Of a stretch of 64,000 bases of DNA, positions 1 to 64,000 are shown in pieces. Under the pieces are notes generated by a model. It saw only the letters and a program-made list of their open reading frames with translations. It was not told where the DNA came from and ran no database searches. Every line of letters begins with the position of its first letter. Within the stretch, counting starts at the first letter, position 1. A program made the translations under genes and the position numbers. The stretch is taken from positions 50,923 to 114,922 of IMG/VR virus record IMGVR_UViG_3300027797_000001; one strand, given 5' to 3'. This DNA comes from a virus.

Positions 1-3000
1 GGTGGTTTACCTAAAGCTCAAAAAGGTGCAGCTACATACCAAGATAGTTTAGATGTATATAATAATGCTTTAAAACTAAAAGCTTTTTATGATTCAAAAA
101 AACAATTATATAATATATCTACTAGACCATGGTATGGTACAAGCAATTTAAAAAAGGAAGAAAAAGAAACATATGATTATGATAAAAATCCGGCTAACAA
201 TCCGGATGTAAAAACTTGGACACCTCAACAAAAAAGAAATTTTCAAAAAACAAAAGATTTAATTAAAGCAAATAAAGATCCAAACATTGCTTATATTACA
301 GATCTAATAACAGGTGCTTTAGATCCAGATGCTCCTGCTTCAAGATATGATAATAGAATTAAACCTCAATCAGAAATAGCATATTCGCCTTATAAAGCTC
401 AATATTCAAAAACAGAAGACTCACTTTATGACAAACTTCAGAAAAACTATGATGGTATGAGTAGTTATGGTGATCCAAGATTTCCTACCTTAACTCCAAG
501 TAAAAAAGATCTTTTAGATTATGCTAAAAAACTTGGTTATAGTCAAAAAGATGCTATAAGTCTTTTATATAAACTTAAAAGAGAAAATCTTGCTATGGCA
601 AACACACCTGGAGTTAATACTATCTTACCATATTATGATCCTCTTGCAGTAAAACCTGGGAAACTCCTTACAGATGATGAAATAAGAATTAGAGTTAAGA
701 AATATGGTACAACTGGTATTCCTCAAAATAGATTAGACAAACTTGGTTTAAATAGTTCAAACCCACCAAAAAGTTCAAACCCACCGAAAAAAAGTACATC
801 TTCTACAGTTACTAAATCACCATGTTCAAATCCAACAACTACTGTTATAAATAATGTACCAGATAAAATTCCTTTTGGAAAAAAGTTAGTTGGTACAGAT
901 GAAGAAACATTACCAGTAACTGGGAAAAAATGTGAGTATGTTAAAACTATAAATCCAATTTATGAGGATGTTACAATAGATCCTATTAAACCCCCAGCAA
1001 TTGCATTAAGAGTAGACAATGGTATTTTACCACCATTGCAACAATCAACTTATGTTCCACAAGAACCTATTGAAGCTCCACAATATGCATTAGGCCCTTA
1101 TACTGCTGATAGATTACGTTTATCAGTAACACCTGGAAAAACAAAAAAAGTAACAAAACGTGGAAGATTGTTTGATGGTAAAGGTCAAGGATATAAACAT
1201 ACAGAATATAAATCAACTAAAGATTTGGAGTTTGGAAAAAAAGAAGTTACTAGATTAATACCAAGAATTGTTCAGAAGATTACTGGTTATGATCCAGAAT
1301 ACTTTGAAGGTTCTTATGATGAAGAAGGTAACTATATTCCTGGAGAATTAGACTTTGGTAATGAGGTTGGTGGTAGAATGGAATTTAGAGGAGCTGCATC
1401 TTTACAAGATTTAATAAATCAACAGAAGTATGCAAAAGACTGGGAAGAGTATGAAAGAAAGATTGATGAGAGAGAAGAACAATCAAAGAAAAAACAAGAA
1501 GAGGGTAGAGCATTTAAAAAAGGTGGAACAAAGAAAAGAATATATAACCCTAATGCAAAGTATTATGCGGATGGTGGAGAAAATTTACAAGAAGAATGTC
1601 CACCATATCACTATTGGAATGGAGAAACTTGTGTTCCAGTTAGTAGAGAGCTTGCTCCTCTTGATCCACAATACTTATCAGAAAATCCAGATGTTGCAAC
1701 AAACATGCAAATTGAACCAGAAGTAAGTGTTAGTCCATTAGGTTCGGATTTTTCCAAGGCAAAGTCATGGATTGATAAATGGCATGATTCTCCAATGCAT
1801 GATAAAATGCTTATGAAATCATTACAGGGTAATAAAAAACTTTTTAAAGAATATAAGGATAAAAGAAAAAAAAATATACAAACTATTCCAGCACTAAATA
1901 TTAGTTTAGATAAAAGTGATCCTTTATATAAAGAAATAAAAGATTATTATGGGTTTGCTCCATGGGGAGCATCGGATAGTAATACAGGTGCTGTTTCAAT
2001 ATATAATTCTCATCCTGGAAATAAACAAATGTTAATTCATGAGGTTACTCATTCTTCTGATAGACCAGATGATAAATTAGGTAGACTTATTCCACCTAAT
2101 GACCAATTAACAATACAATATAGAATCCCATTAAATTGGAAATATAGTCAATATGGTAAAGATATGATGAAAGAATATAAAGAAAAAGGGTGGCGGTTAG
2201 ATGATGAATATATGGGTGAAGAAGAAATACCAAGAGATATATATGAACAACAACAATTTAATGATTGGAATAAATATTTATTAAGTGACCAAGGAACTGA
2301 GGTTAGAGCAAGATTAAGTGAGATAAGACAGGATGCACAAGAACAAAATATTTATGACCCTTTTAATAAAAAAATAACAAGAAGGCAATTTAAAAATTTA
2401 AAAAATATAAAATATCCTGATTCATTAGATGACCTTAAAAAAACTTTTTCTGATAAAGATATAAAGTGGATGTTAAATAACATTTCTAAAAACAATAATG
2501 AAACTGAAGATGCTATTCAATATGGTAAAAAAGGTGGGGCAAAGAAAAAATACACAAGTGATATAATTAATAGTACTAATTATCTTTTTGCGGAACATCC
2601 TTTATTTAAAAAGAAGAAACAATCTAAGAAAAGAATATATAACCCTAATGCAAAGTATTATCAATTAGGTGGATTAACACGATTTGTACCACAAGCTGGT
2701 AGAATGTTTGCTTTACCACCTATTACTAATACAATTGCAAATACTGCACCAGGTATTTTAAATTCTATAAAGACTATATCGCAAAAACTTCCTACTAATT
2801 TATTAGATGAAGGTGCAAGAGATTTATTACATTATCCTAGTTTTGATGTTACACTTGGAGAATCAAATTTAACAGGAGTTGATGCTGCAAAGTATTTGGG
2901 AGACTTTGGCTTTAAACCATATTCAGAAGGTTGGACAGCTCTAAGTGACATGAAAAATGCATTTGAAGGAAAACAATGGAATCCTAGTAAAGAAGATTAT

Positions 3001-5541
3001 TATACTCTTGATGAAATTTATAATTTAATAAATAAGCAAACAAATTATTTAAATGATCTTGCTAAGTTTAATGAAACAAATCCTGATGAATTAGGTGAGT
3101 ATGGAAATTTATTAAGATGGATGCAAAATGATTTTAGTAGAGATGAATTATTTTCATTGTTATTTCCAAATTCTAGTAGACCAAATTTTAAAGAAAAATT
3201 TTATCGCCCAGAACATATAAATTTATTAAAACAAACTACACCCAATCCTGAAACTGGTATAAATTTATATGATAATTTAATTAAAAATACCAATTTTGGA
3301 GATAAAGGTTTAGTAGATAAGTATACATTAAGAAGATCAATAACAGAACCTAATACTGAAATATTACCGGGATCTGAAGATCTAATGTTATATAGACAAA
3401 GATATGAACCCTACAGAGGTTTAGATGCTGGTAATTTAAGTGAACGTAAAGATGTAATAGAGTTTCTTAAAGATCATGATGGCATTTTAGGTTTTGAATT
3501 TAAAGATCTTAATAATGAATATTCCAATAATTTAAATTATTGGAAAGAACAAATATTTGAAAAGTTTGATAATCGACAATATAAAAAATTTCAAAAGAAG
3601 TTTAAAGAACAATCTAAACCTGGAACTAGCTCTAAACTTAAAGGATTAGATGCTTATAATCAAATAATTAATAGAACTGGTTCTAGAAATAAATACGGAG
3701 GAGAACTACCTAAAGGTAAATACGGATACTCTGTTGGTAATCTTATAAGAAAACAATTTGGTGGTTTAGGTAGAGATCAAAGTTTATCAGTTTCACCATA
3801 TGATCTTGATACTTACATTGGAGCTTCTGGAAATCAAATATATAATCCAGGATATAGTCTTACATATAATAAGCCAAACCTTTTTAAAAAATTAGATGTA
3901 GTTGGAACTCCTTTTCAAGTATCAATAGGAAGACCTTATAATACTGATCCAAATAGTTTAACTAATCAATCTTTAAATTTTGGAACATCATATGACTATG
4001 AATATATGGATCCAGGAGTACAACAAGGTCCACAACAAGAAGCTATAAATAATGCAGCTGCACAATATTTAGGAAAGGATGTTCAAGATTTAAACCAATC
4101 TGATTTAAATAAATTTTCAGCATTTAAATCATTAGGGGAAATTAAAAATGCTTATGCTCCAGGAAAACCAATTAATTTATCTACAAAACTTTCATTTTTA
4201 GGTAAAGCATTTAGTGACCAACCTGTTAGAGGTTTTGGATCAATATCTGGTGGTTATAATCCTGAAGCAGGTTTTTGGGCAGGAGCTGATCTTGGAGGTT
4301 TTGGAGTAATCTCAAATAAAAAACCAAAAACATATTTTGATAGAGGTTTATCTAGAAAAGGAGATTGGGCGGTTATTCCTAGTCTTTCTTTATTCTCTCC
4401 AGCAATTAGACAAAAAGGAATTGCAAATCTAGAACAATCTGCAGAGTATAAACGCTTATTAGAAAAAGATATACAAGAGGGTACTGATTCAGCACAAAAT
4501 TATTATGATAATCAATTAGATGATCAGGGTAAGTCAACAATGACATTTAATGCAAGACCGGAAATTAAAGCGCAACTTAAACCATTTAAAAAGTTTCCCG
4601 GAATCTTAGAAGGGGTAGTTGGAGCTAATATAGATTTTATAAGTGGTGGTAAGGATTCTATGGATAAAATTACAACTAATATAAACCCATACGGCAAAAT
4701 ATCATATGCTGTTTCTATTCAAGATGAGTTAGATAGAATGAAACGTAAGATGAAAAATGTAGAATTTCCTGATAAAAAACACTATGAAGATTACGTAGAA
4801 GAATATGAAAATCAAACTACAGAAGAAACTCCTACAGAAACTGATAATCAAATTAATCCACCGGAGGTTGAATTAAATTTTGATGGTCAAGGAGTAGGAA
4901 AAGCAGACTGCCCTAAAGGCTATGAAAGACCATGTGAAAAATGCAGATGTCAAAAAATAAAAATGCCTCAAATGTATACAGACAAAAGAGGTAAACAGTT
5001 ATTTGGCAATGAGCCTATTAGATTTCAAGATGGTGGAGAACAGGATGCAATGAATGCTATGATGAAAGCAAGACTTGCTTATGCTAATATGTTTGGTAAT
5101 CCCTCAGCACAAAGAATGATTAATCTTCCAGATCAACCTTATGAATTTGATAATGGGAATACAGGCACACACTACATGGCAAGTATGGATAACTATGCTG
5201 TACCTCAAATTCAAGATGAGAATGGAGTATTACAGATTGGAAACTATGGTCCAGAATCTACTGAGGCAATGAGATTTGACTCAGATGAAGATGCTAATTA
5301 TTTTGCAGAAAACTATAAAGATGTTTCACCAGGATTTATGGATCTAGAACTTGATGATAATGAGATAGAAGAATACAGAAAAGGTGGTTATATAATAGAA
5401 GATATTTCTGTGCCTTCACTAACTAGAATGCAGCCTGTTGGTAAATATCAAGATGGTGGAGAATATCAATTGGGTGATGAAGTAGATGAAGCTACTATGA
5501 AACAATTAAAAAAATTAGGTTTTACATTTGAACAAATTTAG
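1..5541 (+). CDS. Giant modular virion/cargo protein with Gly-Gly and LPKAQ motifs, partial at the 5' end
   Basis: The reading frame is open from base 1, so the gene begins left of the window; an internal ATG at 457 is in frame but is not a convincing start. About 1846 residues are visible (numbered from base 1). Seen: GGLPKAQKG at the left edge; repeated hinge-like motifs (KKGG, YADGGE, QLGG, YGGELPKGK, FQDGGE, YQDGGE); two identical KKRIYNPNAKYY segments (about residues 511 and 876) flanking a region with HEVTH (680-684); a CPPYHYWNGETC block (533-544); a beta-rich Gly/aromatic stretch (about 1257-1473); a Cys cluster (1637, 1645, 1648, 1650); and an acidic C-terminal segment ending GYIIEDI near 1802. 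It ends in TAG and the next gene starts 2 bases later. Inferred: a late structural or ejected protein built of exchangeable modules. HExxH suggests a zinc metallopeptidase-like module, but activity is unproven. Confidence 0.85.
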   Translation, partial: GGLPKAQKGAATYQDSLDVYNNALKLKAFYDSKKQLYNISTRPWYGTSNLKKEEKETYDYDKNPANNPDVKTWTPQQKRNFQKTKDLIKANKDPNIAYITDLITGALDPDAPASRYDNRIKPQSEIAYSPYKAQYSKTEDSLYDKLQKNYDGMSSYGDPRFPTLTPSKKDLLDYAKKLGYSQKDAISLLYKLKRENLAMANTPGVNTILPYYDPLAVKPGKLLTDDEIRIRVKKYGTTGIPQNRLDKLGLNSSNPPKSSNPPKKSTSSTVTKSPCSNPTTTVINNVPDKIPFGKKLVGTDEETLPVTGKKCEYVKTINPIYEDVTIDPIKPPAIALRVDNGILPPLQQSTYVPQEPIEAPQYALGPYTADRLRLSVTPGKTKKVTKRGRLFDGKGQGYKHTEYKSTKDLEFGKKEVTRLIPRIVQKITGYDPEYFEGSYDEEGNYIPGELDFGNEVGGRMEFRGAASLQDLINQQKYAKDWEEYERKIDEREEQSKKKQEEGRAFKKGGTKKRIYNPNAKYYADGGENLQEECPPYHYWNGETCVPVSRELAPLDPQYLSENPDVATNMQIEPEVSVSPLGSDFSKAKSWIDKWHDSPMHDKMLMKSLQGNKKLFKEYKDKRKKNIQTIPALNISLDKSDPLYKEIKDYYGFAPWGASDSNTGAVSIYNSHPGNKQMLIHEVTHSSDRPDDKLGRLIPPNDQLTIQYRIPLNWKYSQYGKDMMKEYKEKGWRLDDEYMGEEEIPRDIYEQQQFNDWNKYLLSDQGTEVRARLSEIRQDAQEQNIYDPFNKKITRRQFKNLKNIKYPDSLDDLKKTFSDKDIKWMLNNISKNNNETEDAIQYGKKGGAKKKYTSDIINSTNYLFAEHPLFKKKKQSKKRIYNPNAKYYQLGGLTRFVPQAGRMFALPPITNTIANTAPGILNSIKTISQKLPTNLLDEGARDLLHYPSFDVTLGESNLTGVDAAKYLGDFGFKPYSEGWTALSDMKNAFEGKQWNPSKEDYYTLDEIYNLINKQTNYLNDLAKFNETNPDELGEYGNLLRWMQNDFSRDELFSLLFPNSSRPNFKEKFYRPEHINLLKQTTPNPETGINLYDNLIKNTNFGDKGLVDKYTLRRSITEPNTEILPGSEDLMLYRQRYEPYRGLDAGNLSERKDVIEFLKDHDGILGFEFKDLNNEYSNNLNYWKEQIFEKFDNRQYKKFQKKFKEQSKPGTSSKLKGLDAYNQIINRTGSRNKYGGELPKGKYGYSVGNLIRKQFGGLGRDQSLSVSPYDLDTYIGASGNQIYNPGYSLTYNKPNLFKKLDVVGTPFQVSIGRPYNTDPNSLTNQSLNFGTSYDYEYMDPGVQQGPQQEAINNAAAQYLGKDVQDLNQSDLNKFSAFKSLGEIKNAYAPGKPINLSTKLSFLGKAFSDQPVRGFGSISGGYNPEAGFWAGADLGGFGVISNKKPKTYFDRGLSRKGDWAVIPSLSLFSPAIRQKGIANLEQSAEYKRLLEKDIQEGTDSAQNYYDNQLDDQGKSTMTFNARPEIKAQLKPFKKFPGILEGVVGANIDFISGGKDSMDKITTNINPYGKISYAVSIQDELDRMKRKMKNVEFPDKKHYEDYVEEYENQTTEETPTETDNQINPPEVELNFDGQGVGKADCPKGYERPCEKCRCQKIKMPQMYTDKRGKQLFGNEPIRFQDGGEQDAMNAMMKARLAYANMFGNPSAQRMINLPDQPYEFDNGNTGTHYMASMDNYAVPQIQDENGVLQIGNYGPESTEAMRFDSDEDANYFAENYKDVSPGFMDLELDDNEIEEYRKGGYIIEDISVPSLTRMQPVGKYQDGGEYQLGDEVDEATMKQLKKLGFTFEQI
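1531..1566 (+). repeat. 36-bp perfect direct repeat, copy 1
   Basis: It is identical to 2626..2661 and in the same reading frame, encoding KKRIYNPNAKYY. It follows an FKKGG motif. The two copies are 1095 bp (365 codons) apart and bracket the region with the HEVTH motif. Confidence 0.95.
2626..2661 (+). repeat. 36-bp perfect direct repeat, copy 2
   Basis: It is identical to 1531..1566 and in frame with it, encoding KKRIYNPNAKYY followed by QLGG. Perfect nucleotide identity in a fast-evolving AT-rich gene suggests recent duplication or recombination. Confidence 0.95.
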
Positions 5542-5543
5542 TG

Positions 5544-8500
5544 ATGGCAAAGTATAGAATTACAAGTTTACCGCAGTCTTTACCTAAAGCACAAAAAGGA
5601 TTATTTAATAAAAGAAATAAAATATCTGTTAGAAACGGTGAAGTTAAATTGTTTCCAAATTTATTTGGTGATAAAAAAAGAAACAATATAGATACTCAAG
5701 ATCAATCAGATGATACACAATATAACTGGTCTGGCACAACTCCAGAATTAATGCAACCTGATCAAGAGTCTTTTGAATTAAAACCTACATATGCACCAAC
5801 ACCAGAGTTTACTCAAGCAGATGTTAATTTAAGTTCTACTCTTAGTAAAATACAAGAGGAGAGAGACAGATTAGCTCAAGAAAAAGAAAACAAGGATTGG
5901 GAAGAGATGATGAAAAAAAGAGATGAGAAATTTAAAACTTCTAAAAAATATGATAAAATAGAACCTTTGCTTACAATTGATTCTGAAGGATATGCAGATG
6001 AGGATCTTGCTTATTTTCAAGAGGCTGGATATTTTCCAGTAAAAGATTCAAAAACAAATAAAATAAATTTATATCCATCAAATGAAATAAATTCAAAAAT
6101 TATTAATAATGGTTTAAGAACAGATGAGATTGTTAAAAAACTTGGAATAGGTGATGCTGAATCTGTGAAGTCTGCTTTTGGAGATTTAATGACTGCTGCA
6201 GATCAACAGTATTCGGCTACTGTTCAAAACAAATTATTACAAAAATCACTAGATGAAGGTATTAGTTTAGAAGACGCAGTTAAAAAATTATCTGGTAAAC
6301 TTGGAACTGAAAAAGGTCTTCAAAAATATGTTGCGCCTACTACTGATTTAATAAATAATTATATTGATGAAATTAAAAAAAATGTAAACCAACCTGCGGA
6401 GAAAGAACTTCAGTCAATGTACTATGATAATAGAAATCCTAATCAAGGTTATTCTCCAAAGATTGATTATAATTCATATGATCCAGGGTTAAAATATAAC
6501 ACGGATTATTATAATACTACAAATAATTGGGGACAATTTCTTAAAGACTATTCTGATTATAATAAAGAGTATGATAAAGAATATGCAGATTCATTTTATA
6601 ATAAACAAAATCAAACTGCTGATAAATTAAATTTACCTGTGTCAGATAGAACAGGAAATTTAAAAAATCAACAAGATGTGATTAATCAAAATATATCATT
6701 AACTAAACAAGTTGGAGATGTTTCTACAGAAGCAGGAAATAAAACAATAAATAAGAAGTATATAGAACAACTACAGGCAGACATGGCAAGAGTTTCTGAT
6801 CCTTTAGTTAAATATGAACTAAGTAAAAAACTTGATGCAGTAAAAAATAATCCAGAAGCTTTTTCTAAACTCTTAAAAGGTTTTGAATCTGGAGAAGTCT
6901 TTACAAAAGAAGATGAAGATAATATCAATGCTTTAACTTTTAGTATCCTTCAAAAAGAATCAAATCCAGATACTATAAAAGCTGGTGTAGATAGACCTAA
7001 ACTTACAACATCAGATAAAGTATTTGATGTATTAACTAATCCATTTGACGCATTTAAATATTCAAACCAAGGAGGTTTAGATAATATGTGGACTAGCGGT
7101 ATGGGTTATAATGAAAGAAAACTTTTAGAAAGAGCTAATCCAGAATTAAATCTTGGAACACAAGATAATCTAGTTGGTAATGCTTTGAATACATGGAATC
7201 CAATGAGATTTGCAAGAGATGTAGATTCTGATCTAGATAGAGAAGACTATGCTTCTGCTGGTTTAGAGGCACTTGAGTTTGCTACTCCTGCAATGTTTTC
7301 AAAAGCTGCAAGAGCTGGTAGATTAGCTAGAGACGCAAGTAAGTTTTTTCCAACTGGTTCAATCACACCAGGATTAAAAGGATTTACCGGATCTGCTTTT
7401 GAATCATTAAATCCCTATTTTGCATATGAGGCAATAAGACCAGGGGGAGAATTAAATAGATCATACGATTTACTTAAAGAAGGAAATATTAAAGAAGGAC
7501 TTCAAGAAGGTGCTTTTGGTCTATTAAATCTTTTACCTGCAGCTGGTACTTTTAAAAGTTTAAAAAGTGCTGAAAACATAGGTGGTGCTAAACCATTTGT
7601 ATCACAACAATTAAGTTTTAAGAAAGGAGGAGAGTTACCTACTTATCAAGGGCCAATAAGATCAATTGTAAAAAGTATTCCTTCTAAACTTGGTAATTTA
7701 GCAATGAAGACTGGAATAAAAACATTGCAACTTCCCGGAGTTAAACCTTTTTTTAGAAGTAACTATAATCCAATTAGTTATCCAATTAGTTATCCAATAA
7801 AACTTTTAGGTGAAAAAATAGCTAGACAATCTCTTAGTCCAAGTAGAAATAAAGAACAAGTTATTGCTGCACTTACTAAAAAAGCAGCCCCAGAAGAAAA
7901 CCTTTATTTTGGTAATGTAACTGCTGTGGATCCAGAATATGGTTATGGTAAAAGAGATTTAATTGCTAATTATTTTAGAGGTATAGATACTGGTTTTAAA
8001 CCAATTGACTATGATATTTATTCAGATCCTGGTTTAAAAAAATATATAGATAGATATGGACCTTTAAAAACATATGAACTTAATTCATCTGTTAAACATG
8101 GTCAACCTTTAGACATTGCTGATTTTACTAGGCTGCTAAATATAGATGATACTAAATTAAGTAATTTTGATCAAGATCTTTATGAAGATGAAGTTTTTCA
8201 AAATATGCCTGGTTTAGAAGATTATTACTATAATGAGTATATGAATAATCTTCCTGGAACTAGTACTCCTAGTCCATATAAAGCACAAAGACAATACTAT
8301 AAAAAAATGTTACATCAATATTTTGATAAACGCGGTATAGAAGTTCTCCCTCTAGTTGTTGATCCAGATTTGAATACATTAGGTAATGTTAAAAATTATT
8401 TAAGCCGTAATCCCGCTATATCATATGATGATCTTGCTGGTCATATGGGTTATTTAAAAAGATTGCCAAACAAAGAAGATTTTGAATTTACTACAAGAGA

Positions 8501-8732
8501 TATATGGAAATTTACACCTGATGACTATCATTCTAAATGGGCAGGATCTTCAAATAAAGATGAACTGTTTAAACAATTACAAGTTGAGGCTATGGATGCA
8601 TTTGGAAAACCATTTGTTTTAACCCAAACAAATCCAATGAAATTTAAAAACGGTGGTTCAATGGAATTAGAATTAACACCAAAACAAATTAAAGAGTATA
8701 TAAAAGCTGGATATATCATTGAAGATATCTAA
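5544..8732 (+). CDS. Modular virion/cargo protein with N-terminal LPKAQ motif
   Basis: The likely start is ATG 5544 (MAKYRITSLPQSLPKAQKG), 2 bases after the previous stop; a GTG at 5541 overlaps that stop and is less likely. The product is 1062 residues. Seen: the N-terminal LPKAQKG tag; a charged, Gln/Asn/Tyr-rich N-terminal half; a hydrophobic Gly/Ala-rich segment about residues 570-690; a KKGGELPTYQG hinge near 695; then a differently composed C-terminal module ending with KNGG and a tail that matches the upstream protein (MELELTPKQIKEY...GYIIEDI, residues 1040-1062). No catalytic motif is recognised. The shared tag and tail imply the same assembly pathway as the upstream protein. Function is inferred only from position among late giant genes. 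Confidence 0.8.
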   Translation: MAKYRITSLPQSLPKAQKGLFNKRNKISVRNGEVKLFPNLFGDKKRNNIDTQDQSDDTQYNWSGTTPELMQPDQESFELKPTYAPTPEFTQADVNLSSTLSKIQEERDRLAQEKENKDWEEMMKKRDEKFKTSKKYDKIEPLLTIDSEGYADEDLAYFQEAGYFPVKDSKTNKINLYPSNEINSKIINNGLRTDEIVKKLGIGDAESVKSAFGDLMTAADQQYSATVQNKLLQKSLDEGISLEDAVKKLSGKLGTEKGLQKYVAPTTDLINNYIDEIKKNVNQPAEKELQSMYYDNRNPNQGYSPKIDYNSYDPGLKYNTDYYNTTNNWGQFLKDYSDYNKEYDKEYADSFYNKQNQTADKLNLPVSDRTGNLKNQQDVINQNISLTKQVGDVSTEAGNKTINKKYIEQLQADMARVSDPLVKYELSKKLDAVKNNPEAFSKLLKGFESGEVFTKEDEDNINALTFSILQKESNPDTIKAGVDRPKLTTSDKVFDVLTNPFDAFKYSNQGGLDNMWTSGMGYNERKLLERANPELNLGTQDNLVGNALNTWNPMRFARDVDSDLDREDYASAGLEALEFATPAMFSKAARAGRLARDASKFFPTGSITPGLKGFTGSAFESLNPYFAYEAIRPGGELNRSYDLLKEGNIKEGLQEGAFGLLNLLPAAGTFKSLKSAENIGGAKPFVSQQLSFKKGGELPTYQGPIRSIVKSIPSKLGNLAMKTGIKTLQLPGVKPFFRSNYNPISYPISYPIKLLGEKIARQSLSPSRNKEQVIAALTKKAAPEENLYFGNVTAVDPEYGYGKRDLIANYFRGIDTGFKPIDYDIYSDPGLKKYIDRYGPLKTYELNSSVKHGQPLDIADFTRLLNIDDTKLSNFDQDLYEDEVFQNMPGLEDYYYNEYMNNLPGTSTPSPYKAQRQYYKKMLHQYFDKRGIEVLPLVVDPDLNTLGNVKNYLSRNPAISYDDLAGHMGYLKRLPNKEDFEFTTRDIWKFTPDDYHSKWAGSSNKDELFKQLQVEAMDAFGKPFVLTQTNPMKFKNGGSMELELTPKQIKEYIKAGYIIEDI

Positions 8733-8760
8733 ACCTTTGAAGTTTACTCATTAAATTTAT

Positions 8761-8782
8761 TTTTAGTATATTTAATATATAA
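8761..8782 (+). promoter_or_regulatory. Candidate AT-rich late promoter or leader element
   Basis: The 58-base gap before the gene at 8791 holds a 22-base AT element that matches 18 of 22 bases of an element at 15113..15134. Each ends 8 or 9 bases before an ATG. The only two gaps over 50 bases in the late block both carry it. It may be a promoter for the phage's own RNA polymerase or a translation leader; neither is shown. Confidence 0.4.
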
Positions 8783-8790
8783 CGTGCACA

Positions 8791-11700
8791 ATGACAAAAA
8801 AGAAAGTAAGAATATACAAGGCTCCAGATGGTAAAGGTCAGTATATAAATAAAACTGCAAAGTTCTTAAAGAAAGCTGCATTTGGTGGTCAATCAGATAC
8901 TCCGCAAGAGGATATGTATTCTCAATTGGCACAAGCTTCATATATGTCTATTAAAAAGGGACAAAGTCCAAAGGCAGTATATGACTTTTTAATTAATAAT
9001 AAAATTAGTAAAGATGTTGCTGAGAAAATTGTGACAAGTGTTATACAGTTCATGATGTCAAAAGGTGAATTAGAACAAGAAGACCTTGACGAAGATCAGC
9101 AAAAAGAGCAACAGATGCAAGCTCAAATGCAACAACAGCAACAAGAAAAAGAACAAATGGCTTCTGAACAAGATGCTGCTAATGAAGCACAGATGGACAT
9201 GTACAACAAACAAAGTATGGATGTTGCTAATGACATGTCTCAGTATGATCAAGAAGCAGAAGCTAACTTAGATACAGAAGATATATTAGGTTTTCAGGCT
9301 GGTGGTCAAATGACTACAGATGATTTATTGTCAGAACTTAATAAGCATGATAATGATATTAATTTCCAAGATTTAGAATCATTAATTCAGTCTACTCCTG
9401 GAACACAAAGTGCATCATTCCCAGGGATTGAAGAATACTACTTACCTTATATTCCACTTTATAGTGAAAGCAATGAGATTCCAATTTATAATCCAATACA
9501 AAGTGATAATCAATATAAGTTTGGGGGAAAAACAAAAAAGAAATTTATAGGATCAGTACTAGAACTTTTAAAGAAAGAAGAGGGTGGCGAGGATGAAGTA
9601 ATTAATAATACTACAGCTACTCCTAAAGATGATCTTACAAATACTGTTAAGAGAAAACAAGATTCATTTGTATCAGCATTAAGTGACGAAGCTAAAAAAA
9701 TAAAAATAGAAGAGTATTATAATCAAATTAAAAATACAAATGATCCAGATACTCAAGAAATTTTAGGTGGAGGCCCTGATCAAATGAAAAGGGGTGGCAG
9801 AACTAAAAGAAAAGATAATAGACTGCTTAGAAAATTAAATAGAATACTAGGACAAAATGATATGTATGGTATGCAAGGGTATATGCCATATAATTATTTT
9901 AATAAGCGTAGTGGAGATTTTGCAAATCAAAGATTTGATACTTTAGACTATCCATCAATTGCAGAATACTATAAAGCATTGTTAGAGAAAATGCCAGTGT
10001 TAAATCAAATGTCAAGAGTATTGCCTCAAGTAGATGTTTATGACACAGGTTTATTTGGTAGACCAAAGAAGTATAAGATTTCATATAACATTCAACCAGT
10101 AGATAAATCTGCAGAAAGACAAGCTATGGAAGCTGTTATTAAGAACAATACTGGATCATCTTTCCCAATGTTATATCCAAATCCTGGTTATGATGGTTCT
10201 CCTGCTCCAGCTGGTACAATGTTAGATGTAGTTAATGACCGCTCTATAGCTCCTATACAATATGATGCATCTGTAAAACCTATGGTTCCTACAGGTCCAA
10301 TGGCTTTTCAGTTTGGAGGTTCAGCTATTTTTGATCCTTCTGCAAGTACATTAGCAAAATATATCTATGGTGGCAATGATTTTCCAGAAGATTCTAAGAA
10401 TGTAAATGATCCATACTTTTCAGATACTACACCATATCCACAAATGCAAAATGGCGGAGATCCCACTGAATATACACATTATACTCATGGAGCTAATGAT
10501 GTATTTCATGATAACATGAATATGATAAATCAAGCTAAGGATGGTTTAGAAACTGGTGGTGATGAATATGCTCTTGATTATATAAGACAACTTGCTGGTC
10601 AAATGAAGCAGTATAATAAAGCTTCTAGAAAATTAGGAAGGCAGGCAAGAAGAATGACTGGAAATACCATGTTAGATTATTTAATTCCTATCAATAGACC
10701 TTTTGAGTATGCAGGAAGTTATGGTCAACAAAGGGGAATGCCATTTGATTATGAGACCGGTGAAGAATACACCGGTGAAATAGACCCATCTAATTTTGTA
10801 GCAAGGGATAATTATAAAATAGGAATGTTTGGTAAACCTAAAAAATTTATAGATTATTATTCAGTAGGTAATGAAGGACTTAATGTTCCAGATGATTTTT
10901 CAGAAATTGAACCATATACAAAGTCAAAACAAAAAGCTCCTGCTCAACAAGATGTTTATAATGAACAAGAAGAGGAAGACATTTCTTTTCGTCAAGCAAG
11001 AAGGAATGATGGCGTAAGTAATATTAGAGGTGCTTTTGCAAGAATGTTTCCTGAAAGTTCAGGTAGAGAAGATAGAGAAAGAATGTTTCCTATGCTCAGA
11101 GCTCAAGACTCAGATAGAAGTGAAGACAGAAGATTGTTTCCAATGATGAGGGCGGATAAAAAACAAGAAGGTGGAGAACCAAACCAGGATGATTATTATA
11201 ATGATTTATTTTCTAAATTAAACTATAGTAATACCTATAGCAATTATTACAATGAATTAGAATTTAGAAAAGGTGGAAGAGTATTAAGAAAAGCATTTGC
11301 GGGTTTAGAAAATACACCTGTTTCATATAATGACAATCCAGTTACTTCACAAAATATTATTAGTCAAAATACTCCAGATCCTATGGAGCAAATGACAGCA
11401 TTTCAAGGACCTATTATAGAAGATAGTGACTTTAATTTTCCAACTGATCTTCCTGGACCAGTTTCTACAACTAAACCTTATGTTGAACCTGCAGAAGATG
11501 ATTGGTCAGGTCCTCAAATGAGTAATCCAGACATAGATTATCCTGCTGGTCCTGAGAAACTTAAAAATAAATTAGTAGGTGTTAAGAGAAAAAGAAAAGA
11601 TATGTTTAATATAGATCCAGAAGCAGGTGTTAATGCATTTAATGCTGGAGCTAGAGGAGTTCTTGGTGGTATTGATAGAATGAGGAATAAGAAACAAGAA

Positions 11701-12147
11701 GCAAACATGTATGCTAAAAACTTTGACCCTACTAAAATTTATGGACAAAAATCAAGAATAGATAAAGGTGACTATGATGTAAATAAAGGATTGTATAGAG
11801 TAAATCAAATGGGTGCTGATAGATTAGGCCGCTCTAAAAAGTATGGAGGTTATATGCAACCAGGAGGATCAGTAGATCAACAAATGTATTACCCTGAAGA
11901 CAATATGGTTTATCCTCCAGGAGATAGTCAGTATCCAATGATTCCTTTGAATCAAGATATTATGGATATGATGTATAACCAATACTATTCTGATCCTAAC
12001 TTTGCACCTTATATGGAAGACCCATATATGGAAGAAACTCCAGAGCAAATGGACTACAGAATGGTAAAAGAAGGTGGAGAAACCTATATGTCAGATGAAC
12101 AAATAAATGCCTTCTTAGCTGAAGGAGGAGAAATTGAATATTTATAA
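8791..12147 (+). CDS. Repeat-hinged virion protein, Gln/Tyr-rich
   Basis: The product is 1118 residues, starting at the ATG after the 58-base leader. Seen: a basic N-terminus (VRIYKAPDGKG) matching the start pattern of the neighbouring proteins; a Gln/Met-rich stretch about residues 93-125; and at least a dozen Gly-Gly hinges, often in a basic or acidic setting (FQAGGQ, KFGGK, EEGGE, KRGGRTKRK, FQFGG, QNGGD, KQEGGE, RKGGR, KYGGY). It ends with KEGGETYMSDEQINAFL and AEGGEIEYL. No enzyme motif is seen. The stop at 12145-12147 is followed 9 bases later, in the same frame, by the next gene. Likely a virion-associated protein of the same family as its neighbours; molecular role unknown. Confidence 0.8.
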   Translation: MTKKKVRIYKAPDGKGQYINKTAKFLKKAAFGGQSDTPQEDMYSQLAQASYMSIKKGQSPKAVYDFLINNKISKDVAEKIVTSVIQFMMSKGELEQEDLDEDQQKEQQMQAQMQQQQQEKEQMASEQDAANEAQMDMYNKQSMDVANDMSQYDQEAEANLDTEDILGFQAGGQMTTDDLLSELNKHDNDINFQDLESLIQSTPGTQSASFPGIEEYYLPYIPLYSESNEIPIYNPIQSDNQYKFGGKTKKKFIGSVLELLKKEEGGEDEVINNTTATPKDDLTNTVKRKQDSFVSALSDEAKKIKIEEYYNQIKNTNDPDTQEILGGGPDQMKRGGRTKRKDNRLLRKLNRILGQNDMYGMQGYMPYNYFNKRSGDFANQRFDTLDYPSIAEYYKALLEKMPVLNQMSRVLPQVDVYDTGLFGRPKKYKISYNIQPVDKSAERQAMEAVIKNNTGSSFPMLYPNPGYDGSPAPAGTMLDVVNDRSIAPIQYDASVKPMVPTGPMAFQFGGSAIFDPSASTLAKYIYGGNDFPEDSKNVNDPYFSDTTPYPQMQNGGDPTEYTHYTHGANDVFHDNMNMINQAKDGLETGGDEYALDYIRQLAGQMKQYNKASRKLGRQARRMTGNTMLDYLIPINRPFEYAGSYGQQRGMPFDYETGEEYTGEIDPSNFVARDNYKIGMFGKPKKFIDYYSVGNEGLNVPDDFSEIEPYTKSKQKAPAQQDVYNEQEEEDISFRQARRNDGVSNIRGAFARMFPESSGREDRERMFPMLRAQDSDRSEDRRLFPMMRADKKQEGGEPNQDDYYNDLFSKLNYSNTYSNYYNELEFRKGGRVLRKAFAGLENTPVSYNDNPVTSQNIISQNTPDPMEQMTAFQGPIIEDSDFNFPTDLPGPVSTTKPYVEPAEDDWSGPQMSNPDIDYPAGPEKLKNKLVGVKRKRKDMFNIDPEAGVNAFNAGARGVLGGIDRMRNKKQEANMYAKNFDPTKIYGQKSRIDKGDYDVNKGLYRVNQMGADRLGRSKKYGGYMQPGGSVDQQMYYPEDNMVYPPGDSQYPMIPLNQDIMDMMYNQYYSDPNFAPYMEDPYMEETPEQMDYRMVKEGGETYMSDEQINAFLAEGGEIEYL

Positions 12148-12156
12148 TTTTGTATT

Positions 12157-15084
12157 ATGTATCATAGAGTAAGAATTAAAAAATTGCCACAGGCAAGAAC
12201 AGGTTACCAAGTACAAGGTTCACTAGCTAATGATGTACCAGCTTTTGGTGGAGCAGATTATAATGCATATATAGGAAAACCAAATCTTAGACAAAGTAAA
12301 TATATTACAGCTGTACCAAGAGATGAAGCTAACTTAGAAGCAGAAGGTGGAGAAACTGTATATGGTGACATCAATGGAGATGGTTTTCCAGAACACAAAG
12401 TTATAAAAGGACCAAGACACTCAGCAGGTGGTGTACCATTATCATTACCAGATGATACATTTATTTTTAGTGATACTAAATCAATGAAGATAAATGATCC
12501 TAATGTTTTACAAATGTTTGGTAAAGCACCTAAGAAAGGAAAAGGTCAACATGGCTTTACTCCAGCAGATCTTGCTAAGCAATATGATATAGATAAGTAT
12601 AGAAAAATATTACAAGATCCTGACTCAGATCATATTGCTAGAAAAACTGCTGAACTAATGATCCGTAACTATAATATGAAGTTAGGAGCTTTAGCATTAG
12701 CACAAGAAGCTAAAAAAGGATTTCCTCAAGGTATACCAGTAGTAGCTAAACCTTACATGGAAGCTATGGGTCTTACAGAAGATAAACTTCTACCAGCTGA
12801 ATATAGAACATTGTCAGCTCCACAAGAAGAAGAAGAAATGCCAGAAGATCAAATGCAAGATCCTTCACAACAATATGCTTCTGATGATTATGATGTAGAG
12901 AATACACCATATGATACAGAAGAAGAAATGGGAATGCAACCTGGTATGGGATTAGATCAAGCAGCCATGGAAGGGCAAATGCAAATGCCACCTATGGCTA
13001 TGTATGGTATGGAGATGGGAGGTTATGATATGCCTTTTGCTGCATATGGTATGCCTATGGGAGCTAATTCTAGTAACTATATGGGAAGAACTAAAAGAAT
13101 CCAAGGTAGTGGTCCATTTCCAAACCGTCAAATGGCTAGAGAAGGAATTATTGCGGGTGGTGTATTAGGTATGCCATTGGTAATGCAAGATGGTGGATAT
13201 TTACCTAAAGCTCAAACAGGACCAACAACACCTAAATATAAAACATATAATGAGGCTGATCTTCCTGCAGGAACTGCAGTTAAAGATCCTAAAGATATGA
13301 GTCTTAAGGTTGGTGATTATGTAAGACAAGCAGATGGTACAGTAACTAAAGTTACTAGTGCGGCTTTAAAAACAAAAGTTGATACACAAACTCGACCTGG
13401 TACAAGAGCAGACTTTATGAATGCATCTGCTGATAACAAAGCTATACTAGAAGCAGGAGATAAAATTATTGATAAAGCAATAGCCAGTGGACAAGCTGTA
13501 AGAGGTTATAAAAAACCAGATGGTACTTGGGTAAATGACAAAACAAAATCTGGTGTAAGATTATTAGGAGATTTAAATTTACCATTTGAAGATAGAATTA
13601 TACTAAGTAGAGCACTTAATTCTTCTCAAGAATTTGGTACTAATAAATATAAGGTTGAATCTCAAGCAATGACCAAAGGTTATTCTAGAAAAGTTGATGG
13701 TAAATTTAAAGGTTCAGGATCTTTTGTTTCTGGATTTACACCTGAAGATTATGAGAAGAGATATCTTTTTGAAAAAGCTAGAGGATTTGGTTTAAATGAT
13801 CAAGAAGCATTTGATCAAATAAATAAAATATATGCGGATCCAGCAAAAACTTCTGAGATTAGAAAAGAATATTTAAATTATTTAGGAAAAGGAAATTTAG
13901 CTACTGGTAAATCAGATGCTGATTTATTAAATCCTAATTTTTATAAAGCTAATTATGCTGAAGTAACTTCTGGAATTGAATCAGTATTAGGTGCAGCAGC
14001 AAATAGACCTACAATAGGTGATGAGCAATTATCTGGTTTTGAGCACTTTGATGCTGCTGGTTTAAGTCCAGAGTTTAATTATGAACCACCTGAGAATCCA
14101 TGTCCATGTAAAGATGATAGTGGTCAAACAGTAGTTAGAGATGCTGATGGAAATTGCCCATGTCCAGATAAACCAAAAGATTGTCCTTGTGGTAAAGATC
14201 CTATAACTGGACAATGTAAACCATGTGACGAAATACCACCGGGAAAAAAACCTCCTGTTACTCCACCAGCTAAATGGTGGTTGCAAGATACAATTAAAAC
14301 TACTGGTGCATTTGGGGATTTAATGGGTATTAAAAAATATATGCCATGGTCACCTAAAGTAGATCTTGAAGAACCAAGACCTACATTCTTAGATCCTACA
14401 AGAGAACTTGCTCAACAGTCTGAACAAGCAAATCTTGCCATCATGAATTTAGCTGCATTTGCTGGACCACAAGCTTTATCTAGTAGAGCATCAAGCATAC
14501 AAGGAACTGGGGCTAAATCAGCCGCAGATACTTTATCTAGAATAAATAATGCTAATGTTGGTATAGCAGATAATTTTGAGATGAAACAAGTAGATATTAG
14601 AAATCAAGAAGCACTTGCTAATCAAGCTGGACAGCAAAAACTTTATGATGCAAATACTATAGCTAATCAACAGTTTGATAATTCAAGAATGGCATTAAGA
14701 AATCAAATGAGAAATCATTATACAAATGCTATTACTAATAAAGCTAAAACAGCTACATTAAATCAGTTGTATCCACAGTACGCAGTCTTGCCAGAGACTG
14801 GTGGTATGCCAGGATTTAAAGGCGGTAAGCCAATTAAACCTGAAGTTACAAAAACTGCTCAAGAATACTTTGATGAGATAAAACTACAGTATCCTGATAT
14901 GGATGACAAAACCGCATATCAAATGGCTAAAGATAGAGCAGGTACTCAAACAACCGATGATAATGCTATGGATGTTGTTAATGCACAATACAATGTTCCA
15001 TCTGGAACAGATATGAGATATGGAGGATTTGCTAATGGAGGCTTTGTTTATGGAGACTCAATCTATCCTTTCTTTTTTACTTAA
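12157..15084 (+). CDS. Conserved crAss-like structural protein with RHSxGGVP block and Cys-Pro cluster
   Basis: The product is 975 residues. The N-terminus (MYHRVRIKKLPQARTGYQ) carries a degenerate LPKAQ motif. Residues about 60-115 hold a well-ordered block (EGGETVYGDINGDG, KGPRHSAGGVPLSLPDDTF, FIFSDTKSMKI) of a kind I associate with structural proteins of Bacteroidota phages; the exact family cannot be verified here. Seen further: an acidic, Met-rich stretch about 220-300; QDGGYLPKAQTG near 345-355; a Cys/Pro-rich block about 647-693 with CPC and CPCG units; and an Asn/Ala/Gln-rich helical region about 740-870. The C-terminus is aromatic (SIYPFFFT). Inferred: a tail- or portal-proximal virion protein, or a cargo adaptor. 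Confidence 0.82.
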   Translation: MYHRVRIKKLPQARTGYQVQGSLANDVPAFGGADYNAYIGKPNLRQSKYITAVPRDEANLEAEGGETVYGDINGDGFPEHKVIKGPRHSAGGVPLSLPDDTFIFSDTKSMKINDPNVLQMFGKAPKKGKGQHGFTPADLAKQYDIDKYRKILQDPDSDHIARKTAELMIRNYNMKLGALALAQEAKKGFPQGIPVVAKPYMEAMGLTEDKLLPAEYRTLSAPQEEEEMPEDQMQDPSQQYASDDYDVENTPYDTEEEMGMQPGMGLDQAAMEGQMQMPPMAMYGMEMGGYDMPFAAYGMPMGANSSNYMGRTKRIQGSGPFPNRQMAREGIIAGGVLGMPLVMQDGGYLPKAQTGPTTPKYKTYNEADLPAGTAVKDPKDMSLKVGDYVRQADGTVTKVTSAALKTKVDTQTRPGTRADFMNASADNKAILEAGDKIIDKAIASGQAVRGYKKPDGTWVNDKTKSGVRLLGDLNLPFEDRIILSRALNSSQEFGTNKYKVESQAMTKGYSRKVDGKFKGSGSFVSGFTPEDYEKRYLFEKARGFGLNDQEAFDQINKIYADPAKTSEIRKEYLNYLGKGNLATGKSDADLLNPNFYKANYAEVTSGIESVLGAAANRPTIGDEQLSGFEHFDAAGLSPEFNYEPPENPCPCKDDSGQTVVRDADGNCPCPDKPKDCPCGKDPITGQCKPCDEIPPGKKPPVTPPAKWWLQDTIKTTGAFGDLMGIKKYMPWSPKVDLEEPRPTFLDPTRELAQQSEQANLAIMNLAAFAGPQALSSRASSIQGTGAKSAADTLSRINNANVGIADNFEMKQVDIRNQEALANQAGQQKLYDANTIANQQFDNSRMALRNQMRNHYTNAITNKAKTATLNQLYPQYAVLPETGGMPGFKGGKPIKPEVTKTAQEYFDEIKLQYPDMDDKTAYQMAKDRAGTQTTDDNAMDVVNAQYNVPSGTDMRYGGFANGGFVYGDSIYPFFFT

Positions 15085-15112
15085 ACTTTTAAGATTTATT
15101 AAACTTAATAAA

Positions 15113-15134
15113 TTTTAATATATTTATATTATAA
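15113..15134 (+). promoter_or_regulatory. Candidate AT-rich late promoter or leader element
   Basis: This is the second copy of the 22-base element at 8761..8782 (18 of 22 identical). It ends 9 bases before the ATG at 15144, inside a 59-base gap. Low complexity limits confidence. Confidence 0.4.
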
Positions 15135-15143
15135 TAATAAAAT

Positions 15144-18100
15144 ATGGCAACGTATATACAAGGGGTTACAGATTATATACCAGATTACCAGCCTTTTCAG
15201 CCTGACTTAAATTTCTATGCAAGTGCTTTGCAGACAAAACAAAATCAGTATGATAGTAATTATAAGGCTTTAAATAATTTATATGGTCAATATTTTTATG
15301 CTGATTTAACAAGACCTGATAATATTAAAAAGAAAGATCAATTACTTAAGAATATTGACTTTAATTTAAACAGGGTAGCTGGTTTAGATTTATCATTAGA
15401 ACAAAATGTTCAACAAGCTACTCAGATCTTTACACCATTTTATGAAGACCAATTCTTGATGAAAGATATGGCCTATACTAAAAACTTTAGCAGTTCTTAT
15501 AATGGTGCATTAGCATTACAGAAAAGTAAAGACAAAGAAACATATTCTAAATACTGGAATGAGGGAGTTAAGTATATGTTATATGAAAGAGAAAAGTTTA
15601 AAAAATCAACTGATGAAGAATCATTAGGATTTGCTAATGCAGAGTATGTGCCTTATAAAAATGCAGTTGAAACTTACATGAAACTTGCAAAAGATATGGG
15701 TATATCAGCTGATATAACTCAATCCAATGGTAGATACTTTGTTCGTCAAAAAAATGGAGATTTAATTCTTCAAGATTTAAGTAGAATTTTTACATCTGCT
15801 TTTGCTAATGACCCTCAACTTCAAAAAATAGCTCAAGTTCAAGCTGTAGTAAATAGAGAAGATAAGATTAGAGAACTTGCTGGTAAATATAATGGAGATA
15901 TTGCTGCTGCAGAAAGAGAATATTTACAAACTCAAAACGCAACTATCCAAGAATATATTGCATTAAAAAATTCTAAGAATAAAGAGAATTTAAAAACTGT
16001 AGAAAATAAAACTGAATCTGTAAATAAAAAACTTGAATTTGGTGAAGGAAATCAATTTACAGAATCTTATGTAAAGTCTCTTGAGAAAGCATATGGTATT
16101 GCACAAGATAATGTTAATTATAGTGATGCTTTAAGTAATGAAATTTCTGATGACAAAAACAGAACATTAACTACTGCTGGAGGAACATCTAATCCTGATG
16201 ATATTGAACAATTAAGATATAAAGTAGATGCGGGTACTGCATCAATGTTTGCAGAACAAGATATTGCTGAAGCAGCATATCAACGTTCTAGAGTAGATAT
16301 GGTAGTTGATATATCAGCAGATCCATATGGTGTGTCCGCACAAAATCATGCATTTGCATTATCTAGACAGAGAGAAGCACAAGCCCATAAAGAGTTCATG
16401 CTTGAACAAAAAGATATAAAAGATAAAGAAAATCTTGTTCTTAATGCTGGATTAGTTAATGGTACTTATATTGGTACACAACAGGTAATGGGTGCAGATG
16501 GTAAAATGCATACTGAAGGAATTCCAAATCCAGCACTATTCAATAGAAGAACATTATTAGATACTGACTCTGGTGCAGCTACAGATGGAGAAAATAAACT
16601 TGTTGCAAATAGAGATAAATTAAAAGAAGTTACATCTGAATATGCAGATCCAATGATTAAAAACATTGTTAATACTCTTAACATGTTTGTTAAAGCTGGA
16701 TATTTAAATAAGGGTGATATTGCTCCAATGTTTTTTAATGGTAAAATGGACGCAAATCAGTTCCTTAAAAATTATCAAGATAAGTCATACGGATATTTAA
16801 GTGGAAAAGGTGCTGATTATTTAGAAACACTTTATAATAAAGTTACTACATTTGCTATGGCACACAGAGGTGATGCTGGAGTAGCTGATTCATATTTAAG
16901 TAGTTCTTCTCATGAGAAGTTTGATGACTATGTAACATATCTTAGAGCAAATAAAAAACTTAAAGCTGATAATGCAGAAGTTATAAATAAGAATTTATAT
17001 TCTTCTGTTGCTTTAAGCAGCTTAGGTTTAGATGATAAAATGAAAGAAAAACTAATAAGTAGTTTTTATGATAAAAACAGTTTAATGATTTTATCAAAAG
17101 ATGATTTTATCAATAGTAATAAAAATATGAAAGTTAATTCTGCTTTGCATTATCCTCTTTCCGTAACTAGTCCTGAACAAACTGATAAAAGTTTTTCAAT
17201 GACTCAGAAAGAATATAATACTTGGAAGCAAAATGTTTTAAAACTTGACAAAGAGTTATTCTCTATAGATCCAGCTGGAAAATTTTCAAATAAACTTATT
17301 GGTAATGTTGCAAGTATTGGTGATCCAAATCTTAGAAAAAAATATAACAGAGTACAACAAATCAAAAGTGATCTACAAAGAATGGGTGCTTGGAATGGTG
17401 AGAGAAAAATTGTTATTACTGATCATAAAGATGTAAACGGTAATGTAAAACCAATAGGTGTAAAACATAATGGATCTTCAATTTGGGATAATGTTAGTAG
17501 AGACAAAGAAGAAGTACTATCTGGAATATATGATGAGTTTGCAAGAAATTTTGTAAACACATCAAAAAGTAGAGAAATTAAAAGTGTCTATGACTCTCCA
17601 CATTTTAAAGGTACTGGTTTAGCAAGTACAGGAATTAATGGTTTAGATGTTTCAATGGCTGCACCTACTAGTCCTGGATTTAAAGCTTATATAGATTTTA
17701 TGGAAAAGGATATGACTAGAATAAATCTATATGATGGAAAAAATAAAGTAAGTTTCTTTGGTGCTAATAAAACTGGTGTAAATGATACTGAAGATTTATT
17801 GGATAATAATGATGCTGCTAAAGTAACTGAATTAATTCTAGAGCACTACTATAAAAATATTGGTAAAAAAGATATTAAACCATTCTTCTTTGGTTCAAGA
17901 CAAATTGCTCTTGAAGATAAAAATACCGGAGCAATGGTTATTAAACCAGACAATCAAGTATTAAAAGAACTTATAGAATCAGATACTCAAGGTTTAATTA
18001 CTAAAGAAGTACAACAAGCCATATTAAAAAATGGCATCTCTATTATATCTAATAAAAATAATTTCAGTAATGATATCTTTAAAGGTAATGAAACAACACC

Positions 18101-18386
18101 TTTAGAAAGTATGGTAAATGCATTAGAGGAAATTACTTATGTTAATCCTATGGGTGGTGGTGAAGTAACTGTTGCAAAAAATACAACTGGTACATCTGAT
18201 TATAATATTTATGGAATACAATATTATATGGACAAAAATGGTCAGAAAAAATCAGAAAAATTTACACTACCTGTATTGATGTATCAAAATAATATTGATC
18301 AACTTTTTTATCAGGCTAAGCAAATGCTTAGAGAGAATGCGGAAGATTATGCTGCAGAATATAGAAGATTCCATCAAAATAAATAA
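15144..18386 (+). CDS. Conserved late structural protein (MATYIQGVTDYIP type)
   Basis: The product is 1080 residues. The N-terminus (MATYIQGVTDYIPDYQPFQPDLNFY) followed by a helical Gln/Tyr/Asp-rich region resembles a structural protein seen beside the giant ORFs of crAss-like phages of Bacteroidota. That is recognition from memory, not a search. The rest is mixed helical and extended sequence without enzyme motifs, Gly-Gly hinges or membrane segments. Its TAA stop is directly abutted by the ATG of the next gene in the same frame (TAA|ATG). It is the first gene after the second AT-rich leader, so it may head a transcription unit with the three giant genes. Probably a virion component or ejected cargo. 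Confidence 0.78.
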   Translation: MATYIQGVTDYIPDYQPFQPDLNFYASALQTKQNQYDSNYKALNNLYGQYFYADLTRPDNIKKKDQLLKNIDFNLNRVAGLDLSLEQNVQQATQIFTPFYEDQFLMKDMAYTKNFSSSYNGALALQKSKDKETYSKYWNEGVKYMLYEREKFKKSTDEESLGFANAEYVPYKNAVETYMKLAKDMGISADITQSNGRYFVRQKNGDLILQDLSRIFTSAFANDPQLQKIAQVQAVVNREDKIRELAGKYNGDIAAAEREYLQTQNATIQEYIALKNSKNKENLKTVENKTESVNKKLEFGEGNQFTESYVKSLEKAYGIAQDNVNYSDALSNEISDDKNRTLTTAGGTSNPDDIEQLRYKVDAGTASMFAEQDIAEAAYQRSRVDMVVDISADPYGVSAQNHAFALSRQREAQAHKEFMLEQKDIKDKENLVLNAGLVNGTYIGTQQVMGADGKMHTEGIPNPALFNRRTLLDTDSGAATDGENKLVANRDKLKEVTSEYADPMIKNIVNTLNMFVKAGYLNKGDIAPMFFNGKMDANQFLKNYQDKSYGYLSGKGADYLETLYNKVTTFAMAHRGDAGVADSYLSSSSHEKFDDYVTYLRANKKLKADNAEVINKNLYSSVALSSLGLDDKMKEKLISSFYDKNSLMILSKDDFINSNKNMKVNSALHYPLSVTSPEQTDKSFSMTQKEYNTWKQNVLKLDKELFSIDPAGKFSNKLIGNVASIGDPNLRKKYNRVQQIKSDLQRMGAWNGERKIVITDHKDVNGNVKPIGVKHNGSSIWDNVSRDKEEVLSGIYDEFARNFVNTSKSREIKSVYDSPHFKGTGLASTGINGLDVSMAAPTSPGFKAYIDFMEKDMTRINLYDGKNKVSFFGANKTGVNDTEDLLDNNDAAKVTELILEHYYKNIGKKDIKPFFFGSRQIALEDKNTGAMVIKPDNQVLKELIESDTQGLITKEVQQAILKNGISIISNKNNFSNDIFKGNETTPLESMVNALEEITYVNPMGGGEVTVAKNTTGTSDYNIYGIQYYMDKNGQKKSEKFTLPVLMYQNNIDQLFYQAKQMLRENAEDYAAEYRRFHQNK

Positions 18387-21300
18387 ATGGATATGGCAGA
18401 AAATGAAAATTTAGATGTAACTGGTAGAGCAGAATTTTTAAGAAAAGGAACAACAGAACTTAATGATTTTCTTCCATTTGGTGGAGAGCAAATAAATACT
18501 CAGAATAATTTATTTGCACAAAATCCTCAAAGACCGCCTATTCAAATTGAGAGTCCTAATAGTGATCCTCAAAAACCTACTATACAAAAAGATTATATTC
18601 AGGACAATGGTCCTGGGATTATGCCATATAGTTCTAATCAACTTGCTAATACTTCACAGCAAAGAACACAAGCTAGATTAAAAAAATTACAGAATGCTGC
18701 TTATAGTCTAGAAGATAATTCTCAGTACTCTAAACCATTTATGTATGACTCTACAGCAACAGGGGCACATAAAGCTAAGTATAAAGGATACGGACAAAGA
18801 ACATATGATAGAATTGGTTTTAGCCCACTTGTAAACAATGAAGAAATCTTTATTAATAATACATCTATAGCAGATGATTTCATAAGAACTGCTACAAACT
18901 CATTTTTCCCTATGGTTGGTCAGGGGTTAATTGCTAATCCTAAAAGTTATGCTCAATTGTTTCAAGGAAATATTGGACAAGACTATGATCAATCTGAAGA
19001 TTATGAAGAGTATTCTAATATAGGATACAGTAGTAGAGGTGGACCATTGGCTTTTATAAACAATGTCTTTAACTCACTTGGATATAGTGCCGGGGTAATG
19101 TTTGAAGCAGGTGCAGAGATGGCACTTGAAGGAGCTATAGAAGGTGCTATTGTTGGTAGTATTGAACCAGGAGCAGGAACAGCTGCTGGTGGAGTTATAG
19201 GTGGAGCAATAGGTGGTGCAGTTGGAGTTGCTAGAGGATTGTTTGCTTTGCCAAAGTCTTTATTTAATATGGGGAAGTATGGTGGTAAGATGTTATCTTC
19301 TTTAAAAAATGCTGAGAAATTTACAGAAGCTAAAAACTTATTCAATACTGCTGTAAAGTCTACAGCAAATTTTGTTAATCCGGTAAATAATACACTTACT
19401 GCCTATAAAGAATATGATAATTTAACTGGATTAGCAAGAGCATCAAGAACAGCCGGGGGTTTCTTTAGAGATGTTATTGGTATGAATGCTGCCTTAAGTG
19501 AAGGTAGACTAGAAGGTGGGTTTGTAGAAAATAAAACTTATGAAAGATCCTATGATGAGTTTTGGAAAAAATTTAATAGAGCTCCTGATGATAAAGAACA
19601 ACTTGAATTAAGAAAAAGATCTAAGATTGCTGGTTTTCAGGATACATGGAAAAATGGTATGCTTGTTTTTTATTCTAATAAACTTGCGTTTCCAAATCTT
19701 TTTGGTAACAAGCTTTTTTCTAAAATGTCTAGAACAGTTGGTGAAATAGGAAATGAGTTTGATTTAGTTTATCAAGCTGGTAAGAAAGGTATTCAAGAAG
19801 GAAGTTATGAGTTAGTAGATTACAATATAAAAAATGCTCTTAAAGGTTTTATTAAACCAGCAAACTTCGGTAAGGCTTCATTAATGTATTTTAAGACTAA
19901 CCTGGTAGAAGGTACACAAGAAGTTTTACAAGATGTGTTGGCAGATGCTACTGAAGAGTATTATGTAAATTCTTACTTTGATCCAACTAAAGCAAACTTT
20001 GATTATTCAATGTCCACATTGGGTAATGCTTTTGGACATCAAGTTTCTGAACAAGGTTTTGAAACCTTTATGTCTGGTTTTGTAATGGGTGCATTTTTAA
20101 AGCCAGTATCTGGTGTGCCAAGATTTGCTACTATCCAGTACAATAAAATGAAAATGACTCCAGAAGAGTATAAGACATATACTAATGATAGGAAAACATA
20201 TGGTGAGCAGGTGAAGAATGCAATGAATAAGATGCATAAAAATCCTGTTGACTTTTTAAATGATAGAATGGTTAACTATGGTAACCAAAGTATTATATCT
20301 AAAAAATTAGCAGATGATGAAACAGATGAGAAAGAAATGTGGGATGGTGTTAATGCATCTTTCTTATCAGATGTAATTACTACATTAAGGGCTGGTACAT
20401 TTAAAGTTTGGTTAAGTAATTTTGAAAAATATAACCAGATGAGTGATAAAGACTTAGAAGATACTCTAAGTCTTAAAGGAGGAGAAGGTCAAAAAATGCG
20501 GGAAACAATGTCAAACTATGTTTCTAAAGCTAAAAAAATACAAGCAAGATATGATGAAGGCCAAAATACTTTTGGCAAAAGAATGATTCCCCTTACTAAT
20601 TTAAAAGAAGGTAGTCCTGAATATGAAAAAGCTCAGATATATAATAAAGCATTAGAAAGAGGTCTTTATAACTTAACCTTTTTAGGAGAGACCTTTGATT
20701 TAAATCTTGAAAGAATAAATGCAATGACTCAAAAACTTGGGTCATTGGATGCAATTAAAAACTTACCTGGTGCAGATTTTCAAACATTACTTGATCATGA
20801 AAGATTGACCAATAATATTAAAATACTTCAAACAGAAATTGAAACACTAAAACAAACTGGTGATCAAGCTGCAGTTACACAAGCAGAAAAGAAAGAAAGA
20901 TTGTTAACTAAGTTACAGAAGTTTCAAGATACTCAAATTGATTATTTAACTCTTAAGAAAGCAACTGAATCTTTAGAATTACTTAAACGTGAAGCAAAAG
21001 CTGCTGGTAAAAAAGCAAATATAGAAGATCTAGAAGTTGCTAAAGAGATTATTGATTATTATAAAAAGAATGGAAAGAATCCTAAAAAAGATCATAAAAA
21101 AGCATTTGAAGAATTATTAAAAGATTTATCTGGCTCAGATGTCAACTTCATGAAAATGATGAGACAATTAAAAGCTAATGATGGCATGAGAGATTTATTT
21201 ACAAAGTTAACAGACATATACGACTTAACTTTAGAAAATAAAAACATAGTACCATATGTTACAACTCTTACAGATCCTGATGGTTTCTATGAGCATGTAA

Positions 21301-24300
21301 ATAGAAACTTTGAGTGGATGAGAAATCTTTGGCTTAGTAGGCAAAACTATTACAAAGAAGTAATAGATAAGTCTATTAAGATGAAAGAAAATAATGATGC
21401 ATTAAGAGAATTAGCTAATCTAAATATATATGTTGATCTTGATCAATTTGCAGATTGGACAGAAAATCCAAATGCATTACCAGAATATTTTATTGATGCC
21501 AGTCAAGGGTCAGAAAGAATTATTCCAAAAGGTAGTGTGCTTTATGATAAGTATGTTAAAGTTCTTAATGATACAGCAAGAGCTCAAGAAACAAAAGCTG
21601 CTGGAGATCCAGTAGATATTAATGGTCAGCTTGATGAGGCTATAGAAGATTTAATGAATAAAAAATCTGTAGAAATTGATGAAGCAGATAAACAATTCAA
21701 AGAAGCAATTAAGGTTGAGACTACATTTACATATGACGAACTCTTACAACAAGAAGAAGACTTAAGAAAATCACAAGAGGCTGTAGTACTTACTGAAACA
21801 CAAAAGAAAGTAATTGATGCTGATATAAGTAAACTGTTTGAAAATATGCCAGCAGATGATCCTGCTGCTATATTACAACAACTTAGAAATTTTGTTAATA
21901 GAGGTGTTATTCCTGAAGAGTTTTTAAATGATGATAAAATAGTTGAGTTTAGAGATGAGTTCTTAGTTAGTCCTTCTGATGACAACATGCTTGGATTATC
22001 AGAGAAAAGAATGAAAGAAATCAAAGCTGAAGCTATTGAGTTATATAGATCTTTTCCAGAAACCTATGATGATACACAAAGAAGAGATGCAGCTGGTAGA
22101 TACATGGCAGTTTTTGAATTAATAAACAACTACTTAAATTCTACAGAAGTAATTAGTTCGAAAGAAAAACAAGAGAAAGCTAAAGAAAAAGTAGATAGCA
22201 ATATCATTAATACTACTCAAGCATATGCAGATTATCAAATTACACTTAAAGATATAGATGAGAGATATGCTGGATTATTGCAAGAGTTAAAAGATCTCTT
22301 TATTAAAAGAGGTGCATCAACTACACCTACAGAAAAAGAAATATCTACAAAATCATCATGGGCTGATATACAAAAATCTGCACCAGCGTTATACAAAACT
22401 TTGTTAGAGCAATTTAATAAAGAAGTTGTTGAAGGTATGGGTATTAATGAATCTGATGAAAACTTTGAAGGAGTTAAGAATAACTGGTTAGAACAACAAG
22501 GTGAAACAATCAACAGATATAATGTTGAAAAAGAATCTGAAAAAATTATTAAACAACAAGAGGCTAAACAATTTAAAGTACCGACATTAAAGTATTTTAA
22601 ATTACCAGCACGTATTGCAAATATAACTCCTTCATCAAGGATTAAACCATATCAAGATGTTATTTCTGCATTGAAGTTAATGTTACAAACAAAAATTGCT
22701 GTTGATTTAAAAACACAAAAACAAATAAAGCTAACAAATGAAGATTTAACAAATATTAAAAGTGATATTGTAGAATTAGAAAGATTAGTAAACTGGTTAA
22801 GTGAAAATGGAGTTGTAGAAAATGAAACTTTATTTGATGTTACGGATAATATCTTTACTGAAAAAGTAAAAAATAGAGCTGGTGAAATAGAAGAAGTAAG
22901 GGATGAGAATGGTGTACTAATTGAAAGAAGAATAGATGGTGCTCCTGCAAGAAGGGTAACTAAAGAAGCTGAGAAATTAGATATAGAAAGTACACCTGGA
23001 AAAGAAAGTTTTGTTTATGAACCTTTAAAAACAAAAACAAAGACTAAATATGATGCAGAAGGTAATGTTACTGAAGTATATGATGTACCATCACCAATCA
23101 TGTCTGCATATGATGCTATTATAGAAAGTGATGACATTGCTGATAACAAAAAGTTAGATGCTTTCTTAAAGTCATTTACTCAATGGGTGATGGCATCCGG
23201 TCTAGTATTTAAAGATAAGACAGGTAAAAAAATAAACAAAGAGAAATATGATCTATTAAAAGAATCTTTAGAACAAGATTTCTCTAGAGAGAATGTTTAC
23301 AATACTGTTGGAAGTCTAGCATTTAAACACTCATCAGATGCTGGTAATATAATTGATGATTTAATAAAAGATTTTTTAACTAGAGAAGGTACATCATTTA
23401 AAGAAATAACCAAACCTGAAAAAATGTCTAAAAAAGCATTTGATAATTTGTTTGGTAAGAATGGTGTAATTAGAAAATTTAGAGATGGTATAATTGATGG
23501 TGATTATATTATTGTTGGTGCTGGAGATTTAGTATTTGATAAAACTCTTTTTGAAAATGGTATAGTAGGTGAGACAGATTTAGTAGCTATAAATACTAGA
23601 GGTGAGTTACAAATTATTGATATTAAAGCTCTTGGTTCTGGAAGTTGGGCTATATTTAATTCTGATTTGGAATTAAATAAAAAAATTAACGCTCTTAAAA
23701 AACAGGGGTTAACAGATCAAGAAATTGAAAAAGATTCTGATGTTGCTCTAATAAAACGAAACTTATTAAAAAGTAAAAAGCAATATTATAGAATTCAACA
23801 ATCTATTTATAGAAACTTAATCTGGAGAATGACGGGGATTAAACCTACAAGAATTGGTTTAATGGCCTTAGAGGTAGATGTAGATACTGAAGGCAATATT
23901 AATAATGCAAACATTTCAAATATAGTTCCTAAAGGAGAAAGCACACTTGAACTAGAATACTTCCCTGGTGTTGAATCAATTGTTCCAGAACCTGAAGTTA
24001 CAAGTCAACCTACAAAAGGTCTTGTTTCTGAAATAACAGAAGAAGAATTTAATGATTTTGTTAACAACGGTGTTGTTTCAGAAGATAGACTTAATTCTAT
24101 TGCTAATAAGATTAAAAATAATCAATCATTAACAACTCAAGAAACTGCAATATTCAATGATAAAACTTCTGAAGTAAATGCAAAAATTCAAGAAATATTT
24201 ACTTTAGAAGATAATCCAGAAAGATCTAACGTTGTAGCTGATAATGTAAATCAACAAATCATTTATAATGGTAGGGTTGGAACACTTAGACTTGTAGGTA

Positions 24301-26102
24301 ATGTTTACACTATATTTTATAGTGATGGCACTGGTGGACAGTTATTATATAAGCAAAATGCATTAACTGATGGAAGTGTAAAACTAGATGAGATAGGTGC
24401 TATTCTTCCAACAATAATTACAAATGTTGGACAAGTTAAAATTATTAATGGTAAAAAAATAGATGCTGAAATAATCAGTGAGTCTAGAGTTAGGATTAAT
24501 CGTGTATTCTATAGAATAAACAAAAACAAACTTGGTGCAGTATCTTCTATGTCATATCAATCTAATGATGCAGAAATAAATGAACTAGAAGACGAGATCA
24601 AAATTTATAAATCTGAAATACAAAGATTACAAAAGGAGAATGCTCAATTGTTATCTAAAACAAAATCAGATAGTTACAAAAGTCAAATTGCAAAGTTAAC
24701 TACGCAAATAGAAACTGCGCAAGAAGAAGCTAAAGTAACAGAGTCTCTTTCTGAAAGAGCTAGATTAGAAAGTGAATTATATGATTTAAATAATCAACAG
24801 AATTCAAACATCAGAACCATTGCTGATTATAACACAGAAATTGAATTAGTAAATAGTAGGATAGAAGATCTTAAACAATCTAATGAATCTGTTAAAATTA
24901 CCAGTGGTAATTTAAATGATCTTATTGCCGCATTAAATCTTCTACCCGGAAGCTTTAAGTTCTATGCAGGTAAGACAGCTCAAGATCAGAAAAAAGATTT
25001 AGCTTCTATACAGGGTAAATCAGTTACCCCAAATCTTAGTCAAAAGATAACTGAGATTATGGAGAAAGATTTCCCTAATGCATATAATAAACTTATTGAC
25101 TCTGGTGTAACTGCAATATCATCTGAAGAACTTAATACTATAAAAGATTGGACAAATAAAACAATTGAAGAGTTATCTGCTTTAGGTACTGCAGAAGCAA
25201 TTGCTAATAATCTTACTGATGAATTAGATAATCAGATCAATGTTTTACAAGGAATGTTAAATGACTTAGAATTAATTAAATTAAATAAAGATGGAAGCAT
25301 CAGTAAAAAACCGCAAACAGCAGCAAGCAAAGTCTTTGGACCTAAAAAAATATCAGACGGGACTGGTATATCTTCGCCTGTCAAGCCTACCAGTGAACAA
25401 ACAGAAGGAATTTCTGTCGGAGAAGGAACAAAACCAAGACAAGGAACAGTAGATGAAGCTAAAAAATCTTTAGAGGAATCATTAGCTATATCTGCTAGTT
25501 TATCAGGAATCAATGTATCAATGCAAATTAAGTCAACTAAGCAAGCTGACAAGTTAATTGATAAAATGAGAAATGCTAATACAGAACAAGAGCTTAATGA
25601 TGCATACTTTGAAGCATTAAATTATCTAAGTAATAATCCTGGAAAAATTGATCCAAACATTATTGCTAATACATTTACTGCAGTAACAGAAGAGAAAAAC
25701 TTTAATGATGAGAATCCAACTCCTACTTACGAATCTATTAAGAAAGGAACATATTTGATGCCTAAAACACCTATGTTTAAAAATGAAAATCCAAGTCCGG
25801 TAGAAATTGTTAGAAAAGGACCTAAAGCTATTGTTATAAAAGACATTAATACTAATGAGTCTATGAATATAAAACCAGAAGATTTGTCTAAATTTGTAAC
25901 TATGACAGAAGAAGGATTAAAGCAATTGGGTGGAGTGGAACTTACTCAAGAAGACATTAGAGAAATAGAAGAAAATGCACAAGTAATTGCAGATACTCTT
26001 GAGAATACAGCTGAGTTAAACAAAGCTGCAGATGAAGTTAAAAATGCTGAGACAAAGGGTAGCTTCAGAGATAGATTGAAAAATAAAAATTGTAATATTT
26101 AG
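18387..26102 (+). CDS. Giant cargo protein with glycine zipper, PD-(D/E)XK-like nuclease region and coiled coil
   Basis: The product is 2571 residues; ATG 18387 and ATG 18393 (MAENENLDV) are both possible starts. Seen: a Gly/Ala-rich, membrane-active-looking glycine zipper (about 234-292); long charged helical regions; a nuclease-like region (about 1648-1821) with SSDAGNIIDDLI, GETDLVAIN, LQIIDIKA and YYRIQQSIYRNLI, matching the order of RecB/Cas4-type PD-(D/E)XK motifs (acidic residue, DxK, Q-x-x-x-Y); and a coiled coil (about 2061-2168). The TAG stop is followed by GAA and then the ATG of the RNA polymerase gene in the same frame. Known: giant ORFs beside the crAss-like RNA polymerase encode virion cargo. 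Inferred: the zipper may help cross host membranes and the nuclease may act after entry. Confidence 0.85.
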   Translation: MDMAENENLDVTGRAEFLRKGTTELNDFLPFGGEQINTQNNLFAQNPQRPPIQIESPNSDPQKPTIQKDYIQDNGPGIMPYSSNQLANTSQQRTQARLKKLQNAAYSLEDNSQYSKPFMYDSTATGAHKAKYKGYGQRTYDRIGFSPLVNNEEIFINNTSIADDFIRTATNSFFPMVGQGLIANPKSYAQLFQGNIGQDYDQSEDYEEYSNIGYSSRGGPLAFINNVFNSLGYSAGVMFEAGAEMALEGAIEGAIVGSIEPGAGTAAGGVIGGAIGGAVGVARGLFALPKSLFNMGKYGGKMLSSLKNAEKFTEAKNLFNTAVKSTANFVNPVNNTLTAYKEYDNLTGLARASRTAGGFFRDVIGMNAALSEGRLEGGFVENKTYERSYDEFWKKFNRAPDDKEQLELRKRSKIAGFQDTWKNGMLVFYSNKLAFPNLFGNKLFSKMSRTVGEIGNEFDLVYQAGKKGIQEGSYELVDYNIKNALKGFIKPANFGKASLMYFKTNLVEGTQEVLQDVLADATEEYYVNSYFDPTKANFDYSMSTLGNAFGHQVSEQGFETFMSGFVMGAFLKPVSGVPRFATIQYNKMKMTPEEYKTYTNDRKTYGEQVKNAMNKMHKNPVDFLNDRMVNYGNQSIISKKLADDETDEKEMWDGVNASFLSDVITTLRAGTFKVWLSNFEKYNQMSDKDLEDTLSLKGGEGQKMRETMSNYVSKAKKIQARYDEGQNTFGKRMIPLTNLKEGSPEYEKAQIYNKALERGLYNLTFLGETFDLNLERINAMTQKLGSLDAIKNLPGADFQTLLDHERLTNNIKILQTEIETLKQTGDQAAVTQAEKKERLLTKLQKFQDTQIDYLTLKKATESLELLKREAKAAGKKANIEDLEVAKEIIDYYKKNGKNPKKDHKKAFEELLKDLSGSDVNFMKMMRQLKANDGMRDLFTKLTDIYDLTLENKNIVPYVTTLTDPDGFYEHVNRNFEWMRNLWLSRQNYYKEVIDKSIKMKENNDALRELANLNIYVDLDQFADWTENPNALPEYFIDASQGSERIIPKGSVLYDKYVKVLNDTARAQETKAAGDPVDINGQLDEAIEDLMNKKSVEIDEADKQFKEAIKVETTFTYDELLQQEEDLRKSQEAVVLTETQKKVIDADISKLFENMPADDPAAILQQLRNFVNRGVIPEEFLNDDKIVEFRDEFLVSPSDDNMLGLSEKRMKEIKAEAIELYRSFPETYDDTQRRDAAGRYMAVFELINNYLNSTEVISSKEKQEKAKEKVDSNIINTTQAYADYQITLKDIDERYAGLLQELKDLFIKRGASTTPTEKEISTKSSWADIQKSAPALYKTLLEQFNKEVVEGMGINESDENFEGVKNNWLEQQGETINRYNVEKESEKIIKQQEAKQFKVPTLKYFKLPARIANITPSSRIKPYQDVISALKLMLQTKIAVDLKTQKQIKLTNEDLTNIKSDIVELERLVNWLSENGVVENETLFDVTDNIFTEKVKNRAGEIEEVRDENGVLIERRIDGAPARRVTKEAEKLDIESTPGKESFVYEPLKTKTKTKYDAEGNVTEVYDVPSPIMSAYDAIIESDDIADNKKLDAFLKSFTQWVMASGLVFKDKTGKKINKEKYDLLKESLEQDFSRENVYNTVGSLAFKHSSDAGNIIDDLIKDFLTREGTSFKEITKPEKMSKKAFDNLFGKNGVIRKFRDGIIDGDYIIVGAGDLVFDKTLFENGIVGETDLVAINTRGELQIIDIKALGSGSWAIFNSDLELNKKINALKKQGLTDQEIEKDSDVALIKRNLLKSKKQYYRIQQSIYRNLIWRMTGIKPTRIGLMALEVDVDTEGNINNANISNIVPKGESTLELEYFPGVESIVPEPEVTSQPTKGLVSEITEEEFNDFVNNGVVSEDRLNSIANKIKNNQSLTTQETAIFNDKTSEVNAKIQEIFTLEDNPERSNVVADNVNQQIIYNGRVGTLRLVGNVYTIFYSDGTGGQLLYKQNALTDGSVKLDEIGAILPTIITNVGQVKIINGKKIDAEIISESRVRINRVFYRINKNKLGAVSSMSYQSNDAEINELEDEIKIYKSEIQRLQKENAQLLSKTKSDSYKSQIAKLTTQIETAQEEAKVTESLSERARLESELYDLNNQQNSNIRTIADYNTEIELVNSRIEDLKQSNESVKITSGNLNDLIAALNLLPGSFKFYAGKTAQDQKKDLASIQGKSVTPNLSQKITEIMEKDFPNAYNKLIDSGVTAISSEELNTIKDWTNKTIEELSALGTAEAIANNLTDELDNQINVLQGMLNDLELIKLNKDGSISKKPQTAASKVFGPKKISDGTGISSPVKPTSEQTEGISVGEGTKPRQGTVDEAKKSLEESLAISASLSGINVSMQIKSTKQADKLIDKMRNANTEQELNDAYFEALNYLSNNPGKIDPNIIANTFTAVTEEKNFNDENPTPTYESIKKGTYLMPKTPMFKNENPSPVEIVRKGPKAIVIKDINTNESMNIKPEDLSKFVTMTEEGLKQLGGVELTQEDIREIEENAQVIADTLENTAELNKAADEVKNAETKGSFRDRLKNKNCNI

Positions 26103-26105
26103 GAA

Positions 26106-29100
26106 ATGGCTTGTTTATTAAATGAGAAAGATGTACTAGACATCTATAGTGATATATATGAGAATTTTTTAGAAGTACTTGATTCTAAATCTAAGACACC
26201 ATTTAGTCCTATAGATTATATTAAGACAATGCATTCTGACATTGCAGAGAATAATGATCCAAAGTTTGCATTAGAAGTAGTTCAGGCAATCCCACAAATC
26301 ATGTTGCAAGTAATTGCAACTAGAGGAGATGTTAGAAAATATATTGCTCTTAATAATATTGATACTAATTCTTTAATTAAGTTATCTGTAGACTTTGAGA
26401 AAATTGAAAATGTAAAAAAGTTTATAGCAGGTAAGATGCCATCTTTGTCTGATGTTAAATCTAAGATAGCTACAAAGAATAAATCTGATAAAGAAGTTAA
26501 ATTAAAAAATCCAGAAGATACATCTGAAAATAGTGATAATAAAGTATCTAATACAAAAATAGAAGATCCTTTAACATCTACATTTCAATATGCAAAAGCA
26601 GTTAATCCTGACACAGCTACAGAAGAAGAGTTAGAGCAAAGAGATCCTGAAAAAAATACCACACACTCTGTAGTAAAACAAATCATTGGTCTATTTGATA
26701 ATAGACCTGCAAATAGTGATGAAGTTATCTATCAAGGTACATCAGTTGCTTTAAGACCTATGATGCTTAACATGGTTCCTAAAGAACAATTGTTTAGTGA
26801 TGATGCAAAATTTTTAGAAGAAAATCCAGAATATAATGGGATAGTAGTTATTATCTCAGATGTTGATGGTAATATTTTAAACTTTGATGAAGATGGTAAC
26901 TTAGTTGATGATGGTAAAATTGCATATCAGTATTTAAGAGATTTAGAATTAAAAAATTCAAAGATCTCTTTAATGAATAGATCAGGATATAAGTATGAAC
27001 TAGTAAGTGCAGAACAAACTTTAAAAGCTGAAGACAAAAAAGAAAAAGAAAGGAATGGTCTTGGAATGTCTCAGAAACAAAAAGAAAATAGACTCATAGA
27101 AATTGAAAATGAGCAAAAACAAAAAATGAATGATCTATATAGAATCAGACAGTTTGTTATGCGTAATCCAGAAGAGGTATTTACTTTAAAGATTATAGGT
27201 GGCTCATATGGTAATTTTAAAAATAAGTTTATACCACTTTCAGAAACTGGATTAAATTTAAATGAGATTACATTACCTATTGCTGCAGGTCCGCAAAAAG
27301 GTTATATAAAGGTTAGAATTAAAACTAAAGGTGCTGGTGGTTACATAGATCACTATGTCTTATTACAAAGAGGGGATGTAACTTCAGAGATAGCAGATAA
27401 GATAGCTACAATATTAACTACTGATGCTGTATATAGAGGAAAACCATTATCAGATCTTGCTAAATATACATATGCAAATGTATTTTTAGATAATGCTATT
27501 GAAAAAAATAACATTAGAATAGATCTAAAAAAAGTTAATGGATTTAATGAATTACAAGTTTCTATCAAAGGAGAGAAGGTTGATTTAGATTCACCAACAG
27601 CTTTTGATGAAATTAAAAATCATTTACTTAAAGCGGTAGAACTAGGGAGTAAAACATATCCTGCTAATTTAAATTACAATAAAGATTTAATTGGAGGATC
27701 TTTTACTGATTATATAATTAAAGATGGAAAAGTAAGCACTAGAAAACAAGATTACTTTGAGTTTATTAAACCTTATATGAAAATTGAGTTTAGTAAATTA
27801 TCTGGAGGCTTCTTTATGAATAGTAATTCATATCTACAATTTGCGGTTCCAGAAGAAATTTTACCACCTAGTAAAAGAAATTATAGTTTAGCATCAACTA
27901 CATCTACAACAAATAAAGTAAAAGAAGTAGAAACACAAGATGTTGAAGATGAAGAAAGTGTAGATGTAGAACCAGGTGAGGTAGTATACAATCTTAAAAA
28001 ACAAGTTGGGTACGCACTTGCTACAGAGAATGCACAGAATACTGATGTAACATTAAACATTGCTGTTAATTTTGAACAGGGAGAAGCTAAGATTGCAAAG
28101 AGAAGTGCAAAGAATCATGTTCCAGTTACACTTAATAAAAAAAGATCTACACAAAAAAGCTTTGGTAATTTAACTACCATAGCTGGAAATGTAATTAAAC
28201 AACTAAATAGATTCAAGTCAGATACATTAAATGTAGCAGGTAATGATATTGTTACATCTATATTTAATGGTTATACACAACAAGATCTTGATCAGTTTAT
28301 GAATCAGTTATTTGAAAGAATAGTTAATTCAGATAGCTTAATTACTCCAATTAAAAAGATTGTAACTACTGGTGAATCAGGAGTTCCTGAATCAGCAATT
28401 AAGGCAGCTAAGAAAAATGGAATTGGTGTTGAAATTACTGTACCTACAGGATGGACTTTCTTTGTCTATAGAAAAAATAGTGCAAATAAAAAATACAAAA
28501 TATCAAACCTTGAAGAATTTAAGGCAAGATTTGGGGATGCTAAAGTAAAGACAACAGCTAAAAGAAAAACTAGTAGTACTATTAATAAAACTAAAAGTAA
28601 ATTTACTAAGGCTAAAACAACTAGTAGAAAGACAACTCCTAAGAAGACTACTAAACAAGCAAATAAGAAAGTAGATACTCAATTAAATAAATCTGCAATA
28701 AGCACACAGTTTAGTTTATTATCTAGACTTGGTGAAAGAAGAGAGTTATTTAAAGGAGACAATGACGAACTTAATAGATTAGATACTTTAGAAAGAAAAG
28801 TGGGTAATTTCTTTGAGAGATTATTTACTACTAAAGCTCAGAGAGATTCTATTTATAAGTGGTGGGAAACTCATCCAATGTCTAAGCATGTTCCTTTAGA
28901 TATTATAACCGGGATTGTTAATTCTGATGCTTTTGCAACTTGGAGCCAACATGGTATTACTTTGCACTTAGCAAATAATGCTACCCCTATTGACTTATGG
29001 CATGAGGCATGGCATGGATTTACTCAGTTATACTTAACTCCTGAAGAAAAAACTAAACTCTATGATGAGATTAGAAAAACTCCAAAGTTTGAGAATGCTA

Positions 29101-32100
29101 CATACTTTGATATAGAAGAAGTATTAGCAGAAGATTATAGAAACTATTTGAGAGATAATACTTTATTTACAGGTTTTATCGGAACCATATATAAAAAGAT
29201 CAGAGATTTTTTAAGAACAATGTTTGGTAAAATTACCAGACAAGACATGACAAGACCTAGAGATATTGCCATTGTTAAAGAGTTATATGATAAACTATAT
29301 AGGGGTGATATACTTGATCTAGAACCAAGTATGGATAACATTATGTTTACTAAACTTAATAGATCTAGTAAAACGATTAACTTATTACAATCACAAGAAG
29401 AAAAGTATTCTCCATTTAGCCCTAAAGAAAGTGACCACATTCTTAAAATGTTTGATACTCTCGTAGCAGATAATATCAAATATTACAATTCCAAAAATAA
29501 TTCTAAGGCTGGTGTAGTTAGACTCTTTGCAGATAAAGATCTTAAAACAAAACTTTATTATTCAATAAAACAACAGTTTGCAGACATGGTCAGTGAGCTA
29601 ATGTCAGAATATAAAACATTAGCATTAGCAAATAGTGATGACCCAGCTATACCGGAACTACAAGCTAAAATAGATTTATTAATTAAAGCATTAGATAATT
29701 TTGGAAACATAGATGCTGCAATTAATGACAAGAATGTAGGTGGTGTAATAGGATATATTGTAAAGAAATCTAGATTTAATCAAATTCAAGAAGAAGTAAT
29801 TGAAGATCCCAATGATCTTGAAAACACACGTGTACTACAAGACTATAAGGGTAATGTAATTAATCCTAAGAACCTTGCATCTCCTACCACCTTAGCTCTT
29901 ATATCTACAACATTTAAAGTTGAGAAAACAGAGGACGGACAAGTTCTTCCTGTGTTAGATTATTTTGGACTTCCTCAACTAGAAAATCTTGATGATATAT
30001 GGAATAAATTAGCTAAAGTTTTAGCAGGTTCATTTGACTATACAGAGATGTATCAGAGATTGACAGACAGTCTTGAAAATTATCCTGAGTTTCAAGATAT
30101 ACTAGATTCATTAAGAAGTCCTTCTGATTATGATTTTAAAGATAAAACACAATGGAGGTTAGAAACTAACTTTTGGCAAGACTTTAAAAAGCCAAGAGTT
30201 CCTTTTTTACAATATAATATCAATAAGAATATTGTAAAGAAAAAACAATTAGATGAAGAAACTGGAAGAGAAATATCTCCTGAAGTTGCAAATTATGAAA
30301 GTGTAGTTACTAATGCAAGCTTTGCCATTAATTCTGTAATATCTGATTGGAAATTTAATTTCATTACTAGCACAAGAGATATTAATCCATACATAGATAT
30401 TCAAGATAATCAAGTCTTACTTGATACTGGTAAAATAATTCAAAAGTTTTCTGATAGAAATGGAATTTTTACAGATAGTAAATCAAGAGAATTTTTGGAA
30501 GCATTAGGTATCTATATGGATAGATCAAGTGCTGAGATAAATGCAATCTTTGCTGATCCTGTAAAAGTTTCAAATGCATTTTTCTTACCATTTATGTTTG
30601 ATGTAATTAAGCTTGTTGACAAAGCTTCTCAAACAACAGATGTTGGTAAAGTTGCAGCTGCTGAGAAATTTAAAAGTGATCCAGTTACATATTTGTTGAG
30701 AGGTTTAGGTGGTGCTGATACTAAAGCATTAGTAGAAAATGATGCTGCAAAGTATGATGTTGCTTCCAGGATCAAAGCTTTAGCTACTTTGCAAAATGCA
30801 TACTCTGATGGCTATTCTAATTTTAGTGTACTTACTCCAGAAGGTAATCGTGTTTGGGAGCAAGTAGTTGATAATACAATCACAAGAATTGTTACAGCTA
30901 TTAACAAAGCTGAAGATTGGCAACAACTTACTAATGCAGCATCAGATCCTGATAATATGTTCCAGCATATGCGTTGGTTAGGGAATGAAAATAATCCATA
31001 TAGTAAACACTCAAAACTTTTAAACTCCATATTTATATTGGATGTAGAGGAATCAGATCCATCATATGGTGCAAAGAGAACAAAGATAGAAGGTGGAAAT
31101 TCTGTTCCAATTCAATTAAAAATAAATAACATCGGTGGTACTCAGCTTATTGTAAACAATGAGAATGATGGTACAGGAGCTTCTACAGCTTCATTAGATG
31201 CAACTAGTAAGTTTTTACAAGAGATGCATACCATGTTATTAAATGGTATTGAAGAATTCATGAGGCACGCATCTAAAAATACTGCAATGTCTTTGAAGCC
31301 AGATGAAATAGAAACATATCCTGAAAAAACTGATAAACATTTATATGTAGATATTGATCTATTTAGTCCTAAATATCAAGGTCTTGGTGAGACAGAAGCA
31401 TTTGAAATTATTCTTGGTTATATTGCTGGAGAATTAGAAAGGGTAAATAGATATAAAAACAATGATGATTATAAACAATATAAAGGTTATAACAGAGAAG
31501 TTTATGATGACCGTGGTAAGGTTGTAGATGCTGGTTCTGTATTTACTGCATTTGATGATGTATTAAGTACCAAGGTAAAAGATGAACTATATAAAATAGA
31601 AGGAGATTTATTTGAAGCATTAGATAATAACCCGGATCTTAGACAAAGAATAGAGAATGATGTAACAGAATATTTCCAAAAAGAAACTGAAGCTAACTTA
31701 GAAAGATTAGAATCTGCAAGATATGTAGATGCAAATCTTTTTGATAAAACTTTAGATCCATCATTAACTCAAGCACAAAGAGATGAAATACTTGTTAAAG
31801 CCTACACGTATAATTCTTGGATACATAAATTTGAAACACTAATCTTAGCATACGGGGATCTTGTTCAATATGATCATAGTAAAGAAGAGTTCCATAAAAG
31901 AAATGCTGGATTAGGTTCAGGTGGTAGAGGATTTAGATCAGATGTACAAGCTATACAATACATAAACTCTTTAACAAATGTTTATGCTGACAAATATGGA
32001 TATACTCTTAGACCATATGATGGTACTCTGAGAACAGCCATAATGAAAGAAAAGAAAGTTAAAGAGTCTATTTACTATAAAGAATATCTTAAAGAACTTA

Positions 32101-35100
32101 CTGATTCAATAAATAAAAGAATTAAGAATAAAGTAAAAGCTGCTGAGATGGCAGAAACAGCTTTAGGAGAATATTTAGGTATGAAAGAGGGTGATGGTCA
32201 AGGTCATATCACTCTTGAAGCATACAGAAACTTAAAAGAACTTGAAGGTAAGTGGACAGATCAACAGGAGTTACTTTATTTAAAAGTTGCTAATGGAGAA
32301 ACTATTACTGCAGAAGATGTAATTGAATTCTTTCCTTCTTATAAATTACAATACTTTGGTGCAATAGATAGTGAAGGTTTGGCTATAACATCGTTCCATA
32401 AGTTCTCATTAGCACCTATTATTCCATTTACGACTGCTTCTAATAGCTATTTAGAGAAGCTGAATAAAAAAATGATGGAGCAAAATATAGACTATGTAAC
32501 ATTTGAAACTGGTTCTAAAGTATCTCACATTGGATCTGGAGATGTAGTAATTGATGAGAATGGTAATTTTAATGATGATGTTGTATTTACAGAAAATAAA
32601 ATCTTTACAGAATTCTTAAAGAATCAGACAGAAATTAATTCAGTTTATAAAGGAAAAAGTATATTCTCTACACAGTTAAGAAAGCTTATTCTTGAGGGTC
32701 TTTATGAAAAAGGTGTAATAGACACTACAGAGGAAGATAAAATTACAGATCCAAGAGTTAGAAAATATCTTAAAGATGTTGCTGAATATAGTGAGACATT
32801 AAGAGTTGAACTATTAGAAGAAATTGGATTTGAAAAAGAAGGAGATAAATATATTCCTAAAAATAAAGATAGCATAACTAAACTTACAGAACTCATTAGA
32901 GAGAATCTTACAAAAGAAGATGTAGTTGGTGATCATCTTATAGATATTATAGATGTAACAGATAGCGGATCACTTGCTTTTGACTTATCTATACATCCAG
33001 AAGCAGTTAAAATTGAAAAACTTTTAACATCACTTATTAATAAAAGACTAATTAAACAGCAGTTTAATGGTGAGCCTTTAGTACAAGTATCCGGTGCTTT
33101 TTATACAGATGCATTTGGATTAACTGAGGGCAAATTTAAAAATGCTTCAGATGAAGATCGTAAAAAATGGATGGGTTCCAATGTTTTACCTACATATCAT
33201 AAAAAGAAAGATGGCTTTACAGCTGCAATGAAAGTTGCTATTGCATTACAAGGTGATTATACCAACTTATTAAACTTAGAATATAAGGGTAATGTTATTG
33301 GAGATATAGACACATTGAATCTAGCTATTAAAGATGATGAATGGTTAGATGCTAATAATGGAGCTAACAGAAAAGCAATAACAATGGTTGCAGTTAGGAT
33401 TCCAGTACAGGGTCTAAACTCTATGGAGTTCATGGAAGTATATCATTTCTTACCACCACAAGCAGGAAATATTATTGTTCCTCCAACAGAAATAGTTGCT
33501 AAGTCAGGAGCTGACTTTGATATAGATAAGATGACTATTTATATGAACAATATAAATGAGGATGGTACAACACCAGAAAGATTCTTTGAAAATATAGAAG
33601 AGCTAAAAGATTATTTAAATGATCCAGAAGTATCAGATGATGAGAAGTTTCTTGCAATGAAATCTCAAAAACAATACTTACAAAACTCAATCATTAACAG
33701 TATGAAAGAGCTTTTAGAGTTACCTCAAAACTATGTCTCATTAATTACTCCTAATGGAACTTTCTTAGTTAAAGAACTAGCTGATGAATTATCACAGTAT
33801 GTTATGGACTATAATCCATTTAATGTTAAAAATGGAAAGGAAAGAAAAGATGTTAAAACAGGTAAAAAATCTATTAGTCCAACCAGAGTTCTAGAGTCAT
33901 TATATAACTTATATAAGCATGAGTCAAATGTAGTAGGTAAGAATACTTTGGGTCTTGGTGCTGTAGAAAATACATTCCATACACTTATTAATTCTGTAGA
34001 GACAGCGGGTGGAGTTGCAATGCCAGATAGCTTTATGCATGGTAAAGAAAAAGATTTAAGAAAATCATTACTTTGGTTAAGACACAACATAACTAAAAAG
34101 AATGGTAAAGAATTAATATCTATTGCAAGTAGGTATGATGTAGATGGTATAAATAAAATTGCAGATATTATATCTCAGCTTATGAACGGCTGGGTAGATG
34201 TTGAGAAAGAGGCCTGGGTATTCTTTGTTCAAGGAAACTATGAAGTAGCACCTATACTACTTTACTTACTTAAAACAGGAGTACCTGTAGATGAGGCTGT
34301 ATACTTTGTATCTCAACCATTAGTAAGAGAGTATGTAAAAGAACAACGTCTTGCTAAATCTACTTTTGCTGATGTATTAGGTAAAAAACCAGACTCAAGA
34401 AACTTTGTAAGATATCAAGCTGCGTCAGAAGTATTGCTAAATGCTTTACCAAAAGAAATGCATTCTAGTGTATCTAATAACAGAAAGAGATATGAACTTG
34501 GTTTAGAACTTGCAGAAAGAATCTTTAAGTCAAAGAAAGAAAAGAGCTTTACAAAAAAACAAATGCTTGATCTTATTACACAGACTAAAAAGAAACCGGA
34601 GACCGCAAACTCAGGATTATCAATTGCAATGTTCTTACACTATCTACAGATAGAACAACAAATTACAGGACTTACAGAACTTAAAATGGCAGCTAATCCA
34701 GATACATCTACAGATGCTACGGCAGGAGAAGCAGAACAAAGTCTTGCGCAAATTGAAAGAGTAAAGACTAATACTAAAAATGAAGACTATTTATTTGATG
34801 CATTAAAAAATGACTCAATTATTAGCTCACTATTTAACTATGACTTAATTCTTTCACTTAATGAGATGATGTTCCCATTAAGATATAATAGAGCTATCTC
34901 TGATTATCTAATGGCTAAGTCTGATGTTTTAAGAGAAGACTCTCAAATGATTTTTGGAGAAAATAAAACTGATGTATTTATGAATACATTCAGAAATGAT
35001 ATTATTAGTTTCTTATTTCAACAGGCAGCTAGAAAATTCAAGCTTGGAGATTCTTATAAATCATACACTCTAAAAAAATCTGTACCAACTAAATTAGTAG

Positions 35101-36632
35101 ATCAGTTAAAATTTGGAGCATTTGTTAAAAAAGATCCATCAGGAGTTACTACTATGTATATAGACCAGGCAGCTATTGAAAATGACTTTGATAGAGGTAT
35201 ATGGATTAATACATCTGAGGATCAAGACAGTTATATAAACAGAGGTTTATATCCACTTACTGAAGCACACTTTCATTCAAATGTAACTACCAACAAAGAT
35301 GAGTATGTGAAATTTGTTACTGAAAGAGAGTATTTAAGATCTATTTATCCTAAGTCAGAGATAACTAAAACAATTCAGTTTGAAGAAGAATTAATAAATG
35401 TTAAAGGAGAGAAACCAGACTTATCTGAGGCTAAAGCAGAAAGCTATACTTATGAGAAAATCTTAGCAATTAAAGCTCTAGAAAATACATTAAATCCATA
35501 TCACATGTTTAATGATCCTGTATATGCATATGCTGTACAATTCAATAAGCTAATGGAAAAATATGGAGAGATTAAAAAACAATATTCTTTACTTAATAAA
35601 TTAAAGCCTGAGCCTAATAAAGCTAAAAATATGTTTAATCTTTATGTGGCTGAAAAAGACTTTACAAATGATTCTTCTAACTTGTATTATGAAAATTTAC
35701 AAGAGCTTTCAAATCCAGCAATTAAAAAAGTTGTTGATGAAAGACAGAATCAAGAGATAAGTGATTTCTTTGGTAAGTTATCTATGTATGCATTTATGCA
35801 GACTGGTATAAATAAGACCAAGTTTAATTTTAATAACATAGTGGATTTTAAAGAATACATGTATTTAATTAATGATGAGATAGCTACTTTTACTAAGGCA
35901 TTAGAAAATTCTAAAACTGCAAATAAATTCTTAGATGATTTTTATAAAAGATTTGTTTCAGAAAATTCTAAAATAAATAAAGACCGTGGTAGATATAAAA
36001 ACTATCTCTTTAATGTAAGCATGACTGAGTTAGCAAAAATTGCAGATGTTGATACTAATGGTCTTACATTAACAGAAAGATATAAATTAATGGAGAGTAA
36101 AGAAGAGGGGCAATTTATATACGATAATATTAAGGCTACTCCAACAGATTATAATCTAATGCTTAGTAGAAATGAAGATGTTACTTTTGCATATCCAGCT
36201 CCCGTAGTTGTATTGCAAGGGCAGTCATCTGGAATTGGAGACTCTGTAATTAGAAATATATCTAAAGAAATGTCAGTAGGTTTTGCTACATCATTGCTTG
36301 TAGATTCTGATGCACTAACTGAACTAGAGGCAGAGGATTATGAAGCAATTAAAAATTCATATGATGCAGCAATTGAAAGACTATTAAACTTAAAGAAAGA
36401 TGGTAAAATGATTGCCTTCCCATTAAAAGGAATTGGTAATGCAGCAGCCATGCCTCAAGAATTATTCGTATATTTATCTAGAAGATTATACCAAGAATTT
36501 GGGTATCTAAATCCGGGCTCTACTATGTATAAAGAAATTAGTGAATTAGTTGGAGAAAAACAAGGGATATCTGATGCTGAGATATTAGCAGAACTTGGAC
36601 TTGAAGAAGATCCTTTTGCATGTAAAATTTAA
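26106..36632 (+). CDS. Giant virion RNA polymerase of crAss-like type
   Basis: The product is 3508 residues. The catalytic motif DFDID is at residues 2470-2474, preceded by VRIPVQGLNSMEF and FLPPQAGNIIVPP. This arrangement is typical of the crAss-like single-polypeptide RNA polymerase, whose DxDxD aspartates bind Mg2+; the family is known to be packaged and to transcribe early genes after injection. Also seen: an N-terminal region of about 800 residues without a recognised fold; a Lys/Thr-rich linker like histone H1 (about 812-862); LWHEAWHGF (HExxH, 966-970), a zincin-type motif; and a C-terminal segment (about 3433-3460) with MIAFPLKGIGNAAAMP and FGYLNPG. The gene starts three bases after the upstream TAG in the same frame and stops 4 bases before the next ATG. 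At 3508 residues it is longer than I expect for the polymerase alone, which fits fusion with other cargo domains. Confidence 0.93.
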   Translation: MACLLNEKDVLDIYSDIYENFLEVLDSKSKTPFSPIDYIKTMHSDIAENNDPKFALEVVQAIPQIMLQVIATRGDVRKYIALNNIDTNSLIKLSVDFEKIENVKKFIAGKMPSLSDVKSKIATKNKSDKEVKLKNPEDTSENSDNKVSNTKIEDPLTSTFQYAKAVNPDTATEEELEQRDPEKNTTHSVVKQIIGLFDNRPANSDEVIYQGTSVALRPMMLNMVPKEQLFSDDAKFLEENPEYNGIVVIISDVDGNILNFDEDGNLVDDGKIAYQYLRDLELKNSKISLMNRSGYKYELVSAEQTLKAEDKKEKERNGLGMSQKQKENRLIEIENEQKQKMNDLYRIRQFVMRNPEEVFTLKIIGGSYGNFKNKFIPLSETGLNLNEITLPIAAGPQKGYIKVRIKTKGAGGYIDHYVLLQRGDVTSEIADKIATILTTDAVYRGKPLSDLAKYTYANVFLDNAIEKNNIRIDLKKVNGFNELQVSIKGEKVDLDSPTAFDEIKNHLLKAVELGSKTYPANLNYNKDLIGGSFTDYIIKDGKVSTRKQDYFEFIKPYMKIEFSKLSGGFFMNSNSYLQFAVPEEILPPSKRNYSLASTTSTTNKVKEVETQDVEDEESVDVEPGEVVYNLKKQVGYALATENAQNTDVTLNIAVNFEQGEAKIAKRSAKNHVPVTLNKKRSTQKSFGNLTTIAGNVIKQLNRFKSDTLNVAGNDIVTSIFNGYTQQDLDQFMNQLFERIVNSDSLITPIKKIVTTGESGVPESAIKAAKKNGIGVEITVPTGWTFFVYRKNSANKKYKISNLEEFKARFGDAKVKTTAKRKTSSTINKTKSKFTKAKTTSRKTTPKKTTKQANKKVDTQLNKSAISTQFSLLSRLGERRELFKGDNDELNRLDTLERKVGNFFERLFTTKAQRDSIYKWWETHPMSKHVPLDIITGIVNSDAFATWSQHGITLHLANNATPIDLWHEAWHGFTQLYLTPEEKTKLYDEIRKTPKFENATYFDIEEVLAEDYRNYLRDNTLFTGFIGTIYKKIRDFLRTMFGKITRQDMTRPRDIAIVKELYDKLYRGDILDLEPSMDNIMFTKLNRSSKTINLLQSQEEKYSPFSPKESDHILKMFDTLVADNIKYYNSKNNSKAGVVRLFADKDLKTKLYYSIKQQFADMVSELMSEYKTLALANSDDPAIPELQAKIDLLIKALDNFGNIDAAINDKNVGGVIGYIVKKSRFNQIQEEVIEDPNDLENTRVLQDYKGNVINPKNLASPTTLALISTTFKVEKTEDGQVLPVLDYFGLPQLENLDDIWNKLAKVLAGSFDYTEMYQRLTDSLENYPEFQDILDSLRSPSDYDFKDKTQWRLETNFWQDFKKPRVPFLQYNINKNIVKKKQLDEETGREISPEVANYESVVTNASFAINSVISDWKFNFITSTRDINPYIDIQDNQVLLDTGKIIQKFSDRNGIFTDSKSREFLEALGIYMDRSSAEINAIFADPVKVSNAFFLPFMFDVIKLVDKASQTTDVGKVAAAEKFKSDPVTYLLRGLGGADTKALVENDAAKYDVASRIKALATLQNAYSDGYSNFSVLTPEGNRVWEQVVDNTITRIVTAINKAEDWQQLTNAASDPDNMFQHMRWLGNENNPYSKHSKLLNSIFILDVEESDPSYGAKRTKIEGGNSVPIQLKINNIGGTQLIVNNENDGTGASTASLDATSKFLQEMHTMLLNGIEEFMRHASKNTAMSLKPDEIETYPEKTDKHLYVDIDLFSPKYQGLGETEAFEIILGYIAGELERVNRYKNNDDYKQYKGYNREVYDDRGKVVDAGSVFTAFDDVLSTKVKDELYKIEGDLFEALDNNPDLRQRIENDVTEYFQKETEANLERLESARYVDANLFDKTLDPSLTQAQRDEILVKAYTYNSWIHKFETLILAYGDLVQYDHSKEEFHKRNAGLGSGGRGFRSDVQAIQYINSLTNVYADKYGYTLRPYDGTLRTAIMKEKKVKESIYYKEYLKELTDSINKRIKNKVKAAEMAETALGEYLGMKEGDGQGHITLEAYRNLKELEGKWTDQQELLYLKVANGETITAEDVIEFFPSYKLQYFGAIDSEGLAITSFHKFSLAPIIPFTTASNSYLEKLNKKMMEQNIDYVTFETGSKVSHIGSGDVVIDENGNFNDDVVFTENKIFTEFLKNQTEINSVYKGKSIFSTQLRKLILEGLYEKGVIDTTEEDKITDPRVRKYLKDVAEYSETLRVELLEEIGFEKEGDKYIPKNKDSITKLTELIRENLTKEDVVGDHLIDIIDVTDSGSLAFDLSIHPEAVKIEKLLTSLINKRLIKQQFNGEPLVQVSGAFYTDAFGLTEGKFKNASDEDRKKWMGSNVLPTYHKKKDGFTAAMKVAIALQGDYTNLLNLEYKGNVIGDIDTLNLAIKDDEWLDANNGANRKAITMVAVRIPVQGLNSMEFMEVYHFLPPQAGNIIVPPTEIVAKSGADFDIDKMTIYMNNINEDGTTPERFFENIEELKDYLNDPEVSDDEKFLAMKSQKQYLQNSIINSMKELLELPQNYVSLITPNGTFLVKELADELSQYVMDYNPFNVKNGKERKDVKTGKKSISPTRVLESLYNLYKHESNVVGKNTLGLGAVENTFHTLINSVETAGGVAMPDSFMHGKEKDLRKSLLWLRHNITKKNGKELISIASRYDVDGINKIADIISQLMNGWVDVEKEAWVFFVQGNYEVAPILLYLLKTGVPVDEAVYFVSQPLVREYVKEQRLAKSTFADVLGKKPDSRNFVRYQAASEVLLNALPKEMHSSVSNNRKRYELGLELAERIFKSKKEKSFTKKQMLDLITQTKKKPETANSGLSIAMFLHYLQIEQQITGLTELKMAANPDTSTDATAGEAEQSLAQIERVKTNTKNEDYLFDALKNDSIISSLFNYDLILSLNEMMFPLRYNRAISDYLMAKSDVLREDSQMIFGENKTDVFMNTFRNDIISFLFQQAARKFKLGDSYKSYTLKKSVPTKLVDQLKFGAFVKKDPSGVTTMYIDQAAIENDFDRGIWINTSEDQDSYINRGLYPLTEAHFHSNVTTNKDEYVKFVTEREYLRSIYPKSEITKTIQFEEELINVKGEKPDLSEAKAESYTYEKILAIKALENTLNPYHMFNDPVYAYAVQFNKLMEKYGEIKKQYSLLNKLKPEPNKAKNMFNLYVAEKDFTNDSSNLYYENLQELSNPAIKKVVDERQNQEISDFFGKLSMYAFMQTGINKTKFNFNNIVDFKEYMYLINDEIATFTKALENSKTANKFLDDFYKRFVSENSKINKDRGRYKNYLFNVSMTELAKIADVDTNGLTLTERYKLMESKEEGQFIYDNIKATPTDYNLMLSRNEDVTFAYPAPVVVLQGQSSGIGDSVIRNISKEMSVGFATSLLVDSDALTELEAEDYEAIKNSYDAAIERLLNLKKDGKMIAFPLKGIGNAAAMPQELFVYLSRRLYQEFGYLNPGSTMYKEISELVGEKQGISDAEILAELGLEEDPFACKI

Positions 36633-36636
36633 AAAA

Positions 36637-39600
36637 ATGGTTTGTAATTCTAAAGAAAACTCTATTCAATATTTAGTATCAAAAGGTGCTATAAATGATG
36701 TTAGAAAAGTAATTGATAGAGACTTATTTGATAAGTTAAATGACAGTTTAACAAGGTATGCTGAGACTAAATATGGTCTTGATACTATGGGTGCACAGTT
36801 GTTTACGGCAGCTACAGAACAAACTAGATATTTAAAAGATACTCCAGCATATAGAGAATCCACATATTCTATTAAACGGGCAGTTCCTAATGAGGTATTA
36901 TTTCAAAGACTAGATCAGTTAGTTACACAATATGAGAACAGATCTGATACAGATCAATCTATGTTTAATAGACCTTTAGAACTTGAAATTAATGCAGATA
37001 TAAAAGAAGTATTTGCAGCTTTCCCTAGACTTGCTTCAGTTGGAACATTAGATCAATATAGAGAATACTTAAATTCAAGACTTACATTTCCAAAAATATT
37101 AGTTCATGCAACAGTAGTTCCTTTTGAAACTTTTGATGAGGATCTTACAACAATGAAATCAAAAGATTTGGGTTCCGGTTTATATGTCTCTGATCTTAAA
37201 AATAATTGGTCAAAATATCAAGAACAAAATAAACGTAATATATCAAGACAATTAAGAAATAATTTTGAAGATGCTCTTGAAGATTATTTTGACATGTCAA
37301 TTGACGATATAAATGATAAATATTTTAAAAGGGTAGAGTCAAAGTTTATAAATCCAATATCTAAACTTAAACAATTACTTGATTCTCGTTCAATTAATGC
37401 ATTTGAATTTAATGATCAATTAAAAACTATTGAAGTTGCTAGACAGTATGAAATTTTTAGACTTGCAATTGGGGATATAAAAAGTAAAAAAACTAAAGAG
37501 AGATTGTCAAAACTACTTGATAAAGTAATAACTCCATTTGCTATTTTAGATAAACCAATTAATCAATATTATGGATATACTGGAAACAGTATAAAATATG
37601 TTAAAGATGGATATTTAGAACTTAAAGGAAATGAAAAAGAATCATTGATCATTGAAGGTACAGTGAATGATGTTAAACAAGCTGTTTTAAAAAATCCAAA
37701 AGATTATTTTGTTTTAGGTACTAACCCAGATATAAATGCATTTAAAGAGTTTGTTGCTACAACAAAAGATATGCCTATGATGATGAGAGAATCATCAAAA
37801 ATTACACAAGATGATAAAAGTTACTATAGAGGTCAAATAGAAAAACCTTTTATTGATAAAGACGGAAACTTAATTCTTTTTGGTAGAGAAGATGAGCTTT
37901 ATAAAAAAGCAGGTCTTAAAAGTTATGGCATATCAATGACAGATAATTTAAAAACTGCTGTTGGATATGGAGAAGGTCAATTTGAACGTGAAAATCTATT
38001 ATTTGATGATGTATGGGGATATGACGTAAATACATGGGAAGCTGAGGATGCTTACAATGAACTTCAAGAAAACGGATGGTGGTTAATTCAAATTCCTAAA
38101 AATATTAACTATGAGATAGTTAAAGAAGCTGGTGAAGTTAAAGTTATTGGGAATAAAATTATTGTACCAAAAGGTCAATATAAAATTCAACAGTTTGCAG
38201 ATAATGTAAAAGAAACAATAGAAACAAATGATTTTGATTTACCAATTTTTAAATTTGATGCAGCAACAATTGTAAATGCAAGATCAAAAGAAGTAGCTAC
38301 AATTTTAGCTAACAGACTTGCATTAGGTTTAAAAGTTAATTACTATAATATTACAGAAGCAGAGGCTCGAGATATTCTTAAAAATAGTAAGATACCATAT
38401 CAAGGTGAGCCAGCATTCTTTTTTGCGGGAACTGTTTATACTGTAGGAGATAATGTAAACTTAAATACAGTACTCCATGAATTCTCACACCCATTACTAC
38501 AGGGAATAAGAAAAACTAACAAAGGGAAAGAGCTATTTAATAAATTATATGCGCAGTTAGATGGTACTACAGAAGGAGATGCAATAGTTAATCACTTAAA
38601 AGCAGAATACCCGGAACTTGAAGAAGGATCAGATAGATTTAAAGAAGAAGCTTTAGCTTATGCACTACAATTGCGTGCAGTAAACTTGGTAAATAATAAA
38701 ATAGAGTCTGAAGGTTTTGATAAATTTATTAAAAACTTATTATATCAAATCAAGCAATTCTTAAAATCTATATTTGGCAACAAAGTAAATGTAGCCAAGT
38801 TAGATGTAAATACTTCTTTAGAGGAACTTGCAGACATGCTTCTTGAAAAAGATTTCATTTATGATACTGATAAAATAACATATGATGATCTTGTAGCTTT
38901 TGCAAGATATACAAAAGCAAGGGTGGATTTTCTCACTAAAAATGCAAGTAAAAATGCAGTTACAGACTCTATTAATAGTTGGTATACATCTACTAATGCA
39001 GTTTTAGAAAGAGCAAAAAATTTTAAGGGTAATAAAGTAACAAGAGAAATTGTAAAAAATAGTTTACTTAGAAAAGGAACTACTGAATTAACTCCTGGAA
39101 TTAAAAGATCTCTTTCTGGATATCAAACAATTAATAAAGGAAGACAACAATCTGTTGATGAAGTTATAGAGGGTGCAATAAATGCTGAAGAACTTAGAAT
39201 TAAAGATCTAACTAACAGATCAACTGCATTTGTAAGCTCATTAGAAATTACAAATAATTCCATCAAAGAAATTGAAAATGAATTAAAGTTACTTCAGAAA
39301 AAGAAAAATTTTGGTGGAAGATCTGATATTGCATTACTCGGTTTATATGAGAGTTCATTAACAAGATGGTATAGAAGTATATCAGATGTTTATGACATAT
39401 TAAAGAGTGACTTTAATATGACAACGGATAATCCTTTTTCTAGACTTTTAAATGAAATGTCTACAAACATTAGTGAGTCACGAAAAATTATTATTGATCT
39501 TTATAGAAAGAATACTAAGTATTTATTTGTTTCAATTACTGGTTACATGTCAGACTTTGTTAAAGATGAATTAAATACTGAGCTTGGAAAAATCTTAAAA

Positions 39601-42600
39601 GATAAAATGTCTCAACAGGAATATGAAGATTTCTTTAATAAAATCATACATCAGAAGTTAGAAAAAAATGATGTAGAAAATCTTACTAAAAAATATGGAG
39701 TTCCTGCACTATTTGTCAATAGATTGATAGAGAGATATAACTATTTTATAATTAATGAAACTACTATATCTGACATATTAAAAGGTAAGTTCAAGGATGT
39801 TAGCATTTTAAATAGATTCTTTGAAAGTTATTCTTCAAGTACAAGTCCTATTGTAGGAGCATTATCTATTTATTTGGAGAACCAAGAAAGACAAGCAGAG
39901 CAAAGAGCATGGGATAAGAGTTCTAAATTTAGAAAGAAGTTAGAAGGTATATTACCATCAGTAATAGAATTTAATAAATGGAATACCCGTCAAATGCTCG
40001 ACTTAGTTACTGAAAAAGATACAGTAGCATTTTTTGATAGCAAGGAAGGTAATATGATTAAGAAAGATGTTTATACTTTCTTAAATGAATTTGGTAATGG
40101 CTGGAGGTATGACTTAGATATACTAGATCATGCTATTGATGAGGCAAGAAAAGCTGGTGACCCAGAAGCTCTAAAAAATGCAGAATTAGCATTAAGACAA
40201 TTTAAAAGGGATTACATGCATGATGAGTATGTTCCTGAGTATTATGAGAAAGATGACATATTTAATTCATCACCTATAGGACAAAAGGCATGGGTAGAAA
40301 GAAAACTTGCATTAGATGAGTTTTCAGCAGAAGCAAATAAACTTCATAATGAGTCAGAAAGATTTGAGGCATATGGTGTTTTACAAGAACTGTGGAGAAA
40401 ATATCAAATGCTTTACTCATTAGTAAATGAAGATGGTACACCTAAAACAGGAGAAGACTTAGAAAAAGCTGAGCTTTTACTAAAACATAGAAAAGAAACA
40501 TCTAAGTTTCATGAGTTTGTTCCTGTTCCTGGATCATTACAGACAGCATATAATGAATTTATCAATCTTAAAAAAGCTGAGGGAAAATCACAAGCAGATA
40601 TTGATGAGTTATTAAAAGCTTGGTTAAAGCAAAATACAAGATTAGTTTACTCTCCTAAGTTTTATGAAGAAAGAACTAAGTTACTTAATAGATTACAAGA
40701 GCTTCAGGAGAAAGTAAATATTACAGGATTTAATCCAAGTGATAATTACAAAACAATTTCTAACTTAATATATGGTTTTAAAGATGAACAAGGACAGCCT
40801 GATCCTAATGCATTAGGAGAAGAAAGACTAGAACAAATTAAACAACTACAGCAAGAAATAATTGATTTTAGATTTAATTTTGATAGTAACTCTGGCCTTT
40901 CAAGAGAAGATCTTGATGAGTTAAAAGGTTATGTAATGGCAATTAAGAATAGAAAATTGACAGAGCCAGAACAAAAAAGATACTTATATCTTATTGAGAA
41001 GCAGACTGATCAAGGTCTTACAATGGAAGAAGCATTTGAGATGCAATCTATTTTTGATGAGCTTGGTGAGCTAAGCATGAAAGTTCCTACTGAATATTAC
41101 TTAGATCAATTAAACTTTAATCTTTCTAAGTTTAACATTGCTGCTGTAACAGAAGATAAAGTCAATGAGTATATTAACTCAGATGAATTTAAAGAGCTAG
41201 TAAAAACTGATGAGAACTTTTATAACTGGTTTTTACTTAATCACGTAAATAAAAAAGTATTTAAAAAAGGAGTTGGTCTAACAAATGTTTTTGAAAGAAC
41301 TCTTGCTAACTCTGTTACAGTACCAAAAAATGCTTCAATGATAGAAACTACAACTATTATTGATGAATCTACAGGAGAAGAAATAAATTTAATGGGTGTC
41401 CCTAATAGCAGACACTCAATCTATACTGTAAAAGATCAATATAGATCTATTCCATTTGGTTTAACAGCAGAAGAAAAGAAAAAGTATGTAGGTAAGATAA
41501 TTGATAATAAAGGAAACTTCTTACCTAGACTTTATGATGGAACAAAGACTGGAGCTAAAACTGATAAGTATATAAACAAAAGATACTTTGATTTAAAAAG
41601 ATCAAACAGTGCACAGTTTCAGGTAATTGAAACTATTAAACAATATTTTCTAGAAGCTCAAGAAGGTAAAGCAAATATGGCAAAACTATATTTAGATTTA
41701 CCAAGATATGCTATAGATAATATTGTAGAGTCTTTTCAAGCTGGAAAATATTTAGATAGATATCAGCAAGCTAAAGCTGGACTCAGTGAGTTTTGGGATA
41801 CTACATTTGGAAAGGCTACTAGAAATGCGCAAGATACATTTAACTATAATCCAGAGTTTAATCTTGTTAATACAGACATGGATGGAGATCAAGTAACTTA
41901 TATCCCTGTGTCTGGTCTTTATAATATTGATGCTGATAAAGTTTCTCCAGATGTATTTCAAAGTATAATGAAGTATGCATTATCTCTAGAGATACATGAT
42001 ACTCTTTTACAAAATTTACCATTAGCTGAATCAATAGTAGAAGTATTCTCTTCTCCAGAAGCACAGCCAAAAGCTATAAATAAATATAGAAGAGATATAT
42101 TTAAAGCTACTGGAGAGTTAAAAGAAGCTAATGCAAAAACAGGCACTAATCAAATGCTTGGTCAATTAAACTCTTTAATTGAAAGACAATTCTATGGTGT
42201 ACATAATCAGGATTTATCTGAAAAATATCCTAGAATAACTAAAGCAATTAATGCAATGCAGAAAGCTTCATCTACTGCATCTTTAGCTATTAATATTCCA
42301 TCTGACCTTAAAAACAAATATGGTGCAATGGTTCAGTTAATCATTGAAGCAGCAGGTGCAGAATTTGTTAACTTAAAAGATTTAGCAGCAGGTAGACTTT
42401 GGGCATTTAAAGCTATGACAAGTTGGTCTTCTAAAACCGGTATCTATGCTGTTGGCCCTGGATCGTTTACTACACAGTTAGTTGAAATGTTTGACCCAAC
42501 ATTTAGAGGTAGAGATAATACAGGTAGAAGTGTAAGTAGAAGTTTATACAAAGATCTTGTTAACGGAGAGTGGATGTATATGCACAGAAAGTTTGGTGAG

Positions 42601-43770
42601 ATGGAAGTTGCTTTAAGTTTGTTTGGTTCTTTTATGAATGCACAAAAAGTTGAGCAAGTTGTAGATGGTAAGACACAAACAATAAGATACATTGATGCTT
42701 GGGAACAAGATGCTGATGGTATTGTAAGACTTAAAAAAGGGATACATCCAAAATGGAATAACCTACATGTTTATCATACTGTTGCAAAAGGAGATACTTT
42801 ACAAAAACTTGCTAAACAATACTATGTAACTGTAGAAGAATTAAAAGCTAAAAATAGAATTGCAAGTGATATAGAACTTGTAGAGGGTGATGAGATAGTA
42901 ATTGCTAAATCAGAAGGCTTTGACTTATTTAGAAATCAAGTTCAGGGAACGTCAAGATATCTATTTGGTGCATATGATAAATTTGGACAACCAGAAGCTA
43001 ATAAATATTTGCTATATAGACTATGGGTATTCATGAGAAAATGGTTTACAACAATGTTTGTAAATAGATTTGGATCTCAAGTTATCTTTACTGAAGGTAA
43101 AAAATTACCAACATTAGTTGCAAGATATGACTGGGCATTAGGTAAAACTAAAAAAGGATACTATGTTACTGGGTTTCAGTTCTTAGTTGATATGCTTAAA
43201 ACAAAAGGTCAGAATATTAAGTATATGAGGGAAGAAGAAAAGGTTGCTTTTAGAAAACTATCTGCAGAGGGATTGTTTATCATAGCATCTGCTTTAATTG
43301 TGTCAGCATTATTTGGATATGATGAGGATGATGAAGATAAGTGGAAAAAAATAGCTGAAAGATCAGAAGCATTTGGTACTGATGGTTATAATACTTATGG
43401 ATTCTTAACTAATCACGCATTACTATTATTACTAGGAACACAAGCTGAGACTACAGCGTTTATTCCACTACCAAAAATAGGAGGAATTAACCTTGGTGCT
43501 GATGATTATATCAAAATGGTTACTCAAACATCTACAGCATTTAATAATACTATACAGTTGTACATAGAAATTTTCTCAGACTTTTTAAATATGGTTACCT
43601 TCAATGGTGCATCTAGATATAAAAGAGATGCTGGACCATATCCTTGGGAACAAAAGGATGATTTAAAAATTATTGATCACGTACTTAAAACTGTAGGATT
43701 TACAGGTTCTTCTGGAGACCCCGAAACTGTACTTAAAAATCTTAAAGCTTCAGGTGAAAGAGTAAGATAA
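36637..43770 (+). CDS. Giant cargo protein: ART-like segments, HExxH, LysM and membrane segment
   Basis: The start is set at ATG 36637 (MVCNSKENSIQYL), 4 bases after the polymerase stop; an upstream in-frame ATG at 36595 lies inside the polymerase gene. The product is 2377 residues. Seen: HATVVPFETF...GSGLYVSD (157-186) and YYRGQ...GISMTD...AVGYG (396-445), which resemble the H/R, S-T and G-Y patterns of ADP-ribosyltransferase-like domains in phage polyvalent proteins; HEFSH (614-618), a zincin-type motif; long charged helices; a LysM peptidoglycan-binding domain (about 2047-2091, YHTVAKGDTLQKLAKQYY); and a hydrophobic segment (2212-2228). It is the last late gene before the convergent terminator. 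Inferred: an ejected protein that contacts peptidoglycan or membrane on entry. The ART assignment is tentative. Confidence 0.85.
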   Translation: MVCNSKENSIQYLVSKGAINDVRKVIDRDLFDKLNDSLTRYAETKYGLDTMGAQLFTAATEQTRYLKDTPAYRESTYSIKRAVPNEVLFQRLDQLVTQYENRSDTDQSMFNRPLELEINADIKEVFAAFPRLASVGTLDQYREYLNSRLTFPKILVHATVVPFETFDEDLTTMKSKDLGSGLYVSDLKNNWSKYQEQNKRNISRQLRNNFEDALEDYFDMSIDDINDKYFKRVESKFINPISKLKQLLDSRSINAFEFNDQLKTIEVARQYEIFRLAIGDIKSKKTKERLSKLLDKVITPFAILDKPINQYYGYTGNSIKYVKDGYLELKGNEKESLIIEGTVNDVKQAVLKNPKDYFVLGTNPDINAFKEFVATTKDMPMMMRESSKITQDDKSYYRGQIEKPFIDKDGNLILFGREDELYKKAGLKSYGISMTDNLKTAVGYGEGQFERENLLFDDVWGYDVNTWEAEDAYNELQENGWWLIQIPKNINYEIVKEAGEVKVIGNKIIVPKGQYKIQQFADNVKETIETNDFDLPIFKFDAATIVNARSKEVATILANRLALGLKVNYYNITEAEARDILKNSKIPYQGEPAFFFAGTVYTVGDNVNLNTVLHEFSHPLLQGIRKTNKGKELFNKLYAQLDGTTEGDAIVNHLKAEYPELEEGSDRFKEEALAYALQLRAVNLVNNKIESEGFDKFIKNLLYQIKQFLKSIFGNKVNVAKLDVNTSLEELADMLLEKDFIYDTDKITYDDLVAFARYTKARVDFLTKNASKNAVTDSINSWYTSTNAVLERAKNFKGNKVTREIVKNSLLRKGTTELTPGIKRSLSGYQTINKGRQQSVDEVIEGAINAEELRIKDLTNRSTAFVSSLEITNNSIKEIENELKLLQKKKNFGGRSDIALLGLYESSLTRWYRSISDVYDILKSDFNMTTDNPFSRLLNEMSTNISESRKIIIDLYRKNTKYLFVSITGYMSDFVKDELNTELGKILKDKMSQQEYEDFFNKIIHQKLEKNDVENLTKKYGVPALFVNRLIERYNYFIINETTISDILKGKFKDVSILNRFFESYSSSTSPIVGALSIYLENQERQAEQRAWDKSSKFRKKLEGILPSVIEFNKWNTRQMLDLVTEKDTVAFFDSKEGNMIKKDVYTFLNEFGNGWRYDLDILDHAIDEARKAGDPEALKNAELALRQFKRDYMHDEYVPEYYEKDDIFNSSPIGQKAWVERKLALDEFSAEANKLHNESERFEAYGVLQELWRKYQMLYSLVNEDGTPKTGEDLEKAELLLKHRKETSKFHEFVPVPGSLQTAYNEFINLKKAEGKSQADIDELLKAWLKQNTRLVYSPKFYEERTKLLNRLQELQEKVNITGFNPSDNYKTISNLIYGFKDEQGQPDPNALGEERLEQIKQLQQEIIDFRFNFDSNSGLSREDLDELKGYVMAIKNRKLTEPEQKRYLYLIEKQTDQGLTMEEAFEMQSIFDELGELSMKVPTEYYLDQLNFNLSKFNIAAVTEDKVNEYINSDEFKELVKTDENFYNWFLLNHVNKKVFKKGVGLTNVFERTLANSVTVPKNASMIETTTIIDESTGEEINLMGVPNSRHSIYTVKDQYRSIPFGLTAEEKKKYVGKIIDNKGNFLPRLYDGTKTGAKTDKYINKRYFDLKRSNSAQFQVIETIKQYFLEAQEGKANMAKLYLDLPRYAIDNIVESFQAGKYLDRYQQAKAGLSEFWDTTFGKATRNAQDTFNYNPEFNLVNTDMDGDQVTYIPVSGLYNIDADKVSPDVFQSIMKYALSLEIHDTLLQNLPLAESIVEVFSSPEAQPKAINKYRRDIFKATGELKEANAKTGTNQMLGQLNSLIERQFYGVHNQDLSEKYPRITKAINAMQKASSTASLAINIPSDLKNKYGAMVQLIIEAAGAEFVNLKDLAAGRLWAFKAMTSWSSKTGIYAVGPGSFTTQLVEMFDPTFRGRDNTGRSVSRSLYKDLVNGEWMYMHRKFGEMEVALSLFGSFMNAQKVEQVVDGKTQTIRYIDAWEQDADGIVRLKKGIHPKWNNLHVYHTVAKGDTLQKLAKQYYVTVEELKAKNRIASDIELVEGDEIVIAKSEGFDLFRNQVQGTSRYLFGAYDKFGQPEANKYLLYRLWVFMRKWFTTMFVNRFGSQVIFTEGKKLPTLVARYDWALGKTKKGYYVTGFQFLVDMLKTKGQNIKYMREEEKVAFRKLSAEGLFIIASALIVSALFGYDEDDEDKWKKIAERSEAFGTDGYNTYGFLTNHALLLLLGTQAETTAFIPLPKIGGINLGADDYIKMVTQTSTAFNNTIQLYIEIFSDFLNMVTFNGASRYKRDAGPYPWEQKDDLKIIDHVLKTVGFTGSSGDPETVLKNLKASGERVR

Positions 43771-43793
43771 AAAAAAGGAAGATTATCTCTTCC
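43769..43793 (-). terminator. Hairpin terminator between convergent blocks
   Basis: GGAAGA (43777-43782) and TCTTCC (43788-43793) form a 6-bp stem with a 5-base loop. An A8 run (43769-43776) gives a U8 tract on minus-strand RNA. It ends the minus-strand gene whose stop codon lies in the loop. It may partly stop plus-strand readthrough, but the T-run on that side is weaker and farther away. Confidence 0.75.
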
Positions 43794-43980
43794 CCTTCTT
43801 AACTTTTTTAAGTTTACTTATATCAACTCCTACAAGATTACTTGTATCAAGTTTAAACTTACCAAGTGTACCTTCTTTGTCTTTGCTTACAAGAACATAG
43901 CTACTATCTTCTGATATAAAGTTGATATACAACTCTTGACCATTGAATTCAATTTTCATTTTTCTTTTTGTTTTTGACAT
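43783..43980 (-). CDS. Small basic protein of unknown function
   Basis: The product is 65 residues, with a basic start (MSKTKRKMKIEFNGQELYINF) and a Lys-rich end (KLKKVKKGKR). The middle looks like short beta strands (SYVLVSKDKEGTLGKFKLD), consistent with a small SH3-like or OB-like nucleic-acid binder; this is a guess from composition. It is the last gene of the minus-strand block and has its own TAnnTTTG element upstream and a U-tract terminator overlapping its stop, so it can form a single-gene transcript. No family recognised. Confidence 0.7.
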   Translation of the reverse strand: MSKTKRKMKIEFNGQELYINFISEDSSYVLVSKDKEGTLGKFKLDTSNLVGVDISKLKKVKKGKR

Positions 43981-44002
43981 TATTTGTTGGTTTTAGGTTA
44001 TT

Positions 44003-44033
44003 CAAAGTTAAGAAAAAAAAGGGGGAACAGCAA
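44003..44033 (-). promoter_or_regulatory. Bacteroidota-type promoter for the 65-residue gene
   Basis: Read on the minus strand, TAACTTTG (44003-44010) matches the Bacteroidota -7 consensus TAnnTTTG. A TTG (44031-44033) lies 20 bases upstream, as expected for the -33 element. The -33 part falls inside the loop of the upstream terminator hairpin. The ATG at 43980 is 22 bases downstream of the -7 element. Confidence 0.5.
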
Positions 44034-44046
44034 TAGCCATTCCCCC
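44013..44046 (-). terminator. Rho-independent terminator after the 408-residue gene
   Basis: GGGGGAA (44021-44027) pairs with TTCCCCC (44040-44046), with a small inner GC/GC helix in the loop. The A8 run at 44013-44020 becomes a U8 tract on the minus-strand transcript. It lies about 40 bases past the stop of the gene at 44088..45314. Confidence 0.85.
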
Positions 44047-44087
44047 AATTTTAGTGATAATAAAACATAACCTGATAAACAGGATCT

Positions 44088-45314
44088 TTAGAAGAAGTCT
44101 GATGAATCATTATCTTCATCATCATTGATGTTAAAGATTAAGTCATCAAAATTTGCTGCTCGTACAGCATCTTCTTCATATTCTTTAGCATTTTCTTCTA
44201 TACTCATATAAGAAGAATTCTCACCTGTATACTCCTGATTCTCATCTGGAGCATAAGTAGGTGCATCATCTTTATCTGATTCTAGTGGTAAATTCATCCA
44301 ATCATTTAGGTCTTCTTCATCTTCTGGATCTTCCAATTGGTTAGTATAACTAACCACCTCATTGTGAAAATCTCTTGTTTCAAAAGTATTCCCTGCAGGG
44401 TCAGTATAAAGAATTGATACTTCTTCAGCTTCTTCTGCATGTTTGTATCTAAGATCTTCATCCATTAGATCTGCTTCTAGATCTGCTTCAGCTGCAGCAA
44501 TTTGATCTAATAAATTAGTTTGATTAGGATCAACAAAAACTGTCTCAGCTTCAACAACTACAGGAGCAGGTGCAACTATCTGTGCAGATGGTGTGCACTG
44601 TTGGAAATTATTCACAGTAGAAATAAAATAATGCAAGACTCTTTGATCTTCCATCCAAGTCTTAGGATGTGAATGCTGTAATGCAATAGTCACATAGTTA
44701 TAGAATGCCCATAAGCTATTACTATCAGCATAAACATGACTTGGTCTATCCATTTGTTGTCTTACAATACTAGATTGCTCTGTAGTAAGAATCTGATACT
44801 CCGCAAATAGGATACCTAGTAGCTGAGCTTGTTTTCTCTTGTTTAGAGTAATACCTTTCATAGATTCTTTGTCAGAACATAGCTGATTATAATACATGTG
44901 TGCATTAGCTATTTGATCTTGTATGGTTTTAACTGTCTCTTCATCCGCAGTACCAGTATGTTTACGAGCCCAGCTTCCCATATCCCCACATACCATAGTA
45001 GTACCTGTTAGGTTGATATAGCCACCCACACCACATTTAAATCTCACTTGTTTGTTATAACTGTTTGTCCATGCAAACATCATAGATAGCTCAGGGTCAT
45101 TGTTAAAATTTAACTTGTAAATCCCATGAGCAATTTGTCCGTCAGCAGTACATTTGTACTCTTCACTAACAACTCCAAAGCCTGCAGCAGCAAGCTCAGT
45201 ATATACATAATCCATTACAGATTGGTGGCTAATTACAGTGTAAGTAGCAGCATGATTTGGTAAAGGCACACTAACTAAGTGCGCCTTTGTACATTCAGCA
45301 ATTTTCTTTGGCAT
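44088..45314 (-). CDS. DUF932-like phage protein with acidic C-terminal tail
   Basis: The product is 408 residues. The N-terminal two thirds (ISHQSVMDYVYTELAAAGF, LSMMFAWTNSYNKQVRFKCGVGGYINLTGTTMVCGD, KHTGTADEETVKTIQDQI) have the layout of DUF932-type phage/plasmid proteins. That assignment is from memory of the pattern and is uncertain. The last third is Asp/Glu-rich and probably disordered (ends DDEDNDSSDFF), much like the tails of single-strand DNA binding proteins. It starts 3 bases downstream of the DNA polymerase stop, so it is likely co-transcribed with it and ends at the G5/C5 terminator. Possibly a replication accessory protein. Confidence 0.75.
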   Translation of the reverse strand: MPKKIAECTKAHLVSVPLPNHAATYTVISHQSVMDYVYTELAAAGFGVVSEEYKCTADGQIAHGIYKLNFNNDPELSMMFAWTNSYNKQVRFKCGVGGYINLTGTTMVCGDMGSWARKHTGTADEETVKTIQDQIANAHMYYNQLCSDKESMKGITLNKRKQAQLLGILFAEYQILTTEQSSIVRQQMDRPSHVYADSNSLWAFYNYVTIALQHSHPKTWMEDQRVLHYFISTVNNFQQCTPSAQIVAPAPVVVEAETVFVDPNQTNLLDQIAAAEADLEADLMDEDLRYKHAEEAEEVSILYTDPAGNTFETRDFHNEVVSYTNQLEDPEDEEDLNDWMNLPLESDKDDAPTYAPDENQEYTGENSSYMSIEENAKEYEEDAVRAANFDDLIFNINDDEDNDSSDFF

Positions 45315-45316
45315 AA

Positions 45317-47215
45317 TTAAAATAAACTAAGTTGTGTAATAATAGGTTCAAGATCACGGATCTCCTTATTGATCTTGTCCAAGTAATAATCATAATTAAT
45401 ATCATATTCACTAAAAGGTTTATCCTTATAGTCTATCATTAGAGTCTGCAACCATTTGCCAGCCTCAATTTGTATTTCTCTGTTGTCAGTATTGTTCTTC
45501 TTAATCACCTTACTACCTGTGTTAGATATAAAATATCTGATAGTATGTTGTACTTTTTCAATTAAATACTCTCCACTAACCATCTTGTGCTCATAAAAAT
45601 TCCAGTCCCCCTTGATCTTAACACCACCACAAAAATCAAATATATTTGTGATAGATTTAATATAATCTTCGGGCTTGATGCCATCTACAAAATAAGCATG
45701 TATAGCTTTAGGGATTACAAGAAAACTTTTGTTCTTATGCATAGCAAGATTAGCAAACTCAAACCTACCCTTACATTTAGATTTACCATCTTCTGTAATA
45801 GCAATGTAATTATTTACATCACCTAGGATAATCTTAGAATACTTATCATGCTCCAGCTGTAGATTGGTTAGCTTCTCCCACCTTCTGCAGATTTCCATAT
45901 ACTTGTCTTCATACTGTTTAGGGATCATTGTTTCCAAACCATCTGTGTTTTGCATAAGTGGCAAGGCATTTGGTATTTCTTCACAAATCATCTCATACAA
46001 CATAGTAAGACTAAGTTGACCATTGATAGTGATTCTCATAGTAAACTCTGGGTCATACAAGAAACTGTTTTCATCATTAGATAAACCATAGGTTGAATTC
46101 AAGATAATCTTGTACACATAGTTCTTGGGATCTTTCTTAGGAATCTTTTTCCTTTCTTCAAAGAACCATTCATACAGATTGCAGAATTCTTCTTTAGGTA
46201 AGTGTGCAGGAGCCCACTTATTTCTAATAGCTAGATTAGGATAGAAACTAGTAACATCAGATGTCATTATTATCATCTCCTGATTAGTTTCATATACTTT
46301 AGTAGAGCGTGCACCATGAACACCACCAAGACCAAAGTCTGTCTGTACACCTTTATACCTTACAGAATATTTAAAACCACCTTTAGTTTCACCCGGGTAG
46401 ATTACTACATCCTGAAACTTCTTCAAAAGATTCTGAAAGGTAGCTGTCTTAAATTCTATATAAGGTAGTATAATATCACGGACTGTGATCTTTAACCTGT
46501 TAGTTCTCATTTTTCTGAGCTCATACTTCTTTATATCAGTATGCTTACTTAGAAAATGCATGAATAACTCTTTAGATATTCTTGGCTCAGATGCGGAATA
46601 TAAATCTATCCCATACTCATCTGTTAGTTGTTTCCTCAGATCTATTTGATCTTTACACAGAAACATGATCTGCTTGGTAGACTTGACATCATTAATACAG
46701 TATCTGATTATCTCAGGTATTTGTTCTGTAGTAACTTCAGTAGTATGATGAATAGGCATATCAATAATATTGTGCCAGTCCATAGTATACTGTATCCACT
46801 TTAAGCTAGATCTTTTTGCATTGTTGTCCCAATGGTTTAGTTTGAATACATCAAGTTGTCTGATGCTTAGGTCCCTGGGAGAATACTCCTGGAACTCACC
46901 ATTGTTACTTCTATTAATTACATCTTGTGCTTTTCTATAAATAAATCTAGCAATAGTATCACCAGATTGCTCGAGAAGCTGTTCTTTATTTCTTAAGATG
47001 TGCTCAGTGATTTGGCTATCAAATCCAATACCATTAAAACTTACATGCCATTCATTATAAGCAATGTTCTTTTCTAGAAAAGTTACCAGTTCTAGAATCT
47101 CATTCTTGCTTTCGTGAATAGTAAAGATTATTGGCTCTTCAGATTTTACTCCCTCAAAGACTGCTATGAAACAAGAGCATAAAGTTTCATAGTCCATTAC
47201 ATAGTGCTGTCTCAT
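45317..47215 (-). CDS. Family B DNA polymerase with 3'-5' exonuclease
   Basis: The product is 632 residues. Exonuclease motifs: DYE (8-10), NGIGFD (61-66) and YCIND (172-176). Polymerase motifs: A, DVTSFYPNLAIRN (D320); B, KIILNSTYG (369-377); and C, QNTDG (422-426), where the usual YGDTDS is altered but the metal-binding Asp is kept. It is short for a family B enzyme, so it probably has reduced N-terminal and thumb regions. Known: crAss-like phages carry either a family A or a family B replicative polymerase. It is the first gene after the hairpin at 47247..47275 and is followed by the acidic-tailed 408-residue gene. An internal ATG at 47197 would remove exonuclease motif I, so 47215 is preferred. 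Confidence 0.95.
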   Translation of the reverse strand: MRQHYVMDYETLCSCFIAVFEGVKSEEPIIFTIHESKNEILELVTFLEKNIAYNEWHVSFNGIGFDSQITEHILRNKEQLLEQSGDTIARFIYRKAQDVINRSNNGEFQEYSPRDLSIRQLDVFKLNHWDNNAKRSSLKWIQYTMDWHNIIDMPIHHTTEVTTEQIPEIIRYCINDVKSTKQIMFLCKDQIDLRKQLTDEYGIDLYSASEPRISKELFMHFLSKHTDIKKYELRKMRTNRLKITVRDIILPYIEFKTATFQNLLKKFQDVVIYPGETKGGFKYSVRYKGVQTDFGLGGVHGARSTKVYETNQEMIIMTSDVTSFYPNLAIRNKWAPAHLPKEEFCNLYEWFFEERKKIPKKDPKNYVYKIILNSTYGLSNDENSFLYDPEFTMRITINGQLSLTMLYEMICEEIPNALPLMQNTDGLETMIPKQYEDKYMEICRRWEKLTNLQLEHDKYSKIILGDVNNYIAITEDGKSKCKGRFEFANLAMHKNKSFLVIPKAIHAYFVDGIKPEDYIKSITNIFDFCGGVKIKGDWNFYEHKMVSGEYLIEKVQHTIRYFISNTGSKVIKKNNTDNREIQIEAGKWLQTLMIDYKDKPFSEYDINYDYYLDKINKEIRDLEPIITQLSLF

Positions 47216-47246
47216 AATAATTCAGTTAAGCTGTTTCCCCGTGTAT

Positions 47247-47275
47247 AAAAAATGGGGCAACCTAAGCCACCCCAT
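47247..47275 (-). terminator. G4/C4 hairpin terminator before the DNA polymerase gene
   Basis: On the minus-strand RNA, AUGGGG pairs with CCCCAU, and the stem extends inward by G-U pairs to a UUAG loop. An A6 run at 47247-47252 gives a U-tract. The G-U pairs make the stem better on the minus strand than on the plus strand. It follows the gene at 47287..47649 and ends about 32 bases before the polymerase ATG. Confidence 0.75.
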
Positions 47276-47286
47276 AGTGACCTAAA

Positions 47287-47649
47287 TTACTTAGATTTTG
47301 TTTCTGCAGCCATGAAAGACTTGTAGTCAAACTCAGAAGAATTAATACCAAAGTGCTCAACTATCTCTGTGATAGCTACTGCATCTTCAATATAAAACTC
47401 CTGAAACACTTCAATCTTATGTCTGTCTTGTTTAGTTCCTTTTGAACCAGTAAGTACTTGTCCATACTCATCTAACTTAGGAAGCATGTGTAAACTCTGC
47501 TTAGTAGTTTTAGAGATAATAACAAATACTTTTGTACCCGGATCAAAGATACATTCTACATAAGGACAATTCTCTGTGATAGGAATCATTCTGAATGTTT
47601 GGCTTTCTTGCCAACTAGATTGAACTAGCATCATACTTTTTTCACTCAT
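47287..47649 (-). CDS. Conserved small phage protein, unknown function
   Basis: The product is 120 residues, starting MSEKSMMLVQSSWQESQTFRMI. It has mixed alpha/beta character with extended strands (YVECIFDPGTKVFVIISK) followed by an acidic helix (FYIEDAVAITEIVEHFG). No motif is recognised. It sits between the 186-residue gene (25-base gap) and its own terminator, in the replication block, so a DNA-metabolism role is plausible but not shown. Confidence 0.7.
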   Translation of the reverse strand: MSEKSMMLVQSSWQESQTFRMIPITENCPYVECIFDPGTKVFVIISKTTKQSLHMLPKLDEYGQVLTGSKGTKQDRHKIEVFQEFYIEDAVAITEIVEHFGINSSEFDYKSFMAAETKSK

Positions 47650-47674
47650 TTTTTTGATTTTTTTATAAAATTAA

Positions 47675-48235
47675 TTAAATAATTTCAATATTTTCCAAAT
47701 CTGCAACCTCAATTAACAATATCTCTCTATCTAGATCTGGTTTGTCACAGAGTTCTCCAACAGATTCTAATAGTTCCACATCTACATTTAAGATTCTTGC
47801 ATAGTCCTTGAAATGTGTTTCAGGATGCAAGAAACCTTTGACATAGGTATAATTACCACTATTTTTTTCAAAGAAGTTTAAAATTTTACGCTTTATATTA
47901 TCAGATATTTGACTGTATTTTCCATTTACAAATAGATTCCAGTCATCTTTGATATCAGAGAAATCAAATATATAAACAGCTGTATTTGAATCTATCACAA
48001 TATGATCATGAAGTCTAGTATGCTTTAGTAAAATAGATTTACTAAATGTTATATACTCTTCATCTTTTCTTATTGGATATAGACAAACAAGCTTTGCATC
48101 CTCTGGTTTAATATTGTTCCAACTGATGTAAGTTTCAGAAGGAATAACACTTGTACCACGTTTAATTTCTAAGAGCGGATACAAAAACACCTTAGACTTT
48201 TGAAAATATGTACTATAAAGCGCATCAAGAACCAT
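47675..48235 (-). CDS. Unknown protein of the replication block
   Basis: The product is 186 residues, starting MVLDALYSTYFQKSKVFLYPLLEIKRG. It is acidic at the C-terminus (DLDREILLIEVADLENIEII). Aromatic and hydrophobic strands in the first half suggest a globular fold. There are no catalytic motifs. The 3-base gap to the PD-(D/E)XK nuclease gene upstream indicates translational coupling, so it may work with that nuclease. Confidence 0.7.
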   Translation of the reverse strand: MVLDALYSTYFQKSKVFLYPLLEIKRGTSVIPSETYISWNNIKPEDAKLVCLYPIRKDEEYITFSKSILLKHTRLHDHIVIDSNTAVYIFDFSDIKDDWNLFVNGKYSQISDNIKRKILNFFEKNSGNYTYVKGFLHPETHFKDYARILNVDVELLESVGELCDKPDLDREILLIEVADLENIEII

Positions 48236-48238
48236 AAT

Positions 48239-49258
48239 TTATAATTTTACATTACCCATAATTAAATCATATGGCAGTGTAAAGTCTTTGTTTTCATAAT
48301 GATATTTAGCAATATCCATTACTTCATCAAAGTCTTGTTGCCATATGGCCATTGTCTCTCTTGAGACTTGGAATGGATAAGCTTGGTTGTATTTGTCAAT
48401 TACAATAAATGTAAAGTACAACTTCCACTCAGCCAGATCGGGTAAGTCTTTTAGAAATTTATGAAACACAAGTTTTTCATATGCCACGGCTTGTAACCAA
48501 TACTTATAATACTGCACAGAGTCCGGGAATTCTAAAAGAGATTTACCCGTTGTCTTAAGGTCATTAATAAAGACTGTCTTAGATTCTTTATCTATCACAA
48601 GATTGTCTATAATTCCCTTAAAACCATAAGGTAGAGAATCTACATCTATATTTACAAGCAACTCACTGTAAACTTCTAGATGAGTATCTTCCTCTGTCCT
48701 GTCAAGTTGTAGTAGCTGTCTAATTTCCGGATTGGATTTTAGAACCATAACACCTTCTCTACAGCCACTTAGAGTAGGTTCATCAACTACTAGTTTGTCT
48801 TGACTTTCTTTTAAAAACTTAAAGTAATTTTTGTTTTCTTCTGTGAGTATCTTATCAAGTCTCTGTTGGTCTGTCTTGAGTGTCTGATAAAGGTTAGCTG
48901 TAAGTAGCTCTGTGAGTATATCTGCTGAATAGTCTTCCAAAGATAATGTATTATTTTCTACTGACAAGTGTGTCTTGAAAATATTATCAATAATTTTTTT
49001 CTGACTATCAGTTGGTTGTTTTCCCGGGAGGCTTGTAAAATAATCATCATACTTATCCTCTTCAAATAAGAGACAGTGCAGAACCCTACCTGCTACCAGA
49101 TGAGGTCCCACAATGTCTTCTCTTTTTTTGAGCACATAATGATTATAGAATGCCAAGGGAGAATAAAGAAGTTTACTCAGACTACTATAGCTGAAATAAA
49201 ACTTCTCTTTATAAAACTTCTCTAGTTCCTCAGAACCAGTCAAGGTCATTTCCTTCAT
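48239..49258 (-). CDS. PD-(D/E)XK exonuclease (Cas4/RecB/RecE-like)
   Basis: The product is 339 residues. Motifs in order: FSYSSLSKLLYSP (22-34), GRVLHCLLFE (58-67, with H61), YGFKGIIDNL (211-220, with D218), FINDLKTT (230-237, with D233 and K235) and a Q-x-x-Y-type helix (about 249-260). This is the classic set for RecB-like nucleases that phages use for recombination and DNA processing. Its start overlaps the end of the upstream 414-residue gene by 29 bases and it is coupled to the 186-residue gene downstream. It likely pairs functionally with the Sak4-like ATPase farther up the block. Confidence 0.9.
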   Translation of the reverse strand: MKEMTLTGSEELEKFYKEKFYFSYSSLSKLLYSPLAFYNHYVLKKREDIVGPHLVAGRVLHCLLFEEDKYDDYFTSLPGKQPTDSQKKIIDNIFKTHLSVENNTLSLEDYSADILTELLTANLYQTLKTDQQRLDKILTEENKNYFKFLKESQDKLVVDEPTLSGCREGVMVLKSNPEIRQLLQLDRTEEDTHLEVYSELLVNIDVDSLPYGFKGIIDNLVIDKESKTVFINDLKTTGKSLLEFPDSVQYYKYWLQAVAYEKLVFHKFLKDLPDLAEWKLYFTFIVIDKYNQAYPFQVSRETMAIWQQDFDEVMDIAKYHYENKDFTLPYDLIMGNVKL

Positions 49259-50474
49259 TATTTTCTTTTATTTGATTGTTATTTGATTCTTCTTCAGGGG
49301 TCCCCTGTTCTTGATTTAACTCTTCTTCTATTGCTATTAACTCTGACTTAAGTTCATTGCGGTTAATGTTAGTTAATGCAGCTTCTATAAGTTCATCTGT
49401 TATTATTTCATCCTCTGGCTCTGTGACCTCAAGATTTTCTTCTGGTTCAGGATTAATTAAATTTAGAGAAGATAGATTAAGCTTATCAAGATATGCTTGT
49501 TTGATAGTAAATTCTTTAACTTCAAATACATCACTATAATTAATATTCCCATGAACAGAACGAGTATATTCTTTGTACAATCTCTTGATCATATCTACAG
49601 TAAGCAAACCCTTCTCATCAATGATACTTACAATTTGTTCTGCACTTCTACTACCAAGACTTCTTGTAACCCAATTAAAATAACTAAGCATTGATTTAAA
49701 GTTTACATGATTCCTAGTATGAGAGTTGCTTATCTGATGATAATAATTACTCAATAACATTTGCAAATAAAGTATGCTCTTCTCATAATGAGAGTTTGCC
49801 ATAATTTCCATAGCTAAAATATGATTGTCACTATCTGAGCTTTCAAACATACTTCCTAATTGCTGATAAACTTCTTCATCTATTATAGTAGAGTCATCAC
49901 CATTGATGTTAGTAATTAACTCTGACTCATCATAAACAGGTTTACCTTGCATTCCATTATATGCTTCTGCATACTCTTCTTCAATTGCATAAATATAACC
50001 ATTGTCATAGTGATTAGCCTCATTGCGTGCTAGACAATTTCTCATGTCTGACCAATCTGTACAAATCTTAGTGGCACCTGATGCAACAAGAGCAGTTTCT
50101 AACTTCTCAATATAATATTCATCCTTACAAATCTCTTTGACATTATTAAGAATAACTTCTGCATCTGCAATATAATACCAACTAGAACCTGTCATCTTGC
50201 CCATACTGCTCTTACCACTGAATATAACATTGGCTTTCTCTGGATCTCTGACAACTCTAATACCAAGATTTAAAGCTAAATCTTTTAGTTTTACCCGGGG
50301 AATATTTACGCCAGGTAATAAATATATCATGTCTCCCTGTTTAGGAACATATTTTTTTGCATTTACAAAATCCGGAACATTAGTTCCTAATCCTTCTATA
50401 ATTTTCACATTAAATCCACTTATCTTATCATGGTTATTATCACCATGTAATTCTATATGAACGTATTTTTCCAT
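49230..50474 (-). CDS. Unknown protein with acidic C-terminal tail, upstream of the nuclease
   Basis: The start is set at ATG 50474 (MEKYVHIELHGDNNHDKI, 414 residues). The frame reaches an ATG at 50516, but that extension would read through a hairpin (50494..50514) better seen as a terminator. Seen: an N-terminal globular part with YLLPGVNIPRVKLKDLALNLGIRVVRDPEKANVIFSG, which looks like a short Rossmann-type or BRCT-like strand-helix pattern; a helical middle (about 205-310); and a Glu/Asn-rich tail (EELNQEQGTPEEESNNNQ). The product ends DLDWF, another acidic-aromatic tip like SSB tails. Function unknown; context suggests DNA replication or repair. Confidence 0.75.
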   Translation of the reverse strand: MEKYVHIELHGDNNHDKISGFNVKIIEGLGTNVPDFVNAKKYVPKQGDMIYLLPGVNIPRVKLKDLALNLGIRVVRDPEKANVIFSGKSSMGKMTGSSWYYIADAEVILNNVKEICKDEYYIEKLETALVASGATKICTDWSDMRNCLARNEANHYDNGYIYAIEEEYAEAYNGMQGKPVYDESELITNINGDDSTIIDEEVYQQLGSMFESSDSDNHILAMEIMANSHYEKSILYLQMLLSNYYHQISNSHTRNHVNFKSMLSYFNWVTRSLGSRSAEQIVSIIDEKGLLTVDMIKRLYKEYTRSVHGNINYSDVFEVKEFTIKQAYLDKLNLSSLNLINPEPEENLEVTEPEDEIITDELIEAALTNINRNELKSELIAIEEELNQEQGTPEEESNNNQIKENNEGNDLDWF

Positions 50475-50493
50475 AATTGTCTTATAAAGATTA

Positions 50494-50514
50494 GGGGAAG
50501 TATTACCCTCCCCC
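50494..50514 (-). terminator. G-rich hairpin after the MoxR-type ATPase gene
   Basis: Minus-strand RNA GGGGGAG (from 50508-50514) pairs with CUUCCCC (from 50494-50500) with one G-U pair and a 7-base loop. On the plus strand the same position would be an A-C mismatch, so the stem belongs to minus-strand RNA. The following U-tract is weak, so it could also be a leader hairpin. Confidence 0.5.
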
Positions 50515-50572
50515 ATCTTAGTTATTAATTTGTTTGATGTTTGACTAAAGGGGTAACTGTTTTATCACTGTT

Positions 50573-51742
50573 TTAGCTGATAGCCATCTTCACCACATTA
50601 GTATTTTGCATGAGTTTAGCAAACTTTACCTTGTTTCCATTTACAATCTCTTTGATCATATAATATCTCAAGTCATTTGTAAATGCTTCACAGTCTGTAG
50701 TAAGCTTAGCTAATCTGTCAATAATAGGTGCAGCCACAGAACCTTTCTCAGCCATAACAAGTGAATAGTTTACCAATCTGGTTGCAATTACACTTGAAAT
50801 ATCTGCTCTGAAATCATCATCTTTACCAACTGCACTTGTCAAAGCTCCCATTACATATGCTTCATCTTTGTTAAGAATATCATCCGGAGAGATAATCTTA
50901 TCTAGTTTATTATTAATAAACATAGTAAACATAGAACTAAAGTCAGCACCAACAGAACCCTCACCAATCATTTGGATTAGTGGAAGATCATCTTCAAACT
51001 TTGGAATAGAACTGATAGCATTAAAGAACGTAGTAATAGCTCTTGGATTAACTCTTTGAGTTACAAGCTCTGGGTGCATCAACATAAAGTTAATACATCT
51101 ACCATCTACCCCTGCTGTCTCAGCCCATTTACCCCACACATTAGAATCATACTTCATCTCTACAGAAATAAATCTAGTCTTCTGAGCAACATCTAAGCTG
51201 GTAACATTATAGTCACCATTGTCTGGATTAGTAGTTAAGATTACATGCCAGTTCTTAGGTAGCTTCCAAGAAACATATTCTTGTCTATCTAGAATCTCCA
51301 TAGTAGCTTGCATAAATCTGTGGTCTGCACGAGTATAGTCATCCAATACCAAGAAGCCACCCTCACCTTTACCTTGAATCCACTCTGGAGCAGCATGAGC
51401 CATTCTTTTATCTACAACAGTAAACTTAGCATTAAGAGCTCCTTGAATCTGAGCTTCATTTATCCAACGCTCTTTACCTTCTTGATTTCTTACCAAGAAT
51501 TCTTTAACAGGAAAACCAACTAAGTCACCTAATTCTTCTATCTGAGATAAATTAAGCTTTACTACATCCATGTCAAGTTCTTTACCCAACTGCATGATAG
51601 CTGAAGTCTTACCAAGACCGGCATCACCTTCAATATTAATTGCCACTGGAACTTTTCCTTGGCTTTGGATATACTGGTTATTTGCAACCATATGGCGGAT
51701 AAATCCTTTTAACTCTTCTACGTTTAATTGTACTGTGTTCAT
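50573..51742 (-). CDS. MoxR/CobS-like AAA+ ATPase
   Basis: The product is 389 residues. Walker A is GDAGLGKTS (39-47), Walker B FLVLDDYTR (130-138), and sensor 1 lies in ILTTNPDNGDY (168-178). The MoxR group typically works with a VWA-domain partner to remodel proteins or insert metals. The next gene upstream (51754..52932) encodes exactly such a partner, 11 bases away. Phage CobS/CobT-like pairs are known, but what they act on is unclear. The gene is followed by a G-rich hairpin, so the ATPase and VWA genes may form the end of one transcription unit. Confidence 0.93.
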   Translation of the reverse strand: MNTVQLNVEELKGFIRHMVANNQYIQSQGKVPVAINIEGDAGLGKTSAIMQLGKELDMDVVKLNLSQIEELGDLVGFPVKEFLVRNQEGKERWINEAQIQGALNAKFTVVDKRMAHAAPEWIQGKGEGGFLVLDDYTRADHRFMQATMEILDRQEYVSWKLPKNWHVILTTNPDNGDYNVTSLDVAQKTRFISVEMKYDSNVWGKWAETAGVDGRCINFMLMHPELVTQRVNPRAITTFFNAISSIPKFEDDLPLIQMIGEGSVGADFSSMFTMFINNKLDKIISPDDILNKDEAYVMGALTSAVGKDDDFRADISSVIATRLVNYSLVMAEKGSVAAPIIDRLAKLTTDCEAFTNDLRYYMIKEIVNGNKVKFAKLMQNTNVVKMAIS

Positions 51743-51753
51743 AGTTTTTCTTT

Positions 51754-52932
51754 TTATAGTTCTAATTTAATCACATGACCTGGTAAACTTTCATTCATAC
51801 TTGATCTCTCTGACAAAACCCACAGGATACGTCCTTTTGGCTTTACAGATGTATAACACTCTCCGTCAGTAAAATACACCAGGCTTGTATATTTCTTTTG
51901 GTTAGCATTATAATAATCTAGGACTGGATCAAACTCAGTCCCACCTCTACCTTTCACATTTAGTTCATTCTTACCTTTGTATTCTTCTATAGAATTAATA
52001 CTAGTGTCACATTGAACTATTGTAATATCCACTCCAGCTTTATAGATATGGTGTATCTCATTCATAAACTCAGTTAACTCTGCATTACTTACAGAACCTG
52101 AAGTATCAATGGCCAACAACATGTGCTGTTTCATTTTAATTTTAAGGCCAGGATTTTCATCATACCTTCTATTCTCTTTTCTTCTAATCTTCTTGGTAAA
52201 TACTTTAGTACTCGTACCAGAAAATCTTCTGACATAACTTCTCCAGTCAAATTTAGGTTTAACTATTTCTTCAATAATTATAACACCTTCTATCTCACCT
52301 GGAACATTCCCCCGCTTCTTAATAGTTTGTTCTTTAGCATCTGATAAAACTTTCTGTAATTGTTTTTCAATTAGTTTTTTCTCAGCTTCACTAAGATCAT
52401 CAAACTCTTCCCAAGTACTGTGATCAGGAACATCTCCATTATCTATGTTGTCTAGCAACTTGTCCATCTCATCATTCCCACAGGTACCATTCTTATCTTT
52501 CTCATCTTTAAGCTGTTGTAGTTTATCATAATAATATCTACAACCTGCTTTAATATCAAGATCAAGATCTTCATAGTCATTTATATTTATACCTCCATCT
52601 GGCAAATATTCTGAATCAATATACTGATTGATCTCCATGTCCATTGCAACATTAGCAAGTTTCTTGTTTCTAAAAGAACCAAAACTTACTAGATGTCCAA
52701 AGGCAATATGCAATAACTCATGCTTGAGTAATCCCATTTGATGCTTCTCACTAAGACTTGTCCAAAACTCCTCATTGATAGCCAACTGATAGTTGATACC
52801 ATTCTTACTCACACCTGCCGTAGGAAGATCTTTTCTCCACATTTTATTGAGCATAATAAGAAAGAACCCATAATAGGGCTCTTTCAACATTAGCTCTTTA
52901 CTAATTTTACTTAGACTCTGCTGTTTGTCCAT
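51754..52932 (-). CDS. Metallopeptidase-like and VWA-domain protein (DUF2201 type)
   Basis: The product is 392 residues. The N-terminal domain has KHELLHIAFGH (HExxH at 71-75 plus a third His at 80), the DUF2201 metallopeptidase-like signature. A charged linker (about 135-215) follows, then a C-terminal VWA-like domain with the MIDAS motif DTSGS (276-280) and GRGGTEF. Known: VWA proteins of this type partner with MoxR ATPases, and the ATPase gene lies directly downstream. The substrate is unknown. The 3' end of the upstream gene overlaps its start by 26 bases, so the genes are coupled. Confidence 0.92.
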   Translation of the reverse strand: MDKQQSLSKISKELMLKEPYYGFFLIMLNKMWRKDLPTAGVSKNGINYQLAINEEFWTSLSEKHQMGLLKHELLHIAFGHLVSFGSFRNKKLANVAMDMEINQYIDSEYLPDGGININDYEDLDLDIKAGCRYYYDKLQQLKDEKDKNGTCGNDEMDKLLDNIDNGDVPDHSTWEEFDDLSEAEKKLIEKQLQKVLSDAKEQTIKKRGNVPGEIEGVIIIEEIVKPKFDWRSYVRRFSGTSTKVFTKKIRRKENRRYDENPGLKIKMKQHMLLAIDTSGSVSNAELTEFMNEIHHIYKAGVDITIVQCDTSINSIEEYKGKNELNVKGRGGTEFDPVLDYYNANQKKYTSLVYFTDGECYTSVKPKGRILWVLSERSSMNESLPGHVIKLEL

Positions 52933-53335
52933 TGTCTTTTAATTTAATTGTTAACTCAAACTTGTCTGTCGGATATCCCATATTGTCCAACATTCTACCA
53001 AGATTCATCATAAAGTATTCTAGAAATAATTCTATAGAATCTTTAGAAGCATTATTCTTGGTCAGTAATGATAAGATATCACTTGTTGTAGGTTTTGAAT
53101 CCCATCCACCATTGTAATCATGTAGCTTATTTATTATAAAATCATAAACCTTTTTACAATCTCGTTCCCACTCGTCTAGTCTATAGTTACCATATCTAAA
53201 AATAACAAGTATTTCTCCAAGATTGGCTTCTAAATCTAGATCTTCTAAAACTTTGTACACCAGATAATTATTTTCTTTATCTGGTGACTTCATCATATTT
53301 ACTAAATTTTTAACTTCATCTCTACTTAAAATCAT
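52907..53335 (-). CDS. Small MMKS-motif phage protein
   Basis: The product is 142 residues. It begins MILSRDEVKNLVNMMKSPDKENNYLVYKVLEDLD and is helical throughout. The MMKSxDxxN segment also occurs in the protein at 62823..63332 (ISMMKSEDGDNLAIVTLSIQNLD-like), so the two look like paralogs or share a domain. The pattern recalls HEAT-like helical repeats. It overlaps the 41-residue gene upstream by one base (TAATG) and the VWA gene by 26 bases. Function unknown. Confidence 0.75.
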   Translation of the reverse strand: MILSRDEVKNLVNMMKSPDKENNYLVYKVLEDLDLEANLGEILVIFRYGNYRLDEWERDCKKVYDFIINKLHDYNGGWDSKPTTSDILSLLTKNNASKDSIELFLEYFMMNLGRMLDNMGYPTDKFELTIKLKDNGQTAESK

Positions 53336-53460
53336 TAATCTTCAATATTTAAAAAGGTAATCAGATCTTGGACTTTTTCAATTATATCATCTTTAAGTTC
53401 ATCTGTAAGTGTTTGTAATTCTAAATTATACAACCACTCATTAAATTCATCTTCTGTCAT
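53335..53460 (-). CDS. 41-residue acidic protein
   Basis: A short ORF fills a gap that would otherwise be empty. It reads MTEDEFNEWLYNLELQTL and ends ITFLNIED, with TAA at 53335-53337 overlapping the next ATG by one base. The start MTE(D/E), the length, the acidic helical character and the KIED/NIED-type end match its neighbours at 53768 and 54109. Tight coupling on both sides supports a real gene. No function recognised. Confidence 0.6.
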   Translation of the reverse strand: MTEDEFNEWLYNLELQTLTDELKDDIIEKVQDLITFLNIED

Positions 53461-53471
53461 TAGTCTTCAAT

Positions 53472-53768
53472 TTAGTAATTTATCAATAGTGTTTTAATCA
53501 AACCTACAGCACTTACTTTATGAAATAAATGAGCAAGTCCTCTTAGATCATTAATGGTAGCGCAATTTATATTTAAATTTACAGTTTCTCCAATATCCGG
53601 AGCTGACAATATCTTTATCATATAGTTGTTATCAATACCATAATCCTTAGTCAGAAATAATATTATATTTGGAAAAAAAGCATGGCTATACTTTTGATTT
53701 TCTACATCAGAGCATATCCAGTCATTTTCTAACAAACTTTCATGTGTTATTTGTATTACATCTTCCAT
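53472..53768 (-). CDS. Small unknown protein
   Basis: The product is 98 residues, starting MEDVIQITHESLLENDWICSD. Hydrophobic strands (AFFPNIILFLTKDYG, YMIKILSAPDIGETV) suggest a small alpha/beta domain. Its ATG overlaps the stop of the upstream DUF6915-like gene by one base. It belongs to a run of small coupled genes (52.9-54.9 kb) typical of accessory or host-takeover genes. No family recognised. Confidence 0.65.
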   Translation of the reverse strand: MEDVIQITHESLLENDWICSDVENQKYSHAFFPNIILFLTKDYGIDNNYMIKILSAPDIGETVNLNINCATINDLRGLAHLFHKVSAVGLIKTLLINY

Positions 53769-54109
53769 TAGTCTTCAATTTTTAAAGTTTTAATCATCCA
53801 CTCTGTAGGTGTATTTATATTATCCACCCATTCTTTTGCACTTGGTATATAACCATTGCAATCCTCTTTAACATGTTGTTCTCCAACATATCTTGTATAC
53901 ACTGTTTTGCCCTCTGAATTTTCAAAACTTGGCCCAAACTTTTTCTCACATTCAAATATTCCCTCACTATGATGACGGAACATTCTATGTTTACTGTGTC
54001 CAATCCAAGCCTTAGTTTCATCAAACCACTCATGAATTAACTGATAATCAGATATTTGCCCACCCCATCTTCTTACTGATGATTTAGCATGTTCTAGTGG
54101 ATGTGACAT
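53768..54109 (-). CDS. DUF6915-like phage protein
   Basis: The product is 113 residues. MSHPLEHAKSSVRRWGG, HEWFDETKAWIGHSKHRMFRHHSEGIFECEKKFG and VGEQHVKEDCNGYIPSAKEW match what I recall of the DUF6915 family, widespread in phages and bacteria. The conserved His and Cys residues could bind a metal; function is unknown. It is coupled by one-base overlaps to the genes on both sides. Confidence 0.8.
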   Translation of the reverse strand: MSHPLEHAKSSVRRWGGQISDYQLIHEWFDETKAWIGHSKHRMFRHHSEGIFECEKKFGPSFENSEGKTVYTRYVGEQHVKEDCNGYIPSAKEWVDNINTPTEWMIKTLKIED

Positions 54110-54510
54110 TATTCTTCTGTGTTTTTAAATAAATTACCCTCATGTGTGTAGTCTTCAATTTCCACAATTCTAACATTGTTATTTATAAGATATTCACCTG
54201 AAGGAACTTTAATTAATAAATCTCCATAACCACCTTCATTATTCCACCAATCCTCAATATTATCAAGTATTGTTTCATGGGCAAAGTTCTGAATATTTGC
54301 ATCTGCACTAGAGTTCAATGTAGCAAGAGCTATATTTTCATCCCACTCATTTAGAAGATCAATATCAGAAAATTCTGCATCTTCTTTATCTGTATATACT
54401 ATAGCTTCAATAGCTCCACTATCTCCACCACCATCATAATGTATTTTAATACCAGTAACCCCCTGATCCGCTAATTGGATCAAGACTTCCATTAATTGTT
54501 CTTCTGTCAT
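54109..54510 (-). CDS. DUF6878-like acidic protein
   Basis: The product is 133 residues, very acidic. MTEEQLMEVLIQLADQGVTGIKIHYDGGGDSGAIE, then DNIEDWWNNEGGYGDLLIKVPSGEYLINNNVRI, which resembles DUF6878-type phage proteins (from memory, moderate confidence). High negative charge and small size are also features of DNA-mimic anti-defence proteins, but no specific match is visible. It has a one-base overlap with the DUF6915-like gene downstream. Confidence 0.7.
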   Translation of the reverse strand: MTEEQLMEVLIQLADQGVTGIKIHYDGGGDSGAIEAIVYTDKEDAEFSDIDLLNEWDENIALATLNSSADANIQNFAHETILDNIEDWWNNEGGYGDLLIKVPSGEYLINNNVRIVEIEDYTHEGNLFKNTEE

Positions 54511-54512
54511 AA

Positions 54513-54941
54513 TTATTTGAATTTGTAAAACCTGCCTAGAATATTTCCATTCAGAAACTCATCACTCTCAAGTACTCCCCTAACAAACTGATACTTAGTC
54601 TCATAATAAGTAAGTTCAGTCTTAGTAAGACATATCTTGATAATGTACCTTCTAATGTCTATCCCGGCTTTATGTGCAGCTTTTAATTCTGCATTGCTAC
54701 TATAATAATCTATATATGATAGCTTCTTTTGTATAGTATACTTTTTAGTTCTTTTATCCTGCAACTGTTCTACAGCTCTCTTACCCATTCTCTTCTTTGT
54801 TGTAGAATAAAAGTTCTTCTTTCCAATATACCTTACAAGCTTTCCATTTATTATAGCCTGCATCTCATACACAAAACCTTCTGCTCCTTCTGGAATCATG
54901 GAGTTTTCAAAGTCTTGCCCTTGGTATGACCATTTACTCAT
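54513..54941 (-). CDS. Putative GIY-YIG-like endonuclease
   Basis: The product is 142 residues. GFVYEM (22-27) and VRYIGKK (36-42) stand where the GIY and YIG strands are expected. A conserved-looking Arg/Lys helix (RMGKRAVEQLQDKRTKK), Glu in YYETKYQF (E114) and Asn in LNGNILGRF (131-133) fit the remaining catalytic positions. The start overlaps the primase stop (ATGA-type). It could process replication intermediates or host DNA. The domain call is by motif only. Confidence 0.7.
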   Translation of the reverse strand: MSKWSYQGQDFENSMIPEGAEGFVYEMQAIINGKLVRYIGKKNFYSTTKKRMGKRAVEQLQDKRTKKYTIQKKLSYIDYYSSNAELKAAHKAGIDIRRYIIKICLTKTELTYYETKYQFVRGVLESDEFLNGNILGRFYKFK

Positions 54942-55921
54942 AATAATGCTTGTTTTAATAACGGTAATAGATTCTCTCTAACTTTATCTATACCATGTAC
55001 TTTAATAGCATCTGATAAATCCTTCTCCATCTCTAGAATAACATATTCAAAACCATATCTAGATTTGTATTTCTCCGCAGCTTTTATACCAGCCTCATCA
55101 TTATCAAACAACACACATACTTTCTGATACTTAGAACTAATGCTACTCATTATATTCTCTGGCATCATAGTATTCTCACTGTCTGGTGCAATTGCTTCTG
55201 AATTACTAATCTTTAGTTTTTGATATGCCATTAAATCTTTAAGTGAAGATGCAATAATTAAATAAGGTTTATCAAATACTAATTGTTCAGTACCTTGTAT
55301 ATAATCTCTTACCTTGATAAATTTACTGTCTTTTACTTTTGGCTGATAGATCTTATAGAGTGTCCCATCATCTTTAAAATACCCATACATATAATTGCCC
55401 TTGATAGTTATACTTGACACAACATCATTTTCATCTGTCTTTGTCATCACATAATATTCTAGTGGAACCACATTATATCTAGACAATAATCTAGAACCAA
55501 TGTGATATTTCATCCAATATTTTTGATCAAGAGTATTCCAGTGCCGCATCTCATAATCAGTAACTTTAAATTTACTGTGTTGTTTATAAGACTTTATAGG
55601 ATTATGACCATTGTTTAGAACATACTGGTTATAGTCTTCTATAATCTTATAACTTGCGGAACCTCTAGTGGGTAAATTAAATAGACTTTGGACAAGAGCA
55701 ATAGAATCACCACCATTACCTGAAGAAAAATCTTTAAACTTATAGATACTATTTCTGTCAATATAAATACACATAGAAGGTGTCTTCTCCCGTGGATTAA
55801 ATACTGACTTCATTTTAATATCTTGTCCTGTGAGTTTTTCTGTTAGGTTAAGATAATGTTCAAATGCCCATTCTCTTGGGACATCAGTTAAATCACATAT
55901 TAAGTTTTTTGTGGAAATCAT
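54938..55921 (-). CDS. DnaG-type primase with derived Toprim domain
   Basis: The product is 327 residues. The N-terminal zinc-binding-type region keeps the DFSSGNGGDSIALVQ segment (64-78) but lacks the usual CHC2 cysteines. The Toprim region has IIASSLKDLMAY (about 222-233), AIAPDSENTMMP (243-254) and VLFDNDEAGIKA (270-281). DND is the metal-binding pair; at the first Toprim position the usual Glu-Gly appears as Ser-Ser. Related Bacteroidota phage primases show similar SSLKD-type variants (recollection). It makes RNA primers with the DnaB-type helicase of the same block. It starts just after a 12-bp perfect terminator and so probably heads a transcription unit. Confidence 0.88.
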   Translation of the reverse strand: MISTKNLICDLTDVPREWAFEHYLNLTEKLTGQDIKMKSVFNPREKTPSMCIYIDRNSIYKFKDFSSGNGGDSIALVQSLFNLPTRGSASYKIIEDYNQYVLNNGHNPIKSYKQHSKFKVTDYEMRHWNTLDQKYWMKYHIGSRLLSRYNVVPLEYYVMTKTDENDVVSSITIKGNYMYGYFKDDGTLYKIYQPKVKDSKFIKVRDYIQGTEQLVFDKPYLIIASSLKDLMAYQKLKISNSEAIAPDSENTMMPENIMSSISSKYQKVCVLFDNDEAGIKAAEKYKSRYGFEYVILEMEKDLSDAIKVHGIDKVRENLLPLLKQALL

Positions 55922-55937
55922 AGCAACCCAAGTTAAG

Positions 55938-55970
55938 TAAATAAAGGGGCCATTACAACCCCTTTATTTA
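55938..55970 (-). terminator. 12-bp perfect hairpin terminator between SSB-like and primase genes
   Basis: TAAATAAAGGGG (55938-55949) and CCCCTTTATTTA (55959-55970) are perfect inverted repeats with a 9-base loop. On minus RNA the 3' arm ends UUUAUUUA, giving an intrinsic-terminator-like U-rich end. It lies 7 bases past the SSB-like gene and 16 bases before the primase ATG. Confidence 0.85.
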
Positions 55971-55977
55971 GGAGTTG

Positions 55978-56670
55978 TTAATCTAAACTAAAGTCAGAAG
56001 ATGTTCTTCCTGGTGTTGGAAATTCATCATCATCATCACCAAAATTATCTACTGGCTTTACCTCAATTTTCTTAAGGTGCTTAGCCTCGTCATACTTAAG
56101 AATTCTATCAGAACCTTCTTCACCATAAGCATACTTATTATTTTCAGCTTTTGGTAACCACATGTCATATGCAGTATAGCCAGACTTGTTCTCATATTCC
56201 TTACCGGCAACACAGAAATCTAGATACTTATCTTTAAGTGGAGCATTGTTACTAAAGTTTCTTACAAAATCTTCAATTGTATTAAACTTGTTATCCTGCT
56301 CCTCAAACCAACTCATTATTCCAGTTGCCTTAGACAAGTTAGCCAAGAACATCATCAAAGATCTATCTCTCTGAATTTTAATTCCAGACTTAGTTTGCCC
56401 ATCAGCATATGCATATTGACTAGCTTTTACTCTACCAATCTGACCCTTATATCTTCCTTTGCTTTCATCATCTTTATCAATCAGAAAACCTTCAAACCCG
56501 TCAATTGGTTCTGTCTCAACATTTAGTATTAAGTGTTTAGCACCATCAATAAATTGAAAGTCTTCTAACGTAATACTGTTGATTTTTAATTTGTGATTTC
56601 CTGGGGCAATAGTTTTTGCCATTCCACCACCACCATTCTCATTTACTAGATCTTTTGTACTTAAACCCAT
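55978..56670 (-). CDS. Probable single-stranded DNA-binding protein
   Basis: The product is 230 residues. Gly-rich start (VNENGGGGMAKTIAPGNHKLKINSITLED), then OB-fold-like strands (HLILNVETEPIDGFEGFLID), and an acidic, disordered tail (NFGDDDDEFPTPGRTSSDFSLD) of the kind that recruits partners in SSBs. It lies between the primase and the Sak4-like ATPase, where phages often place SSB. It is in the position and size range of gp2.5/DUF-type SSBs; no signature motif proves the family. Confidence 0.65.
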   Translation of the reverse strand: MGLSTKDLVNENGGGGMAKTIAPGNHKLKINSITLEDFQFIDGAKHLILNVETEPIDGFEGFLIDKDDESKGRYKGQIGRVKASQYAYADGQTKSGIKIQRDRSLMMFLANLSKATGIMSWFEEQDNKFNTIEDFVRNFSNNAPLKDKYLDFCVAGKEYENKSGYTAYDMWLPKAENNKYAYGEEGSDRILKYDEAKHLKKIEVKPVDNFGDDDDEFPTPGRTSSDFSLD

Positions 56671-56685
56671 TTTGTTTGTTTTTTA

Positions 56686-57405
56686 TTATTTATACACTTT
56701 ATTCCAGTAAGTCTTTAACTTACCATCTTTCATCTCAGAAATTATTATTTCTTCATTTTGCAAGTGCTCTGGCCTTGCACCACAAGTCACTTCTTCATTA
56801 GTTTTAAAGCTAAGAATGGTTTCATTACCCTTTCTATACATATAACCAATTGCATCTGCGTTAGCACAAATTAGAGATTTTATCTTGCCTGTCAAATCTA
56901 TATTTGCAGACATAACCATCTCTCCTTTATCATCTACCTGCTTGTCTTTAATGTGACCAGATAAAATAATATGGGGAGCTAAGGTATCAATAAAATCTAA
57001 AACTTGAAAGAATGCTTGCCTAACATATAAGTAACCCGCACCATTAGGTAATGTAAGAACACTGTCTCCAGAATAATTCTTACCCATTGATGTTTGTTTA
57101 TATAAGTTAATTGCAAGTGGCATAACCATATCTTCTAGAGCTGTAACAGTATCAATAGTAATATATTGATATGGATAACCAGCATCTTTGATTGCTTTGC
57201 CAACTTCTTTCAACTCCTGAAGATTATTAGCTTTGACTTTAAGTGCTTCTACATAGTCTGCACCATTCTCTAAGTCAATAATTAAATTATCATCAAGACC
57301 TGCAAATGCAGTTGTCTTACCTGTCTTAGGCTTTGAATACACAATTAATCTCTTAGGATTAACCCTGTTAGCTTTTACTTTTTTAGTTGGAAGTACTATA
57401 CCCAT
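56686..57405 (-). CDS. Sak4/RecA-like ATPase
   Basis: The product is 239 residues. Walker A is SKPKTGKTT (24-32); Walker B is in YITIDTVTAL, followed by IILSGHIKD, the usual RecA-core order. It lacks the RecA N- and C-terminal domains, as do the phage Sak4-type (AAA_24) proteins that pair single strands with SSB. It lies 16 bases upstream of the SSB-like gene and next to the 193-residue gene, forming a recombination cassette with the PD-(D/E)XK nuclease. Confidence 0.88.
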   Translation of the reverse strand: MGIVLPTKKVKANRVNPKRLIVYSKPKTGKTTAFAGLDDNLIIDLENGADYVEALKVKANNLQELKEVGKAIKDAGYPYQYITIDTVTALEDMVMPLAINLYKQTSMGKNYSGDSVLTLPNGAGYLYVRQAFFQVLDFIDTLAPHIILSGHIKDKQVDDKGEMVMSANIDLTGKIKSLICANADAIGYMYRKGNETILSFKTNEEVTCGARPEHLQNEEIIISEMKDGKLKTYWNKVYK

Positions 57406-57406
57406 G

Positions 57407-57988
57407 TTATTTGTTTTTTAGTGCTATTGCAAGTTTTTGAAATCCAGCTGCAATCTCCAGTAAAATAGCAGATACATCATCAGAGCCTTCTATGTCTTTC
57501 ATTTTGGGAACAAACTCCTCTTCAAAATCTGGAAACACACTTAGTCTCTTTTGTTCTTTTGGTTCTTCAGTTCTCTGTGTCTCATAGCTATTGTAAGGAA
57601 TTTCTTCAGACCCTTTGTTTACACAAACAAGTTCTGAAGTTGGAACAACATATGCAGAATACTCCTCGCCTCTAGAATTTGTAGAAGTTTTAACTTCATA
57701 CTCTTCCTTAAAATAAGGATTGTATCTATACTTGAATAGTGGTCTTTCCCAAAACATGGAAACCATGTTTGTCTCAGCTCCTCTTGCATCCCTCTCAATG
57801 TCCACTAATTCTATATAGATATCAGTACCCTTGTTTAATTCATTTTCAAAAAACTGAATCTGTCTTCCAAACTTACCTTTGCTATAAAATGCAGTCTTAG
57901 CTGTAAACTGATGACCACTGGTTAGTTTTTCTAAAAACTTTGAGTGATGTTCCATCAACTCTTTTTCTTTTTCTTTTCTGTTATACAT
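57407..57988 (-). CDS. Unknown protein between helicase and Sak4-like genes
   Basis: The product is 193 residues. It starts MYNRKEKEKELMEHHSKFL (charged helix), followed by a beta-rich middle (KFGRQIQFFENELNKGTDIYIELVDIERD) and a hydrophobic C-terminal helix (DVSAILLEIAAGFQKLAIALKNK). It lies one base from the Sak4-like gene stop region and 12 bases from the helicase gene, so it is part of the replication operon. A recombination mediator or helicase partner is possible but unproven. Confidence 0.65.
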   Translation of the reverse strand: MYNRKEKEKELMEHHSKFLEKLTSGHQFTAKTAFYSKGKFGRQIQFFENELNKGTDIYIELVDIERDARGAETNMVSMFWERPLFKYRYNPYFKEEYEVKTSTNSRGEEYSAYVVPTSELVCVNKGSEEIPYNSYETQRTEEPKEQKRLSVFPDFEEEFVPKMKDIEGSDDVSAILLEIAAGFQKLAIALKNK

Positions 57989-57999
57989 AATTTTTAATT

Positions 58000-58971
58000 T
58001 TAATTTGATGTAGGTGGTGGATCAATTTCCATAAGCCTCATGACATTTCTATCTAACTTGAAGAAGTTCATACCCATAAAGCCATTTCTAGATTTTAGTA
58101 TGTGAAATACTAATAAATCTGGGTCATTGATAATATACCTCTCAGGTCCATAGAATTTAAGTTTTCTATTGGCAGGACGGTTAATACCAAGCACTACATC
58201 TGCATGTTGTAATAAAGCATCAGAACCATATAAATCAGAGTCAAGAATATAGTTTCCATATGTACCATTTTTAGCTCTTTCTATAGTTTCAACATTTCTG
58301 TTTAACTGACTAAGAACCAAGAATGCCACAGGAAACTTCTTCTTCATTTCTGTAAGGGCTTCACCTAATGTATAAAGCATCTCAAACTTATCCTTCTGCC
58401 CCTTACCAACCTTAAATAAAGCTGAATGATCTATAGTAACTAAAGTATTTGTAAATCCATCTTCACTTTTATGCTTCTCCATATAAGCATGAATAGTAGC
58501 ACACATCTCATCTACTGTACATGGATCATACACCACATCTACTATATCATAACTTGCTGTACTATCATAAAATTCCACACACTTTTGAAAAATACTTTTG
58601 TCAACAGGTTTTCCCTTACTCATCAGAGTATTGTAATCAGAACCTACATTCATAGACAATTTTCTAATACCATTTGTCTCATCTAACATCTCAAACTGAA
58701 ACTTTAGTATTCTGAACTTTTGGTCAGGATTAATCATTATGACATCATTAACCAATTGTTCCATAAATAAAGTCTTACCGGTTCCTGGCCGAGCACCAAC
58801 AACTGTAATAGTTCTCCATTCTAGACCATCACAAAAAATATTATTAAAATTTACCCAAGCTGTCTTCAATGATTTTAATTCACCATTGTGTCTAGCTTTC
58901 ATTTTATAGAGAGCTTTTTTAACAGCATCTCTTTCACTCACAGCCTTTAAAGGGCTCGCATTATTATACAT
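58000..58971 (-). CDS. Compact DnaB-type replicative helicase (SF4)
   Basis: The product is 323 residues. Walker A is GARPGTGKT (59-67), Walker B TLVTIDH (D181), motif H3 LSQLNR (220-225) and an Arg-rich C-terminal segment. The N-terminal primase-interaction domain of full DnaB (about 450 residues) is missing; only about 55 residues precede the RecA-like core. It would unwind the fork for the family B polymerase and work with the separate primase. Coupled genes on both sides support co-transcription. Confidence 0.93.
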   Translation of the reverse strand: MYNNASPLKAVSERDAVKKALYKMKARHNGELKSLKTAWVNFNNIFCDGLEWRTITVVGARPGTGKTLFMEQLVNDVIMINPDQKFRILKFQFEMLDETNGIRKLSMNVGSDYNTLMSKGKPVDKSIFQKCVEFYDSTASYDIVDVVYDPCTVDEMCATIHAYMEKHKSEDGFTNTLVTIDHSALFKVGKGQKDKFEMLYTLGEALTEMKKKFPVAFLVLSQLNRNVETIERAKNGTYGNYILDSDLYGSDALLQHADVVLGINRPANRKLKFYGPERYIINDPDLLVFHILKSRNGFMGMNFFKLDRNVMRLMEIDPPPTSN

Positions 58972-58981
58972 ATTCTATAGA

Positions 58982-59170
58982 TTAATTTTCCGGGGTACCT
59001 TCTATTGAAGGTTGAATTCTTTCATATAAATAATGAGACAAAGTAATTATAGCTTCTATAGCTATATACTGCAAAATGCTCACTTCTATAATGTAGTTGT
59101 TAATTATTAGATACAAACACACGCTCCCAATAATCCCAATAAGTAACTTCTTTAAATTTATATGTATCAA
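58982..59170 (-). CDS. Small membrane protein
   Basis: The product is 62 residues, with two hydrophobic segments (about 9-25 and 30-48: LLIGIIGSVCLYLIINNYI, ILQYIAIEAIITLSHYL), a basic start and a polar C-terminus. There is no cleavable signal. It could insert in the inner membrane. Its start overlaps the stop of the upstream gene by 4 bases. Being placed between the helicase and the 195-residue gene, it may be a membrane anchor for replication or a superinfection-exclusion factor; neither is shown. Confidence 0.65.
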   Translation of the reverse strand: MIHINLKKLLIGIIGSVCLYLIINNYIIEVSILQYIAIEAIITLSHYLYERIQPSIEGTPEN

Positions 59171-59754
59171 AATAGTCTTTCTTTAATAAATATTATTTCA
59201 TCATCTGGTTTGTTTATAATCATTTCACAATAATCAGCTAAATCTGAGTCCCAAGTTTTGTCACTGCTTTGCTTTCTAATAAAATATTGAGATGTTCTCA
59301 TATACTGATAATCAATCTCCCTGTATTCCAAAACATATTTCTTTGCTGCTAACAAAACTGTTTCCCAATCATAATCATAAGTTTCAAAGAACCATCTAAA
59401 TGCATTTTCTAAGTTTTTAGAATTAGATCTTGCATACTTACCACTGGCAAGTTTAATACTTGGAAATGTTTCTGAATACTTTTTTACAGAGTCTTCAAAA
59501 TTATCTCCCAATAAAAGTTTAGATGTTTTCTTTTTTGACTTCTTAAAGAAGCCATCAATCTCAGTAGTAAAGATAATACTTTTATTTGTTAATGTCAAGT
59601 CTTCATTTAACCAACCATCAGAAATTAATCTCTTTACTTCTAATTCCTTGCTTATATAAGATGCAGGAATTATACTTTGTTTTACACAATGTAAAACATA
59701 ATAACTATTTGGAGTAATTCCTTCTCCAATCAATCTTAAAAATATATCTTCCAT
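59167..59754 (-). CDS. Possible helicase loader or replication initiator
   Basis: The product is 195 residues. The N-terminal half looks like a winged helix (YYVLHCVKQSIIPASYISKELEVKRLISDGWL), then a basic linker (KKSKKKTSKLL), then a C-terminal helical part (YDWETVLLAAKKYVLEY, YMRTSQYFIRK, SDLADYCEMI). A winged-helix plus helical tail just upstream of a DnaB-type gene is the usual place for a loader or initiator. This rests on context and secondary-structure reading; there is no signature motif. Confidence 0.6.
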   Translation of the reverse strand: MEDIFLRLIGEGITPNSYYVLHCVKQSIIPASYISKELEVKRLISDGWLNEDLTLTNKSIIFTTEIDGFFKKSKKKTSKLLLGDNFEDSVKKYSETFPSIKLASGKYARSNSKNLENAFRWFFETYDYDWETVLLAAKKYVLEYREIDYQYMRTSQYFIRKQSSDKTWDSDLADYCEMIINKPDDEIIFIKERLF

Positions 59755-59755
59755 A

Positions 59756-60463
59756 CTACCAATTAATATTATATCCTGTTGTTTCTGAAACTAAATGATG
59801 CACTTTTAAGAATGCATTATCTGAATTCCATTCTCTCTGCTTATTATAAGCTGCACTTGCCGGGTGGCTTGCAAATACTTTGTGATTATTATCTCCAACA
59901 TATTCTGCCCACTCTTGTGCTTTTTTACCAAGGTAAAGATATGTAAGTTCTTTTTTATTATGATTAAGATAGTCAAATAAATTTGCTGTAAATTCTTGCC
60001 ATAAATCATAATGTTTACCTATCTTACCTACTTCAGTTGTAAGAGATGTATTAAGCATAAGTATACCCTGTCGGGACCATTTTGATAAGTCTAATGATCT
60101 ATCATACCCATTTGGATATAATTTCTCAACTTCATTTAACATATATCTAAGAGAAGGTTGTTCTTTTTCAGATTTACTACAGCTAAATGATATACCATCA
60201 GCTACACCTAATGTAGGATATGGATCTTGTCCAACTATAACTAGTCTTAAATCATTATATGGACATTCTTCAAATGCTCTAAATAAATCTTTTAAAGGTG
60301 GAGTAAATCTTTTATCTTCACTACTCATTTTATAAAGCTTAGTTAAAACTTCTGTAAACTCAGAACTAAACAGGTAAGATTTAAAAAACTTATCCCAACC
60401 ACTAGGCTGAAGTTTTTCAAACATTTTTTGTTTAATGCTATCAATTTCTAGTTCTATTTTCAT
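59756..60463 (-). CDS. ung: Family 1 uracil-DNA glycosylase
   Basis: The product is 235 residues. The catalytic motif is GQDPYP (78-83, D80) and the uracil-pocket segment LMLNTSLT (135-142, N138). HPAS (200-203) replaces the usual HPSP, and it ends GYNINW. It removes uracil from DNA and leaves an abasic site. Many crAss-like phages carry it beside replication genes. The gene uses a TAG stop, which argues against TAG recoding. Its start faces a plus-strand gene across a 29-base divergent gap. Confidence 0.95.
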   Translation of the reverse strand: MKIELEIDSIKQKMFEKLQPSGWDKFFKSYLFSSEFTEVLTKLYKMSSEDKRFTPPLKDLFRAFEECPYNDLRLVIVGQDPYPTLGVADGISFSCSKSEKEQPSLRYMLNEVEKLYPNGYDRSLDLSKWSRQGILMLNTSLTTEVGKIGKHYDLWQEFTANLFDYLNHNKKELTYLYLGKKAQEWAEYVGDNNHKVFASHPASAAYNKQREWNSDNAFLKVHHLVSETTGYNINW

Positions 60464-60492
60464 TTTTTCTTATTTTTGTTAAAATTATTACT
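60464..60492. promoter_or_regulatory. Divergent intergenic region with weak promoter element
   Basis: The 29-base gap between the glycosylase (minus) and the 97-residue gene (plus) contains TATTTTTG at 60471-60478, matching TAnnTTTG for the plus strand, 14 bases before the ATG. No clear -33 TTG is seen 20 bases upstream. Confidence 0.35.
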
Positions 60493-60786
60493 ATGAATGC
60501 AAAAATCAAAGAAATAAAAGATGATGCTTTAATGAGCATTTCAGTAAATAAATCATTTTATTTAATGAGTAAAGCAGTATCTTTTTATTTATTTAATAGA
60601 GTTGATGTTGAAGATAAAGATCAGTATCTTAAAGACTTAATGACTAAGGAATATCAAGATCTAGATGATCTTCAACGCAGTATTTATACAGTTATTTTAC
60701 TTTTAGCTGAAATTGAAAGACAAGCAACTGAAACTAATCAATTTGAGGAAAAAGAAATAACTGAAGATAGTATTAAGCAAGATTAA
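60493..60786 (+). CDS. Small acidic helical protein
   Basis: The product is 97 residues, helical and acidic at the end (ETNQFEEKEITEDSIKQD). MNAKIKEIKDDALMSISVNKSFYLMSKAVSFYL is hydrophobic enough for a helical bundle but not a membrane segment. It is a lone plus-strand gene between two minus-strand genes; its 3' end overlaps the convergent gene by 14 bases. No family recognised. Confidence 0.65.
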   Translation: MNAKIKEIKDDALMSISVNKSFYLMSKAVSFYLFNRVDVEDKDQYLKDLMTKEYQDLDDLQRSIYTVILLLAEIERQATETNQFEEKEITEDSIKQD

Positions 60787-61147
60787 TATTTAAATCCTTA
60801 CCAATTTCAATAGCAGATTCTATTGCCATTGCTAACTCTTCTTTGCTACATTCTTTAAAAGACTTACAGTATTCTGCACCACCTCCGTCATAACAGAGAC
60901 CAGAATGCTTTTTAACTAGAACTTTCATCTCATCAAATGTATAGCCAGATTCTTTGGCTAATTCTCTAATACAGGCGTGTATCTTAGCTAATTGTGCTAA
61001 GCTACCATTGTCTGAAGTTAGTCCCATAAAGACCTCAACTTCCTGACCATCTTGAAGTTTATCAAGAAATAATTGATAAGAAATCTTTGTGCTTTCATTA
61101 ATATGCACTAAATTTCCATTCTTCTTTGTAAGTTTGAAACTAAACAT
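60773..61147 (-). CDS. Conserved small phage protein, possibly NinB-like
   Basis: The product is 124 residues. It has LTSDNGSLAQLAKIHACIRELAKESGYTFDEMK, then KKHSGLCYDGGGAEYCKSFKECSKEELAMAIESAIEIG. The GxxHACIRELA...GYTxDEMK...CSxEEL pattern recalls NinB-type recombination proteins, but I cannot confirm this without a profile search. It is divergent from the metallophosphoesterase gene across about 31 bases. Confidence 0.7.
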   Translation of the reverse strand: MFSFKLTKKNGNLVHINESTKISYQLFLDKLQDGQEVEVFMGLTSDNGSLAQLAKIHACIRELAKESGYTFDEMKVLVKKHSGLCYDGGGAEYCKSFKECSKEELAMAIESAIEIGKDLNINLA

Positions 61148-61178
61148 ACGGTATTTTTTATTATATTATTATAAGCTT
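61148..61178. promoter_or_regulatory. Divergent AT-rich promoter region
   Basis: The 31-base gap between divergent genes is almost all A/T, with TATTTTTT close to TAnnTTTG on the plus strand. It must hold start signals for both genes or they overlap each other; no exact element can be fixed. Confidence 0.3.
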
Positions 61179-62204
61179 ATGAATAAAAATCCAAAAAAAG
61201 TAACCAAGGAAACTACTAAGATTATTTTAGAATATCTCAAAAAATTCCCTAATTCACCAAGTAAAACTCTAGCAAAAAAAATCTATTCTGAAAATGGGGG
61301 ATATTTTGAAAAATTTGAAAATGTGTATACTAGAGTTAGATATTACAGAGGTCAAATAGGAAAATATCATAGAGAAAGATTGAATAATAAAGAGTTTCAA
61401 AAAGAACTTAAAACAAAAGTAATGCAAAATTTTGTATCCTTACCAACATCCTTATCAGAAAAGAGAGGAACATTCACATTTCCTACAGGATGTAGAAAAC
61501 TTGGTGTTATTGGTGACCTCCATATACCATATCATGATGAAGATGCTATAGAAACTGCTTGTGATAAAATGGAAGCAGAAGGCGTAGACAGCATCTTAAT
61601 CAATGGAGACTTACTTGACTTTTATCAGCTTTCTTTTCATGAAAAAGATCCAAGAAAGATTCATTTTAAAAATGAAATAGAAGCAGGTAAACAGTTCTTT
61701 GAGTACATGCGCTCTAGATTTCCTGGGATTCCTATTTATTTTATACCTGGTAACCATGAAAACAGGTTTGAAAGATATCTTAGAATAAAAGCATCTGAGT
61801 TACTTGACATGGATGAATTTAGGTTAGATGTAATCTTACATGTTGCTGAATACAAAATAGAGTATCTTCCATTTAGAACCAAAGTTATTTTTGGTGACTT
61901 CCTTATAGAGCACGGCGACAAGATTCCTGGAGCAGGTGGTGTAGTACCAGCAAGAACTGCTCTAATGAGACTTAAAACCAATTGTATTGTAAATCACTTT
62001 CATAAAAGTTCTCAAAGCTCACAAAGAGTTTATGGAACCGGTGAGTCTAGTACAATAAGAGCATATAGCCTTGGATGTCTGTGTGAATTAGCACCAGATT
62101 ACATGGAAATAAATGAATGGAATCATGGCTTTGCTATTCTAACAAAAATTGATAATTTAGTGTCCGTAAATAATTACAAAATAGAAGGCAACACAATTAT
62201 CTAA
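61179..62204 (+). CDS. Calcineurin-like metallophosphoesterase with N-terminal HTH-like region
   Basis: The start is set at ATG 61179 (MNKNPKKVTKETTKI, 341 residues); the frame runs 30 codons upstream into the divergent gene, which is unlikely. The catalytic domain has GDLH (112-115), GDLLD (143-147), GNHE (191-194), EHGDK (244-248) and NHFH (272-275), the metal-binding set of the family. The first 60 residues (TTKIILEYLKKFPNSPSKTLAKKIYSENG) look like a helix-turn-helix. It may act on nucleic acids as a repair nuclease or on nucleotide second messengers; the substrate is not readable. It is coupled by a one-base overlap (TAATG) to the next gene. Confidence 0.88.
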   Translation: MNKNPKKVTKETTKIILEYLKKFPNSPSKTLAKKIYSENGGYFEKFENVYTRVRYYRGQIGKYHRERLNNKEFQKELKTKVMQNFVSLPTSLSEKRGTFTFPTGCRKLGVIGDLHIPYHDEDAIETACDKMEAEGVDSILINGDLLDFYQLSFHEKDPRKIHFKNEIEAGKQFFEYMRSRFPGIPIYFIPGNHENRFERYLRIKASELLDMDEFRLDVILHVAEYKIEYLPFRTKVIFGDFLIEHGDKIPGAGGVVPARTALMRLKTNCIVNHFHKSSQSSQRVYGTGESSTIRAYSLGCLCELAPDYMEINEWNHGFAILTKIDNLVSVNNYKIEGNTII

Positions 62205-62515
62205 TGTTTCTACCAATAGTACTAAAAGACAAAGATGGAGAGTATATTGAGCATCTTAATATAACTCATATTACCAGAACTTCATTTGTTAATGTGAGAA
62301 ACACAGATGCAGGTACTAGAATCCATTTAAGAACAGGAGAAGTTTTAACAACTCCTGTCCCTATGGATATAATTCAAACTGAAATAGATGATTGTTATAG
62401 ATCTGCTGCTGCCATGATAATGTTTAATATCCTAGCAGAGAAAGCACAGCTCTCTAAAATTACTGATGATGTTGATATCCTTGGTGGACAGCAACCTGAA
62501 CCAGATGCTCTATAG
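62204..62515 (+). CDS. Small unknown protein after the phosphoesterase
   Basis: The product is 103 residues. A beta-rich start (MFLPIVLKDKDGEYIEHLNITHITRTSFVNVRNTD, RIHLRTGEVLTTPVP) suggests an OB- or SH3-like fold; the second half is helical. TAATG overlap with the phosphoesterase implies co-translation. Its 3' end overlaps the convergent minus-strand gene by 56 bases. No family recognised. Confidence 0.7.
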   Translation: MFLPIVLKDKDGEYIEHLNITHITRTSFVNVRNTDAGTRIHLRTGEVLTTPVPMDIIQTEIDDCYRSAAAMIMFNILAEKAQLSKITDDVDILGGQQPEPDAL

Positions 62516-62723
62516 CATATCTGTTTAGTTCAGCTTTAGTATCCCAATCAAAGTTATATACTTTCCATTCACCATCCAGGCTTTCATCATTTGCTGATGA
62601 AATTAAACTTAGACCTGGTAGTAAATCTAATATGTAATAATAATAGTCATAGCCATTCTGGCTTTCATCATCTGAGACTTCTACTTTATCAAAGCCAAAT
62701 TCAATTAATTCTTGTTCCGTCAT
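62460..62723 (-). CDS. Small acidic protein
   Basis: The product is 87 residues, acidic and Tyr-rich (MTEQELIEFGFDKVEVSDDESQNGYDYYYYILDL). The start resembles those of the 53335 and 54109 genes (MTE(D/E)...), a family-like trend of small acidic phage proteins. It overlaps the convergent gene at its 3' end and the 41-residue gene at its 5' end. Function unknown. Confidence 0.65.
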   Translation of the reverse strand: MTEQELIEFGFDKVEVSDDESQNGYDYYYYILDLLPGLSLISSANDESLDGEWKVYNFDWDTKAELNRYAIEHLVQVAVHQGYQHHQ

Positions 62724-62826
62724 CTTTATATTTGTTTCTTAAATATTCTGCCCAATCATTTTGTTTTCTACCATTTATAAAAAACCATCCAAGATTTAAT
62801 TCAAACCATTTTATAAAAGTTTTCAT
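62701..62826 (-). CDS. 41-residue Trp-rich small protein
   Basis: A short ORF starts MKTFIKWFELNLGWFFING and ends KDDGTRIN with TGA. Its ATG overlaps the stop of the upstream gene (ATGA), and its end overlaps the next gene by 23 bases, both signs of a coupled phage gene. The first 18 residues are amphipathic and Trp-rich, so it may associate with membranes. No function recognised. Confidence 0.55.
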   Translation of the reverse strand: MKTFIKWFELNLGWFFINGRKQNDWAEYLRNKYKDDGTRIN

Positions 62827-63332
62827 TTTTCTACCATTGTTTGCATGAACACTGTATGATTCAGGATTTCAAAAGCATATGTATATTTTAAATCTTTATA
62901 TACTTCATTCTCTTTAGAATATATCCCGTGTTCTTTGATTCTTAAATCTCTTAGATTCTGTATGCTTAATGTTACTATAGCAAGATTGTCTCCATCTTCT
63001 GATTTCATCATGCTTATGATGTTTCTTATTTCAGCATCATTTAGATAATTGTACTTCTTAAGTAACATTAGCTCAGCCATATATACAAAGGGCCGGAATT
63101 CATCCTTCTTAGACCCTTTATGGTACATATACCATAGATAGTTTAGATTACCATCTGCACCATCAGTAATATTATAATGTTCTTCGGCAATTGCTGCCAC
63201 AAGTTTTAGCATTTCTTTTGTATCTGTCATAAGTTTTATTTTAGAAAATATACCGTATGGTGTTCCACTGTATAATATCACCATGAAGTTTTCTAAATTC
63301 TTCAATATATCTGGGTTTATCTGATGATACAT
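62823..63332 (-). CDS. MMKS-motif phage protein, paralog of the 52907 gene
   Basis: The frame is 169 residues from ATG 63332; ATG 63230 (MTDTKEMLKLVAAIAEEHY, 135 residues) looks like a more natural N-terminus but would leave 120 empty bases. IRNIISMMKSEDGDNLAIVTLSI mirrors VKNLVNMMKSPDKENNYLVYKVL of the 142-residue protein. Helical throughout. Function unknown; two copies in one phage suggest a dosage or two-partner role. Confidence 0.7.
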   Translation of the reverse strand: MYHQINPDILKNLENFMVILYSGTPYGIFSKIKLMTDTKEMLKLVAAIAEEHYNITDGADGNLNYLWYMYHKGSKKDEFRPFVYMAELMLLKKYNYLNDAEIRNIISMMKSEDGDNLAIVTLSIQNLRDLRIKEHGIYSKENEVYKDLKYTYAFEILNHTVFMQTMVEK

Positions 63333-63350
63333 GCCTACTAGTAATTTTCT

Positions 63351-63569
63351 CTACCAACGTTTCTGAAAGTTAATAAAAGCTGATGCATTCTTATTAGAAT
63401 CAAATATCTTGGGCATACCATATTTATCTAATACATATTCCCATTTAGTAAAGAACCATAAGAATTTAACTTTCTTTTGTACAGAGAATTTTGTCCCTGA
63501 ATATGGTGTAAGTTTTACCATTAATACTCTATAACCCTGCTTGTCCTCTCCTTTCCTTAAAATAATCAT
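63351..63569 (-). CDS. Small basic protein
   Basis: The product is 72 residues (MIILRKGEDKQGYRVLMVKLTPYSG), basic and aromatic, ending FINFQKRW with TAG. Beta strands and a Trp/Phe cluster (FLWFFTKWEYVLDKYG) suggest a compact fold. No family recognised. The TAG stop is another case of TAG used as a real terminator. Confidence 0.65.
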   Translation of the reverse strand: MIILRKGEDKQGYRVLMVKLTPYSGTKFSVQKKVKFLWFFTKWEYVLDKYGMPKIFDSNKNASAFINFQKRW

Positions 63570-63587
63570 ATGTGTTGGTTTATTTAG

Positions 63588-63809
63588 TTACTTATCTAAT
63601 TTAATCTGATTCTCATCTAGTATCTCATAGAACTTGTTCCGGATTCTTTCTACCATATCCCATTCTTCTTGCTTAAGTTCTTCATACTTCCATAGTGTTC
63701 TCAGCTCTTGAGATATATCCCATAATGCTGAGTGCATATTACTACCTTGTATAGCAAAATCAAATTCTGCTTGATCTTCCGGTAAATTAAAGGTTATTTT
63801 TGCTTTCAT
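63588..63809 (-). CDS. Conserved phage protein (MKAxITFNLPED type)
   Basis: The product is 73 residues. MKAKITFNLPEDQAEFDFAIQGSNMHSALWDISQELRTLWKY matches a short conserved phage protein that I recognise by pattern (TFNLPED then a G-x-x-x-x-x-AL...LR...KY helix). Function is unknown; it occurs across unrelated phages. It is the first complete gene downstream of the palindrome at 63840..63876. Confidence 0.8.
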   Translation of the reverse strand: MKAKITFNLPEDQAEFDFAIQGSNMHSALWDISQELRTLWKYEELKQEEWDMVERIRNKFYEILDENQIKLDK

Positions 63810-63839
63810 AGTTCTTGTTGTTTAAAGGTTTCTCAATTA

Positions 63840-63876
63840 ATTATGTCACAAATATCTCCTATATTTGTGACATAAT
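63840..63876. promoter_or_regulatory. Perfect 16-bp-arm palindrome, candidate operator or replication site
   Basis: ATTATGTCACAAATAT (63840-63855) and ATATTTGTGACATAAT (63861-63876) are perfect inverted repeats around a 5-base centre. Neither strand has a U-tract after the stem, so it is not a standard terminator. The plus strand also reads TATATTTG (TAnnTTTG) in the right arm. The 128-base gap holds no ORF. It may bind a dimeric repressor or a replication initiator. Confidence 0.7.
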
Positions 63877-63937
63877 AAAAAGTTTATAGACTTAAAATTT
63901 GTAAAGTTTTTTAAGTTTATAAGCCTATAACCTGATA

Positions 63938-64000
63938 TTATTCAGGTAATTCTTCTCCATCTTTACCAGTAACTATACCCATTAGCTGTTGCATAATGGC
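63938..64000 (-). CDS. C-terminal end of a gene running off the window
   Basis: A minus-strand frame enters from the right edge and ends AIMQQLMGIVTGKDGEELPE with TAA at 63938-63940. Only 20 residues are visible, so the product cannot be named. A weak CCTGA/TCAGG hairpin (63931-63946) overlaps the stop. Confidence 0.5.
   Translation of the reverse strand, partial: AIMQQLMGIVTGKDGEELPE

Follow-up and report, generated by a model that had tools for sequence, protein, structure and literature searches.

The locus and its surroundings

The window, by which we mean the whole 64,000-nucleotide stretch of DNA analysed here, covers the final 64 kb of a 115-kb phage record (G000) that is apparently near-complete, related phages measuring 113.5-114.9 kb, about equal to its own length. 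None of the 30 window genes of at least 120 aa is preceded by a Shine-Dalgarno motif (background 7.9%), which fits the Bacteroidota host that we infer for this phage. Very large reading frames (1694, 1063, 1118, 975, 1080, 2571, 3508 and 2391 aa) follow one another through positions 457-43770 of the plus strand and possibly encode virion RNA polymerase or structural proteins; the first two of these (1694 and 1063 aa) have no PHROG match.

The palindrome lies in a spacer (Table 1) that had been described as the widest non-coding gap of the window but ranks second or third: according to which start codons are permitted, there are gaps of 195 or 136 bases in other places. It reads ATTATGTCACAAATAT-CTCCT-ATATTTGTGACATAAT, with complementarity at 16 of 16 arm positions (16-5-16), and is the sole perfect inverted repeat in the 64-kb window with arms of 16 or more bases and a loop no longer than 10. 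The chance expectation for such repeats in 64 kb of the same base composition is about 0.001, and the perfect symmetry originally reported stands. Folded as RNA, it forms a 16-bp stem of -17.6 kcal/mol (z about -7 to -10). The view that it lacks terminator features likewise holds, since no U-tract follows it on either strand and it is not among the predictions of a terminator scan of the window; an intrinsic terminator was rejected because of the missing U-tract. The locus matches no known RNA family and has no nucleotide similarity to named phages.

Table 1. Features at and around the palindrome, in window coordinates; operator assignments are predictions
Feature	Position	Strand	Remarks
73-aa gene	63588-63809	-	Start 34 bases from operator core; no known family
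128-base spacer	63810-63937	n/a	Between two minus-strand genes; TGTC-type dyads gained and lost among related phages
37-bp perfect palindrome	63840-63876	n/a	Arms 63840-63855 and 63861-63876; centre CTCCT (+) / AGGAG (-)
29-bp predicted operator core, TGTCACAAAT-N9-ATTTGTGACA	63844-63872	n/a	Half-sites 63844-63849 and 63867-63872; TGTCAC class of DUF6088/AbiEi operators
Match to Bacteroidota -7 box TAnnTTTG, TATATTTG	63860-63867	+	Points right, away from 73-aa gene
Probable decayed second operator, TGTCAAGT-N14-ACTTGACA class	63900-63937	-	From comparison with relatives
Upstream gene, 3' end (..EELPE*)	63938-64000	-	Truncated by record end

The core of the palindrome occurs once in the 114,922-base record, even when three mismatches are allowed. 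The sequence TAnnTTTG is the consensus of the Bacteroidota -7 promoter box, and most other phage and host copies of the dyad have such a box facing the regulated gene. The window palindrome does not: the minus strand carries GATATTTG at the corresponding position, and no TTG is found at the usual 19-21 spacing upstream of the plus-strand match. The 73-aa gene has 52 viral relatives, among which the window dyad is intact in L246 (from the same record as L009, discussed below), has another centre in L269 and is decayed in L262 (TGTCGCAAATATAGGAGATACTTGAGACA); it is absent from most of the others. At the spacer position of the second dyad in Table 1, a TGTCAAGT-class dyad is perfect in L283 and near-perfect in L278, L281 and L262. 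By these comparisons, the spacer gains and loses dyads of at least two antitoxin classes among relatives. Given this turnover and the orientation of the -7 match, control of the 73-aa gene by the window site stays putative; with the match facing away from this gene, the site may affect antisense transcription, or its role may be confined to binding (titration).

The dyad marks DUF6088/AbiEii loci in Bacteroidota

A 20-base form of the core is found in bacterial genomes almost only among Bacteroidota, with exactly one copy in each of the 20 genomes scanned whole. Within 400 bp of 97 of the 126 genomic copies (several of those lacking such a neighbour are cut by contig ends) lies a gene encoding some 200 aa, whose product Pfam identifies as DUF6088 (PF19570, E 2.6e-83) and which is followed by a gene for AbiEii (PF08843, E 1.6e-39); PADLOC labels the pair AbiEi and AbiEii. 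The distance from dyad to start codon peaks at 15-20 bp in the Bacteroidota copies, and the right arm contains TAnnTTTG, which faces the gene in 62 of the 73 cases and the opposite way in 6. The window core, TGTCACAAATATCTCCTATATTTGTGACA, has the same arms and the same length as the sites upstream of DUF6088 genes. Among 198 evenly drawn Bacteroidota genomes, five contain the exact palindrome, in four cases directly before DUF6088, and strong DUF6088 genes are themselves present in only about 6-8% of sampled genomes. With so few genomes containing its exact core (the same 5 of 198), the site is not a chromosomal dif, of which nearly every chromosome has a single copy, and the Xer dif candidate was rejected. 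From these correspondences, the window palindrome is very probably an operator of the DUF6088/AbiEi antitoxin, TGTCAC class. Genomic copies without DUF6088 at four loci (L130, L134, L154 and L237) lie about 130-320 bp from genes for XRE/HipB-like regulators, neighbours from which a second regulator family may share the dyad. No solved structure is related to DUF6088 by sequence.

DUF6088 genes without the TGTCAC letters are preceded by the same 29-bp dyad with letters altered in both arms (CGTCCC, TGTCCC, TGTCGC or TGTCAG); in a further variant, CGTCAC, the change is in the left arm only. For every one of the 22 dyad-bearing DUF6088 genes of Flavobacteriaceae, the operator letters agree with the recognition helix, a pattern unaffected by the kinship among these genes that weakens its statistics: 1) TGTCAC with R[KQ]xLxRL (n=8); 2) TGTAAC with RLALHR[IL] (n=8); 3) TGTCCC with KKSLLRL (n=6). 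The genes of the third pairing fall into two subgroups that are otherwise dissimilar, three DUF6088 genes with an HTALHRL helix have no such dyad, and one bacterial genome (G376) has two DUF6088 genes and two operator classes. On this sequence evidence, the dyad serves as a protein operator, its letters following a specificity code, and a family of winged-HTH repressors is predicted to bind it. The original suggestion of an operator for a dimeric regulator is borne out to this extent, the identical dyad being the promoter-overlapping site of predicted winged-HTH repressors whose helix co-varies with its letters. From such a code, the DUF6088 partner of a given phage promoter can be predicted. 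At eleven loci, dyads of the form TGTCCAGT-N-ACTGGACA or TGTCAAGT-N-ACTTGACA precede genes for divergent AbiEi-like proteins about 250 aa long; phages with dyads of these types are L112, L283 and G675, in the last of which the dyad is upstream of RecA.

Copies without a repressor gene in phages

The long form TGTCACAAATAT-N5-ATATTTGTGACA recurs in eight other virus records, against no match for a scrambled palindrome of the same composition; one of the eight, L009, is a near-identical relative of the window phage, and the rest have other 5-base centres and other surroundings. Matches to TGTCACAAA-N11-TTTGTGACA were found in at least 120 viral stretches, compared with 7 for a scrambled control, and YGTCSCAAAT-N9-ATTTGSGACR, representing the TGTCGC and YGTCCC classes, in 65 virus stretches, of which just one (L360) has DUF6088. 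From 125 viral matches, the 40 that overlap long reading frames were set aside as possible coding coincidences. At ten loci the palindrome lies inside a conserved, zinc-ribbon-like phage frame (..EWCVTN..ICDK..), where it may have arisen by coincidence in the coding sequence or represent a site embedded in the gene. The description "unique and unconserved", raised with the original prediction as grounds against it, fits the site in its own genome, where it is single, and in close relatives, where it is poorly conserved; it fails further afield, the site being widely recurrent elsewhere.

Profile searches of the window phage record found neither a DUF6088 gene nor a DUF6088 N-terminal domain, and the agreement of its length with that of its relatives makes it unlikely that the gene is merely missing from the record. 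Because the record holds no repressor gene, we speak of an orphan operator rather than an abiE locus. Among viral loci of the TGTCAC class, DUF6088 is nearby only in L004, the flank of which is identical to Porphyromonas DNA. A PF19570 search of 51 whole virus records found no DUF6088, and the N-terminal domain was absent at E <= 1 from sets of 46 and 25 virus records, with positive controls in each case; a phage-encoded DUF6088 was rejected on this basis.

At the non-coding viral loci the dyad often stands 12-35 bp before a phage gene, the genes belonging to 38 protein clusters in all and including those for RecA, a DnaG-like primase, GroEL, ERF and a 2OG oxygenase, among others. In representatives with the dyad at 10-40 bp, a -7 box faces only toward the gene in 12, only away from it in 3, both ways in 6 and neither way in 2. 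Most close relatives within the primase family have one right-arm substitution (TTTGTGATA), and distant ones have the promoter without the dyad. Phages G673 and G683 each contain dyads of two classes, which argues against a single phage repressor.

Several arrangements are more elaborate. In L112, TGTCCAGT/ACTGGACA is interleaved with TGTCACAAA/TTTGTGACA at one phage promoter; L019 and L106 have chained dyads with shared arms at a spacing of about 22 bp; and in L379 and L393 a triple-arm dyad, TGTCGCAAATTTGCGACAAATTTGCGACA, is found 15 bp from a gene that starts MGSIAYYLDIRRAKKDGTYPVKLYVSHH and resembles a phage-type integrase. Two cultured phages also contain the site: in Tenacibaculum phage pT24 (L298) it is intergenic, at 46053-46085, with no gene annotated there, and in Maribacter phage Panino (L299) it is flanked by a small gene and a cluster of tRNA genes, with GroEL encoded nearby and again no gene annotated at the site.

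Symmetric letter turnover at an HNH-gene promoter

Relatives of one phage gene, of the HNH type, were gathered by protein, independently of the motif; no such gene was found in the window phage. In the clade at 83-100% identity, nearly all members have the dyad 18-19 bp before the start, with half-sites TGTCGC, YGTCCC, TGTCAC, TGCCAY, TGACGT, AGTCCC, TCCCAT and GGTTAC, that is at least eight classes in which both arms are altered together; more distant members have TGTAAC or TGTCAC. Of 52 HNH cases, 39 have outer hexamers pairing at 5-6 of 6 positions, versus 15 of 2600 shuffled ones. In L425, L439 and L445 pairing is confined to these hexamers and the inner arm is unpaired, which points to protein half-sites and against a plain hairpin. 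Among the letters found in phages, TGCCAT, TGACGT, TCCCAT, AGTCCC and GGTTAC have no DUF6088 partner among the known classes.

Proposed function and alternatives

We propose that the palindrome is an AbiEi/DUF6088 operator carried without its repressor gene and that it is probably bound by a trans-acting repressor of the AbiEi type; this repressor is more likely than not supplied by the host or by another element, the host being the probable source. A DUF6088 winged-HTH dimer, produced by an AbiE type IV toxin-antitoxin locus of the host or by a co-resident mobile element, would contact the two TGTCAC half-sites, the centres of which are 23 bp apart. In other phages, where an arm overlaps the -7 box of the gene, such binding would repress the gene, and repression would lift once the antitoxin had been titrated away or lost, that is, with AbiE being triggered. 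Binding of this repressor to phage DNA, its host origin and its role for the phage are what we infer; the phage could use a host antitoxin for timing its genes, for responding to antitoxin loss when AbiE fires or for titrating the antitoxin. Against a host repressor stands the rarity of strong DUF6088 genes (in about 6-8% of sampled genomes, as given above) while nearly all HNH-clade phages keep the dyad: either the hosts of these phages are enriched in DUF6088 loci, or other AbiEi families share the same geometry, or a phage regulator is involved. The idea that the palindrome is a master switch of the phage found no support: the phage has a single copy, in most relatives it is absent or degraded, and no regulator gene was found.

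The last of these ways out, a dimeric regulator encoded by the phages themselves, with the same half-site spacing and evolving in step with its operator in the manner of phage immunity systems, is a serious but rather unlikely alternative. It would account for the retention of the dyad by nearly all HNH-clade phages though DUF6088 hosts seem uncommon, and for the fast half-site change among close relatives, some of it to letters absent upstream of DUF6088. It is hard to reconcile with the failure to detect any DUF6088-like N-terminal domain in phages even at E <= 1, with the commonest phage letters being those of host antitoxin classes, with the paired classes of G673 and G683, and with the occurrence of one site per class per phage and the sharing of classes by very unrelated phages.

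Somewhat more doubtful is a decoy or trigger, in which the site binds the antitoxin without regulating any phage gene, and phage DNA, as it replicates, draws the repressor away from the host abiE promoter, so that the toxin fires (the site then acting as a host sensor) or the system is disturbed to the phage's gain. The AbiE antitoxin does repress its own operon (PMC3985639), the window site has no good gene-facing promoter and some viral copies do not adjoin a start codon. However, many phage copies stand close before a start with the -7 box predominantly directed toward the gene, the exact spacing kept at the HNH promoter is not something a pure decoy would need, and toxin release is of no obvious help to a phage.

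An RNA or DNA hairpin, serving as terminator, processing site or mRNA stabiliser, is very improbable. The strong 16-bp stem and the stem-like joint variation of the HNH-promoter arms would suit it, yet besides the absent U-tract and the unpaired inner arms noted above, the bacterial copies overlap the -7 box and therefore lie upstream of the transcript, and the letters follow the HTH helix. Least credible of all is a recombination (dif/att) site or replication origin, which the frequent single copy per genome, the variable centre and the location of some copies beside tRNAs might suggest, because the bacterial copies sit at promoters and are tied to one gene. The GC skew has no sign change within the last 10 kb (the record ends 128 bases past the site), and the replication site originally entertained finds no support.

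Returning to an orphan operator read by an AbiEi-type repressor, the anti-phage toxin-antitoxin system AbiE is widespread, and to our knowledge it is not clear how it senses infection. If phage promoters carry the operator of its antitoxin, the antitoxin would itself bind phage DNA directly, offering a testable route for the triggering of AbiE or for its use by phages. The symmetric letter changes in many unrelated phages point to a previously unrecognised regulatory contest with host defence genes. More tentatively, it is possible that Bacteroidota phages widely put their own promoters (RecA, primase, GroEL, ERF, HNH and others) under host AbiE operators and switch class as hosts change AbiE specificity, in an arms race, the phage reading, exploiting or titrating the abortive-infection state. 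In the non-subscription literature searched, we found no description of DUF6088 operators or of phage-borne antitoxin operators; no papers with the 12-mer arm were found, and shorter arms retrieved unrelated papers only.

Comparison with known systems

Heteroimmune temperate phages have repressors whose operator specificity diverges among relatives. The phage sites resemble those of such immunity repressors in the symmetric half-site changes at orthologous phage promoters, and differ in that no cognate repressor was found in the phages, some phages contain two classes, and the commonest letters are those of host antitoxin classes.

Another parallel is the abiE system of Streptococcus agalactiae, in which AbiEi has been shown experimentally to repress its own promoter via inverted repeats (PMC3985639, PMC7319586; see also Hampton et al. 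2018, as cited in PMC7725324). Both involve a winged-HTH type IV antitoxin, predicted in the present case, and a promoter-overlapping inverted repeat that has TGT as its first letters and stands a short way from the start codon. The S. agalactiae repeat, however, consists of two 23-bp arms 3 bp apart (TGTTGCTTTTA-N27-TAAAAGCAACA) beside its own gene, whereas the window site is a 29-bp dyad of the predicted DUF6088 type, an orphan in a phage. Pairs of AbiEii and DUF6088 have been predicted as toxin-antitoxin systems (PMC12654330), and DUF6088 has been called distantly related to AbiEi (PMC11128244). These Bacteroidota AbiEii/DUF6088 loci, recognised by the PADLOC AbiE models, offer a further likeness: the window phage, while carrying neither gene, has the same 29-bp dyad, the same TGTCAC letters and the same centre.
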